This document shows positions 1-64,000 of a stretch of 64,000 bases of DNA, piece after piece. Below the pieces are notes generated by a model, which did no database searches, was not told the DNA's origin, and worked only from the letters and a program-made list of their open reading frames with translations. Position numbers and translations under genes: made by a program. How positions within the stretch are numbered: the stretch's first letter is position 1; each line of letters begins with the position of its first letter. Source of the DNA: Gemmatimonadota bacterium (GTDB lineage Bacteria > Gemmatimonadota > Gemmatimonadetes > Longimicrobiales > Gaopeijiaceae); the NCBI GenBank assembly GCA_022826005.1, contig JAJDVT010000011.1, positions 16,221 to 80,220 of the forward strand. The letters are read 5' to 3'.

Positions 1-1204
1 CGTACTGGAAGCCGATCCCGGTCAGGACCGCGATTCCGACGACCATGCCCTCGCGAAAGTCCAGCCCGCCCTGCAGTACGATCTTGAGGCCGATCGCGAA
101 GAGCATCGCCAGGAGGACCACCAGGTAGCCCGCGAATACCGGATCCGGAATCGCGAGAATCACGGCGAGCAGCTTGGGCAGGAAGACGAAGGCGATGAAC
201 GCCCCGCCGGCAACGACCCCGACGGCGCGCGCCGCGACACCGGTGAGTTCGGTGAGCGACACGCTCAGCGTGGTGGCGCTGCCCGGGACCGTTCCCGCGA
301 GCCCGGCCAGCAGGTTGCCCACGCCATCGACGGCCACGGCGCCCTGGACGGCCCGAAAGTCCACCGCTCGTTCGCGCCGCCAGGATGCGCGCTGAATCGC
401 GACCGCGCTGCTCATGGTGCGAATGGCCGCGATCACCGCCACGAGCAGGAATGAGGGAAGAATGGTCCAGAACGCGGGCCCGAAGTCGCGGGCGAGGCCG
501 GGCGGCCGGGGCTGGGGGAGGCTGATCCAGGGAGCTGCCGCGACGCGCTCCAGATCGTAGAGGCCGAAGAATCCGGCGATGGCGGAGCCGATGACGACAC
601 CGATGATCGGGGCCCAGAGACGCAGGGCTCCCGTGGCCCGCAGGGCGAAGCCGCCGATGACCACGACCGTGATGAAGAACCCGGAGAGCACGCCTGCCGG
701 GGAAGTGCCGCCGGGTGGGCCGGCGAGCATCCCGGACACCGCCGGCATGACCGTGATCGGGATGAGCATGAGCACCGTACCGGAGACGGTGGGCGTGAGG
801 ATGCGCTGGAAGAGGGACAGCCGCCAGGAAAGCGCGACCGGCACCAGTGCGGAGACGGCGACCAGGGTGGCGAGCGTCGCCGGGCCGCTCTGGGTGAGCG
901 CGCTGATGCAGGCGGGGATGAAGGCCCCGGAGGTGCCCATGACCATGACGTGCCCGGCGCCTATCCGGCCGGCCCGAGCCGCCTGCAGCATGGTGGTCAG
1001 GCCGCAGATCGCGACCGAGGCGAGGACGGCCCACAACACGTACGCCTCCGAAGCGCCGGCTGCCCGCATCACCACGGTCGGGATCAGCATGACCGCCGCG
1101 ATGTTCAGCACCGCGAGCTGCAGGCCGATCCCGAGGGCGAGCGCGGGAGGCGGCGTCTCGTCGGGCTGGTAGCGAACGCGGGACTCGCGCGCGTGGTTTT
1201 TCAC
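1..1204 (-). CDS. NCS2-family (xanthine/uracil-type) permease, partial, C-terminus beyond the left edge
   Basis: Manual reverse translation from a GTG at 1204: (M)KNHARESRVRYQPDETPPPALALGIGLQLAVLNIAAVMLIP...AVDGVGNLLAGLAGTVPGSATTLSVSLTELTGVAARAVG...; hydrophobic multi-span protein with an NCS2-like DG..N.LaGl.GtvP motif. Not in the ORF track because no stop lies in the window. Starts 3 nt after the PKS stop. Confidence 0.82.
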   Translation of the reverse strand, partial: MKNHARESRVRYQPDETPPPALALGIGLQLAVLNIAAVMLIPTVVMRAAGASEAYVLWAVLASVAICGLTTMLQAARAGRIGAGHVMVMGTSGAFIPACISALTQSGPATLATLVAVSALVPVALSWRLSLFQRILTPTVSGTVLMLIPITVMPAVSGMLAGPPGGTSPAGVLSGFFITVVVIGGFALRATGALRLWAPIIGVVIGSAIAGFFGLYDLERVAAAPWISLPQPRPPGLARDFGPAFWTILPSFLLVAVIAAIRTMSSAVAIQRASWRRERAVDFRAVQGAVAVDGVGNLLAGLAGTVPGSATTLSVSLTELTGVAARAVGVVAGGAFIAFVFLPKLLAVILAIPDPVFAGYLVVLLAMLFAIGLKIVLQGGLDFREGMVVGIAVLTGIGFQY

Positions 1205-1206
1205 GC

Positions 1207-4200
1207 TCACGGGGCCGCGTCGAACCAGTGGCGCCTTCGCTGGAACGGGTAGCCGGGCAATGAGATTCGGCGCCGCTCCTCGCCCGCGAACAATCCCGCG
1301 AACGAGACGGGAAGTCCGGCCTCGTACGCGCTCGCCACCGCTTCGGCGAATCCGATGTCCCCGTGCCTGGCCGCCTCCGGCCAGTCGCGGAGCGGCACGG
1401 GGCCCAAGGCAGCCTGCGGCCCGATCTCCAGCACGAGATCCACGCCCAGATCCGCGAGGGCGCGGGGGTGTCGAGGGCGACTCTCGGGCTGGCGCGCCTG
1501 CTCACGCCAGTACGATCCGTCGAGCATCCGGTCGGGCGGGAGCAGCCGGCCCGTCACCTGGCTCAGCATCCTGACCGATGGAGGGGAGGCGGGAATCTCC
1601 GCACACGCGGCCCCAAAGGCGTCAAGAGCGTCGTCCGCCGGGCCGTGGTCGCCGTTCCGGGGTGCCCCGGTGCCAGCCGCGTTCCCAGCCGCCGCCAGCA
1701 TCCCGCGAGCGGCCGCGAGGCGCAGTCCGTCTTCGAGTTCGAACACCCCCGCGCACCAGGCCGCGGCCAATTCCCCGAGTCCGTGCCCCGCCACCACGCT
1801 GGGCCGGACCCCGACACCGGACCACATCGCCGTGAGCGCGCACTCGATGGCGAAGATCGCCGGCTGCGCCCAGGCAGGATCGCGCAAGGCGGACGCGGCG
1901 GCGGCACGGCCGAAGATCGCGTCCAACAGCGAGATGTTGCCGTTGCCGCGTTCGTCGTTCAGCACCGCGTCACAGCGGTCGAGAACGGCGCGCACGACGG
2001 GTTCGGTTTCGTAAAGACGCTCAGCCATCTCCGTCCGTTCGCCACCCACGCCGGCGTAGACGAAGGCCACCTTCGGCGCGGTCCCGGAATCCCGTGCCGC
2101 CCTGGCGCTGCCCGGTCGATCGCCTTCCGCGACCGCCCGCAGTCCGGCCAACAACGAGTTGGCGTCGTGGAACGCCACCCCGGCCCGGTGCCCGAAGTGG
2201 CCGCGGCCCACGCCCACCGTCCAGGCCATGTCCGCGAGCAGTGAGTCCGCGGGTGCGCCCGGAGTCGCAAGGATCCCGGCCTGCCGGTCTAGCCATCCGA
2301 GGTACCGTTCCGCGAGCTCACGCATGGCAGCCTCCGATTTGCCGGACAGGGGAAGGATTCGGGCGGTACGAGGCTGGAAGTCGCCCGCCGCGGGCTGCAA
2401 GTCCGCCACCGGATCCATGAGCGGAATGACGACGGTCCGGGCCGATCCCGGGGCCTGCAGGACGGGCGCCGGCGCCGACCCTCCGCCGTCGGCTGCAGTG
2501 GAGTCGTCGGCCGGGGGACCGTAGCCCTCGAGCACGACATGCGCGTTGGTACCGGAGATGCCGAAGGCGCTCACACCGGCGCGGGGCGGCTGTCCTGGCC
2601 GCCGTGGCCAGTCCACCGAATCCGCCGTGACCTGCACCGGAAGCCCATCCCAGTCCAGGTGTGGCGTCGGATTGCGGAAATGCAGCTGTTTCGGGATCAG
2701 ACCGCGCTTCATGGCGAGAATCACCTTGATCAGCGCGGCGACCCCGGCGGCCGACTCCAGGTGGCCGATGTTGGTCTTCACGGATCCGATCAGGAGCGGT
2801 TGGTCCTGCTCGCGTCCCCGTCCGTAGACAGCCGCCGCGGCCTGCACCTCGATCGGGTCGCCCAGCGCGGAGCCGGCTCCGTGTGCTTCCAGAAAGTCGA
2901 CCTGGCCGGGCAGGACACCCCCGCGGTCGAGCGCCTCCTCGATCACCCGCTGCTGTGCTCGGCCATTCGGCACCGTCGGCCCGGCGGTTGCCCCGTTCTG
3001 GTTGACGGCGGAGCCCCGGACCACCCCCCAGATGCGGTCGCCGTCGGCTTCGGCCTCGCCCAGCCGCTTCAGGACGAGCATGCCGCAACCCTCGCTGCGC
3101 ACGAAGCCGTCCGCCGAAGCATCGAAGGTCTTGCACCGGCCTTCCGGCGACAGCATCCGCAGTCCGGCCATCTCGCGGGTCAGCCCGGGCGAGAAGATCG
3201 CGTTCACGCCCCCGACCAGGGCCAGGTCGACTTCACCCTGCCGCAGCGCCCCCACAGCGTGGTGCACGGCGACAAGCGACGCCGCGCAGTTGAGAACAAC
3301 CGGCATCGTCGGTCCCATCAGCCCCAGCTTGAAGGCGACTCCGCCGAGCGCCATGCTTCCGGCCGTGCCCAGGTAGTTGATGCCGTCGAGGCCGTCCATC
3401 ATCAGGTCGCGGTACTCGCTGGCCGCGATGCCGGCATACACGCCCGTGCTGCTGCCTCGCAAACCTTCGGGATCCATTCCCGCATCCTCGAGAGCCTGCC
3501 AGGTCGTTTCGAGCAGGAGGCGCTGTTGCGGGTCCATCGTCCTCGCCCCGATCGGCGTCATGCCGAAAAAGTGTGCGTCGAATCGGTCGATTCCTTCGAC
3601 GAACCCGCCGCGGCGGGAGACCGGGTCTTCGTCGGCGGGATCCCCCGAGACACCGTGCCAGGGTCCGGATCCGGGCCTCCCATCGGTTACCGCGTCCTCG
3701 CCGGTTTCGAGCAGGCTCCAGAACGCATCCAGGTCCGGTGCACCAGGGAAGCGGCACGCCATGCCGACGATCGCGATGCCGTCTTCATCTTGCCGAACGG
3801 TCGGCTGCGATTCCGTGGCGGCAGGTTGTGGCTCGTCGACGGATGCGTCGTCCTCCTCGGCCAGGGCGATCGTCAGGTGGCCGGCCAGCGATGCGATGTC
3901 CGGATAGTCGAAGACGATGGTGTTGGGCGCTGTGTACTCGCCGGCAAAGACACGGTTCAACCGGTTGCGGAGCTCCACCGCCACCAGTGAGTCCATACCG
4001 AGATCGAAGAATCCGACCGCGGGGGCCGGAGCCGCCGGAAGCCGCAACACCGCCTGTATTTCCCGCTGCAGAAACGACACGAGCAGTTCCTCGCGTGCCG
4101 CGGGCGGCGCGCTCCGCAGCGCGGCGAGCACGTCGTCGGTGGACTCCGCCGATTCGTCCGCAGGATCCTGATCTGCAGACACCAGGTCATCGAAGAGGGG

Positions 4201-7200
4201 GTGGCGGTTCCCCAGGGTATCCCCGAACACCGGCCAGTCCACGGCCAGCACGACCGACGTCGCGCCGTCCTCCCGCAGCAGCCGGTCGAGGGCCATGAAA
4301 CCCTGTTCCGGGCTGAACCAGCCCGTTCCGGAAACCTCCCGCCGCCCGGCGATCCGCGCGCGCTGCTCCTCGGCCTCGCCGATTCCCGACCAGGCTCCCC
4401 AGGCGATGGCCTGCCCCGGCAACCCCAGCGCCCGCCGGTGCACGGCAAGCTGATCGAGGAAGGCGTTGGCCGCCGCGTGGTTGGCCTGTCCCGGGTTGCC
4501 CAGAACCCCGGCCACGCTGGAGAACAGCACGAACATGTCCAGATCGTGTTCCGCCGTCGCGCGGTGCAGGTGCCAGGCCCCCAGCATCTTCGGCCACAGC
4601 ACGGTCTCGAAGCTATCCCAGCTCTGGTTCCCCAGGGCGGCGTCCGACAGCACGCCGACGCTGTGGATCACGCCGGCGAGCGGCGGCAGGGATCCGTCCA
4701 TCCGGTCCAGCATGGCATCCAGCGCGGCGGTGTCCGTCACGTCCGCGATCTCGACCTCGATCCTGAACCCGCGGGCACGCAGCGACTCGATCGCCTTTTC
4801 CGCCGCCTGGTCCGGTGCCCGGCGACCGTTCAGCACGACCGATCCCGCGCCGCGCTCAGCCAGCCACTCGGCGAGTGCGAGGCCGATTCCGCCCAGCCCG
4901 CCCGTCACCAGATAGGTTCCGTCCCGCCGGAGCCGGCCCGCCGCGATGGGAGGCGTCGTCAGCACGATCTTGCCGATGTGCCGGGCCGCGCGCATGTAGG
5001 CCATCGCGGCGCTTGTTTCGGCCATTGGCCATATGGTGTGCCTGAGCGGTGCGAGGCCGCCGGTTGCGACGCGCGCCAGCACGTCTGTCAGGGCCGCACC
5101 CGGACCCGCCGGATCCTGTTCCTTCAGGGTGTAGAGATCGAGGATGGCGTAGGCGACATCCGGCCGCAGAGCCGCCATCTCGCCCTCGGTGAGGATGTCC
5201 CGCCTGGCAAGTTCCACGAACCGGCCGCCCTGCGCGAGGCAGGACAGGCTCGCCTCGATGAAGCCTTCTCCCGTCAGGCTGTTCAGCACGACATCGACCC
5301 CGGCGCCGCCCGTGCTGTCGAGTATTTCCTGCCCGAACCGGGTCGAGCGGCTGTCGTACACGTGCTCGACGCCGTGCGAGCGGAGATAGTCCCTCTTGCG
5401 CGCGCTCGCCGTGGCGAAGACCTCCGCGCCCGCTGCCTGGGCCAACTGGATGGCCGCGAGCCCGACGCCGCCCGCGCCGGCATGAACCAGGACGCGGTCC
5501 CCGGCCTTCAGCCCGGCGAGCTCGTAGGACAGCACGCACGTCACGAAGACCGAGGGGATCGTGGCGAGCGCTGTCGCCGACACGCCGGCCGGCGCGAGCG
5601 CGACCAGTTCCTCCCGCGTCACCACCTCCGGCCCGAAGGTGCCGAACGCGAATCCGGCCACGCGGTCGCCCACCGCGACGGAGGTCACGTCCGAACCGAC
5701 CTCGACGATCCGGCCGCAGAACTCCTCGCCGAGCATTCCCTCTTCCTCGACCAGGCCCATGGCCCGGAACACGTCCAGGAAGTTGAGTCCGCAGGCCTCC
5801 ACCGCTGCGCGCACCTCATTCGGCTCCAGGGTTCGCGGCGGCAGCGAATGCACCCGCAGGGTCTCGATGGCCCCTCCCTCGTCGGGCGCCAGCACCCAGT
5901 CGGCCTCCTCCGGCAGGGCAAGGCGCGGTACGCCATCGCCCGTCCGGACGAGCCGGGCCACCTGGCGGTGCCCCTGGCGATACGCGATGTGGTTCTCCGA
6001 GTCCGGGAACAGCAACTCATCCGTGAGGGCTTCCGGCGCGCCCGCCGCCTCGGGGTCGAGATCGAGCATCCGCGGCTGCAGCTCGGGCGCCTCCCGCGCC
6101 ACCACCCTGCCGAATCCCCAGAGAGCGGCGCCGGCCAGTCGCCCGGTCCGTTCCCGCTCGAGCACCTGCGCGCCCCGGGTGACGAACCACAGTCCCTTCT
6201 CGGGCTCGACGTCCGCGTCCGCGATGCCCTGCACAAGCGCCAGCGCGCTTGCCGCCCCCCGCTTCGCATCCGCAGCGATGTTCGCGGTCGTCGCCTCGGG
6301 ACCGTGGCCGTCCTGTGCGACGAGGTGGACCACGCCCGCCAGCGGGACATCGGCGGGCAGGCCTTCGAGGAGCGATTGCCACGACTCGCGCCGTTCCATC
6401 TCGACCGATGCCGCAACGATTCCGGCTTCGCTCTCCCCGGCCGACAGCCCGGCCTGCGGATCGACCCCTGCCAACACCACCCGCTGGTTCAGCGCCGCCA
6501 GTTGTGCCGCCACCTCCGCGGCCACGCCGCCCCGGTCACCGGCCAGAACCCAAACGCCCTCCGGCAAGTCGATCTCGGCCGGCCCCTGCGCCACGATCAC
6601 CCCCCGGTCCGGCAGACCGGCCACTTCCTGCCGGTCCAGACCGAGAACCTCCGACTGCACGAACCCCGAGTCGGCGAGCGCCCGGCGCCATACCGCGGGC
6701 CCCGCGAGGGCGTGGTTCGGGCGGTAGCGGTCGGCGAAGCGCCACCAGCCGTCCAGCTGTCCGAATATCAGATCCATCCAGCCTCTGCCGCGCTGGTTTT
6801 CGAGGGCCACCAGCAGCCCCGATGGCGCGAGGAGCGCCCGGCAGCGGGCGAGCGTCTCGTCCAGATGGCGCGTGGCGTGCAGGACGTTGGCCGCGATGAC
6901 CAGGTCGTAGCCGTGGGCCTCGAAGCCCTGGTCCACGGGGTCCTTCTCGATGTCCAGCACCCGGTAGTCGATCGAGGTGTCCCCGGTGCTGAAGCGCGTC
7001 TCCGCCTCCGCGAAGAAGCCCGCGGAGATGTCGGTGTACGCATAGCTGAAGCCTCCCGCCGGAAGCTCGGGCAGGACGTATTCGGTCGCCGAGCCGATAC
7101 CGGCGCCCACCTCCAGCACCCGCAGCTGCCGGCCCGCCGGCAATTCGTCGACGAGCGTGCGGACGACCTCGCCCAGCATGCCGTTCGCCGCCCGCCAGGC

Positions 7201-10200
7201 CGGCGCCCGCCGGTAGAGATCGACAGCGTTGGGCTCCGCATCCCCGAACAGCAGCGCCAGCGTATCCTCGTTGCCGCGAAGCACCTCGGGGAGTGCGCCC
7301 GCACAGCGCCGGAACAGCCCGATCTCGTTCGTGGCGTGCGGGAAGCGCTGCATCACCCCGGTCAGAAACCCTTCGGAGTCGAGCGGCATGTCATCCGGCA
7401 ACGGGTCTTCGGCTCCCACCGCTACCACGAAGCCTTCCGCGTTCGCTTGCAACACCCCCGACCGCGCCAGAATCTCGAGCATGCGCCGCAGCAGGTGCAC
7501 GTGCTCGGGCAGAACCTCAAGCCGCTCGCGCAGCTCTTCCGGATCCACCGCCGCGCCTGCCCTGCGCTCCCACCCCAGCGCTTCCAGCGCCGACAGCGCG
7601 TAGCACCACGACACCCGCTCCATGTCCTCCTGCAGACCGGTCTCGTCTTCGACTTTGACTCCCTCGATGGCCAGATACCGGGAGAACGGCCGGGAACGGG
7701 CCGCCGCCGCCGCCGGAGCCGGGAGGAAATCCGCCGCCAGAATGCCCGGTGGCAGGGCCCGGTCACGCCAGACGACCTCGTAGAGCAGCTCCTCCACGCC
7801 CTCCGCCGCGGGGAGCAGCGCACTCCGCGTCGCCCGCTTCACCGTGTACCCGTTCAGCGTGCCGATCGGAGATCCGTCGAGGTCGCACAGGGTGATGTCC
7901 GCGCTCAGCACTTCCGGTGGTTCGGCGCCCGCGCTGTCCGGCGCCTCCCTCATGCGGACATGGCAGAGCAGGCGTTCAGGCAGCCGCTCCGGCACCGAGA
8001 GCTGCTCCCATCCGAAGGGCAGATAGGTGACATCCTCGTCGGATCCGAACGTGTCGCGGGCGGCGCCCATCACCTGAAAGCAGCCGTCCAGAACGAGGGG
8101 GTGAAACGCGAGCCCGCCGGTGTCCGCCGAGTCCGGCAGCGATACCTCGGCCAGGGCCTCGCCCGGCCCGGCCCGGAGCGCCTCCAGGGTGCGGAAGGAG
8201 GGGCCGAGATCGATCCCGACCTCCGCCTTGGCGCGGTAATAGGCCGGGAGATCGACCGGTGCCAGATCGGACCTGAGCCGTGCGAGATCCGGCGTCGCGC
8301 CGGTCGGCGGCAGATCCGCACCGGCATCCGTCGCCACCCGGCCCTCCGCGTGCAGCGTCCACTCGTCGTCGGCCGCTCCCCGGCTCAGAATCCGGACGCG
8401 GCGCGACCCGTCCTCTTCGGCTCCATCCACCAGCAACTGGAGCCGGCGCCCTTCCTCCCCGCTTCCGTCGCCATCCCCGCTCTCCGCCGGGAAGACAAGC
8501 GCGCTGCGCATCTGGAAGTCCCCGACGACCGCCGGGCCCGAGTTCTCGACCGTGCAGGCCGATGCCGCCATGGCGCCGAAGAGCGCGCCGGGCGCCACCA
8601 CCCGGTCGAACACGCGGTGGTCGCCGAGCCATGCCGGGTCGGACGGATACAATTCGGTGTCGAAACTGATCTCACCGCTGGCGGACTCGTGGCGGCTGCC
8701 GAGGAGCGGGTGATCGGCGCTCGAGCGCCTCCGCCTGGGTGCGTCGATCCAGTGGCGGTCACGGCGGAACGGATAACCCGGCAGCGCGATTCTGCGTCGT
8801 GACTCGCCGGCGAAGAGCCCCTCGAAGCGCAGCGGCAGCCCCGCCTCGTACGCGCCCGCGACCGCCGCGAAGAAGGCGTCCTCGGCCTCCGTCACCGTAA
8901 CCTTGCGTCCGGGCCGCATGAGGCTCGAGAGCGCGACGGGCGCCTCGGGCGCCCCCGCCGAATCGGGCCAGGCGAGCGTGGTCATCGGCCCGAGCACCGA
9001 GTGCGGACCGATCTCCACGACCGCGTTCACCCCCAGCTCCGCCAGCGTCTCGACGCAGGCGCGAAACGCCACCGGCGCGCGCATCTGCCGCCGCCAGTAC
9101 GCCGCATCCAGCGCCTCGCCCGCAGCGACCGTCCGCCCGTCGAGGTTGCTGACGAAGGGAAGCTTCGGCGGGGCATAGGACAGGCGCGAGAGCGCTTCCT
9201 CCAGATCGTCCAGCGCCGGCTCGATCATGGCGCTGTGATAGGCGGGACTCTTGCGCAGGCGCGCCACCCGAAGCCCGTCCGCCTCCAGACGCTCCAGCAA
9301 CGCGGAGACCTCCGCCGCCGGACCGCTGATGACCTGGTGCGCGCCGTTGTCGGCGGCGATACAGAGGCCGATTCCCCCGGAGGCCGCATTGTGCTCTTCC
9401 AGCGCCTCCGCGACGTGGCCGGCCGGTGCGAACACCGCCCCCATCGCTCCTTCGCCGGGCAGGGCGCCGACCAGCTCGCCCCGCACCGCCGCCAGCCGCA
9501 AGCCATCCTCCAGGCCGAACACGCCCGCGGTGTGGGCCGCCGCGATCTCGCCCAGACTGTGTCCCAGCACCACGTCCGGCCGGATGCCGAGGCTCGACCA
9601 GAGCGCCGCAAGGGCGCATTCGAGCGCGTAGATCGCCGGCTGCTTCCACTGCGGATCGTCCAGGTCTCCCACGGCGGCGGGACGGCCGAACATCACGTCG
9701 AGCAGCGAGGCGTCACGCTCCTGCCTGAGCAATTCGTCGCACCGGTCGAGCACCGCGCGCACCACCGGCTCGCTGGCATGGAGCGACGCCCCCATGCCGG
9801 GCCACTGGCTGGCCTGTCCGGCGTACGCGAACGCGACGGTCGCCGCCCCGCGCGACGGCGTCCCCCCGTCCGCCTCGGCGACCTTCCGCAACCCCTCACG
9901 CAACGAAGCGGCGTCCCGGAAGACCACCCCGGCCCGGTGGTCGAAGTGGCTGCGCCCCATACCCGCCGTCCACGCCATGTCCGCGAGCAGCGGGTCACGG
10001 GCACCGTCCCCGGCGGGACCCTTCCCGACCCCTTCGTCGACCCAGCCGAGATACCGTTCAGCCAGCTCGCGGAGCGCCTCGTCGGACCTGCCGGAAAGCG
10101 GCAGGATGCGGGTCACGCGCGCGGCAAGTTCCTCCTCCCGGGGCGCGGGCAAAGCCGCCCCATCCGTCCCGTCCTCCGCCAGCGAGATGTCGACCGGCCA

Positions 10201-11571
10201 CGCGGAACCCACGGGCCACCGCCGGCCGCCGTCATCCCCATCCACCGATGTGCCATCAGCCGATCCGGGCCCCTCCAACAGGATGTGAGCATTCGTTCCG
10301 GACCACCCGAAGCCGCTCACCCCCGCCCGTGGAGGTCGGCCTGAGCGGAGCGGCCACTCCATCCGGTTGCCCGCCACCCGCAGGGGAATCCCGTCCCAGT
10401 CGATCTGCGGGCTCGGGTTGTGGAAGTGCAGGTGCTTCGGGACCGTGCGCCGTTCAATCGACAGGATGGCCTTGATCATCCCTGCCACGCCCGCCGCCGC
10501 CTCAAGGTGCCCGATGTTCGTCTTCACGGAGCCGACCAGGATGGGGCGGTCCGCTGTGCGTCCCCTGCCATAGGCCGCCGCCGTCGCGCGCGCCTCGATG
10601 GGGTCCCCCACCTCCGTTCCGGTGCCGTGAGCCTCCACGTAGTCCACATCCGACGGCTGGAGCCCGGCCCGCCGGAGCGCGTCCTCGATACAGCGCTCCT
10701 GCGCGTCCTGGCTCGGCACCGTCAGCCCCGGGGTCGCGCCGTCCTGGTTCACCGCGGTGCTGCGGATGACGGCCCAGATCCGGTCGCCGTCGGCCACGGC
10801 CTCGCTGAGCCGCTTCAAGACCAGGATTCCGCAGCCTTCGCCCCGCACGTAGCCGTTTGCCCCGGCGTCGAAGGTTGCACACCGCCCATCCGGCGAGAGC
10901 ATCCCCGCGTTCGCGCGCATTTCGAACAGCTGGGCCGACAGGATCACATGCACGCCGCCCGCCAGCGCCAGATCCGCCTCCCCGCGCTGCAGCCCCGAAA
11001 CCGCCTGGTGAACGGCCACCAGAGATGAAGAGCAGGCGGTGTCGAGGGCCATCGCCGGCCCGTTCAGTCCCAATGCGAAGGCAACCCGCCCGATGGCCGT
11101 GTTGAAGGAAGTTCCCGTGACCGAGTACAGGCTTGCGGCCGGCTCGGTCGGCTCACCGGCGTCGAGGACGAGCGCCCGGTAGTCGTAGTTGCTGATGCCC
11201 GCGTATACTCCGGTGCGACTGCCCTTGAGCCGGTCCGGAGCGATGCCCGCGTCTTCGAGGGCCTGCCAGCTCGTCTCGAGCATCATGCGCTGCTGCGGAT
11301 CCAGACGCTGCGCCTCCACCGGGGAGATGCGGAAGAACGAGGCGTCGAACTCGTCGAGCCGGTCGAGGAAGCCCGCGAACCGGCAGGCCCGGTTGACCTT
11401 TTCGTCGGGGAAGAGCTGGCCCACGCGCCCGGCTCCGGACCCCAGGACACCCTCGGTCACGGCGTTCACGCCGCCTTCAAGCAGGCGCCAGAAGGACTCG
11501 ATGTCGTCCGCGCCGGGGAACCGGCACGCCATGCCGACGATTGCGATGGGTTCGAAGGCCGTCCTTGGCAT
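1207..11571 (-). CDS. Type I polyketide synthase, KS-AT-DH-cMT-ER-KR-ACP-KS-AT(degenerate)
   Basis: 3454 aa. KS1 DTACSSSLVAVH / EAHGTGT / KTNIGHLEAAAG; AT1 GHSLGE; DH HRVFDRVVAP and LDGCFQ; cMT LEVGAGIGSAT; ER HAGAGGVGLAAIQLAQ; KR TGGLGGIG; ACP LGMDSL; KS2 NCAASLVAVH / EAHGAGS / KTNIGHLESAAG; AT2 GHGLGE. RBS-like AGGGGAG upstream of the ATG. Confidence 0.97.
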   Translation of the reverse strand: MPRTAFEPIAIVGMACRFPGADDIESFWRLLEGGVNAVTEGVLGSGAGRVGQLFPDEKVNRACRFAGFLDRLDEFDASFFRISPVEAQRLDPQQRMMLETSWQALEDAGIAPDRLKGSRTGVYAGISNYDYRALVLDAGEPTEPAASLYSVTGTSFNTAIGRVAFALGLNGPAMALDTACSSSLVAVHQAVSGLQRGEADLALAGGVHVILSAQLFEMRANAGMLSPDGRCATFDAGANGYVRGEGCGILVLKRLSEAVADGDRIWAVIRSTAVNQDGATPGLTVPSQDAQERCIEDALRRAGLQPSDVDYVEAHGTGTEVGDPIEARATAAAYGRGRTADRPILVGSVKTNIGHLEAAAGVAGMIKAILSIERRTVPKHLHFHNPSPQIDWDGIPLRVAGNRMEWPLRSGRPPRAGVSGFGWSGTNAHILLEGPGSADGTSVDGDDGGRRWPVGSAWPVDISLAEDGTDGAALPAPREEELAARVTRILPLSGRSDEALRELAERYLGWVDEGVGKGPAGDGARDPLLADMAWTAGMGRSHFDHRAGVVFRDAASLREGLRKVAEADGGTPSRGAATVAFAYAGQASQWPGMGASLHASEPVVRAVLDRCDELLRQERDASLLDVMFGRPAAVGDLDDPQWKQPAIYALECALAALWSSLGIRPDVVLGHSLGEIAAAHTAGVFGLEDGLRLAAVRGELVGALPGEGAMGAVFAPAGHVAEALEEHNAASGGIGLCIAADNGAHQVISGPAAEVSALLERLEADGLRVARLRKSPAYHSAMIEPALDDLEEALSRLSYAPPKLPFVSNLDGRTVAAGEALDAAYWRRQMRAPVAFRACVETLAELGVNAVVEIGPHSVLGPMTTLAWPDSAGAPEAPVALSSLMRPGRKVTVTEAEDAFFAAVAGAYEAGLPLRFEGLFAGESRRRIALPGYPFRRDRHWIDAPRRRRSSADHPLLGSRHESASGEISFDTELYPSDPAWLGDHRVFDRVVAPGALFGAMAASACTVENSGPAVVGDFQMRSALVFPAESGDGDGSGEEGRRLQLLVDGAEEDGSRRVRILSRGAADDEWTLHAEGRVATDAGADLPPTGATPDLARLRSDLAPVDLPAYYRAKAEVGIDLGPSFRTLEALRAGPGEALAEVSLPDSADTGGLAFHPLVLDGCFQVMGAARDTFGSDEDVTYLPFGWEQLSVPERLPERLLCHVRMREAPDSAGAEPPEVLSADITLCDLDGSPIGTLNGYTVKRATRSALLPAAEGVEELLYEVVWRDRALPPGILAADFLPAPAAAAARSRPFSRYLAIEGVKVEDETGLQEDMERVSWCYALSALEALGWERRAGAAVDPEELRERLEVLPEHVHLLRRMLEILARSGVLQANAEGFVVAVGAEDPLPDDMPLDSEGFLTGVMQRFPHATNEIGLFRRCAGALPEVLRGNEDTLALLFGDAEPNAVDLYRRAPAWRAANGMLGEVVRTLVDELPAGRQLRVLEVGAGIGSATEYVLPELPAGGFSYAYTDISAGFFAEAETRFSTGDTSIDYRVLDIEKDPVDQGFEAHGYDLVIAANVLHATRHLDETLARCRALLAPSGLLVALENQRGRGWMDLIFGQLDGWWRFADRYRPNHALAGPAVWRRALADSGFVQSEVLGLDRQEVAGLPDRGVIVAQGPAEIDLPEGVWVLAGDRGGVAAEVAAQLAALNQRVVLAGVDPQAGLSAGESEAGIVAASVEMERRESWQSLLEGLPADVPLAGVVHLVAQDGHGPEATTANIAADAKRGAASALALVQGIADADVEPEKGLWFVTRGAQVLERERTGRLAGAALWGFGRVVAREAPELQPRMLDLDPEAAGAPEALTDELLFPDSENHIAYRQGHRQVARLVRTGDGVPRLALPEEADWVLAPDEGGAIETLRVHSLPPRTLEPNEVRAAVEACGLNFLDVFRAMGLVEEEGMLGEEFCGRIVEVGSDVTSVAVGDRVAGFAFGTFGPEVVTREELVALAPAGVSATALATIPSVFVTCVLSYELAGLKAGDRVLVHAGAGGVGLAAIQLAQAAGAEVFATASARKRDYLRSHGVEHVYDSRSTRFGQEILDSTGGAGVDVVLNSLTGEGFIEASLSCLAQGGRFVELARRDILTEGEMAALRPDVAYAILDLYTLKEQDPAGPGAALTDVLARVATGGLAPLRHTIWPMAETSAAMAYMRAARHIGKIVLTTPPIAAGRLRRDGTYLVTGGLGGIGLALAEWLAERGAGSVVLNGRRAPDQAAEKAIESLRARGFRIEVEIADVTDTAALDAMLDRMDGSLPPLAGVIHSVGVLSDAALGNQSWDSFETVLWPKMLGAWHLHRATAEHDLDMFVLFSSVAGVLGNPGQANHAAANAFLDQLAVHRRALGLPGQAIAWGAWSGIGEAEEQRARIAGRREVSGTGWFSPEQGFMALDRLLREDGATSVVLAVDWPVFGDTLGNRHPLFDDLVSADQDPADESAESTDDVLAALRSAPPAAREELLVSFLQREIQAVLRLPAAPAPAVGFFDLGMDSLVAVELRNRLNRVFAGEYTAPNTIVFDYPDIASLAGHLTIALAEEDDASVDEPQPAATESQPTVRQDEDGIAIVGMACRFPGAPDLDAFWSLLETGEDAVTDGRPGSGPWHGVSGDPADEDPVSRRGGFVEGIDRFDAHFFGMTPIGARTMDPQQRLLLETTWQALEDAGMDPEGLRGSSTGVYAGIAASEYRDLMMDGLDGINYLGTAGSMALGGVAFKLGLMGPTMPVVLNCAASLVAVHHAVGALRQGEVDLALVGGVNAIFSPGLTREMAGLRMLSPEGRCKTFDASADGFVRSEGCGMLVLKRLGEAEADGDRIWGVVRGSAVNQNGATAGPTVPNGRAQQRVIEEALDRGGVLPGQVDFLEAHGAGSALGDPIEVQAAAAVYGRGREQDQPLLIGSVKTNIGHLESAAGVAALIKVILAMKRGLIPKQLHFRNPTPHLDWDGLPVQVTADSVDWPRRPGQPPRAGVSAFGISGTNAHVVLEGYGPPADDSTAADGGGSAPAPVLQAPGSARTVVIPLMDPVADLQPAAGDFQPRTARILPLSGKSEAAMRELAERYLGWLDRQAGILATPGAPADSLLADMAWTVGVGRGHFGHRAGVAFHDANSLLAGLRAVAEGDRPGSARAARDSGTAPKVAFVYAGVGGERTEMAERLYETEPVVRAVLDRCDAVLNDERGNGNISLLDAIFGRAAAASALRDPAWAQPAIFAIECALTAMWSGVGVRPSVVAGHGLGELAAAWCAGVFELEDGLRLAAARGMLAAAGNAAGTGAPRNGDHGPADDALDAFGAACAEIPASPPSVRMLSQVTGRLLPPDRMLDGSYWREQARQPESRPRHPRALADLGVDLVLEIGPQAALGPVPLRDWPEAARHGDIGFAEAVASAYEAGLPVSFAGLFAGEERRRISLPGYPFQRRRHWFDAAP

Positions 11572-11594
11572 CAGTGCGACTCCCCTGGGAGTTT

Positions 11595-11644
11595 TGACAG
11601 ATTCCGTGACAGATTCATAGCACTATCTGTCAAGGAATCTGTCA
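11595..11644. promoter_or_regulatory. Concentric double inverted repeat upstream of the PKS gene (candidate operator)
   Basis: TGACAGATTCC-G-TGACAGAT-(10)-ATCTGTCA-A-GGAATCTGTCA; outer arms 11/11 bp, inner arms 8/8 bp, same centre of symmetry; begins 24 bp upstream of the PKS ATG and also upstream of the divergent permease. Confidence 0.75.
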
Positions 11645-11766
11645 TATTGGGCTTTTGCTGGATGGAACCAATATAGTAGACACTCTCCGGGCGTTCCCAA
11701 GGCGCGTTGTTCATTGGGCGTACGCGTCCACCACGGCTCCGACGAGCCCCCGAGCGGACACATGAC

Positions 11767-13530
11767 ATGCTCTACCTGATCGCCGCCCTCGCGGCGCTGG
11801 CCATCGGGCCCCTCATGGGAGCGCGCGCGGGGCCGGCCCGCGAAGCCGAAGATGGACGGCGGAGTACGCTCGCCTCCGTCCTCGAGGGCCTGGTGATGGC
11901 GGCCGTGCCGGGGCTGATCTTCCTGGAATTCGTGCCGTCCGCGGTCGGGGAAGGGGAGTGGGGCGTCCTTCTTGTGCTCCTGGTGGGATTCGCGTTGCCC
12001 GTGCTCGCCGAGCGGTCCTCGCGCAGGGGGGGAAAGCCGGTCCACCGCTGGGCGCTGATCGCCGGCCTCTCCGGGTTCCTCGTCCACGCCGCGCTCGACG
12101 GGGCCGCACTGTCCACCCTGCCGGCGGGCAGCCCGGCTTCGCTTCCCCTGGCCGTCATCCTGCACCGCCTTCCGGTGGGGGTCGCTGTGTGGTGGCTCGC
12201 GGCCCGGGAGATCAACCGCCCGGCGGGCGTCGTGGCGCTGGCCGCGCTGATGCTCGCGACGGTGGCAGGGTATCTCCTCGGTGCCGCCGCCGACGGGGCC
12301 CTGCTGGACGCGGCCATCCTCGACTCCGGAGCGCTGCGGCTCTACCAGGCCGCGGTAGGGGGATCGCTGGTGCACGTCGTCATCCACCAGAACGGTGCAC
12401 GCGCGACCGCCCGCGACCGCCGCGGCGAGGGCTGGGGCGCGATCATCGCCCTGGCGGTCCTTCTGGCCGTCGCCGTGGCCGGCATGGACGCGAGTCCGCA
12501 CGGTCCCGCGAACTTCCTTTCGCGACTCCACGTGCTCTCCGCGGAGAGCGCCCCGGCCCTTCTTGCGGCGTACCTCTGCGCGGGGCTCCTCAGCGCCTTT
12601 CTGCCGCAGCGGTCGGTTCGCTGGATGGCCCGCGGCAGCTCGGTCTCCCAGGCCGGGCGGGGCATGCTGATCGGCCTGCCGTTCCCGGTGTGCTCCTGCG
12701 GCGTCGTGCCGCTGTACAGGAGCCTGGTGCGGCGCGGCGCACCCCCGGCCGCCGCGATGGCGTTCCTGGTCGCCACCCCCGAACTGGGCATCGACGCGAT
12801 CCTCCTCTCGCTTCCGCTGCTGGGGCCGCAGGTCACGGTGCTGCGCCTGGCCACGGCTGCCCTGGCGGCGCTCCTGGTGGGCTGGTGGGTGGGCGGCAGG
12901 CTGAAGACGGCGGACCCGGAGCCCGAGCCCGCGACCGCATCGGGTGACCAGCCGGGCACTCTGACCCGCCTGGGCACCGCGCTGCGCACGGGAACCGGCG
13001 AGGTCGTCGACCACACCGCGCCGTGGATCGTCCTCGGATTGGGCGTCGCGGCCCTCGTCACCCCCGTCCTGGAGAGCGGCTGGCTGGCCGGTCTGCCGCC
13101 GGTGGCGGACGTATTCCTCTTCGCCCTGCTGGGCTTCCCGACCTACGTCTGCGCCGCCTCGGCCACCCCGCTGGTCGCGGCCTTCCTCGCCACCGGCCTG
13201 TCGCCAGGTGCCGGCATCGCCTTCCTCATCACCGGACCGGCCACCAACATCTCCACCCTCGGGCTCGTCAGCAGCCTGCACGGCCGCCGCGCGGCCATCG
13301 CGTTCGCTTCGGTGATGGTTGCGTTCGCGGTCACGTCGGGCGTCGCGGTCAACGCCGCCTTCGGAGCGCTGCAGGTCCCCTCGCTCGCCGCGCTGATGGA
13401 AGAGACGCCCAGCGCCCTGCAGCAGATCAGCCTCGTCCTTCTCGCCGCACTCTTCGTCCGTTCGATCGTGCGGCGAGGGCTCAGGAAGTTTGTGGGCGAG
13501 CTGCGGGAAGGGCTGGGGTGGGCCCACTGA
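11767..13530 (+). CDS. Permease with ZIP-like N-terminal half and ArsP_1/DUF318-type C-terminal half
   Basis: Preferred start MLYLIAALAALAIGPLMG at 11767 (track starts at 11707). N-half ...HAALDGAAL...VILHRLPVGVAVW; C-half PFPVCSCGVVPLYRSLVRRG...ATPELG...GFPTYVCAASATPL...TGPATNISTL. Confidence 0.8.
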   Translation: MLYLIAALAALAIGPLMGARAGPAREAEDGRRSTLASVLEGLVMAAVPGLIFLEFVPSAVGEGEWGVLLVLLVGFALPVLAERSSRRGGKPVHRWALIAGLSGFLVHAALDGAALSTLPAGSPASLPLAVILHRLPVGVAVWWLAAREINRPAGVVALAALMLATVAGYLLGAAADGALLDAAILDSGALRLYQAAVGGSLVHVVIHQNGARATARDRRGEGWGAIIALAVLLAVAVAGMDASPHGPANFLSRLHVLSAESAPALLAAYLCAGLLSAFLPQRSVRWMARGSSVSQAGRGMLIGLPFPVCSCGVVPLYRSLVRRGAPPAAAMAFLVATPELGIDAILLSLPLLGPQVTVLRLATAALAALLVGWWVGGRLKTADPEPEPATASGDQPGTLTRLGTALRTGTGEVVDHTAPWIVLGLGVAALVTPVLESGWLAGLPPVADVFLFALLGFPTYVCAASATPLVAAFLATGLSPGAGIAFLITGPATNISTLGLVSSLHGRRAAIAFASVMVAFAVTSGVAVNAAFGALQVPSLAALMEETPSALQQISLVLLAALFVRSIVRRGLRKFVGELREGLGWAH

Positions 13531-13687
13531 TGCTCTGGACCGCTCTGATGGCCGGCCTCCTCACCCACCGCCGCGAAGGGTGGCGCGGAAGCCGCCACCT
13601 GGCTCCAGCCGCGGCTTCGGGTGTTCCCGTTTTCCGTCTGGTTTGCCGTTCGGACCTCCTGTAGCATGCGAACCACAACACACCGCT

Positions 13688-14920
13688 TCAGCGCAGGGGC
13701 GCCCTCACCACGTACGGCACATCCATTTCGTCCACGACCCAGGTGTAGATGTTGCCGTGCTGGACCCAGAAACGGCTGTAGGGTGCGGGGGTGAAGGCGA
13801 AGCGGACGGAGCCCAGATAGTCCCCTTCCTCACTGTAGGTGTCGTAGAACGCGGGAGCGTCCTCCGGGGTGACCCTTTGCACCCAGAGCCGGCCTTCGTC
13901 GTCCACGAACATGCGTGCGAGAATGGGCTTGACGTCCGGCATGAGCGCCGCGACCTCTTCGGCCGCGCTGCGCGCCTCGGGGCTGTCCTCGACAATCTCC
14001 TCGACGAAGGCCGCGCGGTCTTCGTCCGTCAGCGGCAGCACGGGCACTCCGGCCTCGATGACGACCAGCGTGTCCCCGCCCTCGCCGGTTCGCGCGATGC
14101 GGTACGCCACGTTGTTCGCGCGCCAGAATCCGCCGGACGGGTTGACAACGATCATCTCGAATGCCGAGAAGCTCGGCGCCAGGAGCTGCCAGAGCCCGTT
14201 CGAGTCCTGGTAGTAGTATGATTGAAGGCTGCTTTCGCCCAGGAAGACCGAGTCGACAGCCTCGCTGGACAGGTCGTAGGACTTGTAGTAGCCACGCGAT
14301 GTCCTTGAACTCAGGCCGGGTGGGGGCGGGTAGCGCCGTTCTTCGTCCGAATGGGCGGTGAGCGACCAGTAACGCCCCCGATTGTCGAACGGCCCCGTCC
14401 AGACGAAACCGTAGCCCAGTACCGGCGCATTGAACCGGCGCACCTCCTCTCCGGCCGGGTTCACCCCGATGATCCTCCACTTGCCATGATCGTTGATCCA
14501 CAGCAGCGTGTCGCCCGAGAGGACGAGCCCATTGGCCGCGGTGATCTCGCCAGGACCCTCGCCCCGCCGGACGATCGTCCGCAGGTACCGGCCATCGGAG
14601 TCAAAGACGCGAACCTCCGTAGCCTGGAAGTCCAGCACGTAGATGGTCCCGTCGCTGCTGGCCTGGATGCCCCGGATGTCCCCGAAGATGAGGTTGGGGT
14701 CGTCCCCTTCGAGGCTTCCGAACCTCAGGTCGACATGTGCTTCGGTGACTTCGGGGCCGATGGCGTCAATGGCGGGGAGGTCGGGATACCGCACGAGGAG
14801 CGCGCCGTTCGGCAGGGTCTCACGCAGAGCGGGCGGCTCGGCGGATTCCGTGACGCATGACGAAACCGCGGCGGCGAGGATGATGGCGGGCAGTACGCGT
14901 GATGTGGGGTGATTCCGCAT
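13688..14920 (-). CDS. 6-bladed beta-propeller lipoprotein
   Basis: Lipobox-like signal (AAAVSSC), repeated GTIYVLDFQATEVRVFDSDGRYLRTIVRRGEGPGEI; signature GxGPGE. Confidence 0.85.
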   Translation of the reverse strand: MRNHPTSRVLPAIILAAAVSSCVTESAEPPALRETLPNGALLVRYPDLPAIDAIGPEVTEAHVDLRFGSLEGDDPNLIFGDIRGIQASSDGTIYVLDFQATEVRVFDSDGRYLRTIVRRGEGPGEITAANGLVLSGDTLLWINDHGKWRIIGVNPAGEEVRRFNAPVLGYGFVWTGPFDNRGRYWSLTAHSDEERRYPPPPGLSSRTSRGYYKSYDLSSEAVDSVFLGESSLQSYYYQDSNGLWQLLAPSFSAFEMIVVNPSGGFWRANNVAYRIARTGEGGDTLVVIEAGVPVLPLTDEDRAAFVEEIVEDSPEARSAAEEVAALMPDVKPILARMFVDDEGRLWVQRVTPEDAPAFYDTYSEEGDYLGSVRFAFTPAPYSRFWVQHGNIYTWVVDEMDVPYVVRAPLR

Positions 14921-14939
14921 GACTCGTGGAGGGTTGGAG

Positions 14940-15230
14940 CTACGACATCTGACGCCGCCTGGTGAGATCGAACGTTGGCTGAGGCCGCCTGGTGAGATCC
15001 AGCGTAGGCTGAGGCCGCCTGGTGAGATTGAACCCGGGATTGAGCCCTGATATCAGCTGCCTGGCGGGATCGAACGTCGATGCCTCGTCGTCCAGCAGCG
15101 CCAGCGTCAGTCCCGCCAACCACGCAAAGCGGCGGGGAAAACCCACTCGCTCACAGAGCTTGTCCAGCGAGAGGGCTACGGCTGCCAGGAGGCACGCAAC
15201 GCCGGCTGCGTAGGCCATCCACGTCACCAC
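14940..15230 (-). pseudogene. M56/BlaR1-like N-terminal fragment with C-terminal 10-aa repeats
   Basis: MVTWMAYAAGVACLLAAVALSLDKLCERVGFPRRFAWLAGLTLALL resembles an M56 N-terminal TM segment; no HExxH domain follows; ends in FDPARQL..FNLTRRPQPTLDLTRRPQPTFDLTRRRQMS. Confidence 0.5.
14951..15040. repeat. 30-bp tandem repeat, 3 copies plus a degenerate fourth near 15053-15082
   Basis: gacgccgcctggtgagatcgaacgttggct / gaggccgcctggtgagatccagcgtaggct / gaggccgcctggtgagattgaacccgggat. Confidence 0.9.
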
Positions 15231-15424
15231 TTGTTCTTCTCCCCGGGTTGTCCGTTGCTCGGTCGAGCCCGCGTCGCGGGTGCTGCTGCGGCGACACTAC
15301 GATTCATTCACGAACATCTTCGTAATAAATAGTACGGTGTCCGGCAAGGCATGTCAACGAGATTCTTCGTGGCAACCGTGAGGCGGGCGGACATGCGAGC
15401 GCGCGCGCCGCTGACAACTCCCCT

Positions 15425-15550
15425 GCCTCAGGAGACGCGCTGGACCTCCCTGGCCCGTGCGATGAACTCGTCCGCCGTCTCGCACTCGATGACACCGGTG
15501 GCGACTGCGGCGATGCGATCCGCGTCCCCAGCGTCCTGGCGCGTTCCGTC
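15425..15550 (-). pseudogene. C-terminal remnant of an Rpn/transposase_31-type protein
   Basis: Reverse translation QDAGDADRIAAVATGVIECETADEFIARAREVQRVS* matches the C-terminus of the 31.5-32.5 kb Rpn-like gene (ESIAAIADAVIECETAEEFLRRVRDV*). Confidence 0.6.
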
Positions 15551-15802
15551 TTGCGACTGTCGGTTCAAACGGGACTTCGTCTTGCGACCGTTGCGCATGG
15601 CGGAGATGGTCGTCGCCGGTGGGCGGTCTCACCCTCACAACCGACCCGCTGGAACTCCGACTCCGTCGGGGGCGAAAAGAGCGTGCGCGCGGTGATCACG
15701 CCGCTGCAGGGTGGCGGGTGGAAGTCCGAATGGCGCCATCCAGGCCCTACCTCTTCGAGCGGCTTCCGGACTGGTGCTTTCTGGCGGCGGCCATGCAGTC
15801 GC

Positions 15803-16879
15803 TCATCCCACCGATGGCAACATCCCCGCGCACGGCTCCCCACTGACCCGCCGCAGCGGGTGCATCGAGGCCTTGTTGGCGCTCCCCATGAACAGGTGGG
15901 GTCTCCCGTCTTCCGTCTCTCCCTGGTCCTGCTGGAATACCAGGACGCTGTCGCCTCTCACCCGAACGGGAATCCGGGCCATGTCGGTCCGCATATCCTT
16001 TTGCACGATCGCGTAGCATCCGGTTTCCGGGTCGATGATCGCGCCGCCGGTACGGAAGTCGCCGCTGAACAGCACGAGGTGGCCCCGGTCGTCGACGGAC
16101 GGATGCGACTTGTGCGACCATGGCGGGCACGGTCTCCCGCTGATCTGGCAACCCCACTCCTCGGTGAACTCGGTCGGAACAGCCACCCGTCCCGTCTTGC
16201 CGCTCAGGTCGTAGACGAACACGGAATCGGGGCCTTCCTCGTAGGCCTGTACGACGAAGGCCCGGTCCTCGGTACAGACGATCCGTGCCGCGCTATTCAA
16301 CGAAAGGCCGGTGAGCACCGCCTGATTGCGGGCGCGGGCATCTTCCTCGGAAACGATCTCGTCGACCGACGTGCCCAAAATCGCATTCGGTCCAATGGCC
16401 TCGGTCTCGTGCCGCAGCACACCGTTCGGGACCGGTACCGCGGGCTTGCCGCCCAGATCGCAAACCCTCTGTGCCGTGGGTGCCTGCGGGGTCCACGAGC
16501 CCACCGGATTGTGGTTGGAATCGAACATGAGGACTCGCTGGAATCCGGCAACGTACAGACCTCCATCGCCGGCAAGTGACATCCAGGTTGTGCCCAGGGG
16601 CGGGATTTCCAGCGGGCCCTCGCCACGTGGCGTCGAGATCGTTCGCACCCATTCACCCGTCTCGAGCGAGAAGACCATGATCCCGTCGGGCTCCTCGTTG
16701 TCGTGGACGTAGAGGAGGTTGCGGTCCCAGTCAGCTGCCAGGTTGTGGTACTTCATGGCCCGCCACTCGTCGTGGATGATGGTTCGGCCGACCGAGTAGT
16801 CGATCTCCAGGATCTGCTGGGCGCCGGCGTCGGGAGCCGCGACGAGGCCGGCGATCATGAGGAAGGTCAGTGCGCGCAA
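15803..16879 (-). CDS. 6-bladed beta-propeller protein
   Basis: Signal peptide; LLYVHDNEEPDGIMVFSLETGEWVRTISTPRGEGPLEIPPLG; YVAGFQRVLMFDSN. Confidence 0.8.
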   Translation of the reverse strand: MRALTFLMIAGLVAAPDAGAQQILEIDYSVGRTIIHDEWRAMKYHNLAADWDRNLLYVHDNEEPDGIMVFSLETGEWVRTISTPRGEGPLEIPPLGTTWMSLAGDGGLYVAGFQRVLMFDSNHNPVGSWTPQAPTAQRVCDLGGKPAVPVPNGVLRHETEAIGPNAILGTSVDEIVSEEDARARNQAVLTGLSLNSAARIVCTEDRAFVVQAYEEGPDSVFVYDLSGKTGRVAVPTEFTEEWGCQISGRPCPPWSHKSHPSVDDRGHLVLFSGDFRTGGAIIDPETGCYAIVQKDMRTDMARIPVRVRGDSVLVFQQDQGETEDGRPHLFMGSANKASMHPLRRVSGEPCAGMLPSVG

Positions 16880-16994
16880 CGGTTTGCTCCTGCGTTCAGG
16901 TGGTGTTGCGACTGGGACGGGCAGAAAGTCACACGTTGACTGGATGCATCAGCGATTCCGGGGGTTGCCAGACTGCAGAGGCTCAACCCAACCC

Positions 16995-18140
16995 TCAAGA
17001 GCCTCTCGGCGCACCCGCCTCGCCCCGCACCCCTATCCGCTTGACGTTGACCAGCGGCGCCCCCTCGGGAGAAAACTCGACGTCTGCTACCAGTCCATCC
17101 TCGATGAAATCCAGGAAGAAGGGGTCCTGCTCGTGCGACGCGAGCAGGGTGCACGTCTCGACATCGACAACATCGATCCGGCTCTGGAACCAGTTGAGCA
17201 GATCCATGTCGACGGGCATGAGGCCGCCCTCCGGATCCTCCTCCGAGTTCTCGACCCAGTCCGCGCGGCGGAGCCACAGCGACACCCACGCCCTGCCGGA
17301 GGCGTCGACATGCATGTCCGACAGGTGATTGGGAAGCGGGTTCTCCGGCGTGACCATACCGCGTTCGAAAGGAGTGTTCTCCAGATCCGGGCCGGTCAGG
17401 CTCCCCAGGAGCCGGCCGTCACGGGACCACGCCTCGATCCGGTACTCCTCCCGGTGTGCGGCCAGGATGGACCCGTCGGGGGCAGCCGCGGCAAACCTCA
17501 GGTCGAGAGGATCGAAGCCGGGGGGGTCGTCGGCGGGGCCGTACTCCGCGCCGAACGACGCGAGCACCTCACGCCCGTCGACGACGTGGAGCGGCTGGCC
17601 CAGGCTCGCGGCGTCGCTGCTCCAGCTCTGCATGACGTACAGGCTGCCGTCATCGATGGCGATCATGTCGTTGATCTGCCGCCCGGAAAGCGGCTTCTCG
17701 TCCACGAGCGCAAAGTCCGGAGAGATGATCGTCACCCTGAGATTGAGGGGATCCCAGACGTGCACGTTGCCGGCGGCGTCAGCGTGGAAGGGGTAGGCGT
17801 ACTGGAACTCCATGGGTCCCTCGCCCTCCCGCCCCACGGTCCGGATGAACTCTCCGCCGGGACCGTAGACGTTCATGTGTTCGCGCTGGCCGAGCCAGTA
17901 GTTGCCGGACCCGTCCCGGACGATCTGGTCTTCGCCGCCACGGCCCGAGATGAAACCCGGTCCGGCGACGGATCCGATCTGGAACTCGTGCTCCAGCACC
18001 AGGCAGTCGACGCATGCGTTGGCGGTGTTGAGGACGCAGCCTTCGGCGAAGGAGGCGGCGGGGGCCGAATCTTCGGGTGCGCAGGCGAGGAGGAGCGCCA
18101 GGGGGATCGGGCTCCAGAGACAGGTGACGGATTTCGACAT
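16995..18140 (-). CDS. 6-bladed beta-propeller lipoprotein
   Basis: LALLLACAPEDS lipobox; MNVYGPGGEFIRTVGREGEGPMEFQYAYPFHADAAGNVHVWDP. Confidence 0.83.
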   Translation of the reverse strand: MSKSVTCLWSPIPLALLLACAPEDSAPAASFAEGCVLNTANACVDCLVLEHEFQIGSVAGPGFISGRGGEDQIVRDGSGNYWLGQREHMNVYGPGGEFIRTVGREGEGPMEFQYAYPFHADAAGNVHVWDPLNLRVTIISPDFALVDEKPLSGRQINDMIAIDDGSLYVMQSWSSDAASLGQPLHVVDGREVLASFGAEYGPADDPPGFDPLDLRFAAAAPDGSILAAHREEYRIEAWSRDGRLLGSLTGPDLENTPFERGMVTPENPLPNHLSDMHVDASGRAWVSLWLRRADWVENSEEDPEGGLMPVDMDLLNWFQSRIDVVDVETCTLLASHEQDPFFLDFIEDGLVADVEFSPEGAPLVNVKRIGVRGEAGAPRGS

Positions 18141-18234
18141 GGGGTGCTCCCGATTGCATTGTTCTGAATCTCCGGCTCACTACGACCGGTGGCCGCTCGT
18201 GAGTTTCCGTCGGGAACCTCCGGTTTTCGGCTGT

Positions 18235-19419
18235 CTACCGCATCAGCCCATGGAGCCACACACTCTCGCGCCCGAACTCGTCCTTGTGGATTCCGAGGAC
18301 GTAGTCGTCGCCCACTTCGAGGAGAAAGAACCCCGGGGGCGTCTGCAACTCGGCGATCGGGGTCCCGTCACGATCGACGACCTTCCACAGCGCACCACCG
18401 TCCACGCGGCGGTGAATCCTCGGATGGATCACCTCGTCCGCGAACACGACCGGTTCCCTCCACGGCGGGTAGGCCATCACCCAGACCCGGTCATCCGGAG
18501 CCGCGACAAGCCGTGCGTAGCGCGGATAGTAGTCCGGATAGACCAGCATCCAGCTCACGGTCATGCGCTGCCCCGGCCTCGTGGCCTCCATCTCGCGGAC
18601 CAGCTCTTCCCTGGCGTCGGCGGGGACGGGAGCCGGTTCGAACGGAACGGGAAGGGTCCCGATGTGCTCGCCGCTGAAGCTCATCGCGAGGATCGAGTCC
18701 GAGCCGGTGTCGCCGAGATAGATGCGGTCGTACCCGATCCCGTAGACCCGGTTCCTCGGATACGCGTGCATGGTCTCGGGATCCGAGGTCCTCTCAAATG
18801 CGGGCAGCCACGCGATGGTATCGAAGCCTTCGGTCGCCGGCACGAATCGTCCGACCACCATGGGTTGGCGCGCCTCACCGGGCCCCGGGGGCGGGCATTC
18901 CGCGCCGTAGGTGTTTCTACCGATGAAGATTCCGTAACCCAGCACGATCGAACCATCGGGGACCAGGCGTTGGCGACCCTCGACGACCCGGCAATGCCCG
19001 GACGGCGGCAGGTTGTATCGACTCGATCCCGCGTACCGGCCATCGGGCCCGAATCGGGTGATCTCAGACGAGGAAAGGACCAGGACCGAGTCCCCGGGAG
19101 TGCGGGTGAGCCGCTCAATCGAGTAGACGAATTCACCCGGGCCTCCGCCCTCGCCGCCGGTGTCGAAGAGGTGCGTCCCCTCTGGATCGTAGTACTTCAG
19201 CTCCGAAGTGCTTTCGTTCGCGACGACGATGCGGCCGTCGCCGAGACGGGTCGCTCCGGTGACCCAGTGCAGCAGGTAGCCATCGCGCTCGTCCGCGCCG
19301 CCGATGACGACGGTGGGCTCTTCGGTGAGGCGCCAGGTTGGGCTCGCGTCCTGCGGGACGGGATCCGCGTCGTTCCCGCATGCCGCGCAAGCGAGCAGGG
19401 TCGCGAGCAGGAAAGGCAT
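18235..19419 (-). CDS. 6-bladed beta-propeller lipoprotein
   Basis: Start reassigned to MPFLLATLLACAACGNDADP (19419); GRIVVANESTSELKYYDPEGTHLFDTGGEGGGPGEFVYSIERL. Confidence 0.82.
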   Translation of the reverse strand: MPFLLATLLACAACGNDADPVPQDASPTWRLTEEPTVVIGGADERDGYLLHWVTGATRLGDGRIVVANESTSELKYYDPEGTHLFDTGGEGGGPGEFVYSIERLTRTPGDSVLVLSSSEITRFGPDGRYAGSSRYNLPPSGHCRVVEGRQRLVPDGSIVLGYGIFIGRNTYGAECPPPGPGEARQPMVVGRFVPATEGFDTIAWLPAFERTSDPETMHAYPRNRVYGIGYDRIYLGDTGSDSILAMSFSGEHIGTLPVPFEPAPVPADAREELVREMEATRPGQRMTVSWMLVYPDYYPRYARLVAAPDDRVWVMAYPPWREPVVFADEVIHPRIHRRVDGGALWKVVDRDGTPIAELQTPPGFFLLEVGDDYVLGIHKDEFGRESVWLHGLMR

Positions 19420-19460
19420 CGTTCTGCCACTGAAATGCCGCGGTCCGAGTGGGACGGGTG

Positions 19461-20600
19461 TCACCGGCGCAACCTCATGTCCCCCACGTCGTACCAGTCG
19501 AGCGCCCGGTCCGGAACCCCGTCGGCATCGTCCGGCCCGAGCTGCCGGTCGACCAGAACCACCAGCGTCGAGCCCAGAAGGTCGAAGGCCCGGAGGCGGT
19601 CCCTGACCCTCACCGACCGGACGTATTCGGCGTTCTCGTACACGTCCAGGTAGGACCATTCATGCGTGTCGCGCTGCGTGGCGATCCAGTAGCGGTTGGC
19701 TGCGTCGAACAACTGGTGGTCCGTGCCCAGATCGTAGGGCTTGGGCGTGGCTCCATAGTCTTCCATCCTCCGCTCGACGACCGAGCTGTAGGTGCCGTCC
19801 GAACTCCCCTGGAGAACCCTGGACATTTCTGCGGGACCCAATCTCCCTTGCACAGTCCACAGCCGCTCTTCCTCCCGTGCCACGTCCCGTTCGTCCGGGG
19901 GGTAGGTCGGAGTTTGCAGCACCGTGGCGTCGCCGGCGTCGCCGACGAAGATCAGGCGACTCTCGCAGGCCACGAAGACCCATCCGTCCGCCCGATCCGG
20001 GATGCCAACGATGCCTTCTCTTGCCCCGCACTCGATGTCTCCGGGCCTGCTCGGCGACGCTTGCTCCCGCATGACCTCCCCGGAGGCGACGTTCACGTCG
20101 TACCGGACCATTAGCGAATCGGGGATCCAGCCGCGCCACACCACACCCGAGAGGACCGTGCCGAATGAACGGAGCGGATCCAGGAACGGTGTCCGCACCT
20201 GCGATACATGGGCACCCGATGGCTCGAAGACGGTGAAGCGGATCAGAACCTTGTCATAGACCCCGACGGTGCCCGCCTCGCCCCGCACGAGATCGATGTT
20301 GATGAGGTCGTCGGAGCCGCTCCTGCCAAACTCGCCGGGACCCTCTCCGACCCGGCCGAAGACTCCCACAACAGCGCCCTCCGAGTCCACGCAGCGGACC
20401 CGCGTCTCGTAGGAATCGACTACGCAGGCGACGCGCTCGTCCGCGAGCAGCGCGACCTGGTGGCTCTCGCTCAGCGGCAGGGCGGCGGTGCCGATTGCCT
20501 CGGGCGTGAAGATGGAGTCGTCGACCGGGGCGTCATCCTGACCGCAGGGGACGGCGAAGGCCAGGAGTGCGCCGACGGCGTGCGGCGGAAGGGTCTTCAT
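19461..20600 (-). CDS. 6-bladed beta-propeller protein
   Basis: Start reassigned to MKTLPPHAVGALLAFAVPCGQDD (20600); VRCVDSEGAVVGVFGRVGEGPGEFGRSGSDDL. Confidence 0.82.
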   Translation of the reverse strand: MKTLPPHAVGALLAFAVPCGQDDAPVDDSIFTPEAIGTAALPLSESHQVALLADERVACVVDSYETRVRCVDSEGAVVGVFGRVGEGPGEFGRSGSDDLINIDLVRGEAGTVGVYDKVLIRFTVFEPSGAHVSQVRTPFLDPLRSFGTVLSGVVWRGWIPDSLMVRYDVNVASGEVMREQASPSRPGDIECGAREGIVGIPDRADGWVFVACESRLIFVGDAGDATVLQTPTYPPDERDVAREEERLWTVQGRLGPAEMSRVLQGSSDGTYSSVVERRMEDYGATPKPYDLGTDHQLFDAANRYWIATQRDTHEWSYLDVYENAEYVRSVRVRDRLRAFDLLGSTLVVLVDRQLGPDDADGVPDRALDWYDVGDMRLRR

Positions 20601-20761
20601 TGGACGGAAATGGTGTCGCGGGGGCTCGGTCCGGGACGGCATGAGAGGCATCCTCCAGGCAACGGCAAGCAATCGAGACTCCGGGGCTTCACCACGTATG
20701 GTCTTCAAAAGGGGTGCCACGACTGGTCGCATTGTAAAGTATGCATTACAGAATATCGCGT

Positions 20762-22249
20762 TTACATTACTTTTTCGGTCTGTGAAATCCAGTTCGGGGG
20801 TATCTTGATGATCGGGGGCGCCGGTCTCCTCACAATCGGAGGGAGCCGTACCAACCGCTGCGATGCGCGCTGCAGCAGCTCGGAATGATCCGTGAGCACC
20901 GACTGAATGAGTTCCCGTTGCAATAGCGAATCCCGCATCGCAATCCCGCCAGGCAGACGCTTCCGGTCGACGCTCGCGGAGAGTATGTCGGCGAGTCGCT
21001 GCTTCTCCTCTCGGGAGAGGCCGAGGTCCCCGTAGGAGATCAGAAGCCCCGCCTTGGCCCCGGCGACGTACGCACTGAGCTCAAGGCCCTGAACCACGCT
21101 GAGTGCGCCCGATCCCACCTCTTGCAGGATGTCCCGGGTGATCTCTTCTTCGCGGTTCGAGAGGACCGCATCGAGGTCGGATTCGGCCAACTCCTGCGGA
21201 GCGTCCAACACCACATCAGCACCGGCCTCCTCGTCGGGTTCCGTCGCCGCTTCGGGCCGGTCGCAGTAGATGAGCCCGAACGGCAGCGCGCACAGCACCG
21301 CCACCCGGGTGGCCGCGCGCAGCCAGAGGGGAGCGGGGGAGCGGGTGTCGGTTGAAACGATCATTCGGAGTCTCCTCTCGAGTTCCCTGGTGCGTCCGAC
21401 TCCACCGGCCGCGCTCGCAGGAAGCGGTGGGCGGAAGCCGGGCGGGGCCGACGTACTGGTGACGACCCGCAGCAGTGCGCTGGCATACGTCCTGGGGCAG
21501 GATCTCGCGGTATCCAGAGCAAGCCGGTCACAGCACGCTTCCTCGGCGATCCGGAGCTGGTGGCGGGCCCACCACGCCACGGGATTCCACCAGAAGGCGG
21601 AGCAGACCAGCCATTCCAGCCAGCGCACCAGATGGTCTCGGCGGCGGACGTGGGCCAGCTCGTGGGTCAGGATCGCTCGCAGTTCCTCGCGGCTCAGTTC
21701 GGTCGGAAGGAAGGCGGGAATCAGGACCCGGACCCTCCCCCCGGTCCACCAGACCATGGGCATCACGCGGGCGTTCGTGGCATGCACCTCGGGGATCCGG
21801 GTCAGACCGAGGTCACGGCTGATGGCGGCGGCCTGGCGTTGGAGCGACACAGGTGCCTGGCGGGACGCCCTGGCCAACGTGCGCCGAAAGCGAATACTTC
21901 GCGCGAGCGTCCATCCCAGGAAACCCGCCGTGCCGAGAAGCCACAGGATCGCCAGGACTGGTGGGGCGGCTGTGCCGAAAGGCGGGCCAGTCGATTGGTA
22001 CGAAGTCCCCTCGGCCAGCACGAGTTGCGGAGCGCCGGCACCCCCTGTGGCTAACGGCGCTACCAACTCCGCCGGGAGCACCGGGATGGAAATGACTGCC
22101 GGCATCAGCAGCGTCACGAGCACCAGCAGCCACAGCGAGTGGGAGACGGCGGGCCGGCCCACGCGCCGCTGCACCATCCACACCGCGCCCGCCAGGACGA
22201 CCGAGACCGTCAATTTGGTCGCGCCGATCTGAAGCAGCAGGCCGGTCAT
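20762..22249 (-). CDS. M56-family BlaR1/MecR1-type membrane metallopeptidase
   Basis: Multi-TM N-terminus; zinc motif ILTHELAHVRRRDHLVRWLEWLVCSAFWWNPVAWWARHQLRIAEEACCD. Confidence 0.93.
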   Translation of the reverse strand: MTGLLLQIGATKLTVSVVLAGAVWMVQRRVGRPAVSHSLWLLVLVTLLMPAVISIPVLPAELVAPLATGGAGAPQLVLAEGTSYQSTGPPFGTAAPPVLAILWLLGTAGFLGWTLARSIRFRRTLARASRQAPVSLQRQAAAISRDLGLTRIPEVHATNARVMPMVWWTGGRVRVLIPAFLPTELSREELRAILTHELAHVRRRDHLVRWLEWLVCSAFWWNPVAWWARHQLRIAEEACCDRLALDTARSCPRTYASALLRVVTSTSAPPGFRPPLPASAAGGVGRTRELERRLRMIVSTDTRSPAPLWLRAATRVAVLCALPFGLIYCDRPEAATEPDEEAGADVVLDAPQELAESDLDAVLSNREEEITRDILQEVGSGALSVVQGLELSAYVAGAKAGLLISYGDLGLSREEKQRLADILSASVDRKRLPGGIAMRDSLLQRELIQSVLTDHSELLQRASQRLVRLPPIVRRPAPPIIKIPPNWISQTEKVM

Positions 22250-22617
22250 ATCTCCTCCTCCAGGATGCGGTGCAGCTTCTCGATCTCGTCCCGCGACAGC
22301 TTGTTGTCCGCGACCAGGCGGGTGATCATCGGCACAAGCGAGCCCTGGGTGAGCCGGTTAGCGAGCGACTCCAGCTGGGCGCTGGCATGGGCATCGCGGC
22401 CGATCGCGGGAGAGAACACGCTGATGCCCGGGCTGCGGTCGCGGACCACGAAGCCCTTGGCCGCAAGGCGCTGCAGGAGCCGCTGCACGGTGCCGTGCTG
22501 GGGTTTGGAGGCGTCGGGGTAGAGCCGGTCACGGATCTGGCGGGCCGTGAGGCGGCCTTTCGTCCAGAGGAGTTCCATGACCGCGAGTTCGGAGTTGGGC
22601 AGCGTGGGTACCGTCAT
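22246..22617 (-). CDS. BlaI/MecI/CopY-family transcriptional repressor
   Basis: 123 aa: LPNSELAVMELLWTKGRLTARQIRDRLYP...HGTVQRLLQRLAAKGFVVRDRS; overlaps the BlaR1 gene by 4 bp. Confidence 0.95.
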   Translation of the reverse strand: MTVPTLPNSELAVMELLWTKGRLTARQIRDRLYPDASKPQHGTVQRLLQRLAAKGFVVRDRSPGISVFSPAIGRDAHASAQLESLANRLTQGSLVPMITRLVADNKLSRDEIEKLHRILEEEI

Positions 22618-22645
22618 GGGGGACTCCTACTTGGCCGCAGAATAT

Positions 22646-22681
22646 ACGACGTCATGTCGTTATGTTAAGACATGAAGTCGT
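22646..22681. promoter_or_regulatory. Inverted repeat upstream of blaI-like gene (candidate BlaI operator)
   Basis: ACGACGTCATGTC-(10)-GACATGAAGTCGT, 12/13 bp arms, 29 bp upstream of the repressor ATG. Confidence 0.7.
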
Positions 22682-22727
22682 GCATGTCAAGTCGGAGTCG
22701 GAATCCGTCGGCAGCGGGTGGAGGACC

Positions 22728-23351
22728 CTACCAGCCGAGCGGCAACGCGATGACGGCGCGGCCGCGCAGCGAGTGGTGCCTCCCACCGTCGCCGTCGTCG
22801 GCCGATGCGTTCGCCAGCCCGGCCGAGTAGATCCCCTCGATGCCAAGCGTCAGGCCCGCGGCAAGCGGGACCATCATCCCCAGCCCTCCGGCAACGCCGT
22901 AGTCGGTGTCCTTGAAGTCGAGCGTGTCGTCACCGCACTCCTCCTCGCGCGTCATTCCTACGGCCGTGATGCTGATGTCGCAGCTTGCCTTGTACGCGAA
23001 CCACGCCCCGCCCATTGCATAGACGTACTCGTCGCCGAACGTGACGGACGGGGCGAACTCGAAGTAGGCCAGGTCGATATCCGCCTCGATCGTCACGCCC
23101 GGCTGGCTGGCGTCCAGAACCGCTCCCTTCTGCACGTACAAGGCGTCCACGCGCAGGCCGATACCGTTCCAGAACGGCACCGTCAACCCGGCGCCGGCGT
23201 GGTAGCCGAACTTGTGGCCGGCATCTTCGTCGTCCTCGTCCTCGAGCAGCACGGTAGAGCTGCCAGCGCCGCCAAGCACATGGAGGCCAAGCTGCGCATG
23301 CGCGGGCGCAGCGAGCGTGAACATGAGTAGTGTGGCGAGTGCGAAGCGCAT
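22728..23351 (-). CDS. Outer-membrane beta-barrel (porin-like) protein
   Basis: Start reassigned to MRFALATLLMFTLAAPAHAQ (23351); alternating-residue barrel strands; C-terminal RGRAVIALPLGW. Confidence 0.78.
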   Translation of the reverse strand: MRFALATLLMFTLAAPAHAQLGLHVLGGAGSSTVLLEDEDDEDAGHKFGYHAGAGLTVPFWNGIGLRVDALYVQKGAVLDASQPGVTIEADIDLAYFEFAPSVTFGDEYVYAMGGAWFAYKASCDISITAVGMTREEECGDDTLDFKDTDYGVAGGLGMMVPLAAGLTLGIEGIYSAGLANASADDGDGGRHHSLRGRAVIALPLGW

Positions 23352-23581
23352 GGGCGGGGTCCCTTCGGTGGCTGGAGGGGCGGTGGGGGTGTGTCCTATG
23401 GCCATTAACCCTAACGGGCCGCGGAAGCATGGCTTCCACAAGGTGGGACGCCACCGGGGGCATGGAGGGTTTCACGACCGGTTGTACGGCGGTCTTCGGG
23501 CGGTGGTCCCGGGAGGTCACGCCGGGACGGCACCCATCCGCGTCCCATCCCCATCGGGGGCACCCGCCTCGCCCCGCAGCC

Positions 23582-24907
23582 CTACCTCAGCCCGCTGGGG
23601 CGGCCTTGCTTCTCCAGCGCGTACAACCGCACGTACTCCACGTCCAGCTCGTCCCGCCAGACGCCGAGGATGTAGTCGTCGCCGATTTCGAAGCCCGATT
23701 TCAGCCCGGTCCCGAGTCTGAGCGCCGATGGCGGCTCGAGGGAAAGCCCCGCGGGCATTGCGATGGTCCCCAGCCAGGTGCCGTACGGCGAATAGACCTG
23801 GAACGGCGGAAGGTCCGTGCCGGGGAGCGAGTACGGTTCCACCCAGAGGTTCCCGACCGCGTCCAGGTGGAGCGACTGCAGCACGGGCAGGGTCGAGGCC
23901 GTGGGGCTCTGGCTCATGTTGCGCCTGAGGCCTTCTCTGGCGCCCTCCGGCATTCCTTCCACGCCGCGGGTCAGGGACATACTCACCTCGACCGCGGCCT
24001 CCACGTCCTCGCTGGTGACCTCGCGGGCCGGTTCGTCCCGTCCGAGTATCCACTTGGTGGAGCCGTCGCCGAGGGCGATTGAACGCACCGAAAAGCGCTC
24101 GGTGTCAGCGAGCGCCAGTCGACCGCCGGAGACCGCGTACCTGGGTCCCTTGCCGAACCTGTAGATGTAGTTTCCGACTCGCCCGCCCTCCCGGAACATG
24201 TACACCTCCCGCCCCGGCAAGTCCATCAGTGTGCGCATACTCCCGTCATCCAGGGAAAGGGCCACGATGGCGATCCCCGGCCACCTCGCGACTCCCGGTG
24301 GCGGCCTCTCGCCGCGCTGGTCGGCGAAGGTCAGGATCAGATGCCGTTCGGAGATCCCGATGACGTCTCCGGGCCCGAAACCGGGTCCGGGAACCTCTAC
24401 GCGTATTGTCCGGGCCGCTTCCCCGCTCGGGGCGAATACCTGAGCCCTGAGCAGGCCATGGTCGAAGGTGACCAGGGAATCACCGGGGAGCGTGCCCACG
24501 AACGCGAGAAACGCGTGTTCACCGGGGCCCTCCCCCTCTCCCGCCGCGCGCCACACCAGGTTCCCGTCCCCGTCGTAGCGGCGCAGCTCACCGGTGGTCC
24601 ATTCTCCGATTACGATGTCGCCTCCGCTCAGGCGCACGGTCCCGACCACACCGTTCAGTTGGTGTTCGGGGACCCCGGCCAGGGCGCCGATCCGGACCAC
24701 GGGCTCGTCGCTCACGGTCCAGCCCTCGCCGGGACCCCAGAGCGGGGCCCGCGCCGTGATGATCGGTATCCCGGCCGAATCGGTCTGGGCGGTGAGTGGG
24801 GGGGTGAGAGCTGGCAGGAGTCCAGGTGGCAGCATCGCCAGCGCAACGGCAATCGCGAGCTTCCAGTGGCCTTGTCGGCTCCTGCTGAATACGGCACGAG
24901 ATTTCAT
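23582..24907 (-). CDS. 6-bladed beta-propeller protein
   Basis: Signal peptide; GDIVIGEWTTGELRRYDGDGNLVWRAAGEGEGPGEHAFLAFVG. Confidence 0.83.
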   Translation of the reverse strand: MKSRAVFSRSRQGHWKLAIAVALAMLPPGLLPALTPPLTAQTDSAGIPIITARAPLWGPGEGWTVSDEPVVRIGALAGVPEHQLNGVVGTVRLSGGDIVIGEWTTGELRRYDGDGNLVWRAAGEGEGPGEHAFLAFVGTLPGDSLVTFDHGLLRAQVFAPSGEAARTIRVEVPGPGFGPGDVIGISERHLILTFADQRGERPPPGVARWPGIAIVALSLDDGSMRTLMDLPGREVYMFREGGRVGNYIYRFGKGPRYAVSGGRLALADTERFSVRSIALGDGSTKWILGRDEPAREVTSEDVEAAVEVSMSLTRGVEGMPEGAREGLRRNMSQSPTASTLPVLQSLHLDAVGNLWVEPYSLPGTDLPPFQVYSPYGTWLGTIAMPAGLSLEPPSALRLGTGLKSGFEIGDDYILGVWRDELDVEYVRLYALEKQGRPSGLR

Positions 24908-25133
24908 GCCTGCTCCAATCCCGGCAACCCTACCCGGTACATCCGGTACTGCGGGAATCCATCGTCATTGTAGACGGCCAGCCAAGCGGGTGCGAAGAAG
25001 CGAGCCGATCTCGGTACCGCGTCCACGACCTGTGACACAACGACACTTCCCGTTTCCAGGTCCACGACTTCGATAAGCCACTCCGTCGCTCCGGGCCCAT
25101 AGCGGAAGGTATGTAAGGATGTGGCTCCCGCCA
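24904..25133 (-). pseudogene. Truncated C-terminal remnant of a beta-propeller-like protein
   Basis: ...LHTFRYGPGATEWLIEVVDLETGSVVVSQVVDAVPRSARFFAPAWLAVYNDDGFPQYRMYRVGLPGLEQA*; upstream reading frame is unrelated antisense of the amidohydrolase 5' region. Confidence 0.5.
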
Positions 25134-25288
25134 CAACGGTTGTCGCCGGAGGGCGATGGGCACCACCCGGTCCGGACTCGGCGAGACCGTTGTGGCACCC
25201 TGCGGGTGACTTGCGGCGCGTGGCTGCCACTCCGCAGCTTCCGCCTACCGTCCGACCATACGACCGCCCCGCGACCGGAGCCCGCGCC

Positions 25289-26917
25289 ATGACTCGCCGA
25301 ACAGCGACTCCACCCTCCCCCGCACGGTACGCAATCGCCGCCGCCGCCGCGATCCTCGCCCTGCTCCCCGCCCCCGCCACCCCCCAGTTCGTCGCGCCCG
25401 CACCCGACCGCGCGGAAGGCGAAGGCCCCTTCGACCGGCTGGTCATCCGCGGCGCGATCGTCATCGACGGCACGGGTGCACCCCCCCGCGGCCCCGTCGA
25501 CATCGTCATCGAGGGCAACCGCATCGCGCGCATCGCGGGCGTCGGCTACCCGGGTCTTCCCATCGACGCATCCCGGCGCCCGGCCCCCGGCACCCACGAG
25601 ATCGACGCGCACGGCATGTACGTCCTGCCCGGCTTCGTCGACCTGCACCTCCACACCGGCGGCCTGCCCAAGACGCCGCAGGCCGAGTACGTCTACAAGC
25701 TCTGGATGGCCCACGGCGTCACGTCGGGGCGGGGCATCGAATACGGGCCGATGGACTTCTCGCTCTCGGAACGCGAACGCGCCAACAACAACGAGATCAC
25801 CGCGCCGCGCATGTTCGTCTACCAGCGTCCGGGGCAGGGGTGGGACCGCGGGCCCGTGCGAACCCCGGAGCAGGCCCGGGAATGGGTCCGCTGGGGGGCC
25901 GAGCAGGGCATGGACGGGATCAAGTTCGTCGCGTACCCGCCGGAGATCATGGCCGCGCTCCTCGACGAGGCCAAACAGCTGGGACTGGGGACCGTGGCTC
26001 ACCTCGCCCAGCTCGGGGTCGCGCAGATGAACGCGGTCGACGCCGCCCGCCTTGGCCTCGGCACCGTCACGCACTTCTACGGGCTCTTCGAGGCGCTCTA
26101 CGACGACCACGACGTGCAGCCCTGGCCGTCCGACATGAACTACGCCAACGAGCAGCACCGCTTCGGCCAGGTCGCGGCCCAGTGGGACCTCATCCACCCG
26201 CAGGGAAGCGACGAGTGGAACGCCATGCTGGAGGAGCTGCTGTCGTACGACGTCATCCTCGACCCCACCATGACCGCCTACCTGGCCAGCCGCGACGTGA
26301 TGCGTGCCCGCACCGCCGAGTGGCACGAGCGGTACACCCTCCCCAGCCTGTGGGACTTCTACGAGCCCAGCCGCGAGAACCACGGCTCCTACTACTACGA
26401 CTGGACCACCCACGACGAGATCAGGTGGAAGAACTTCTACCGCGTCTGGATGGACCTCATCGACGACTACAAGGACATGGGCGGCCGCGTCACCGTCAGC
26501 TCCGACGCCGGCTTCATCTACAACCTTTTCGGATTCTCGACGATCGAGGAGATGGAGCTGTTCCAGGAGGCCGGCTTCCACCCGCTGGAGGTCATCCGCG
26601 GGGCGACGATGCACGGTGCCGAGGCGCTCTTCGAGCCGAAGGGGCAGCCGATCGAGTTCGGGATCGTCCGCGAGGGGCTGCTGGCCGACCTGGTGATCGT
26701 GCCGGAGAACCCGATCGACAACCTCAAGGTGCTGTACGGGACGGGGCACGAGCGCCTGAATCCGGAAACGGGGGTGAAGGAGCGCATCGGGGGGATCAGG
26801 TACACGATCAAGGACGGGATCATCTACGACGCCCGGCAGCTGCTGGAGGACGTGGCGAGGATGGTGGAGGAGCAGAAGAAGGCGAGGGCGGCGGCGTCGG
26901 GTGGGGGCGCGCGGTGA
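25289..26917 (+). CDS. Amidohydrolase family protein
   Basis: Start reassigned to MTRRTATPPSPARYAIAAAAAILALLPAPATPQ (25289); VIDGTGAPPRGPVDIVIEGNRIARI; VLPGFVDLHLHTGG; VSSDAGFIYNLFG. Confidence 0.92.
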   Translation: MTRRTATPPSPARYAIAAAAAILALLPAPATPQFVAPAPDRAEGEGPFDRLVIRGAIVIDGTGAPPRGPVDIVIEGNRIARIAGVGYPGLPIDASRRPAPGTHEIDAHGMYVLPGFVDLHLHTGGLPKTPQAEYVYKLWMAHGVTSGRGIEYGPMDFSLSERERANNNEITAPRMFVYQRPGQGWDRGPVRTPEQAREWVRWGAEQGMDGIKFVAYPPEIMAALLDEAKQLGLGTVAHLAQLGVAQMNAVDAARLGLGTVTHFYGLFEALYDDHDVQPWPSDMNYANEQHRFGQVAAQWDLIHPQGSDEWNAMLEELLSYDVILDPTMTAYLASRDVMRARTAEWHERYTLPSLWDFYEPSRENHGSYYYDWTTHDEIRWKNFYRVWMDLIDDYKDMGGRVTVSSDAGFIYNLFGFSTIEEMELFQEAGFHPLEVIRGATMHGAEALFEPKGQPIEFGIVREGLLADLVIVPENPIDNLKVLYGTGHERLNPETGVKERIGGIRYTIKDGIIYDARQLLEDVARMVEEQKKARAAASGGGAR

Positions 26918-27013
26918 CGAGCCTCGTCGTCGCGCCACGTGCGGCTCGCAAGCCGATGGCTCGGGTCGCCGTCCGTTGTTAAGCGCGTAATGGCCGGGTG
27001 CTGGCAGGCCAGG

Positions 27014-27817
27014 CTAGAACCAGAGCGGAAACGGCGCCAGCCGCGTCTTCGCCGCGCGCGCCATGAAATGGTGGGTGTAGGCCCTGATGTGCGCTCCCCT
27101 GCGGTAGACTTCGATCATGTACAGGTGGCTGGTAGGCAATGATGCGAGCTCGTCCCACCCGCCGAGCAGCGGGGCCTCGTCGAGGAAGATCCTGGGCCTG
27201 ACGATTCTTCCTCGATCGTAAACGCATGTGTCGGTGACGGACGTTCCGGTAGTGCAACGGACCGTGATGGCTCCTGCTTGCATGTCGACGAATTCGGCGG
27301 CCGACCAATAGTTGCTCCTCGCGAGCTCCTCCTGGTCGAAGGCCCGAACCGGGACAGCGACGGCGCGCCGTCGGCGTTCGAAGCGGTCCGTGACGATCTC
27401 GAGACCCTCCAGGACGATCGGATCGGGTTCCATGCGAAGGCGGACCGGCTCGACGGACGGATCGACCTCGACTTGAACCGCAAGCGTGTCGTAGCCCAGC
27501 CTTGCCGCCTGGACGAGATGGCTTCCGGATCTGACGTCGCAGATGAGAAAACGACCGTTGTCGGTGGTGAGGGAGGCCTGCGGTGACGACTCGACCCACA
27601 CCAGTACGCTCGCAAGCGGCGACTCCGTGCCTGCGTCGATGACAAATCCGACGATGTAGGGCTGGTCCTCGTCGCAGTCGGGTTCCTGCGCGGCGACTCT
27701 GGCAGCCGTGGTCAGGGATAGCGGGAGGGCCGCCAGCGATGCGGATGCCAGCAGTCCGTGGACAAACCCCCGTGAGCACCGAGAGCGGCGAGGCGCCGCA
27801 GGAAGGGGCTTCGTCAT
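27014..27817 (-). CDS. Carboxypeptidase-regulatory-like domain / TonB-plug-like protein
   Basis: Start MTKPLPAAPRRSRCSRGF (27817); signal peptide; IVGFVIDAGTESPLASVLVWVESSPQASLTTDNGRFLICDVRSGSHLVQAARLGYDT; plug-like C-terminal region. Confidence 0.75.
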   Translation of the reverse strand: MTKPLPAAPRRSRCSRGFVHGLLASASLAALPLSLTTAARVAAQEPDCDEDQPYIVGFVIDAGTESPLASVLVWVESSPQASLTTDNGRFLICDVRSGSHLVQAARLGYDTLAVQVEVDPSVEPVRLRMEPDPIVLEGLEIVTDRFERRRRAVAVPVRAFDQEELARSNYWSAAEFVDMQAGAITVRCTTGTSVTDTCVYDRGRIVRPRIFLDEAPLLGGWDELASLPTSHLYMIEVYRRGAHIRAYTHHFMARAAKTRLAPFPLWF

Positions 27818-27925
27818 CGTCCGGGCTCCGTCGGCGGGGTAGTGAGGGACGCAAGATGGGGCTTCTTGCGATACCCCGACAAGCCCGTGCTGTTCCTGTG
27901 TCCGCGGTGCACCGGTCCGTTTGAA

Positions 27926-27956
27926 TAGTATCATGCTGTAACGGCAGATGATACTA
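27926..27956. promoter_or_regulatory. Inverted repeat in a divergent intergenic region (candidate operator)
   Basis: TAGTATCAT-(13)-ATGATACTA, perfect 9-bp arms. Confidence 0.5.
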
Positions 27957-28136
27957 GTACTCGGCCGGGGTCCGTGGTAGAACGCGGGGCCGCCGCCCAT
28001 CGGGCGAAACGCTGTTCCGGCGAACTGTTGGGGGCGAAGCATGTGCGGGCGAAGCAAGCCATAGCGTAGTGCCACCGGCGAACCTACCTTGCGCGTCGAT
28101 GTGCAACCGTCGCCCAATGTCGTTTCTGTCGTGACC

Positions 28137-30257
28137 ATGCGATCCGCCGCCGTCGGCGACCGCCCACCCCTCTGGACCCCGCCCGGGGACCGCGCGCGCG
28201 CCACCAACCTCGCGAAGTTCGCGGCCTGGGTGGCAGAGCAAGGGGAGGACCCCGGCCCGGCTGCCCGCGCCACCCCGACACCCACGCGACGCGACCCCAC
28301 CCCCGGCGAACGGCCCGCCCCGGGTGAACCCCCCGCCCCCCGCACCCATCCCACCCCCGGCACCCCCCCCACCCCCCTTGACCACCCCACCCCCGGCCAC
28401 CCCAACCGGCCCCACCCCCACTACCACCCCCTCTGGCACTGGTCGATCACCGAACAGTCGGCCTTCTGGGCCGCGCTGTGGGAGTGGAGCGGCGTCGTCG
28501 GCGAGCGCGGCGGACGCGTCCTCGTCGACGGCGACCGGATGCCCGGCGCCCGCTACTTCCCGGACGCGCGGCTCAACTTCGCCGAGAACCTCCTGCGCCG
28601 CCGCACCGACGACCCGGCCATCATCGCCTGGTCCGAGGCCGGCGCGCGCCGGGTGGTGACGTGGCGCGAACTGCACGACCTCACCTCGCGCCTGGCCCAG
28701 GCCATGCGCGACGCGGGAATCGGGCCCGGCGACCGCGTCGCCGCCCTGCTTCCCAACGTGCCCGAGGCCATCGTGATCCTCCTCGCGGCCGCCTCGATCG
28801 GCGCGGTCTTCTCCACCGCGTCCCCCGACTTCGGCGTCCGGGGCGTGATCGACCGCTTCGGCCAGGTCGAGCCGCGGCTGCTCTTCGTGACGGACGGGTA
28901 CAGCTACCGCGGGAAGCGGTATGACACGCTGGAACGCGTGCCGGAGATTCTCGCGGGGCTGCCGACGGTGGAGCGGACGGTGGTGGTGCCGAATGCGGGT
29001 GGCTCGCCAGGCGCCATCGCCGACACCATCCTCCTCAGCGACTTCATCGCCCCATGCGACGCGGCCGAAATCCCCTTTGCCCGCCTCCCCTTCGACCACC
29101 CCCTCTACATCCTCTTCTCCTCCGGCACCACCGGCGTGCCGAAGTGCATCGTCCACCGCGCGGGCGGCGTCCTGCTTCAGCACTTGAAGGAGCACCAGCT
29201 CCACTGCGACATCCGGCCGGACGACCGCGTCTTCTACTACACGACCCTGGGCTGGATGATGTGGAACTGGCTGGTCTCGGCCCTGGCGTCGGAAGCCACC
29301 ATCCTCCTCTACGACGGCTCCCCCGTCCACCCCGGCAACGGCGCGCTCTTCGACTTCGCCGACGCCACCGGCATGACCCTGCTCGGCACCTCGCCCGGCT
29401 ACCTGGACGCGCTGCGAAAATCCGGCTTCCGCCCCGGCGAGTCGCACGATCTCTCCGCGCTGCGAACGGTAATCTCCACCGGCTCACCCCTCTCGGCGAC
29501 GGGCTTCGAGTACGTCTACGAGCACGTCAAGCCGGATGTCCACCTGGCCTCGGTCTCCGGCGGCACCGACCTGTGCGCGTGCTTCGTGGGCGGCATCCCG
29601 ACGCGGCCCGTCCGCGCCGGTGAGATCCAGGGCCCCGTCCTCGGCATGGCCACCGATGTCTTCGCCGACGACGGCACGCCTCTCGCCGCGGGCAAGGGCG
29701 AGCTGGTGTGCACCCGGCCCTTCCCGTCGCTGCCGCTGGGGTTCGTGGACGACGACGACGGGTCGCGCTACCGCGCCACCTACTTCGACCGCTTCCCGGG
29801 CGTGTGGCACCACGGCGACTACGCGGAGAAGACGGTGTCGGGCGGCTACGTCATCCACGGGCGCTCGGACGCGACCCTGAACGTGCACGGGGTGCGGATC
29901 GGCACGGCGGAGGTGTACCGCCCGGTCGAGGCGATGGACGAGGTCGCCGAGGCGCTCTCGATCGCGCAGCTGATGGGAGCCACCGAGCGCATGGTGCTCT
30001 TCGTGCGGCTGGCCCCCGAGGTGCGGCTGGACGAGGAGCTCGAGGGCCGGATCCGGGCCGTGCTGAGGACGCAGGCGAGCCCGCGGCACGTGCCGGCCAA
30101 GGTGGTTCAGGTACCGGATATTCCGCGGACGAGGAGCGGCAAGATCGTGGAGCTGGCGGTGCGGGCGGTGGTGCACGGGGAGCCGGTGAGGAACGTGGAG
30201 GCACTGGCGAATCCGGAGGCGCTGGAGTGGTTCAGGGGGGTGGGGGAGGGGGGATAA
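28137..30257 (+). CDS. Acetoacetate-CoA ligase (acetoacetyl-CoA synthetase)
   Basis: ANL-superfamily: [78 protein letters not shown]; contains a Pro-rich N-terminal insertion. Confidence 0.93.
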
Positions 30258-31531
30258 TGCGATGTGTACCCGAAGGGAGCAAAGGCGTGGCGAGAGTAGC
30301 TGACCGGAGGATTACAGGCCCAGCCGGCCGGGCGATGGCGGTCGTCTGGCTGGGCGCGCTCATGGCTTTTCCCGCACGTGACGGTACTGCTGAGCAAGCG
30401 ACTGACCTGCGTGTGGATACGCTTGACGGACGCGTGTACGTATCCAACCCGGACCTGGCCACCGCCGACCGCACCGGTGCTCTGACACTCACAGAAGAGT
30501 TGCGCATCGGAGCGGTCACCGGGGATTCTTCGACGGATCCTGCGGTGTTCGGCGATGTGATCGGCCTGGCAGTGGATGATCTGGGCAGAATCTACGTTGC
30601 CGACGGCCAGTGGCATGAAATCCGGGTGTTCGACTCGGGGGGCGGGTTCCTCAGGCGCTTTGGCCGAAGGGGGGAAGGTCCCGGCGAGTTTGCCGAGTTG
30701 GGAGGCATCCTGTGGCACCCGACGGGACTGTGGGCCATGGACCGTCGGGCGAGGAGGCTCACGGTCTTCGACTCGCTCGGCAATGTCCTCGCGACTGCTC
30801 CGCACCACGACGAGGTACTCAATTCGCGGTCCTGGGAGCCGATTGTGAGTTCTGCCGGGGATCTGTTTGAAGAAGATTGGGGAGCCCCGCCGTGGGGCCC
30901 GCGCATCTTCAAGGTGGAGATCCGGAACCTGGGTGTGTCAGTGGTCGATACCCTGGCGCTGGCGGCGGTGTCGCCTCCGACTCGCACGGTTGAGTCGCGA
31001 GGGCCGGGCGGGCTGCGGGGCATGCAGATGGTTACGGCCCCGAGCGGCGCCCGCCCGCGCTGGTCCGCTGACTGGGAAGGAAACATCTGGTTCGGAAACT
31101 CGGGAGAATTCCGGCTTCACAAGGTGAACCCGGCGGGCGACACCGTGCTCACTGTGGAACTGCGGCGACCCCCGGTCGCCCTGGAGCGGCGCCAGCTGGA
31201 CAGCCTGTCAGAGGCGACGGGTTTCCGCGTGGCCGACCTTCCGAAACACAGGGACGTACTGGGATCCATAAATGTCGCCCGCGACGGGCGCATCTGGATC
31301 CTTGATCCGCTGTGGCAGCGTCGGCCGACTGTACGAGTCTCGACCGGGTGGGACGTCTTTTCCCCCGACGGGTACCACTTGGGAAGAGTCGAGCCGCCGG
31401 TCCCATTCCTCAGCTTCCCGCGGCCGGTCTTCGGCGATGGCGTGATCACCGGGGTCGCCCAGGACGAGTTGGGGATCCAGTACGTCGTCCGCTTGAGGGT
31501 GGGGGAAGAGCTCAGACTCAGACATCCCTGA
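30257..31531 (+). CDS. 6-bladed beta-propeller protein
   Basis: Start [10 protein letters not shown] at 30257 (TAATG overlap with the upstream gene); GRIYVADGQWHEIRVFDSGGGFLRRFGRRGEGPGEFAELGG. Confidence 0.83.
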   Translation: MRCVPEGSKGVARVADRRITGPAGRAMAVVWLGALMAFPARDGTAEQATDLRVDTLDGRVYVSNPDLATADRTGALTLTEELRIGAVTGDSSTDPAVFGDVIGLAVDDLGRIYVADGQWHEIRVFDSGGGFLRRFGRRGEGPGEFAELGGILWHPTGLWAMDRRARRLTVFDSLGNVLATAPHHDEVLNSRSWEPIVSSAGDLFEEDWGAPPWGPRIFKVEIRNLGVSVVDTLALAAVSPPTRTVESRGPGGLRGMQMVTAPSGARPRWSADWEGNIWFGNSGEFRLHKVNPAGDTVLTVELRRPPVALERRQLDSLSEATGFRVADLPKHRDVLGSINVARDGRIWILDPLWQRRPTVRVSTGWDVFSPDGYHLGRVEPPVPFLSFPRPVFGDGVITGVAQDELGIQYVVRLRVGEELRLRHP

Positions 31532-32458
31532 CCCGCCTGAGGAACTCCTCGGCGGTCTCGCATTCGATCACGGCGTCGGCGATGGCCGCGATGGATTCCG
31601 GCTCGGAATGCTGATCGAGCAGTGGAAGGAGCCGTTCGGCGGCGTGGGTCCCGAACCGACGGGTGACCTGCCGGTGCAGCAAGTGGCGCTGCTGCTCAAT
31701 CCCCCTCTCAATCCCCTTTTCAATCCCCTTCTGCAGCCATTGCTGGTCCCTTTCTTCACCCCATTTCCGGGCCCGTTCGATCAATGTCGTCATCTTTGCT
31801 TCCTCCTCTTTCCTCAGCTTGCGTCGCAGTTTCCTGCCGCGTTCGCCCTGCCGCTCCGTCAACGCGTGCATGATCCAGGTCTGGAAGGGCCCGGTGAGTT
31901 CGTGCTCCCTGATTCGCCCAAGCCGGTCAGGCAGCGTGCCGACCAACGCTTCCAAAGCCTCCGGGGTGCGCGGTGGCGAAGCCGGTATCCAGGCAACTGC
32001 TTGTGCAACGGGTCCAACAGGTCGGCGACATCGGTCGCCGCCGTCCATTGCTGTTCGCCGTTGTAGATGACGATGGGCAACACGAAGGGGAGGTCGTCGT
32101 CCGGGCCGAGCTCTTCCTTTTCGAGCCCCTCCCAGATTCTTGTGCTGTACTCCATCATCTGCAGCGCCATCGGCGGGTCGACGGCGGACTGAAACTCGAG
32201 CAGGATAAAGATGTAGATCCAGCCGCCGCCGGTGATCTCGATCCGCCAGAGCGTGTCGGCGTGCTGCCGCCCCCGGGCCTCGGTGACGAAGCTGGTGGGC
32301 ATCCGCTCAAGGGTGGAGAAGTCAAGCTCGCGGACGAGGTCGGGTACGAAGGTGCGCAGGGTGTCGGCGACGGTGCAGCGCTGGGCGAAGAAGTCCTTGT
32401 AGGGAGCTTCGTGTTTCGGATTCGCGACCCGCTCCTGGTTTCGCGGCATAGTAGACAC
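31518..32458 (-). pseudogene. Rpn/transposase_31-family (PD-(D/E)XK-type) gene, frameshifted and apparently internally deleted
   Basis: N-part (31859..32458) NPKHEAPYKDFFAQ...FILLEFQSAVDPPMALQMMEYS...LPFVLPIVIYNGEQQW...LPGYR and C-part (31518..32048) PEALEALVGTLPDRLGRIREHE...GIEKGIERGIEQQRHLLHRQVTRRFG...ECETAEEFLRRVRDV lie in different frames. Confidence 0.75.
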
Positions 32459-32780
32459 TCCCCGAACGGGAAGGACGGCAGAGCGGCTCGGGAGTGAGGC
32501 CCGCCGGTCCTTCGGTGGTCAGGCCGGCAAGTTCGGCGAGGGCCGCGGGCGACGGAATAGCTGGATGGGACTGATTTGGCTGACGCGTTTGCCGACTCGG
32601 CCAGTCTCACCACGGAACACGGAAGCACCGGGGAAGCACCGGGGAAGCAGTGGGGAGGGTTGCTCAACGCCCCTCCCCCCCCAATTGTCCCTGTAGTACT
32701 GCCGAATTAATCAGGAACGCGCGTGCACGCGCACCCCACTGTGCCTACGCACGCACCACTCTTCTTCAGGAGAGACACCC

Positions 32781-35765
32781 ATGAGACCACTTCTCGCCGC
32801 ACCGGCAGCCCGCGTCCTCGGGCTGCTTGGGCTCACCCTTGCACTGGCCGGAGTCGCCGACGCCCAGCAGGCGTCGCGCACCGAGCCGGTGACCGGCATT
32901 CGGGACAACGGCACGGGGTATCACGCCCTGGTCGGCGCCCGGGTGGTGACGGGGCCGGGCCAGGTCATCGAAAACGCCACGATCGTGATCCGCGACGGGC
33001 TCATCCAGCGGGTGGGCCGGGGCCAGGACGCGCCCGCCGGCGCCCGCGTCTGGGACATGACTGGACTCACGGTCTATCCGGGCTTCATCGACGCGCACGC
33101 AGATCTCGGGATGGACGCCGTGCCGGAAGGGGGCGACGTGGGGCCGACCCACTGGAATCCCCAGGTTCGGGCCTGGTTCAGCACCACCTCCAACCTGCAG
33201 GACGATGAGGGCCGCCGCTCGGCGCTGCGCTCGCAGGGTTTCGGCACGGCGCTCGCGGTTCCCAGGCAGGGGATCTTCCGCGGGACCGCCTCGGTGGTGA
33301 GCCTCGGTGAGGAGGGGGTCCGCGAGCGGGTGCTGCGGCCCGACATCGCGCAATCGGTCGGCTTCCAGCGCTCCTTCCAGCTCGGCGGATCCTACCCCAA
33401 CTCCGCCATGGGGGTGATCGCCCTCATGAAGCAGACGTGGATGGACACCGAGTGGCACAACCGGGCGTGGGACGTGTACCACACGAGCGGCCGCGCCTTC
33501 CTGCCGCCCGAGAGGAGCGAGGCGCTCGGGGCGCTGCAGGCCGCCGGCGAGGGCCGCCAGCCGGTTCTCTTCGAGGCGAACAGCGAGGAGGACTACCTGC
33601 GGGCCCACAAGCTGTCCACGGAGTTCGGGCTCGACCCGTGGTTCCGGGGCAGCGGCCTGGAATACCGCCTGATCGACGTGCTGCGCGGCCGCAATGAGCC
33701 CCTCATCATCCCGCTCGACTTTCCGGATGCGCCCGATGTGGGCACTCCGGCGGAGGCGCTCGACGCGTCGCTCGCCCAACTCCGCCACTGGTACCTGGCG
33801 CCGACCAGCCCGGCCCAGCTGGCCGAGGCCGGTGTCGCCTTCGCCATCACCGCGGACGGGCTCTCGTCGCTGAACGAGTTTCTGCCCAACCTGCGGGTCG
33901 CGGTGGCCCGCGGGCTGTCGGCGGACGACGCCCTGGCGGCGCTCACCACCACGCCGGCGTCCTGGCTCGGGATCGACCGCACGCACGGGACGATCGCCGA
34001 CGGCAAGGTCGCGAATCTCGTGGTCACCGAGGGCGACCTCTTCACCGAGGAGGCCACGGTCCGGGACGTGTGGGTGCAGGGGAGGGTGTACGGGATTACC
34101 CGCCCGACCCAGATCGATGTGCGCGGCAGCTGGGAGATCGCCTCGGAGGACGAGTGGGGATTCGATGCCATGCTCGTCCTGGAGGGAACGATGAACCGCC
34201 TGCGCGGCTACCTCGACGTGGCCAGCACCGGGCCCGACCTTCCGGGCGGCGCGCGGGTCGATCTCGTGTCGGCCACGGCGGTCGCGGAGACCGGCCGGAT
34301 CGACGCGCGCTTCGACGGCAACGCGCTCGGCTACCAGGGTACGGCGCTCCTCTCGGGTTCGATCCGGGGGGACGAGTTCTACGGCTGGGCGTCGCTTCCG
34401 AACGGCGCGGATCCGGCCTTCCAGGGCACCCGCGTCGAGCCCTTCGAGGGTTCGGAACGCAGCACGGCGGCGATGGAGGTCCCCGAGATCGACCTTCCGT
34501 TCATACGGCCGATGATGGACTACGGCCGGTCCTCCATGCCGGAGCAGCCGGCGGCGGTGGTCGTGCGCAACGCCACCGTGTGGACGCAGGGCGCGGATGG
34601 CCGCATGGAGAACGCCGACCTCCTGGTCGAGGCCGGGAAGGTGGTCGCGGTGGGGCAGGACCTCGCCGCTCCCCGGGGCGCGGTCGAGATCGACGCCACG
34701 GGCAAGCACGTGACGCCGGGCCTCATCGACCCGCACATCCACTCGGGCGTCAGCTCCGTGAACGAGAGCGGGTTCGCGATCGTCCCCGAGGTGCAGATGG
34801 GCGACGTGGTTACCCACAACAACATCTGGATGTACCGCCAGCTCGCCGGCGGGCTGACGAGCGCCCACATCAAGCACGGTTCCGCCAACCCGATCGGGGG
34901 CGAGAACGTGATCGTGAAGATGCGCTGGGGCGGGCTGCCCGAGGACCTGAAGCTCGAGAATTCGCCGCGCACGGTGAAGTTCGCGCTCGGCGAGAACCCG
35001 AAGCGGCGTCAGGGCCGGTATCCCGACACGCGCATGGGGACGCAGGAAATCATCCGCGACCACTTCATGGCCGCCCGCGACTACGAGCGCGAGTGGCAGC
35101 GCTGGGAGGAGAACGGGGAGGGGATCCCGCCGCGCCGCGACCTGCGCATGGAGGCGATCCTCGACATTCTGGGGCAGGAGCTCCTGATCTCGTCGCACGG
35201 CTACCGCGCGGACGAGTTCCTCGCGCTGGTGAGGCTCGCCGAGGAATTCGGCTTCCGGGTGCAGACGCTGCAGCACGGGGTCGAAGCGTACAAGATCGCC
35301 CCCGAGCTTGCCGAGTCGGACGTCGCGGCGGTGGTGTGGAGCGACTGGGGCGCCTTCAAGCTGGAGGCCTACGACGCCACCGCGTACAACGCCCGCATCC
35401 TCATCGAGGCCGGGGTAACGACGTCGCTGCACTCCGACAACAGCCAGATCGCCAGCCGCATGAACTGGGAGGCGGGCAAGCTGCTCCGCACCGGACTGAC
35501 CGAGGAGCAGGCGCTCTCGACGGTGACCAACGGCGCGGCCAGGGCCATCGCCATCGACGACCGCGTGGGCTCGCTGGAGCCGGGGAAGGACGGCGACTTC
35601 GTAATCTGGAACGGCAATCCCCTGTCCCAGTTCACCCGCGCCGAGCAGACATGGGTCGACGGGCGGCGCTACTTCTCCCTGGAGGAGGACGCCGCCATGC
35701 GGGACCAGATAGAAAGCGAACGCAACCAGCTCATACAGGCCGTCCTCTCGGCCGGAGGGAGATAA
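32781..35765 (+). CDS. Two-domain amidohydrolase family protein
   Basis: 994 aa; N-domain TVYPGFIDAHADLG (HxD), C-domain VTPGLIDPHIHSGV (HxH), HSDNSQIASRMNWEAGKLLRTGLTEEQALSTVTNGAARAIAIDDRVGSLEPGKDGDFVIWNGNPL. Confidence 0.9.
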   Translation: MRPLLAAPAARVLGLLGLTLALAGVADAQQASRTEPVTGIRDNGTGYHALVGARVVTGPGQVIENATIVIRDGLIQRVGRGQDAPAGARVWDMTGLTVYPGFIDAHADLGMDAVPEGGDVGPTHWNPQVRAWFSTTSNLQDDEGRRSALRSQGFGTALAVPRQGIFRGTASVVSLGEEGVRERVLRPDIAQSVGFQRSFQLGGSYPNSAMGVIALMKQTWMDTEWHNRAWDVYHTSGRAFLPPERSEALGALQAAGEGRQPVLFEANSEEDYLRAHKLSTEFGLDPWFRGSGLEYRLIDVLRGRNEPLIIPLDFPDAPDVGTPAEALDASLAQLRHWYLAPTSPAQLAEAGVAFAITADGLSSLNEFLPNLRVAVARGLSADDALAALTTTPASWLGIDRTHGTIADGKVANLVVTEGDLFTEEATVRDVWVQGRVYGITRPTQIDVRGSWEIASEDEWGFDAMLVLEGTMNRLRGYLDVASTGPDLPGGARVDLVSATAVAETGRIDARFDGNALGYQGTALLSGSIRGDEFYGWASLPNGADPAFQGTRVEPFEGSERSTAAMEVPEIDLPFIRPMMDYGRSSMPEQPAAVVVRNATVWTQGADGRMENADLLVEAGKVVAVGQDLAAPRGAVEIDATGKHVTPGLIDPHIHSGVSSVNESGFAIVPEVQMGDVVTHNNIWMYRQLAGGLTSAHIKHGSANPIGGENVIVKMRWGGLPEDLKLENSPRTVKFALGENPKRRQGRYPDTRMGTQEIIRDHFMAARDYEREWQRWEENGEGIPPRRDLRMEAILDILGQELLISSHGYRADEFLALVRLAEEFGFRVQTLQHGVEAYKIAPELAESDVAAVVWSDWGAFKLEAYDATAYNARILIEAGVTTSLHSDNSQIASRMNWEAGKLLRTGLTEEQALSTVTNGAARAIAIDDRVGSLEPGKDGDFVIWNGNPLSQFTRAEQTWVDGRRYFSLEEDAAMRDQIESERNQLIQAVLSAGGR

Positions 35766-35771
35766 CCGACA

Positions 35772-37166
35772 ATGACCAGGAAGAAGCGAGGAGCGATGAA
35801 CAGGATCCTGACCGGAGCCGGCGGCGCGGCCGCCGTCATGCTGGCCGTGGCCGCCGCCAACGCACTCACACCCTCCACCGCGGACGCCCAGGTACGCATG
35901 ACCGTACCCCCGCAGACCCAGGCCGTAGCGCTGCAGGGCGCGACGATCCACACGGTCACCCAGGGCGTGATCGAGAACGGCACGATCGTCTTCGAGAACG
36001 GGGTGATCACCGCCATCGGAACGGACGTTGCGATTCCGACGGGCGCCCGGGTGGTGGACGCCACGGGCAAGCACATCTATCCCGGCCTGATCGACGCCTA
36101 CAGCGCGGTCGGGATCGCCGAGATAGGCGCGGTCGATGTCTCCAACGACCTCAACGAGATCGGCGACTTCAACCCCAACGTGCACGCCGACGTCGCGGTC
36201 AACGCGGAGAGCCGGCACATCGGGACGACCCGTTCCGCGGGCGTGCTGGTGACGCTCACGACCCCGGGCGGAGGAATGGTCTCGGGGATGTCGTCGGCGA
36301 TGAACCTAGAGGGGTGGAGCTGGGAGGAGATGTCGATGGAGTCGGCGGCGGCCCTGAACGTGAACTGGCCCAACCCGCGTGGCGGCAGGTTCCGCGGATT
36401 CGGGGGCGGCAGGCCGCCCAACCTGCCCGAGGGGTTCGAGATGCCGCAAAGGCCGACCTATGAGGGGCAGGTGCAGGAGCTGAAGGACTTCTTCGCCGAG
36501 GCGCGCGCCTACCGCGACGCTCTTGCGGCCGGCGAGGAGGTGCTCAGCGACTCCCGCTACCTGGCGATGATTCCAGCTCTCAACGGGGATATCCCGGTGG
36601 TCGTTTCCGCTGAGAGCGCGGCCCAGATCAACGACGCCGTCACCTGGGGCCAGGAGGAGGGACTCCGGGTCGTGATCCGCGGCGGCCGCGACGCGATCCA
36701 CGTTGCCGACCGCCTGGTGGCCAACGACATCCCGGTCATCCTGACCTCCACGATGTCGGGGCCCAGCCGCCAGTACGAGGGGTACGACGGCGCCTACACG
36801 ATGCCCGCCCGGCTGCACGAAGCGGGAGTGCGCTTCGCCATCTCCGGCGGCTCCGGTTCGCTCTACTCGAACCGGCTGCCCTGGGAGGCGGGCGTGGCGG
36901 TGGCCTTCGGGCTGCCCGAGGAGGAGGCGCTCAAGGCGGTGACCATCAACGCGGCCGAGTTCATGGGGATCGACGACCGGGTCGGCTCACTGGAGCCCGG
37001 AAAGCAGGCCACCCTGCTCATCACCACGGGAACCCCGCTGGACATGACCAGCGAGATCGAACAGGCCTACATCCAGGGCCGCGAGCTCGACATGATGGAC
37101 ATCCAGAAGTTCTTCTTCGAGAAGTACATGACGAAGCTGATGCAGAGGCTGCGGGTGATCAGCTAG
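35772..37166 (+). CDS. Amidohydrolase-like protein lacking the HxH motif
   Basis: IYPGLIDAYSAVGIAEIGAVDVSNDLNEIGDFNPNVHADVAVNAESR...VTINAAEFMGIDDRVGSLEPGKQATLLITTGTPLDM; 6 bp after the upstream amidohydrolase. Confidence 0.88.
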   Translation: MTRKKRGAMNRILTGAGGAAAVMLAVAAANALTPSTADAQVRMTVPPQTQAVALQGATIHTVTQGVIENGTIVFENGVITAIGTDVAIPTGARVVDATGKHIYPGLIDAYSAVGIAEIGAVDVSNDLNEIGDFNPNVHADVAVNAESRHIGTTRSAGVLVTLTTPGGGMVSGMSSAMNLEGWSWEEMSMESAAALNVNWPNPRGGRFRGFGGGRPPNLPEGFEMPQRPTYEGQVQELKDFFAEARAYRDALAAGEEVLSDSRYLAMIPALNGDIPVVVSAESAAQINDAVTWGQEEGLRVVIRGGRDAIHVADRLVANDIPVILTSTMSGPSRQYEGYDGAYTMPARLHEAGVRFAISGGSGSLYSNRLPWEAGVAVAFGLPEEEALKAVTINAAEFMGIDDRVGSLEPGKQATLLITTGTPLDMTSEIEQAYIQGRELDMMDIQKFFFEKYMTKLMQRLRVIS

Positions 37167-37172
37167 CGGGGG

Positions 37173-37240
37173 TGCTCCCTCCTGGGAGCAGGCGGCGGTG
37201 GCGGTGGCTTCCCGGCCGGAGGCCCTCCGCCACCGCCGCC
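37173..37240. terminator. Two consecutive hairpins between convergent genes
   Basis: TGCTCCC-TCCT-GGGAGCA (37173-37190) and GGCGGCGGTGGCGG-(22)-CCGCCACCGCCGCC (37191-37240, 14-bp perfect arms). Confidence 0.6.
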
Positions 37241-37244
37241 GCGT

Positions 37245-38261
37245 TCATCGCGGAAGCTCCCAGATCCTGACCTCCGGAAACAATACCGTATGCAACGTGG
37301 CGAGGCGCCCGTCCGACAGGAGAGCCACGGCCCGGGCGTGCTCGGGAAGCCGCCTCGAACCCAGGTAGGCACCGTCTGACACTCGGTAGAAGTCCAGGAC
37401 TCGTGCGTGACCCTCTTCGTCCCCGGTCTTCACGAGCACGATGGCCCGGGAACCATCGGCGGCCACCGACCCGGCAACCTCGGGCGCCTCGGGGTCGACC
37501 CTGGTTGCGCGGAGCGACCTGATTCCCTCCAGCCCCATCGCCTGCGGGTCAAGGGTTTCCGTAACCGTTTGCGGGAATGGGATCGAATCGATGCCGTCAA
37601 CCACCCGCGCCGAGCCCACGCCGTCATGGAATACGATTCGACTGGACCAGCGGAATACCTGCACGCCACCCCAGCTCCCGTCACCAGCGATGTAGGATTC
37701 GCAAGTCAGGTTCTGCTCGCAGGAGGTCAACGCGCGCGTCTCGTCCACGATGCGACTCTGGTCCGATACGGTCCACCAGGTTGTCCCTTCCTTCGCGGGG
37801 ACGCTCACCTCCACTCGAGCCAGGGCGTCGCGGGCTGGCAGCAGACGCCGGGTCCTCGCGACTTCCCGGCGCAGGAGGACCGTGGCCACGAACTCTCCCG
37901 ACTCGGCGTCGAACACGGTCACCCGGGGCTGCTCCCTGTCGAGGGCCAGCACCCGCCCGTCCGGGGTGACCTTGACATCCTCGATCACCGTGAACTCCCC
38001 GGGCCCCCGGCCGGACCGTCCCGCTCTCCAGCGCCGCGTGCCGTCGACATGGAATGCGCGAATGGTCGCGGCCTCGGCGATGAGAAACCCCCCACCCGGA
38101 TCGCTGATCAACCGCCAGGGATCGCCGAAAAGATCGCCATCCTGATCGGTGATCGTGGCGCTGAGAATCGGTTCCGCCAGCCAGCGACGCCGGACTTCCT
38201 GGGAATCGGCGGGTCGAGGCCACAGGGACAGGCCGGTCAACAGGAGAAGGCTGGTCCGCAT
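37245..38261 (-). CDS. 6-bladed beta-propeller protein
   Basis: MRTSLLLLTGLSLWPRPADSQ signal; AFHVDGTRRWRAGRSGRGPGEFTVIEDVKVTPDGRVLALDREQPRVTVFDAESGEFVATV. Confidence 0.8.
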   Translation of the reverse strand: MRTSLLLLTGLSLWPRPADSQEVRRRWLAEPILSATITDQDGDLFGDPWRLISDPGGGFLIAEAATIRAFHVDGTRRWRAGRSGRGPGEFTVIEDVKVTPDGRVLALDREQPRVTVFDAESGEFVATVLLRREVARTRRLLPARDALARVEVSVPAKEGTTWWTVSDQSRIVDETRALTSCEQNLTCESYIAGDGSWGGVQVFRWSSRIVFHDGVGSARVVDGIDSIPFPQTVTETLDPQAMGLEGIRSLRATRVDPEAPEVAGSVAADGSRAIVLVKTGDEEGHARVLDFYRVSDGAYLGSRRLPEHARAVALLSDGRLATLHTVLFPEVRIWELPR

Positions 38262-38266
38262 CCCCC

Positions 38267-40087
38267 CTAACCGGACCCCCCTACCGCCTCATCCGAAGCC
38301 AGCAGCAGCGCCGAAGACTCCGACATTTCCCGGTAGTATGCCACGAACCGCTGTGTCTCCGGTGCGTCGTACGCCGCCAGGTTCTCCGCCCAGCGGTACC
38401 CGATCGGCTGGAACCAGAGTTGGGCGACGATGGTGAAGGGCCCGGCCGCGGGATTCACCGCTACCGAGTAGCGCACCTGGTCGGAGCCGGCCGCGAAGTC
38501 GGGGTCCGAGGTGGCGGTGCCGATGGGGCGGACGCGGGCGTCGGCGCGGGCGGCGTCGAAGCCGTCCGGGAGGATGCGGTTGTCCTTTACCCAGCGTGCC
38601 GCGGACATGAGGCCAGTGGTGACGGTGCCGGATGCATCGACCATCACGCCCTGGTAGACCTGGACCTGGCCGGGTGAGTCGATGGTGGTGTGATGGGGCT
38701 CGTAGCCGGCGCCGTTCTCGTCGTGGTCGTCGCCGGTGACGCTGCCGTCGGGGTTGAGCGCGCCGGATTCGAAGATGAGGCGCCCGGCGGCATCGGTGAC
38801 GGCGACGCGCAGCCAGGCGCGCCGCGACGGGTAGGCGGTGGGGAACTTGTGGCCGGCCTGGTTGCGCACGGTGACGGTGGCGGTGAGGCGGCCGTCCTGC
38901 ACGACGGGGTCGCCGATCCCGATGGTGGCGGTCGCCGTGCGGAGGTGGTCGGCGGTGCGCTCGGCGGCGAGCTCCAGCTCCTGGGGGAGCGCGGTCACGC
39001 CGAGTTCGGCCCGGTAGCGGTTCAGCATCCTCAGCATGAAGAAGTTGCCGCCGCGGAAGACGTGCCGGGAGACCTCGGGGCGGGCCTGTCCGAGCACGCG
39101 CGTCACGGGGACGTCTTCGCCGACCTCGGGCATGTGGCAGTCCTGGCAGCTGTGCTCGCGCGGGCCGCCGTCGGCGTAGTCGCTCGCCTGCCACTCCAGG
39201 AACGGGGCCTGCTCGGGGAAGGGGGGCCCGGATCCGCCGGCTTGTACCGCATGGGTGATTACGGTGTGGCACGACGCGCACAGCCCGGACGATGTGACAT
39301 GCTCGCCCAGCGTGGGGCGGAAGCCGGTCGCCGAATGCATGATCCCGACGCCGCCCTCGTCGGGCTCGAAGGGGCCGAAGACCGGGCGGCCCTCGGGCGG
39401 CGTCTCAGGGGCGATCTCGAAGCGGGCCGTGAAGGTCGCCTCGGTGCCGAGGCCGTCCGGCTGGATCTGATGGCAGAGCGCGCAGGAGACGCCGTCGGCC
39501 GCCAGGGCCGCGTACGGTCCCTCGGCGTCGCCGACCGGCAGGTTCGCGAAGACCTGGCCGGAGCCGCCGTCCTGGATCGCGGCCACGGTGGCCATCGGCA
39601 TATGGCAGCGGGCGCACTCGCCTTCGATGGCGGCCGCCGCTTCGGGATGGTCCATGACTTCGCGCCGGACGGCCGCATGGAAGTACGGGTCGCGAGCGCT
39701 GTTCGCCATCATCGAGGCGCGCCAGTCGAAGCCGATCGAAACATCGGTGCCGTCCTCGGCGGCGACGCCCTTGTGGCAGGCGATGCAGCGGTCGGCGGTG
39801 TGGAAGTTGTCGGCGGGGTCGGCGGCGGCGGAAAGGACGGTCGCGTGGGGCGCGGCCTCGGCAGGGCGTAGAAGCTGCGCGAGGGGCGGGGTCTCCGCGG
39901 TCGCGTCCGCGGGCAACGTTCCCGCCATGGGGAGCGCTACCGAGGTCGTTACTGGGAGGCCTGCCGAGGGCGGCACCGAGGGCGCTACCGACGGCGCTCC
40001 CCCCGCGACCAGTGCACAGCCCGCCAGGCCGACACCGCACGCCGCGGTGAATCTCATCCCCACGAATGCCCGTCTCCTCTTCGACAT
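38267..40087 (-). CDS. Multiheme cytochrome c family protein (5 CxxCH)
   Basis: Start MSKRRRAFVGMRFTAACG (40087). CIACH, CARCH, CALCH, CASCH, CQDCH. Confidence 0.9.
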   Translation of the reverse strand: MSKRRRAFVGMRFTAACGVGLAGCALVAGGAPSVAPSVPPSAGLPVTTSVALPMAGTLPADATAETPPLAQLLRPAEAAPHATVLSAAADPADNFHTADRCIACHKGVAAEDGTDVSIGFDWRASMMANSARDPYFHAAVRREVMDHPEAAAAIEGECARCHMPMATVAAIQDGGSGQVFANLPVGDAEGPYAALAADGVSCALCHQIQPDGLGTEATFTARFEIAPETPPEGRPVFGPFEPDEGGVGIMHSATGFRPTLGEHVTSSGLCASCHTVITHAVQAGGSGPPFPEQAPFLEWQASDYADGGPREHSCQDCHMPEVGEDVPVTRVLGQARPEVSRHVFRGGNFFMLRMLNRYRAELGVTALPQELELAAERTADHLRTATATIGIGDPVVQDGRLTATVTVRNQAGHKFPTAYPSRRAWLRVAVTDAAGRLIFESGALNPDGSVTGDDHDENGAGYEPHHTTIDSPGQVQVYQGVMVDASGTVTTGLMSAARWVKDNRILPDGFDAARADARVRPIGTATSDPDFAAGSDQVRYSVAVNPAAGPFTIVAQLWFQPIGYRWAENLAAYDAPETQRFVAYYREMSESSALLLASDEAVGGSG

Positions 40088-40089
40088 CC

Positions 40090-41319
40090 TCACCACCCCT
40101 CGAAGAAGCCGCCGTCGAACCAGTCCAGCAGCACATAAGCGACCAGCCGCATCGGTCGCGCGTATTCGTTCGCGCCGCTCCCCACCGGCACGAGCACGCC
40201 GATGTTCCCCAGCACATGCTGCCGCGTGTTCAGCGCGACCTGCACCTGGGGAATGAGATCGAACTCCGTCTCCGCCCCCGATTCCAGGTGGTGCTTCGCT
40301 TGCACCTCCACCATCGGGGTCCAGGCCCGTCCCCACTCCCCCTCCGTGAAGGTCGCTCCCAGCACGAAGCGCCCGAACACCTCGTTGGCCGCGTCCTCGT
40401 AGAGCGGCGCTTCAACCCCCCCCTGGGCCTGGATGAAGGCGTCGTTGGGAAGGATCTGCCCGAACGACGCGTACGCCTCAAGCCTGTTGCCGGGCGCGCC
40501 CAGCCCCGCCTCCTCGTCGCCCGTGGCCACGAACACCTCGCCGCCGAGAGAGAAGATCGTGCCAGACGAGGAACTGTGGTACAGCGCGTGCTTCACGCCC
40601 AGCACGATGTCGCCCAGCCCGTGGCCCCCGCCCTCGGCCGCGGCACCGCCGTGGTCGTGATCGTGACCGTCCGATTCGGTGTGCGCTGCCCGCCACCCGT
40701 AGGGGATCACTACCTCGACCTGGCTGCGGGGACCGTAGCGCCGCTCGTAGACGTACGCCCCCATCGCGGCCCCGTCCCCCTCCAGATCCACTCCCGCCTC
40801 CACCACCCACTCGTCCTCCGGATACGCCTTCGTGGTGAGGAGCGGCCGCGGCAGGTTGAGCTCCCCGCGCGGCCAGTTGTCATCGGTGCACAGGCTGCGG
40901 ATGTAGCCCATCACGCGCTCGAGCTGCTCCGCGGTGAGCGCGCCGCGAAACGCCGGCATCATTTCGCTGAAGCCGCGCACCGGCCCGCCCTCGTGCGCCA
41001 CCGCGATCCAGTCCCCGTCGGGCTCGCGCGCGGCGAAGTCGCAGTCGGTGAAGTCAGGCATCTCCTCCTCGAAGGCCAGCAGGGAGGGCTCGACCCCGGT
41101 GCCGTCGAGGCCGTGGCAGTTGGCGCAGGAGTTGGCGTAGATGGCCTCGCCGGAAGCGTCGGCGAGGTCGGCGCCGTTGACGGCGTAGGGAAGCTGGGCG
41201 GATGAGGGGGCAGCGAAGCAGAGCTGCAGGGCCCCGAGCGCGAAGGCGCTCAACCGGAGGGACGAAACCGTCGAAACGACGGCCGGTATGAATTGGCCCG
41301 GCGCTGATCCCCTCATCAC
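40090..41319 (-). CDS. Cytochrome c domain fused to an outer-membrane beta-barrel-like region
   Basis: IYANSCANCHGLDGTGVEP...MMPAFRGALTAEQLERVMGYIRSLC followed by alternating barrel-like strands to the C-terminus (DWFDGGFFEGW); His-rich DGHDHDHGG loop. Confidence 0.82.
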   Translation of the reverse strand: MMRGSAPGQFIPAVVSTVSSLRLSAFALGALQLCFAAPSSAQLPYAVNGADLADASGEAIYANSCANCHGLDGTGVEPSLLAFEEEMPDFTDCDFAAREPDGDWIAVAHEGGPVRGFSEMMPAFRGALTAEQLERVMGYIRSLCTDDNWPRGELNLPRPLLTTKAYPEDEWVVEAGVDLEGDGAAMGAYVYERRYGPRSQVEVVIPYGWRAAHTESDGHDHDHGGAAAEGGGHGLGDIVLGVKHALYHSSSSGTIFSLGGEVFVATGDEEAGLGAPGNRLEAYASFGQILPNDAFIQAQGGVEAPLYEDAANEVFGRFVLGATFTEGEWGRAWTPMVEVQAKHHLESGAETEFDLIPQVQVALNTRQHVLGNIGVLVPVGSGANEYARPMRLVAYVLLDWFDGGFFEGW

Positions 41320-41387
41320 GCTCCCGGAATGGTTTCGGCTCAGCCCTTACCCGACCCGGGCGGGCCGGTACACGCCGGTATAGTACG

Positions 41388-41450
41388 TCAGATCTTGGAC
41401 CGCAGCCAGTCGAGGATGAAGCGCACGATGCGCTTGAGGATATTTGCCAT
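41388..41450 (-). CDS. Candidate 20-aa amphipathic micropeptide MANILKRIVRFILDWLRSKI
   Basis: Manual reading of ATG GCA AAT ATC CTC AAG CGC ATC GTG CGC TTC ATC CTC GAC TGG CTG CGG TCC AAG ATC TGA on the minus strand; purine-rich GAAGGGACGG upstream; below the track length cutoff. Confidence 0.4.
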   Translation of the reverse strand: MANILKRIVRFILDWLRSKI

Positions 41451-41626
41451 GGGGTCCGTCCCTTCGGTTTCGGTTCTTCCAGGCGGGGCTCCGGGTTCCG
41501 GGCCCCATTTGAATTAATGGGCCTACGAGGGGCATCGCGTCAAAAGTTGCGGAGCGCCGGCCCGCAAATCCGCTGGCGCAACGCCGGGCGGACTCATGCC
41601 GACCACCGGCCTCGACTCTCCTGCTG

Positions 41627-42778
41627 TCAGCCGACCTTCCGCGCCATCGCGTCGAACAACGCGCCGTGCACCTCGAGAATCCGATCCGTCTGGCGGGCGT
41701 TGGGTTGCAGCGTCTCCTCGCCGCGGTTGAAGGTGCCTCCGAGGAGCACGCCGTCGGCGCGCGGGAACATGTATTGACTGCCGCCGCGCGAGAAGCGCCC
41801 GCCCCCGATGGTCAGGTAGTCGAGCTCCGGTTGGGGACGCAGGACCACGAGTTGCCCCTTCACGGGCACCACACCGTCGTCGCCGAAGAGATCGCGGGCG
41901 CCGAGTCCGGTGCAGTTGACGATTACCGGTTCGGCCAGCCCCGCCAGCTGTCCCCGGTCGGCGATCTCCCCCACAACCACGCGTCCCCCCGCAACCCGGA
42001 AGTCCCGCATCAGCGCACGGAGGTAGCGAGGCGGCTCGATGAACATGGTTACCACCCGGCGGGCGAAGCGGGTGGGGAAGGGGTGTTCGTCGCCTTCGAG
42101 GTCTTCCAACTCGGGGTAGAGGTCGCGGATGCGGGCCATGTAGCCGGGGATGCCTGGCGGACGCTCCGACAGGAAGTAGTTGTCTATCCAGCGCACGCCG
42201 TAGTCGGGGCCGACCAGGGTTTGGAAGTGGCGGTGGGCGCGCCGCGAGGCGTCCTCGAACTGGACGCCGAAGGGGCCGTGCAGGGAGTCCGCGACGGAGG
42301 TGGGGGACCACTGAGCGCCGGCGATGTTCGATGTCGTGTCCGGCGGCAGGTCACGGGCGTAGATGGTGACAGTGCGGCCGCGGCGCTGCAGAAGACGTGC
42401 TGTAGCCAGCCCCACAGCGCCTGCGCCGATGACCGCCACGTCCCCCTCCCTCCCTCGCCCCACCCGCCCGCCCCCCGTCACCAGGTCGGCGGCCATGTCA
42501 GCCGTCCCCCAGGATAGGGTGACGCCCCCGCCCCCGTGCCCGTAGTTGTGCACGAGCAGCTTGCCCGCGAACGACTCGGCCCGCACCACGAATCCCTCCG
42601 ACCGGTAAGGTCTGAGCCCCACATCGACCCGGATCACTCGCTCCGGCGAAATGCGCGCGGGCCGGATCCCGGCGAAGGTGTCTTCCCACCGCCGCCGGCC
42701 CGCAACGGACGCGCATCCAGCCGCCAGCCCGCCCGCCAGCGCACCGGCCGTCAGCCTCAGCCAGCGGCGGCGGTCCAT
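41627..42778 (-). CDS. FAD-dependent oxidoreductase, D-amino-acid-oxidase-like with permuted motif order
   Basis: Start MDRRRWLRLTAGALAGGLAAGC (42778). VGLRPYRSEGFVVRAE..LLVHNYGHGGGGVTLSWG precedes VAVIGAGAVGLATARLL; later VNCTGLGARDLFGDDGVVPVKGQLVVL. Confidence 0.88.
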   Translation of the reverse strand: MDRRRWLRLTAGALAGGLAAGCASVAGRRRWEDTFAGIRPARISPERVIRVDVGLRPYRSEGFVVRAESFAGKLLVHNYGHGGGGVTLSWGTADMAADLVTGGGRVGRGREGDVAVIGAGAVGLATARLLQRRGRTVTIYARDLPPDTTSNIAGAQWSPTSVADSLHGPFGVQFEDASRRAHRHFQTLVGPDYGVRWIDNYFLSERPPGIPGYMARIRDLYPELEDLEGDEHPFPTRFARRVVTMFIEPPRYLRALMRDFRVAGGRVVVGEIADRGQLAGLAEPVIVNCTGLGARDLFGDDGVVPVKGQLVVLRPQPELDYLTIGGGRFSRGGSQYMFPRADGVLLGGTFNRGEETLQPNARQTDRILEVHGALFDAMARKVG

Positions 42779-42906
42779 TTCGCGTGCCCGCCCCGTGCGC
42801 GACGGGCCGCCACTGGCCTCGCCTTCGCCGGCCGCCTGCCCCGTTTGCGCCGGGCCGCCAATCGCATCGCTTCGGCCAGCCGCACACGAAGTCCGGCCCG
42901 AGGCGC

Positions 42907-43365
42907 CTACAGAATCTCCAGCTCCGTCGTGATTTCGATGCATCTGTGTAGCGTCCGGTACACCGGACAGCGCATGGGGTGCAGATCGTAGGCCCGGTTG
43001 ATCGCTTCCTCGTCCGCCCCCGCCGCCCGCAGCTGGTATTTGACGTGAATCTTGCGCACGACGAGCACGCCTTCCTCCTTCCCGACCCCTCCCTTCACTC
43101 CCGCGGCCAGCCTTCCGTCCGAAGCGTCGATCCCGCGTGCCTCCAGCACGCCTCCGAAGGTGCCGACGAGTCAGCCGCCGGTCGCGGCGATCACGTAGTC
43201 GAGGGTTGTGGTGGTCTCGGTCTTGAGCCGGACGCCGTAATGCTCCGCGATGGCGCCGTGAACGCCGAATGCGACGGGCCCGTCGTGGGCCGGGAGCCAG
43301 GCGAGCCGGTTGGGACCGCGGACGCGTTCGATCCGGATGTCCGCTTCGTAGACGATGTCGCTCAT
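42907..43365 (-). CDS. OsmC-family protein with in-frame UGA at the first catalytic Cys position (probable selenoprotein)
   Basis: Two same-frame ORFs separated by TGA (43171-43173): MSDIVYEADIRIERV..TTTTLDYVIAATGG[U]LVGTFGGVLEARGIDASDGRLAAGVKG..DLHPMRCPVYRTLHRCIEITTELEIL. 153 codons including the stop. Confidence 0.78.
43135..43151 (-). promoter_or_regulatory. SECIS-like hairpin downstream of the UGA
   Basis: GCGTGC-TGGAG-GCACGC: perfect 6-bp stem, 5-nt loop with G at loop position 2; loop starts 26 nt after the UGA. Confidence 0.6.
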
Positions 43366-43443
43366 GTGGGGATTGCTCCGTTCAGTACCGTGGGAGGAGG
43401 GCCTGCCGGACGGGTACGGGTTGAGGGTTCACCGGGAGTCAGG

Positions 43444-44004
43444 TCAGCCGGGCCACAGCCACCCGAAGATGGCACCGGTGAGCAGCGCGTAGGCGAGTCC
43501 GTCGGCGGCGTGCTTGAAGGCGACGCGCGCGGGGAGGCCGAACCAGATGCACTCCTGGAAGCCGATGAAGCCGTGCGCCATGAACGCTGCCGTGCCGGTG
43601 ACCTGGAAGACCTTCAGGAAGTCAGTGCCGACCGGCAGCACCGCGGACCCCAGGTAGCCCACAAACAGGACGACCACGAGGTGCAGCAGCAGCGACTTGA
43701 GGATCGATGACCTCATGTCCAGCACTGCCCTGGAGTCGCGCACGCGCAGGATGCCGACCGGGCCCGTGTGCACCCGCGCCTTGTAGGCATCGGATTGTTC
43801 CCCTTCGGGGCCGGCCCAGGGGAAGTAGTACATCCCGGGTCCGGACGTGGTCCGCCGAACGGCGTCCATCAGGGCGTCCTGGTCGTCCGGGGGAGAGAAG
43901 TCGTTCTTGTGGTGCGGCATCAGCATCCATACGATGGCGCTCACAATGAACACGGCGCCGCCGGCGATCAGGATGGGTGCCCAGAGGGCGGAAAGGGTTA
44001 CCAT
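43444..44004 (-). CDS. Hypothetical integral membrane protein
   Basis: Start MVTLSALWAPILIAGGAVFIVSAIVWMLMPHHKNDF (44004); several TM segments. Confidence 0.75.
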   Translation of the reverse strand: MVTLSALWAPILIAGGAVFIVSAIVWMLMPHHKNDFSPPDDQDALMDAVRRTTSGPGMYYFPWAGPEGEQSDAYKARVHTGPVGILRVRDSRAVLDMRSSILKSLLLHLVVVLFVGYLGSAVLPVGTDFLKVFQVTGTAAFMAHGFIGFQECIWFGLPARVAFKHAADGLAYALLTGAIFGWLWPG

Positions 44005-44310
44005 GGATTGGATGGTCCGGCGTTGCAGGGTGTGAGGTTGCGCTTGGGGGGTCCTGCCCTCCCGGGTCCGTCCGGGACCGGCCCGTGACAATGGACCAGG
44101 GGCTGGTCGGTGGCGATCCGCGCAGGATTGGACCCCCGGCAATCCGGTCAGGACTGGCCCGCAGTGATACGGCACAATAGTGTGGCAGGGGATCGGGGGC
44201 CAGTTTCATGGGGCTTACGGCGTTGGCGGACGCCGAAACGAAGCAGCGCAATGCGGACGGATCCCGATCGTCCGTGCGAAGTGATCACAATGTAAAGAGT
44301 ACTTTACAAT

Positions 44311-45132
44311 ATGTCATGTTTACCGTACATTCGTCGTCGGGAGCCTGCACGGCGGGGCCTTCCTTGCTTTGTGGGAATACCGCTGGTGCTCTTCCTGGGC
44401 GCGGCTTCGGCGGCTGTCCTTCCAGCCCCGGCCTTCACCCAGACCGACCCCCGCGTCCTCGAGATCATCGACGAAGTCGACCGCCTCATGCGCGGCGAGT
44501 CCAGCACGGGCCGCATGCGCATGGAGATCGACACGGAGAACTGGTCCCGCACACTGGAGATGCGGGTGTGGTCGCTGGGGACGGAGTACTCGCTGGTGCG
44601 CGTGGACAGTCCGGCGCGGGAGGCCGGGAGCGCGACCCTCAAGGTAGAAAACGAGGTCTGGAACTACCTTCCCCGCGCTGACCGGACGATGAAGCTTCCG
44701 CCCTCGATGATGCTCGGCGCATGGATGAGCTCGCATTTCACCAACGACGACCTCGTCAAGGAGAGCCGGATCATTGAGGACTACGACATCGTCATCTCCT
44801 TCGAGGGGGACCGCGACGGCGAGGAGGTCTGGGAGTTCACGATGACGCCCAAGCCCGAGGCGCCGGTGATCTGGGGGCAGATCGTGCAGCGGATTCGCAA
44901 GGGCGACCGCATGCCGCTGTGGGCACGCTACTACGACGAGGACGGGACCGTCTCGCGCACCATCACCTTCTCGGACTTCGCGACCCTGGGCGGGCGCCTG
45001 GTGCCGACGCGAATGGTGATCCAGCCCGCCGACAGCGAGGAGCGTACGGTCGTGACCTACCTGGAGCTGGAGTTCGACGGGGGGCTGGAGGCGGACTTCT
45101 TCAGCCTGCGCAGTCTGCGGGCGCGGCGATGA
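44311..45132 (+). CDS. LolA-like outer membrane lipoprotein-sorting protein
   Basis: RMRMEIDTENWSRTLEMRVWSLGTEYSLVRVDSPAREAGSATLKVENEVWNYLPRADRTMKLPPSMMLGAWMSSHFTNDDLVKES; true start may be downstream because 44311 lies inside a shared DNA motif. Confidence 0.87.
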   Translation: MSCLPYIRRREPARRGLPCFVGIPLVLFLGAASAAVLPAPAFTQTDPRVLEIIDEVDRLMRGESSTGRMRMEIDTENWSRTLEMRVWSLGTEYSLVRVDSPAREAGSATLKVENEVWNYLPRADRTMKLPPSMMLGAWMSSHFTNDDLVKESRIIEDYDIVISFEGDRDGEEVWEFTMTPKPEAPVIWGQIVQRIRKGDRMPLWARYYDEDGTVSRTITFSDFATLGGRLVPTRMVIQPADSEERTVVTYLELEFDGGLEADFFSLRSLRARR

Positions 45133-45210
45133 CGCTGCGGGACGGGCGCGGGTGGGTGGCGGGCGCCCGGATGTCGGAATGGGACGGCCTCTCGGGCCCG
45201 CGGGCCCGAC

Positions 45211-45308
45211 GATGACGGATTGTGGGAGCCACGGGTGGGTGGCGGGCGCGCCGATGACGGATTGTGGGAGCCACGGGTGGGTGGCGGGTGCACCGATGAC
45301 GGATTGGG
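45211..45308. repeat. 42-bp tandem repeat (2 full copies plus partial third)
   Basis: gatgacggattgtgggagccacgggtgggtggcgggcgcgcc at 45211, 45253, partial at 45295. Confidence 0.92.
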
Positions 45309-45312
45309 ACGC

Positions 45313-46566
45313 ATGAACCACCGCATCTGGTGGCGGATCGCCTGGCGTAACCTGGGCCGCAACCGCCGCCGCACCGCGCTGACTGCCTCGGCGCTCACCT
45401 TCGGATTCGTGGCCTCGGTCCTGATGATCGGGTACATGGACGGGATGATGGAGGAGCTGGTCTCCAACGGGACGCGCGTGGCGACGGGCCAGGTGCAGAT
45501 CCACGCCGAGGACTACGACCCCGAGCGGAGCATTCACCGCACGCTCGGGGGCCGGGAGGGGCTGGATGTGCGGGCTCTGCTGGCCGCGGTGGAGGGGCAG
45601 GACGGGGTGGTGGGGGCGGCGCCGCGGCTGTACGGGGGCGGGCTGGTCAGCTCCGGCGACGAGACGGTGGGGGGCATCCTGATGGGGGTCGACCCGGGGC
45701 GCGAAGCGCAAGTCAGCCGCTTCGAGATCTCGCTGGTGGCGGGGCGGATGCCTGGGCCGGACGAGATTGCGCTGGGCGATGCAATGGCTGAAACGGTCGG
45801 TGCGCAAGTAGGCGACGAGGTGGTGCTGGTGGCTCCGGCGGCGGACGGGTCGACGGGGAACGATCTTTTCGCTGTATCGGGGATCTTCAGCGTGGGCGTC
45901 GGGGCGTTCGACGACAGCTACGCGCTCCTCGAGCTGGGCACGCTCGCGGAGCTCATGGCGATGGATCCCGGGCGCATCCACGAGGTGGCGGTGTCCGTGG
46001 AGCGCGTCCGCGAGTCGGAGGCGGCCGCGGACCGGATCAGGGAGGCCGCGGCCGCGGTCGCGCCGGGACTGCGCACCGAGCCGTGGTCGGTCCTGCAGCC
46101 GCAGCTCTTCTTCATCGTCACATACGCCGACTCGATGAACTGGGTCGTTGCCGCGTTCATCTTCGGGATGGCGGCCTTCGGGGTCGCGAACGCGATGCTG
46201 CTGGCGACCTTCGAGCGCCGCCGGGAGTTCGGGGTCGCGCGGGCGCTGGGAACGTCGGGGCTTTCCGTGGGCCGGATCGTCGTCTTCGAAGGGATCCTCC
46301 TGGGGCTGTTGTCGCTGGGTGCCGGGCTGGTCCTCGCTGTCCCGCTCATGATCTACATTTACGAAAACCCCATCGACCTCAGCCGGTTCGTCGACACCTG
46401 GTCCTTTGGCGGCTCCGCGGTCCGTCCGATGCTGACCGTCGAGTATTCCGTTGTGGGACCCCTGGTCAGTGCGATCGCCCTGGTGATCACCGGCATCGTC
46501 GCGGCCCTCCTCCCGGCCTGGCGGGCCGTTCGCGTGCCGCCCGCCGACTCGCTCGCCAACCGCTAG
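45313..46566 (+). CDS. FtsX/LolC/E-like ABC transporter permease
   Basis: Start MNHRIWWRIAWRNLGRNRRRTALTASALTFGFVASVLMIGYMDGM; C-terminal FGVARALGTSGLSVGRIVVFEGILLGLL; the track N-terminus is repeat-derived. Confidence 0.92.
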   Translation: MNHRIWWRIAWRNLGRNRRRTALTASALTFGFVASVLMIGYMDGMMEELVSNGTRVATGQVQIHAEDYDPERSIHRTLGGREGLDVRALLAAVEGQDGVVGAAPRLYGGGLVSSGDETVGGILMGVDPGREAQVSRFEISLVAGRMPGPDEIALGDAMAETVGAQVGDEVVLVAPAADGSTGNDLFAVSGIFSVGVGAFDDSYALLELGTLAELMAMDPGRIHEVAVSVERVRESEAAADRIREAAAAVAPGLRTEPWSVLQPQLFFIVTYADSMNWVVAAFIFGMAAFGVANAMLLATFERRREFGVARALGTSGLSVGRIVVFEGILLGLLSLGAGLVLAVPLMIYIYENPIDLSRFVDTWSFGGSAVRPMLTVEYSVVGPLVSAIALVITGIVAALLPAWRAVRVPPADSLANR

Positions 46567-46569
46567 CCC

Positions 46570-47838
46570 GTGGAAGCCCGCCGGATGGTCCGCCTCCGCA
46601 CCCTCGTCTGGCTTGCGCTGCGCAACCTGGGGCGGGAGTTGCGCCGGAGCGCGCTGACCGCCGCCGCGATGGCCATCGGGCTCGCGCTTCTGATCCTGTC
46701 GCGCACGCTGGCCGACGGTGCCCACGAGGACTGGATCGACGCTGGCGTGAGGCTCGGCGCGGGACACGTCACCATCCACGCCCCCGGCTACCGGGACAGC
46801 CAGAGCCTGGACGACCGCCTCACGAACGCGCAGCTGCAGGCGTCGCTGGCCGCGGTCGCCGCCGCTCCGACGCCGGATCCACCGCTGGCCTCCGTGCGCG
46901 TGACCACGAGGGGGCTGGCGTCGTCGCCCGAGGGGGCGCTGCCGGCGTGGATCGCGGGCGTAGATGCCGCGGTGGAGCCGGCGTTCTCGCGGCTGGGCGA
47001 GGAGGTCGAGGACGGGCGCTACCTGGAAGAAGGCGACCGCCTCCACGCCTACATCGGTGCCGGGATGGCGGAGCGGCTCGGCGTGCGGACGGGGTCCCGC
47101 ATGGTGCTCACGGCGCAGGCCGCTTCGGGCGACATCGAGGGGCAGCTGGTGCGCGTCGTGGGGATCTACCGCACGGGCGTGGACGCGCTCGACCAGTCGC
47201 TCGTCCACATCCCGCTCGGCACCGCGCGGTCGTGGCTGGGGGTGGAGGGGGCCACCACCGTGGCCGTGCTCCTGAGCCACTCGTCGTACACGGACGCCGT
47301 GGTGGAGGGCGTGCGGGGCGGGGTGGATCCGGCCGGCACCGAGGTGGTGGGTTGGCCCGTGACCCAGCCGGACCTCTACTCGGCGCTGAAGCTCGACGAC
47401 GGGGGCGACTGGGCCTTCCATATGATCCTCTTCGCAATCGTCGCGCTGGCGATCCTAAACGCCGTCTTCATGTCGGTGCTCCACCGGCAGCGCGAGATGG
47501 GCCTGCTCCGGGCCCTAGGGCTGAGCGGACGCGAAACGGGGCTGGTCGTCTTCACCGAAGGCGTTCTGCTGACCATGGCCAGCGGGATCGTCGGCGTGGC
47601 TCTGGGCCTGGCGGTGGTGTGGATCTTCTTCCGGGACGGACTGGACCTCTCGGGATTGTGGCCGGAGGACTTCAACGTCGGGGGCGTGGCGTTCGATCCG
47701 GTCCTGCATCCGGTCATCGAAGTCAAGCATGTGGTGCAGAGTGTGATCATGACGGCGGGGATCGGCCTGTTCGCATCCGCGTACCCGGCCTGGCAGGCGG
47801 GGCGCCTGGACCCCGCCGAATCGGTAAAGGTGGAATGA
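46570..47838 (+). CDS. FtsX/LolC/E-like ABC transporter permease
   Basis: WLALRNLGRELRRSALTAAAMAIGLALLILSRTL...REMGLLRALGLSGRETGLVVFTEGVLLTMASGIVG. Confidence 0.92.
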   Translation: MEARRMVRLRTLVWLALRNLGRELRRSALTAAAMAIGLALLILSRTLADGAHEDWIDAGVRLGAGHVTIHAPGYRDSQSLDDRLTNAQLQASLAAVAAAPTPDPPLASVRVTTRGLASSPEGALPAWIAGVDAAVEPAFSRLGEEVEDGRYLEEGDRLHAYIGAGMAERLGVRTGSRMVLTAQAASGDIEGQLVRVVGIYRTGVDALDQSLVHIPLGTARSWLGVEGATTVAVLLSHSSYTDAVVEGVRGGVDPAGTEVVGWPVTQPDLYSALKLDDGGDWAFHMILFAIVALAILNAVFMSVLHRQREMGLLRALGLSGRETGLVVFTEGVLLTMASGIVGVALGLAVVWIFFRDGLDLSGLWPEDFNVGGVAFDPVLHPVIEVKHVVQSVIMTAGIGLFASAYPAWQAGRLDPAESVKVE

Positions 47839-48647
47839 TGGGAGAGAATCCGAATGGACGGGGGCCGACGACGGGGCCCTCGGCCCAGGCGGGCGAGGCC
47901 GGGACCCCCGGCATGGAGCCCGCCGTCGGGGCCATCAGAGCCGGGAACGACCCCGAGCCCGCGGTCCGGACGTCGAACCTCTGGAAGGTCTATCCCCAGG
48001 AACCGCGTCCGGTGGAGGCCGTGCGGGGCGTCGACCTGGTCGTGGAGAACGGCGAGTTCGTCGCGATGGCGGGTCCGTCGGGTTCGGGGAAGACGACCGT
48101 ACTGAACCTGCTCGGCGGACTCACCGCTCCGACCGGAGGGACGGTCCGGATCGGCGGGCAGGAGATCACGACGCTCTCCGACCGGGAGCTTGCGCGGGTC
48201 AGGCTCAACCGGATCGGGTTCGTCTTCCAGTCGTACAACCTGCTGCCCATGCTGACCGCGCGAGAGAACGCCGAGTTCACGCTTGTGCTGCAGGGTGTGC
48301 CGGGCCGAGAGCGCCGGGAGCGGGTGGGGAGGCTCTTTGCCGAGATCGGTCTGGAGGGGTTGGAAGACCGGTTCCCCCTCAAGCTCTCCGGTGGCCAGCA
48401 GCAGCGGGTGGCGGTCGCGCGCGCCGTGCTGGGCGAGCCAGACCTCGTCCTGGCCGACGAGCCGACGGCCAACCTCGACTCGACCACGGCTGAATCCCTG
48501 CTCGACGTGATGGAGCAGCTCAACCGCAGGCGCGGGACCACGTTTGTCTTTTCGACCCACGACCCCAGGGTGATGGAGAGGGCCGGGAGGCTGGTACGCC
48601 TCGTGGATGGCCGGATCGAGGGCGACACGACGCGAGGTGGGGCTTGA
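47835..48647 (+). CDS. ABC transporter ATP-binding protein (LolD/MacB-like)
   Basis: Start MMGENPNGRG at 47835 (ATGA overlap); GPSGSGKTT, LSGGQQQRVAVARAV, LVLADEPTANLD. Confidence 0.95.
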   Translation: MMGENPNGRGPTTGPSAQAGEAGTPGMEPAVGAIRAGNDPEPAVRTSNLWKVYPQEPRPVEAVRGVDLVVENGEFVAMAGPSGSGKTTVLNLLGGLTAPTGGTVRIGGQEITTLSDRELARVRLNRIGFVFQSYNLLPMLTARENAEFTLVLQGVPGRERRERVGRLFAEIGLEGLEDRFPLKLSGGQQQRVAVARAVLGEPDLVLADEPTANLDSTTAESLLDVMEQLNRRRGTTFVFSTHDPRVMERAGRLVRLVDGRIEGDTTRGGA

Positions 48648-48672
48648 GGATTACGGGGGGTCTGTTGTGGGG

Positions 48673-49953
48673 ATGCTGACCCGGCCGCGCGGAGACCAGT
48701 TCCGGGTCCAGCCCTGGAGACTGCGCCCGCACCGCCGCGAGACTCTGCTGGCGGCTGTTCTCTCGCTCGCGACCACGCTCCCGCCAGGCCTCCAGCCGCT
48801 TCCGGCCGCGGCCCAGCAGTCCGGGTTGTCAGGCTACTACCTCAACCTCTGGACCCGGGTTGGCAGCAGTCCGCTCGGCGGCCCGTCGAACAGCTCGGCC
48901 TTCCAGCGGATGCGTCTCATGTGGGACGCCGACTCCGGGTCCGCGCTGGTGGACATCGCGTATGAACACGCCCTCACCTTTCGCGAACCTGGGACGCTGG
49001 GCGCCCAGCTCCTGACCGCAGCGGCCGGATCCGCGTCGGGCGGCGACTGGCTGACGCTGGACGGTGAAATCGACGCCGGTGAGGGCATCCTCTGGCGGCA
49101 CCGCTTCGACCGGCTGAGCGTGCGCTTCGATCTGGGTCCGGACGCCGACCTGGTCATCGGGCGCCAGCCCATCTCCTGGGCGACCACCCTCGTTCTCACA
49201 CCCGCCGACCCGTTCTCGCCCTTCGACCCCGCGGACCCGTTCCGCGAGTACCGGATCGGCGTCGACGCGGCGCGGCTGCGGTACTACGCGGGCGCGTTCA
49301 CCCAGTTCGAGTTCGTGGCACGTCCCGCCCTTGTCGGCCCGGGGGGCGAACGCGCGTTCTCCCTCCTGGCTCGTGCCACGACCAACCACGGCGGCTGGGA
49401 CCTCGGCGCGTGGGCGGGCACCGTCCACGACACCTTCGGCGCGGCCGCCTTCATGACGGGCGCGGTGGGTCTTTGGGCGGCGCGCGCCGAGGTCGTGGCG
49501 CGGCGCATCGACGACCGGACGGCCGTGCGGGCCAGCGCGGGCTTCGACCGCACCTTCTCGGCGGCCGGACGTGAGGTGTACGTCCTGGTCGAGTATCAGC
49601 ACGACCAGCTCGGGGCCGCTTCCCCTGACGAGTTGCTCTCCGTCGCGACGGGCCGCGCCTTCGCCCGGGGCGAGATGCAGACGCTGGGGCGAGACGTCGG
49701 CGCGCTGCAGCTGTCCTGCCAGCCTCACCCGCTCCTCTCGGCCAGCAACCTGGTTCTGGCCAGCCTGCGCGACGGCTCCTTCCTGCTCGCACCCGGGCTC
49801 GGCTACTCGGCCACGGAGAGCGTGGGCGTGAGGGTGGGCGCGTTCCTGGGGGTCGGGAGGGACGCGGCCCTGGAGGGCCTCACGCCGCGGCTGGGCTCGG
49901 AGTTCGGCGCGATTCCACCGGTCCTCTTCCTGTCGACGAACTTCTTCTTCTGA
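48673..49953 (+). CDS. Outer-membrane beta-barrel protein
   Basis: Signal peptide (LLAAVLSLATTLPPGLQPLPAAAQQ), barrel-like alternation, C-terminal Phe (STNFFF). Confidence 0.75.
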   Translation: MLTRPRGDQFRVQPWRLRPHRRETLLAAVLSLATTLPPGLQPLPAAAQQSGLSGYYLNLWTRVGSSPLGGPSNSSAFQRMRLMWDADSGSALVDIAYEHALTFREPGTLGAQLLTAAAGSASGGDWLTLDGEIDAGEGILWRHRFDRLSVRFDLGPDADLVIGRQPISWATTLVLTPADPFSPFDPADPFREYRIGVDAARLRYYAGAFTQFEFVARPALVGPGGERAFSLLARATTNHGGWDLGAWAGTVHDTFGAAAFMTGAVGLWAARAEVVARRIDDRTAVRASAGFDRTFSAAGREVYVLVEYQHDQLGAASPDELLSVATGRAFARGEMQTLGRDVGALQLSCQPHPLLSASNLVLASLRDGSFLLAPGLGYSATESVGVRVGAFLGVGRDAALEGLTPRLGSEFGAIPPVLFLSTNFFF

Positions 49954-49974
49954 GTCGGCTCCAGAAGCTTCTCA

Positions 49975-50720
49975 GGCGCGCGCGACGAGGGATTCCGCGC
50001 GTGGCTGAACTCCATTCCGACCCGCGAAGGCGACTTCATCGCATGCATCGAGGAGCGCTCGGATCTCATCAAGCTCTACGATGCCATGGGCGGCGAGGAC
50101 TGGGAGAACTCGGACAACCGGGGGACGAATGCCCCGCTGGACAGCTGGTACGGCATCGAGGTCGATTCAGTGACCGGACGCGTCACGGGGATCGACTTGA
50201 ACCGCAACAATCTCAAGGGAGAGGTGCCTCCGGAAATCCAGTACTTCCCTCACCTGCGACTGCTGCGCCTGGACTACAATGAGCTCACGGACGAGGTGCC
50301 TTCCCAAATCGGCCTTCTCAACTGGAGATACTCCATCTCTGTGAGGCCGGCGGTCTCGACAGTCCGGACGTGCTCGACGTGAGTCGCAACAGGATAACCG
50401 GACCGCTGCCGCCAGAGGTAGGCCAGCTTGACAGACTGCGGGTTCTGATCCTGCGCACCAATATGATTGACGGGCCCGTGCCAGCGGAATTCGGCCAACT
50501 CGGCAGCCTCCAGTTGATATCGGCAGCGAACAACTTGCTGTCCGGACCGTTGCCCCCGGAGTTGGGCGGATTGGGTTTCCCGGTATGGCTGCACCTCCAG
50601 AACAACCCCGGCCTGTCCGGTCCACTTCCGGCCGAGTTGACCTCTCTCGAGGAGCTGATAGCGTCGCGAACGCGCTGCGCTTCCGGCTTATCGACCCGAA
50701 CGAGCTTGAGATCCCCTCTG
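49975..50720 (+). pseudogene. Leucine-rich-repeat protein remnant, frameshifted
   Basis: FRAWLNSIPTREGDFIACIEERSDLIKLYDAMGGEDWENSDNRG..VTGIDLNRNNLKGEVPPEIQYFPHLRLLRLDYNELTDEVPSQIGLLN (frame 1) then ITGPLPPEVGQLDRLRVLILRTNMIDGPVPAEFGQLGSLQLISAANNLLSGPLPPELGG (frame 3). Confidence 0.7.
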
Positions 50721-50895
50721 CCGAGCGCACGCTCCTTGTGTCGGGCGGGGCCTCCGCGGACGGCGGGCTGCATCTGGATCCGGCTTTCGTGATCGAGACT
50801 TCCGCGGTCGTGCCGCTGTTTGGCGGGCGATGCCGATTGGAGGGCCGGCGCGTGGGTGCGCGATCCCCAGGTCCGGCCGAACGCGACCGGCCCCC

Positions 50896-53800
50896 TCACA
50901 CCCCCACCACCGTCACCACCCCCGACCCCGCCGTCCCCCCCACCGGCACCTCGAAGCGCACCGCGCCCCCGTCCATCACCTCGAACGCCGCGACTTCCAA
51001 CTCCCCACGCAGCACGCGGTACCCACCCGACCGCAGCCCGGCCACCCGCACCCCGTTCCTGTGTGCCACCGGGTTGCCACTCTCCAGCTCGAAGCGCACC
51101 AGCGACAGATCCTCCGCCACGAAGATCGGCCGCCCTGCCGCGAAGCGGTCCACCTCCGTCTCGACGTGCAAGCGCTCGTCCCCGAGCATCGCGTGGAAAC
51201 GCCGCCGCAGTCCGTCCCGGGGCACCACCTCGACGCCGGCTGGGACCGCGCCGCCATCGCCGTCGCCGGGGCGTTCCCCGACCCCCCGCCACTCCCCCCC
51301 AAAACAGAACCGCCCGAAGATCGGGTCGTCGGCGATGACAGTCCGCGCACACCTCAACCCCCCGCAGAACCCCAGGTCGATCTCGCACGAGTAGTACCAG
51401 GACCCGCGCGAATGGGGCTGGTCGAGCCAGGTCTCGCCGTACGGGGCGGGTTCGAAGCCGCCGCCCGCGCCCCCGTCGTTCTCAGGCCCCGGATACCAGT
51501 AGCCGTAGTCTGATTCGGGGGTGCCGGTGTTCATGAGCGCCCAGGCGCTCAGGAAGGAGGCGTAGCCGAGCCGCAGGTACGCCCAGGGGTCGTCGGTGTG
51601 GTGAAGCGCGTAGTCGAGCACGCTCCAGCCGCCCATCTGGGACATGTAGGAGAGGGTGTAGGAGTTCCCGCCGGTTGTGCGGATGTCGCTTCCGAGGAGG
51701 TAGTAGGCGTTCTCCAGCCAGCCGCGGCAGAAGACGTTCGCGGCCATCTGGGCCTCCATGAACTCCTCGGCGGCATCGAGCGGGATGCGCTCCGAAGGCG
51801 GAAAGTCGACCCACCCCACGCGGACCTCCCTCGGCTCCTCCGGCGGCCCCGGGTCGGCGATCCTGAGCGCGTACCTGGCCAGCGCGTGCGTCTCCTCGAA
51901 GCCGGTGGTGTCGAAGGAGTATTCGGACTGGAAGAGGTCGGGGCGGTCGTTCACGAAAGTCCGCACCTTGCGCTCCCAGTGCGGCAGCAGGCGCTCCGCC
52001 TGTTCCGTCATTCCCTCGGCGAAGAGCGCGGCGACGACGTCCTCGACGACCAGCCCGTTCATCAGCCCGGTCCCGTACGCCGGCCAGCGCGTGGTCTCCC
52101 ACGGGATCGTGAACAGGGCCAGCGCGGTGCCGTAGGCTCGCCGCAGGTATTCTTCCGCGGTCATCGCCGTGCGGACTTGCGGGTGGTTTCGCGCGACCTT
52201 GTACATGCTCAGGTACATGAGCGTGATGTGCGGGTAGTCGTAGATCCGCCAGAGGTGTTGCCGGCCCGCCCGCCCGGGGTCGTCGCTCTCGCGGTTCGTC
52301 TTCCAGTCGGGGATACCGTAGATCCCGTAGGCGAAGGTCTCCTCGGTGGTCCGCTGCAGCCCGCCCCAGACGAAGTTCTCAATGTAGTAATCGAGCGCCT
52401 CGACCTCCTCCTGGACAGGCCATTCGGCGTTCTTCGACGCGAGGAAGGCCGGCTTGCTCAAACCGGGGTCGTCGCAGGTGACTTCGTAGATGCGCCAGCC
52501 GATGATGCGGTCGTAGTTGTCGGGTCCCAGCAGGACGTGCGTGTCCATGGCCCATTCGGCCAGCAGCCCGTCGTACCACAGCGCGGCGTCGCGGTGCTGG
52601 TGCGCGGCGACGAAGGCCCCGCGCTTTGCGATGAGCGTCTCGAGCGGCTCGGTCGCGAAGAACTCGAGATGCATGTGGCGGTCGTCGCCGAACCGCACCG
52701 TGAGGCGGTTCTCGCCGAGCCGCGAGAAGGCGGCCTCGTGGATCTCGAAGTCGCCGTTCGTGCCCACCCGGCGGAGTTCGGTCTCGTCCGGGTATTCCGC
52801 GTCCACCCCGTGGATCGGCTCGTTGGAGCGGAGCGCGAAGCGGGCCCGGAGGTCTATGGGGACCGTCATCCCCGGCACGACATGCACATCCACCAGGCCC
52901 TGCTCGACGAGGACGTCCCGCGCGTGGTGGTAGTCCTCCGCCCACCGCATCGTCAGCGAGTACGACTGCTCCTCACCGGGCGCGAGCACCAGCGAGGTGT
53001 TGGGCTGGCGCCAGTTGCACCCGCGCTCCGCCGCCACGGCTCCCGCCGCCGCCGAGTGGATGAAGGCGCGGTAGCCGCCGTCGGCCTCCCAGTACTCGAG
53101 ATGGGTGTGGTCGTCGGGGGTGATCAGCAGGTAGGGGCCGACGCTGTTTGCGCGCGACCAGAGGAGGCAGGAGCCGTGCCCCGCGACCAGGGTGTGCTTG
53201 AGGATGGGAGGCGACGGAGTGCCGCTTTCCGGGCGGTTCGCGTGGATGGGGAAGGGGAGCGCGAGGTCGCCGATCTCGATGGGCGCGCCGGTGCGGTTGC
53301 GAACGGTGATCGTCCAGCGGAGCGACTCGTCGGCCACCGAGAAGCCGAGTTGGACTTCGGGGGCGTCGAGCTGCGGCGGGAGCGTCACGGTGGTGCGTTG
53401 CTCCCGGCTGTCCGGGCCCATCGTCCAGTCGCGATGGGCCGATTCCTGGCCGGTGTCGAAGCGGCGCCAGGGGTGGGGTTCCGGTAGTGGCGGGTCTCCG
53501 GGCTGTGCGGCTCCTCGCGTGGGTGCGGCGTCCGCCGCGCGGTAGCGCAGGATGACTTCGCCGAGACGGGTGTCCGGCGCCACGTACTCGGTGTCGACGG
53601 TGTCGTCGGCGCAGCGCAGGCTGGTGATCGAGCCGTCGTCGAAGGTCACCGCAAAGCGGGTGGCGGAGGTGGGGGCGGGGGCCGCGCCGTGCCGATGCGC
53701 CGGGGCCGTCTCGGGGTGCGCGGCTGCCGAAGCCTCCGGCGCCCCCAAGGTCGTACCCAGAGCAGCCAGGCCAGTCGCCCGGAGAAACTGACGCCGGCTT

Positions 53801-53919
53801 GGGGCGTTATTGCCTGCGTCGCACACGGCGTCGCTCCCGTTGCCTGCGTCGCTCCCGGCGTTGCTCCCGTTGTTGCCGTTGCTCACGGAGTCGCTGCCGC
53901 TGTCATCCGCATCGCTCAT
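50896..53919 (-). CDS. DUF5695-like protein with Tat signal
   Basis: APSRRQFLRATGLAALGTTLGAPEASA; LLAEWAMDTHVLLGPDNYDRIIGWRIYEVTCDDPGLSKPAFLASKN; YIENFVWGGLQ. Confidence 0.8.
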   Translation of the reverse strand: MSDADDSGSDSVSNGNNGSNAGSDAGNGSDAVCDAGNNAPSRRQFLRATGLAALGTTLGAPEASAAAHPETAPAHRHGAAPAPTSATRFAVTFDDGSITSLRCADDTVDTEYVAPDTRLGEVILRYRAADAAPTRGAAQPGDPPLPEPHPWRRFDTGQESAHRDWTMGPDSREQRTTVTLPPQLDAPEVQLGFSVADESLRWTITVRNRTGAPIEIGDLALPFPIHANRPESGTPSPPILKHTLVAGHGSCLLWSRANSVGPYLLITPDDHTHLEYWEADGGYRAFIHSAAAGAVAAERGCNWRQPNTSLVLAPGEEQSYSLTMRWAEDYHHARDVLVEQGLVDVHVVPGMTVPIDLRARFALRSNEPIHGVDAEYPDETELRRVGTNGDFEIHEAAFSRLGENRLTVRFGDDRHMHLEFFATEPLETLIAKRGAFVAAHQHRDAALWYDGLLAEWAMDTHVLLGPDNYDRIIGWRIYEVTCDDPGLSKPAFLASKNAEWPVQEEVEALDYYIENFVWGGLQRTTEETFAYGIYGIPDWKTNRESDDPGRAGRQHLWRIYDYPHITLMYLSMYKVARNHPQVRTAMTAEEYLRRAYGTALALFTIPWETTRWPAYGTGLMNGLVVEDVVAALFAEGMTEQAERLLPHWERKVRTFVNDRPDLFQSEYSFDTTGFEETHALARYALRIADPGPPEEPREVRVGWVDFPPSERIPLDAAEEFMEAQMAANVFCRGWLENAYYLLGSDIRTTGGNSYTLSYMSQMGGWSVLDYALHHTDDPWAYLRLGYASFLSAWALMNTGTPESDYGYWYPGPENDGGAGGGFEPAPYGETWLDQPHSRGSWYYSCEIDLGFCGGLRCARTVIADDPIFGRFCFGGEWRGVGERPGDGDGGAVPAGVEVVPRDGLRRRFHAMLGDERLHVETEVDRFAAGRPIFVAEDLSLVRFELESGNPVAHRNGVRVAGLRSGGYRVLRGELEVAAFEVMDGGAVRFEVPVGGTAGSGVVTVVGV

Positions 53920-55829
53920 GGAATCGCTCCCGGTTGCTCCGGTTGTTGCTCCCGTTCCTCACCGTCCGGCCGCGGCCGCTGCTCCCGGCGCCGCTCCCCC
54001 GCCAGCCGCTCGTTCAACCGGCTGAGGAATTCGTAGAGCGCTGGGTCCTTCTCTGCGAGCAGAGCGCGGGTGTGTCCGAAAGTTCCCCGCTGATCGATGA
54101 ACTTGACCTCGGAGATGAAGGCCTCGGCGGCCTGCGCGAAGTACTCCATCTCGTTGAAGTCGGCGTAGTAGTCCAGAGTGCGCCGCTCCCGCCTCGCCAC
54201 CGCGAAGAGCCGGGAGATCTCTTCTTGCAGATCCTCGGGCAGCATCTGGTGCACCTGGTGCGTGAACTCGTGCGTGATGACGTTCCAGCGCTGGTAGCGG
54301 ACGCCCCGCACCCATTCCTCGCCGCCGACGGCGTGAAAACCTCCCTGTCCCTTCACGTCGTCCCACAGGCGCAGGTCGAAGGTATGCCTCCCCCTGTTGA
54401 ACTCCTTGTGCGGCGACTGCCAGAGCAGCTTGTGGAACGGCAGCAGATGAAAGGTGGCCCCCCGAGCGGCGAGCACCGGCAGGAAGTTGCTGAACGGTTC
54501 CACGGACAGGCGGACGATCTTCCGGAGTTCTTCGTCGAGTCGCTCGTAGTCGGGGAATACCACGCGCAGCCCTTCCGGCTCGGGCGCGCCGCGCCGGGCG
54601 AAGACCTCCCGCATCTCGTCCAGCCCCACGATCACGCGGTCCCGCATGCGGCCGAGCGACATGGCCACGCCGTAGTGCGCGAGGCCGTACCCGGGATGAT
54701 CGGCCAGGATGCGTTCGAACCACTCCAGCGCGGCGTCGTAGTCGCCCAGCTGGTAGTGCGCCGTGCCGATCCCCATCAGCGCGACGACGTTGCCGGGGTC
54801 CGCCGCCAGGACCTCCCGGAACGGCCCCATCGCTTCCTCGTACTGCCGGGCCAGGAGGTGTTCGTCGCCCATGGCCAGCAGCTCGCCGATGCGGCCGTCG
54901 AACTCGGCGGGGTCCGCCGGCACCGAATCGTAGCCGAGGAGCGAGCCGCCGTTGCCCAGGTAGCTGTGCGCACCCTGGGCGTACGGGTCGAGCGCGATGG
55001 CGAAGTGGGCGTGATGGTAGGCCTCCGCGATCGCGCTGTCGTTCCGGAATACCGTGGCCAGTTGGGCGTGTCCGTTGGCGGAGAGCGAATCGACCTCGAC
55101 GACGCGGTGCACGGATGTCCTCCACTCGGCGTTCTCCTGCGCCTCCCGGTGGATCCGCGCCGCCAGCAGGTGGGCGGAGGCAAGGTGTGGGTCGAGGGTG
55201 AGCGCGCTCTGCAGGAAGTCACGCGCGTCCTCGCTCCGGTGCTGCCAGAAGGCGATCTCGGCCGCGCCGAGCCGGGCCTTCGCCGAATTGGGGTAGCTCT
55301 CGAGAAGGCCGGTGTAGATCGAATCGGCTCTGGTGATGTCCATCGCGTCGAGGGCCAGCCGGCCGCGGAGGAGAGCGAGGTCGGCGCTCGCCAGCGGCGG
55401 CGCGCCTGTCGCTGGATTGGCCGCTCCCAGCCCCGCCCCTGCCAACCCGGCCGCCTGGGCAACGATCCGGCCCGCCTCCCCGAACCGGAACTGGCGGCGC
55501 CGGAGGACCGCTTGCGTCAGGAGTGCGTCGAGGTGGCCGGGATCCACGGCGAGCAGCCCCACCAGGATCGAATCGGCTTCCTCGAAGTGCCCACCCTGCA
55601 TGCGAAGCGCCGCCATCCGGCAGAGGCGGTCGGATGACCCGGGCTCGTCCGCCAGCAAGCCCAGGGTCGCCTGCACCGCCGAGTCCAGCTGGGCGACCGT
55701 CCGGACGGACTGCATGCATCCGACATCCTGTGGGGGGGACCTCGCAGGCAGCGGTTCCGCGAGCGCCGCCCCGTTCGGCGCCGTGAGCGAAAGCACCGCA
55801 GCCGCGACGAGTTTCCCGGGGCGCAGCAA
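53916..55829 (-). CDS. TPR-repeat protein with gluzincin-type (HEFTH) metallopeptidase domain
   Basis: TPR-like ALEWFERILADHPGYGLAHYGVAMS; WNVITHEFTHQVHQMLPEDLQEEISRLFAVARRERRTLDYYADFNEMEYFAQAAEAF. Confidence 0.85.
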   Translation of the reverse strand: MLRPGKLVAAAVLSLTAPNGAALAEPLPARSPPQDVGCMQSVRTVAQLDSAVQATLGLLADEPGSSDRLCRMAALRMQGGHFEEADSILVGLLAVDPGHLDALLTQAVLRRRQFRFGEAGRIVAQAAGLAGAGLGAANPATGAPPLASADLALLRGRLALDAMDITRADSIYTGLLESYPNSAKARLGAAEIAFWQHRSEDARDFLQSALTLDPHLASAHLLAARIHREAQENAEWRTSVHRVVEVDSLSANGHAQLATVFRNDSAIAEAYHHAHFAIALDPYAQGAHSYLGNGGSLLGYDSVPADPAEFDGRIGELLAMGDEHLLARQYEEAMGPFREVLAADPGNVVALMGIGTAHYQLGDYDAALEWFERILADHPGYGLAHYGVAMSLGRMRDRVIVGLDEMREVFARRGAPEPEGLRVVFPDYERLDEELRKIVRLSVEPFSNFLPVLAARGATFHLLPFHKLLWQSPHKEFNRGRHTFDLRLWDDVKGQGGFHAVGGEEWVRGVRYQRWNVITHEFTHQVHQMLPEDLQEEISRLFAVARRERRTLDYYADFNEMEYFAQAAEAFISEVKFIDQRGTFGHTRALLAEKDPALYEFLSRLNERLAGERRREQRPRPDGEEREQQPEQPGAIP

Positions 55830-55832
55830 GGG

Positions 55833-58793
55833 TCAGCCTGGCGTGACGCCGCCCAGCACGACAACGGTCGGGCCATCGCCAAGCGGCACAACGTATGCGC
55901 CCCGCTCCATCTCGTACGAGTCGGCCGGGGCGATCCGCCCGACACCGTCCACCGCCGCGGGCTGCTCCACGCGCAGCCGAGCGTTCGGCACCGCCGTCGT
56001 CTCAGGCGATAGCATCACCCGGACCCCGTCGCCCGCAAACTCCACGGCCTCGAAGGTGCCTGCGTCAAGAGTCAGCCACAGGCCCAACGGCGCCAGATAC
56101 ACGCGGGAGCGGGCGGCGTCGAGCGGGGTCACGCGGATGGCGCCTTGGGACGCGGCGTCGCGGTTCGCGCCCGCGCGGGCCGCATCGCCATCCGGCGTAG
56201 CGCCCACCCTCAGATTCCCCCCAAATGCCAGCCACCCGAACTCCGGGTCGTTCACGACATACGTCCCCGTATTGATCGCGTGCCCCAGAAACCCCGGCCC
56301 GTAGTCCCCCGAGTACCCATCGATCCGCAGCGTCGAGGGATAGGCGTGAAACGCGCTTGGCCCGAAGCCGTCCCTGGTGATATTCGCGATCCCGCCCATC
56401 ATGCCCGCGTACCCGACGCGCAGCAGGTATGGGTCATCGGGGTGGGCGCGGTACTCCGACAGCACGGGGATCGTGTTCAGCGCCGAGCCGTAGTGGTGCA
56501 GCTGGCGCTCGACGCGGCGGAGCTTGCCCGCGTACTGGAAGTCCCAGTAACGGCGCGCGCTCCCGTTGTACCCCCAGTGCGGGACCGCCGGCGTGTAGGC
56601 GAGGATCGCGTTCAGCGTCACGAGGGCCTTCTCGTCGAAGCCGAAATACCGGCACCAGGCGTAGACCTCCTCCTGCCCCGTCGAGTCCCACGGCATCTCG
56701 CTCCCGTAGGGATAGCCGAGTTCGCGCCACACCTCGGCGCGCGCCCGCATCGTTTCCTCGAGCGCCGCCGACTGCTCTGTCCAGCCCTCGCGCTGTAGAT
56801 CGAGCAGGATCAGAAGGAACACCGTCCCCCCCATCTGTCCGAACTGCGAGTAGTGCCGGGCGTGCTCGACCATCGCCTCGCCGGTCCGCCAGGCCCGGTC
56901 GAGGTACCATTCCCAGGGGTGGTTGGTCACGATGCCCCGTTGGTTGCGGGCCAGCCGGTACAGCACCCAATGCAGTGCCGCGACGTGCGGGTAGTTGTAC
57001 GAGCGTCCGACCGTCATCGCGTGCTCGCGATCCCAGCTCGACCAGCCGCCGTAGCGGACATCCTCGCTGTACGTCCCCTCGGGCATCGCGTCCGGCTGGT
57101 AGTAGAACATGCTCTTGCGGACCCCGTAGGCCCGTTCGCCCTCGGCGTACTGAAGCCCTCCCCACACCACCTCGTCAACGAAGCGCTGCATCTTCGCGAG
57201 CTCGCCCGGGTCGGGCTGCACGAGCTGCTTCATGATCGCGGCCAGCCACGATCCGGACCCGCCCTCGTCCCCGATCCCCGCGATCCAGGCACGGTTGTCC
57301 TCGGTCACCTGCCGCCGCTCGTCGTAGTCGTAGCTGATGACCGACGGGCTGCGCCCGAACGGATCGTCCGGGACCTCGAACCACTGCTCGGTGGTGAGGA
57401 AACGGCCCAGGTCGGCGACTGCCGCCGCGGCCGGCTTGATGACCTTGTAGTGGATGGTCTGCTCCAGCCCGTCCTCGTACATCACCGTGAGGCGCGCGCG
57501 TCCCCACGACCGGCCGCGCACATCGTAGGCGTTCCAGCCGGAGTCGGCCGGGTCGGCGGCTGCGAAGGCGAGCGCGCCTGCCGGCTCCGCAGAGGGCGTG
57601 ATCGTGAGTGCTCCGGGAGGCTCCACCTGCAGCGACCGCACTCCGGCCCGGTGCTTCAGAAACAGCCGCGCCTCGATGTCCATCGGCACCACGTAGCCGG
57701 GCACCCCGACTGCCACCGGGCGGCCATCCGCGAGCAGGGTGGGCTCGATCGCACGGATCTGGTTGGCCAGGAGGAACCTGACGCCGTAGGAGCGGGTCTC
57801 GCCCGGCGCCACGGTGGCCGAGGTCGGCGGATTCCACGGGTCGGCCCCGCTCCACTCGTCCTCGGCGTAGGCTCGGCTGTGCGCCAGCCATTCGTAGAAG
57901 CCCTCGAAGGTGACGCTACGCTGCGTCGGATCGCTGAGCAGCGGGTTGTACGCCTCGAAGGGGGTGTCGCCGAGCGGCACGACGAGCAGGGTGGGCCCGT
58001 GGCCGCTGAGGCGCGTGACCTGGAGGTACCCGGCGTCCGCCCCGATGTACGGATCGTGGAAGGATGCGACCGCGTGCGCCTCGTCGAGAGAGCGCCCAGT
58101 GAGGATGTTGTTGAAGACCATCGGGATGCCGAGCGCGCCGATCTCCACGGTGGCGGTGCCCGGGTTGTGCAGCTCGAAGCGGAGCGCGAGGTGGCCGCCG
58201 GTGGACTCCCAGTAGCGGCGGACGCGAAGGGGGAGGTCCGGGGGGAGGGTGGGGGCCAGGTCGGCGGCCGCGAGGGCGGGGGGTTGGGTGGGGAGGGGTT
58301 GGACGGGTTGCCGGGCCGCGGCGGTGGAGTAGTGCCGCCAGCCGTCGGAACCGTCCCAGCGGAGGCGCAGCGTGAGGTCGCCGAGGTGGAAGTACCCGTC
58401 GGCCGCCCGGCGTTCCAGCCAGTCGGCGGGGGTGAAGTCGAAGGCGGTTGCGTCGTCGGCTGGTTGCTCGCGCTGGACCTGCTGTGCGCCCCGGGCTTGC
58501 TGCGCGCCCTGGGCCTGCGCCGCATCCTGGCCCTGAATCGCGCCCTCGGGCCGGAGCGCGGCCACGGTCTGCGAGGCGCTTACGAGATCGAGGCGCATCG
58601 CGCCCGTGTTCACGGTCTGCACTCCCCGGTCGAGGCCGAGGGTGGGGATGGTGTCCGCAGGACGGCGACGTTCCTGGGCCGCAGCGTCGTCGTGCACGAC
58701 GCCTGTGGCCAGCGTGAGGAGCAAGACCGCCGAAAGGGCGCGGCGGGTGAGCCGCGATGTAAAGCAGACCTTACCAAGTGTCGTGTTTACCAT
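55833..58793 (-). CDS. DUF5695-like secreted protein (paralogue of 50896..53919)
   Basis: ALSAVLLLTLATGVVHDDAAAQ signal; RFVDEVVWGGLQYAEGERAYGVRKSMFYYQPDAMPEGTYSEDVRYGGWSSWDREHAMTVGRSYNYPHVAALHWVLYRLARNQRG. Confidence 0.8.
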   Translation of the reverse strand: MVNTTLGKVCFTSRLTRRALSAVLLLTLATGVVHDDAAAQERRRPADTIPTLGLDRGVQTVNTGAMRLDLVSASQTVAALRPEGAIQGQDAAQAQGAQQARGAQQVQREQPADDATAFDFTPADWLERRAADGYFHLGDLTLRLRWDGSDGWRHYSTAAARQPVQPLPTQPPALAAADLAPTLPPDLPLRVRRYWESTGGHLALRFELHNPGTATVEIGALGIPMVFNNILTGRSLDEAHAVASFHDPYIGADAGYLQVTRLSGHGPTLLVVPLGDTPFEAYNPLLSDPTQRSVTFEGFYEWLAHSRAYAEDEWSGADPWNPPTSATVAPGETRSYGVRFLLANQIRAIEPTLLADGRPVAVGVPGYVVPMDIEARLFLKHRAGVRSLQVEPPGALTITPSAEPAGALAFAAADPADSGWNAYDVRGRSWGRARLTVMYEDGLEQTIHYKVIKPAAAAVADLGRFLTTEQWFEVPDDPFGRSPSVISYDYDERRQVTEDNRAWIAGIGDEGGSGSWLAAIMKQLVQPDPGELAKMQRFVDEVVWGGLQYAEGERAYGVRKSMFYYQPDAMPEGTYSEDVRYGGWSSWDREHAMTVGRSYNYPHVAALHWVLYRLARNQRGIVTNHPWEWYLDRAWRTGEAMVEHARHYSQFGQMGGTVFLLILLDLQREGWTEQSAALEETMRARAEVWRELGYPYGSEMPWDSTGQEEVYAWCRYFGFDEKALVTLNAILAYTPAVPHWGYNGSARRYWDFQYAGKLRRVERQLHHYGSALNTIPVLSEYRAHPDDPYLLRVGYAGMMGGIANITRDGFGPSAFHAYPSTLRIDGYSGDYGPGFLGHAINTGTYVVNDPEFGWLAFGGNLRVGATPDGDAARAGANRDAASQGAIRVTPLDAARSRVYLAPLGLWLTLDAGTFEAVEFAGDGVRVMLSPETTAVPNARLRVEQPAAVDGVGRIAPADSYEMERGAYVVPLGDGPTVVVLGGVTPG

Positions 58794-59213
58794 ACGGTCC
58801 GAGTCTCCGAATCTCTGTCCTGCGTTGCCCTTCGGTCGAACGGCGCCGCAATCCCCTCCACGGGTCGTTCCAACTTCAGGGTAGACCTCCCTTCATCCAC
58901 CGAGTGTCAACATGAGACACGGGGTCCTGCCGCACCAGCGCCGGCAGTCCGCGGTCAGGCCGAATTGCACCCAGAGAGCGGCGAGGCGCGGAGTTTCACG
59001 GGCCAGAGATGATTCATCGGGTCCGCCGGTCTTTGGGGTCGGGAGGCCGGCTCCCATGATCGGTCGGCTGATCCGCCGGGCCGGGAGGCTGACCGCCGGG
59101 CCGACGCGGAATACATCACATGAGATGATACAAGTGGCTCATCGAGCTTTCTTCAGGCTCCTGCGGCTCGAACGCCGGCGCGTAGAGGTGCGTCCTTGGG
59201 GTTCGCGGCGCCC

Positions 59214-60329
59214 TCACACCCGGTCGCTGAGCCGCAGCCACCTCAAGTGATTCCGCACGTTGTCGTGCTCGAAGTAGGCGTCCTGCAGGTGCCGCGCTCC
59301 ATCCGAGCGAAGCGCCGTGCGGCCGTGCAGCACCCGGTGCCCGTCACACAGCAGAATCTGCCCGCCCTCCAACCGGAAGATCACCTGGGCACCGGGGGAA
59401 TTGACGCGCCTGGAGAGCTCGTGATAGGCGGCGTAGAAGTCTCCCAGACGGGACTCCGAGAGGGGAACGGCCTGCATCTGCGCGGTGTTGAAGCGCACCA
59501 TCCTGACCTCGCCGTCGCTGTCCAGCCCGACCATCGGCTTGACCGCGTAGCACTCGTGTTCCTCGCTGAAGATCCGGAACGGCACCGGCACCGCGCACAG
59601 CACGTCGAACTTTTCGGGGTGATCGCTGCGCAGCTCCTTGAGCAGGCCGAACCCGTCCACGACCACGGATTCACCGCCTTCGCACTCGTTCACCAGCATG
59701 TGCAGCGCCTGCACGTTCGGCGGCCAGGTGTAGCTGGTGAAGTCGTTGTGCGGCGCGACCGCCAGGCCCGTGTGCGCGATGTTGTATCCCTTCGGATCGA
59801 CCTTGACGTTGTGGATACGCTCGAACAGCACCTCGCGGATCGGGCCCAGACGGGCCGCGAGCTGCTCCGACGAATCCGGTTCGGTGGGGGCGTCGACGAG
59901 CACGCAGACGCCGGTCCGCAGGAACTCTTCGATCAGCTCCGCGGCCGCCTGGTCGCTCGCCAGGAACCGCCGGTAGTCGAATCTCCGCGGCTCGAACCGG
60001 CCGTCCCAGTAGCGGAGCTGGACGCGGGGCAGGCTCAGAAAACCGCGGATCTCGCTCGACCGGTAGCGGGTGTGGTGCCCGTCCGGCCAGTGGATGGAGA
60101 TCGCCTCGTCCTCGGATCCGGCGTGCTCGATGCTGACCTGCGCCGGCCTCAGGTCACTGGGGACCTTGAAAAGGTGGAAGCGCTTCTCGGAAGTCTGCAC
60201 GACCCGGCACTCGCCGCAACCGCAGTTGTCGCGCAGCCAGAGGTAGGGAAGGTCGGTCCGTTCGCCACCGTTCCAGACCGCGGACAGGGCGTCGGCATTC
60301 CGGGCGACGCTTCTGATCGAGTGAGGCAT
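59214..60329 (-). CDS. Gamma-butyrobetaine hydroxylase-like TauD/TfdA-family dioxygenase
   Basis: LPYLWLRDNCGCGECRVVQTSEKRF N-domain; VAPHNDFTSYTWPPNVQALHML; LLCDGHRVLHGRTAL. Confidence 0.9.
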   Translation of the reverse strand: MPHSIRSVARNADALSAVWNGGERTDLPYLWLRDNCGCGECRVVQTSEKRFHLFKVPSDLRPAQVSIEHAGSEDEAISIHWPDGHHTRYRSSEIRGFLSLPRVQLRYWDGRFEPRRFDYRRFLASDQAAAELIEEFLRTGVCVLVDAPTEPDSSEQLAARLGPIREVLFERIHNVKVDPKGYNIAHTGLAVAPHNDFTSYTWPPNVQALHMLVNECEGGESVVVDGFGLLKELRSDHPEKFDVLCAVPVPFRIFSEEHECYAVKPMVGLDSDGEVRMVRFNTAQMQAVPLSESRLGDFYAAYHELSRRVNSPGAQVIFRLEGGQILLCDGHRVLHGRTALRSDGARHLQDAYFEHDNVRNHLRWLRLSDRV

Positions 60330-60347
60330 GGTCGATTCTCGCAGGGC

Positions 60348-61664
60348 TCAGTTGAAGGAGAGGGGCCCCAGCCGCAACCTGTTGTTGACGACGTTGTTGT
60401 AGATCGAGCCGAAGTTGACGGCTAGGGTGATCCCCAACGTGTAGTTGAAGCTCTGGGCCCGCTCCTTGATGTTGAGGAGGGCTTCGGCTTCGGTGAGGCC
60501 CTTGGCGGAAAGGTAGATCTGGTCCTGGACCCAGGCGATACGTCCGTCGCCGCGGATCTCCAGCCCCCGGGCGATCCTGAGGGCCCCGCTCCCGCTCAGC
60601 GAGAGCCGGCGGAGTTCGCTGTCGTGAAGGTAGCTGGATCCGGACAGCGTAACGGAGGTGTTCCCCCAGGGCTGCCTCTGGGAGAGTTCGACTTCCATCA
60701 ACTGCTTCCACCGGACCTCGGAAGTCTCTCCGTAGATGGTCTCTTCGTTGTAGCGCTGGAACGAGGGACCGATCTGGTACAGGACGGTGAGGGCACGCCG
60801 CGTCGCTTCCTCGTAGGGGAAGACGCTGTACTCCAGGGCGGGCGAGAACTGGGCCCGAACCTTCTGGTTCAGGCGCCGGTGCGTGCGGACCTGGCTCTGC
60901 ATCCCGACGGACCAGTGGTCCGCCAACGAGTATCCCAGGAAATGGTCGGTCCCGTATGCGCGGAAGTCGTCAAGGTAGACGCCACCGTCGGGAAGGTCGA
61001 TCTCCGTTCGGATCATGACCGTCCAGATGCTGATGCTGCTCTTCCAGTCCGGCGTCACCCGCGACGCGCTGGCGTTCAGGTTCACGCGCCTTACGCTGCG
61101 GGTCTTCTCGCCGGTGATGCGCGGAGTGCCGTTGAGGCTGAAGACCCAGAAGTTCCAGGGATCGTCCACCTCCGTCCCGGAGACGACGCGCGCCGCGGGA
61201 TCCGCCTCCGGGCCGCCCATTTCCACGAACTCGACCAGTTGTCCGAAACCGCTCTCGCTGGCGAAGCGCAGCAGAGCGATGCCGATCGTGTGCGCGATCC
61301 CGTCCAGCGTCTCGCGATCCGTGTCCGTGGACCGGGCCGTGTGGACGAGCCGGTCCTCGTAGCCGGCGTCCGCCGTGCCCAGGAGGTCGATCCGGTAGAC
61401 CCGTCCTCCCCCGCCCGTCTCCTCGCTGGTCATGATCAGGTGAACGTCGGCGTCCTGGCGTTGCCGCACCCAGTTCACCCAGGGGATCTCCGTGCGGAAG
61501 TAGTCCGGGTCGCAGTGGTCGCCCTCACAATCGAGGAAGATGTCGGGACGGGCGTCCGGGGAGGGCTGCTGGGCAGGGAGAGGGGCGTGGCCAAGGCCGA
61601 GAAGAAGGAAAACCGCAGCTGGAAGCGCGTGGATAGGGCGTGACGCCGTGTCGTGGATGTCCAT
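60348..61664 (-). CDS. Outer-membrane beta-barrel-like hypothetical protein
   Basis: Start MDIHDTASRPIHALPAAVFLLLGLGHAPLPAQQ (61664); barrel-like C-terminal half ending NNRLRLGPLSFN. Confidence 0.72.
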   Translation of the reverse strand: MDIHDTASRPIHALPAAVFLLLGLGHAPLPAQQPSPDARPDIFLDCEGDHCDPDYFRTEIPWVNWVRQRQDADVHLIMTSEETGGGGRVYRIDLLGTADAGYEDRLVHTARSTDTDRETLDGIAHTIGIALLRFASESGFGQLVEFVEMGGPEADPAARVVSGTEVDDPWNFWVFSLNGTPRITGEKTRSVRRVNLNASASRVTPDWKSSISIWTVMIRTEIDLPDGGVYLDDFRAYGTDHFLGYSLADHWSVGMQSQVRTHRRLNQKVRAQFSPALEYSVFPYEEATRRALTVLYQIGPSFQRYNEETIYGETSEVRWKQLMEVELSQRQPWGNTSVTLSGSSYLHDSELRRLSLSGSGALRIARGLEIRGDGRIAWVQDQIYLSAKGLTEAEALLNIKERAQSFNYTLGITLAVNFGSIYNNVVNNRLRLGPLSFN

Positions 61665-63442
61665 TAGCTGGGCCAGAATAGCGGGATGAAGATGCTCGCC
61701 GTGACGAGCAGGATGAGGTTGAGCAGGCCTCCGACCTTCACGAAGTCCGAGAAGCGGTACCCGCCCGGTCCGTAGATCATGACGTTGGTCTGATAGCCGA
61801 AGGGCGTGACGAAGGAGGCCGACGCCCCGAACATGACGGCGACGAGCAGGGCATAGGGGTTCACGCCGGCCTGGGTGGCCGCGAAGATCGCGACGGGGGT
61901 CAGCATCACAGCAGTCGCCGCGTTGGACACGATGGCGGTCATGATGGCGGTCAACAGGTAGAAGGCCGCGATGAGCCCGGCCTCTCCCAGCGGCGCCGTC
62001 AGGGTCACCACCCAGCCCGCGAGCAACTCCGCCGCGCCCGTGGTCTCGAGCGCCACGCCGAGCGGAATCAGGCCGGCCAGCACGAAGATGACCAGCCACT
62101 CTACATCCGAGTAGATCTCCTCCACATGCACGCAGCGCGTGAACACCATCAGGCCGACGCCGGTGAGCGCGGCCGTCATGATGTCGAGAACACCGAGGCT
62201 GGCGCTGAGCACGACGCCCGCCATGATTGCCGCGGCAACTCCCGCCCGTGGCCTGCCGCCGGCCGGCGTCTTCACTTCGGCCATGGGGACGAACCCGGGA
62301 TCGTCGGCGAGGCGTTCGAGCGCGCTTGTCGTTCCGTGTACGAGGAGCAGGTCGCCGACGCGCAGCGAGAGCTCTGCCAGCCTTTCCGTCACGGTGCCGC
62401 CTTGCTGCTGGATTGCGAGCACCGTCGCATCGTAGCGTTGCCCGAAATCCGAATCGCGCAGCGTCCGGCCCACCAGGCTCGCACCTGGTGCCACGAGAAC
62501 CTCCACCAGGCGGCCGCGCCCGGCGGTCAGGTCGAGTTCATGCTCCTCCCCTTCCACCGGCGTCTTGAGCCGCTGTCGGCGGGCGAGTTCGAGGAGTCGC
62601 TCGGCGGACCCCTGCACGTACAGGATGTCGCCCGGGCGGATGTGCCGGTCGCCGTGCGGCGCGGTGATCTCCCGTTCATCCCGTTCGATGTCCAGCACGG
62701 TGACGTCGTAGCGTTCGCCCCATCCGAGCTCGGCCAGCGAGCGGCCGCACGCCCGCGAATCCTCCGGGACGTGCAGTTCCGTGACGAAGCGGCGGACATC
62801 GTACTTGGCCGACAGGTCCGGCGGCCGGATGCGCCGCGGCAGGAGCACCCGGCCGGCGGTGAAAAGATACAGCAGTCCCACGGCGAGACAGATCAGCCCC
62901 AGCGGCGTGATCGAGAACATGCCGAGTTCGTCATAGCCCCGGCTCACCGCTTCGCCGTGCACGACCAGGTTGGTGGAGGTCCCCATCAGGGTGACGGTGC
63001 CCCCCAGGATCGAGACGAAGGAGAGCGGCATGAGATACCTCGACGCCGGCTCCCCGGCCTGATCGGCCAGCGCGATGAAGACGGGGATGAACACCATCAC
63101 GACGGCGGTGGTCATGAGAAACGGCGACAGAAACGCGCAGACGAGGCAGAGCGCGAACAGGCGCGTGTATTTGCCGCCGAGGGGAGCGGTGCGCGCCCAG
63201 GCTCCGATGGCGGACACGAGACCGGTCTTGCGCAGCCCCAGCCCGAGCACGAGCATCGAGCCGACCGTCACCGTCGCGCGGCTCGACAGGCCCGATACCG
63301 CTTCGGCCGGCGTGAGGATGCCGCTCAGCAGGAGCACGACGGGGATCGCCATGGCGACCTGGTCGATCCGCAGCCGGTCGAGGGCGAAGAGGACGAGGGC
63401 CGCGAGGGTCAGGGCGAGGACGAATACGATGTCGAACGTCAT
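61664..63442 (-). CDS. SLC13-family permease with TrkA-C (RCK_C) domains
   Basis: MTFDIVFVLALTLAALVLFALDRLRIDQVAMAIPVVLLLSGILTPAEAVSG; RAGDILYVQGSAERLLELAR-type RCK_C segments; SNAATAVMLTPVAIFAA. Confidence 0.93.
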   Translation of the reverse strand: MTFDIVFVLALTLAALVLFALDRLRIDQVAMAIPVVLLLSGILTPAEAVSGLSSRATVTVGSMLVLGLGLRKTGLVSAIGAWARTAPLGGKYTRLFALCLVCAFLSPFLMTTAVVMVFIPVFIALADQAGEPASRYLMPLSFVSILGGTVTLMGTSTNLVVHGEAVSRGYDELGMFSITPLGLICLAVGLLYLFTAGRVLLPRRIRPPDLSAKYDVRRFVTELHVPEDSRACGRSLAELGWGERYDVTVLDIERDEREITAPHGDRHIRPGDILYVQGSAERLLELARRQRLKTPVEGEEHELDLTAGRGRLVEVLVAPGASLVGRTLRDSDFGQRYDATVLAIQQQGGTVTERLAELSLRVGDLLLVHGTTSALERLADDPGFVPMAEVKTPAGGRPRAGVAAAIMAGVVLSASLGVLDIMTAALTGVGLMVFTRCVHVEEIYSDVEWLVIFVLAGLIPLGVALETTGAAELLAGWVVTLTAPLGEAGLIAAFYLLTAIMTAIVSNAATAVMLTPVAIFAATQAGVNPYALLVAVMFGASASFVTPFGYQTNVMIYGPGGYRFSDFVKVGGLLNLILLVTASIFIPLFWPS

Positions 63443-63544
63443 GGGGAGATGTTGGTCGCCTGCAGGTTCCGGCGCCAGTGGGCCGGCTCGGGGACCCGGC
63501 GCGGTGCTCGGCTTCGCCCGCCGGGTTCACCGGCATCCCGGTTC

Positions 63545-63579
63545 GCCATTCTGGCAGTCCCTCCCTGCCATTTTGGCAG
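63545..63579. promoter_or_regulatory. Tandem palindromes GCCA-TTC-TGGC(AG) and CTGCCA-TTT-TGGCAG
   Basis: Seen directly upstream of the SLC13 gene start; second site has perfect 6-bp arms. Confidence 0.5.
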
Positions 63580-63657
63580 AACGTATCGTAATTGCTTCCG
63601 CGTGCCGCGTTTGAAGTTACACGATTTGGCGGCGCGGGTCCCGCCGATTGACTCCCG

Positions 63658-64000
63658 CTAAATGTGGGAGTGGTGGACCCGCCGCTCCGCGAGCGCCTTC
63701 TTGAGCCGGTCCTCGTTGGGTCTCTGGTAACACTGGAGCACCGTCTGTGCCGTCCTCCAGCCTCCCAGTTCGCAGAGCACCTTGAGTGGCTGGTCCATCA
63801 AGTCCGAAGCAAACTTGCGCCTCAGCGAATGCCAGCCCCTGCCACGCTTGCGCTCCAGCCCGGCGAGCGCTTCGGCCCTGTTCCACCAGTCGCGCGCCGT
63901 GCCGTGGCCCACGCTCCTCGCGGAGTCCCTGCGGGCGGGCAACACGGGAGCGTCGCCGTTCCCGGGGTTCGCCTTCCGCGCCTCTTCCAGCACCCTTAGC
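63658..64000 (-). CDS. Tyrosine recombinase/integrase C-terminal part, continuing beyond the right edge
   Basis: RGRGWHSLRRKFASDLMDQPLKVLCELGGWRTAQTVLQCYQRPNEDRLKKALAERR (HxxR, GW, Y motifs). Confidence 0.75.
   Translation of the reverse strand, partial: LRVLEEARKANPGNGDAPVLPARRDSARSVGHGTARDWWNRAEALAGLERKRGRGWHSLRRKFASDLMDQPLKVLCELGGWRTAQTVLQCYQRPNEDRLKKALAERRVHHSHI

Follow-up and report, generated by a model that had tools for sequence, protein, structure and literature searches.

The window analysed here (the whole stretch of DNA, 64,000 nucleotides) carries on its minus strand, at 42907..43365, a gene for an OsmC-like protein of 152 amino acids that is predicted to contain selenocysteine (Sec). 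The frame runs from an ATG at 43365 to a TAG at 42907, and its only interruption is a TGA at 43171..43173 (minus strand), codon 65, in the context ...LDYVIAATGG[U]LVGTFGGVLEARGI. A table-11 ORF caller splits the gene at this codon into two fragments; the initial annotation had taken the two ORFs for a single frame parted by one TGA, and the frame and its translation bear this out. Residue 133, a Cys encoded by TGT at 42967..42969 (minus strand), sits in the motif MRCPVYRTL, and a candidate SECIS hairpin lies at 43135..43151 (minus strand). Both flanking genes, which were also followed by synteny, have the same orientation. Downstream is an FAD-dependent oxidoreductase (41627..42778, minus strand; Pfam DAO, 1.9e-39) and upstream a predicted membrane protein without a Pfam family (43444..44175, minus strand). 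The oxidoreductase probably starts at the ATG at 42778, and its N terminus, with an RR-containing Tat-like stretch and a possible lipobox Cys, points to a probable Tat-type signal peptide; the ORF caller places the start at 42943, inside the OsmC gene, probably mistakenly. Further along the same strand, a large ORF (38267-41319) with several CxxCH haem-binding motifs, resembling a multihaem cytochrome, adjoins a gene in which CANCHG occurs once, the two being probably a respiratory or electron-transfer cluster.

Read through the UGA, the product matches the Pfam OsmC domain PF02566 with 48.5 bits (E 1.3e-12; gathering score 27.5), and an AlphaFold2 model built from a 33-sequence alignment reached a mean pLDDT of 93.6. 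The best PDB matches of this model are OsmC-like proteins, namely E. coli YhfA (1ml8), E. coli OsmC (1nye) and Ohr, with E values down to 5e-9. When the profile was aligned to the 1ml8 chain, the UGA column coincided with the Cys of AAGGCSA, and the second Cys with residue 133. The same correspondence was found with eleven Cys-type OsmC/YhfA-like proteins of the same order, which have their first Cys in the UGA column in every case and their second Cys in the matching column in all except L176. Residue 133, presumably the resolving Cys, is also invariant in the 33-member alignment. The placement of the UGA at the first redox-active Cys of OsmC-like proteins, and the retention of the second Cys, both put forward in the initial annotation, are thus confirmed by these alignments.

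By analogy with these proteins, the most likely activity would be the reduction of hydroperoxides, with Sec65 attacking and Cys133 resolving, and other electrophiles are possible substrates. In OsmC and Ohr, the peroxidatic role belongs to the first Cys; here it would fall to Sec65, which a hydroperoxide or similar electrophile would oxidise, and Cys133 would resolve the oxidised Sec65 through a selenylsulfide. A dithiol or another reductant would then regenerate the enzyme (the reducing dithiol of Ohr is dihydrolipoamide). Invariant Arg20 and Asp56 may replace the Arg/Glu pair of Ohr, a guess based on their position. The activities of proteins with the OsmC fold differ, and PMC4069020 reports a hydroperoxide-resistance-type protein without peroxidase activity. 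It is therefore conceivable, if on balance doubtful, that the Sec protein has another main job, acting on a persulfide, a disulfide or some other electrophile, or serving a membrane- or FAD-enzyme-linked process of the kind hinted at by its neighbours. This would fit with the scores for curated peroxiredoxin-type OsmC families, which are far below cut-off (TIGR03562, 19.5 bits of the 85.8 required), and with the retention of the flanking genes within the genus. However, the fold and the arrangement of the two redox residues agree with OsmC/YhfA/Ohr, and the neighbours are not retained beyond the genus and the nearest genera. Adjacency of the oxidoreductase gene to the Sec-OsmC gene is confined to the genus, where many members show it, and the membrane-protein gene is kept upstream in most of the sampled members and in two neighbouring genera; with conservation limited to this range, an operon was rejected. 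Hydroperoxide reduction is the function that we prefer for the Sec protein.

The hairpin 3' of the UGA has the sequence GCGUGC-UGGAG-GCACGC (stem 43151-43146/43140-43135; loop 43145-43141, UGGAG), with 25 nt between the UGA and the loop and a G as the second loop base. As the initial annotation had proposed, this geometry is within the range expected for bacterial SECIS elements (loop of 3-9 nt, stem of 4-16 bp, a G in the first two loop positions and a spacing of 16-37 nt; PMC13188914). The stem forms in a 60-nt segment, and also when the UGA-proximal bases are omitted. By itself, however, such a hairpin does not rise above chance, as 48 TGA sites in the 64-kb window, this one included, satisfy the rule (counting in-frame TGAs with an open frame on either side and stems of 6 bp or more). 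Folded in isolation, the 47-nt RNA also gains no stability over its shuffled versions (z -0.14). The hairpin was consequently rejected as stand-alone evidence, and the case for a SECIS rests on the conservation and covariation of the stem. An Rfam search of the window gave no match. All six pairs are intact in 116 of 117 distinct genes, versus ca. 7% expected when synonymous codons are re-drawn in the same genes. Compensatory changes occur, U-A/C-G and A-U/G-C. In clade A, to which the window gene belongs, the stem is GCGUGC/GCACGC within the genus and GCGCGC/GCGCGC in most genes outside it. In clade B, represented in the same genome by a paralogue, it is GCGCAC/GUGCGC, and there a Val/Ala swap over the loop (GVLEAR vs GALEVR) preserves the pairing. 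Among 28 sequences, 99.4% of the pair cells are standard, two pairs vary in both partners, and the covariation score is higher than those of all 500 shuffles, a control inflated by relatedness, and of all slid versions, which retain the relatedness. The SECIS just 3' of the UGA is under constraint at the RNA level.

The source genome, a Gemmatimonadota MAG of 4.85 Mb (96.8% complete) in which the window lies on contig C51, contains the whole selenocysteine system. Those of its near relatives that bear names are Gemmatimonadota, in part assigned to Longimicrobiales. The search for selA, selB, selC and selD suggested in the initial annotation recovered all four: a tRNA-Sec (selC) with a UCA anticodon (77.9 bits; gathering score 47), selB (297 bits; cut-off 242), selA (483 bits; cut-off 268) and selD (377 bits; cut-off 125). 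The selD gene (L020, G000:C71:75102-76019, minus strand) is a selenoprotein gene too and reads HGAGUACK through its own TGA; a Sec-containing form of SelD is usual. From established biochemistry, SelB together with Sec-tRNA(Sec) would recognise the hairpin and insert Sec at residue 65. Across 158 genomes of the order, selA was found in 90 of the 94 that have the UGA gene and in 20 of the 64 that do not (table 90/4/20/44; Fisher p 6e-19, a value that is only nominal because the genomes are related). The other four of these 94, in which selA gave no match, are assemblies 73-89% complete, and all of them have a tRNA-Sec at 69-78 bits, compared to best scores of 44-50 bits in three comparison genomes without selA. 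Either selA or tRNA-Sec is therefore present in each of the 94 order genomes bearing the TGA gene. In the 20 genomes with selA and no UGA-OsmC (e.g., G051, G113 and G153), the Sec system must be kept for other selenoproteins. A UGA read as some other amino acid, by a change of code or a suppressor tRNA, would equally leave the TGA open in frame at residue 65, but this seems highly improbable: the upstream neighbour in the same window terminates with TGA, the genome has tRNA-Sec, selA, selB and selD, the gene tracks this machinery across the order, the SECIS is conserved, and relatives have a Cys column at the site.

We retrieved homologues from public species genomes using peptide patterns that exclude residue 65. 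All 80 that were recovered, from Gemmatimonadota, Acidobacteriota, Acidimicrobiia and Calditrichota, have TGA at the residue-65 position. The initial annotation had asked whether this column aligns with Cys in most homologues and with Sec in some of them; it aligns with the Cys of OsmC/YhfA, and the homologues retrieved are all UGA. The clade B paralogue (L002:1501-1959, G000:C69:19749-20207), which is 33% identical, has a TGA at the equivalent residue and its own compensated SECIS. Within the order, 94 of the 158 genomes have the UGA form of one or both Sec-OsmC genes, and the single additional hit, in G143, is to a distantly related OsmC with Cys. A search for a close Cys orthologue in 36 order genomes lacking the UGA form (25 without selA and 11 with it) yielded only distant OsmC/YhfA-type Cys proteins with at most 38 bits. 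A search of plasmid records gave no match. A one-off sequencing error is excluded because independent assemblies carry the TGA at the homologous site. Purifying selection is evident downstream of the UGA in a comparison with eleven relatives (dN/dS 0.15-0.45, versus 0.06-0.20 upstream). The least credible explanation is a pseudogene or truncated OsmC, with the TGA as a real stop and a decaying downstream part, as the two fragments of the ORF caller and the somewhat higher dN/dS 3' of the UGA would have it, but the same TGA is shared by every homologue, from four or more phyla, and by the paralogue, the frame is intact up to the same C terminus, and the downstream part remains constrained with its second Cys invariant. 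Conservation across assemblies and phyla led us to reject both the pseudogene and the code change. The single frame through the UGA, the constrained SECIS, the complete Sec system and the UGA kept in the homologues therefore indicate that this is almost certainly an intact selenoprotein gene of the OsmC fold whose UGA is decoded as Sec, Sec itself being a prediction. The probable selenoprotein of the initial annotation is, to this extent, well supported.

OsmC-like selenoproteins have been reported before, with three sequences from the Sargasso Sea (PMC1088965) and five from the GOS survey (PMC2398784), and are included in recent reviews (PMC9312934, PMC13188914). Their published redox motif is UxxT (PMC1088965, PMC2398784, PMC13188914). 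Neither Gemmatimonadota nor Acidobacteriota is mentioned in PMC2398784, PMC9312934 or PMC13188914. The sequences studied here have instead UxxxT in all 33 aligned members, and the NCBIfam model NF041052 (OsmC_like_Se, cut-off 95 bits) gives the window protein 13.1 bits and the paralogue 33.4, the best match among the 33 alignment members having an E of 8.6e-10. Only one protein of the order exceeds this cut-off, and it has Cys, in the motif FCYMT (CxxT). It should be noted that L173 and L174 (G055 and G056), with OsmC-like domains carrying FCYMT, are the only proteins of the order near or over the cut-off, and that G055 has two matches in tandem within one 420-aa frame. NF041052 probably represents the published UxxT Sec-OsmC group, whose sequences are considered here by their description. 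Given the UxxxT motif and a score of 13 bits where 95 are required, the window protein probably belongs to a separate, uncatalogued Sec-OsmC clade, set apart from the published group by the described motif and the NF041052 score. The initial annotation had placed it in the known Sec-OsmC category. This stands insofar as it is a Sec-containing OsmC protein but not for the catalogued UxxT/NF041052 group, from which motif and score separate it. Sec-OsmC proteins were already known as a kind, and what is new is a member, probably from a clade outside the catalogued group.

The tree joins clades A and B with support of 93/88, or 96/91 once the longest branches are dropped. The alternative in which clade A groups with the OsmC Cys proteins survived an AU test (p 0.097), so a single Sec origin of both clades is likely rather than proven. 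Our overall picture, towards which we lean with some reserve, is that A (at least four phyla) and B (so far this order) are sister groups of an unrecognised UxxxT selenoprotein clade in which Sec is essentially fixed. Genomes without a Sec system would have lost the gene, with no Cys replacement, and the protein would be one of those that maintain the use of Sec in Gemmatimonadota and Acidobacteriota. A redox protein widespread in uncultured members of these two phyla is probably missing from databases or truncated in them, because standard-code callers halve the gene and the curated Sec-OsmC model fails to reach the clade. It also offers a clean case for studying the lack of reversion to Cys in some selenoproteins, since the occurrence of its gene tracks the Sec machinery and no close Cys counterpart turned up.

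Compared with E. coli OsmC and YhfA (1nye and 1ml8), the window protein has the same fold and the same two redox positions, but these proteins have Cys where it would have Sec, and identity in the structural alignments is only ca. 13-20%. With Ohr, it has in common the fold class and the pair of attacking and resolving residues. Ohr, however, uses Cys, and the match of the window clade to TIGR03561 is weak (5 of 33 members, best E 0.022). The Sargasso and GOS Sec-OsmC proteins (COG1765/PF02566) resemble it in the OsmC domain, in a predicted Sec at the first redox Cys position and in a SECIS located just downstream. In contrast, their motif has two residues between Sec and Thr, while the window clade has three (ULVGT, ULLGT and UMMGT).
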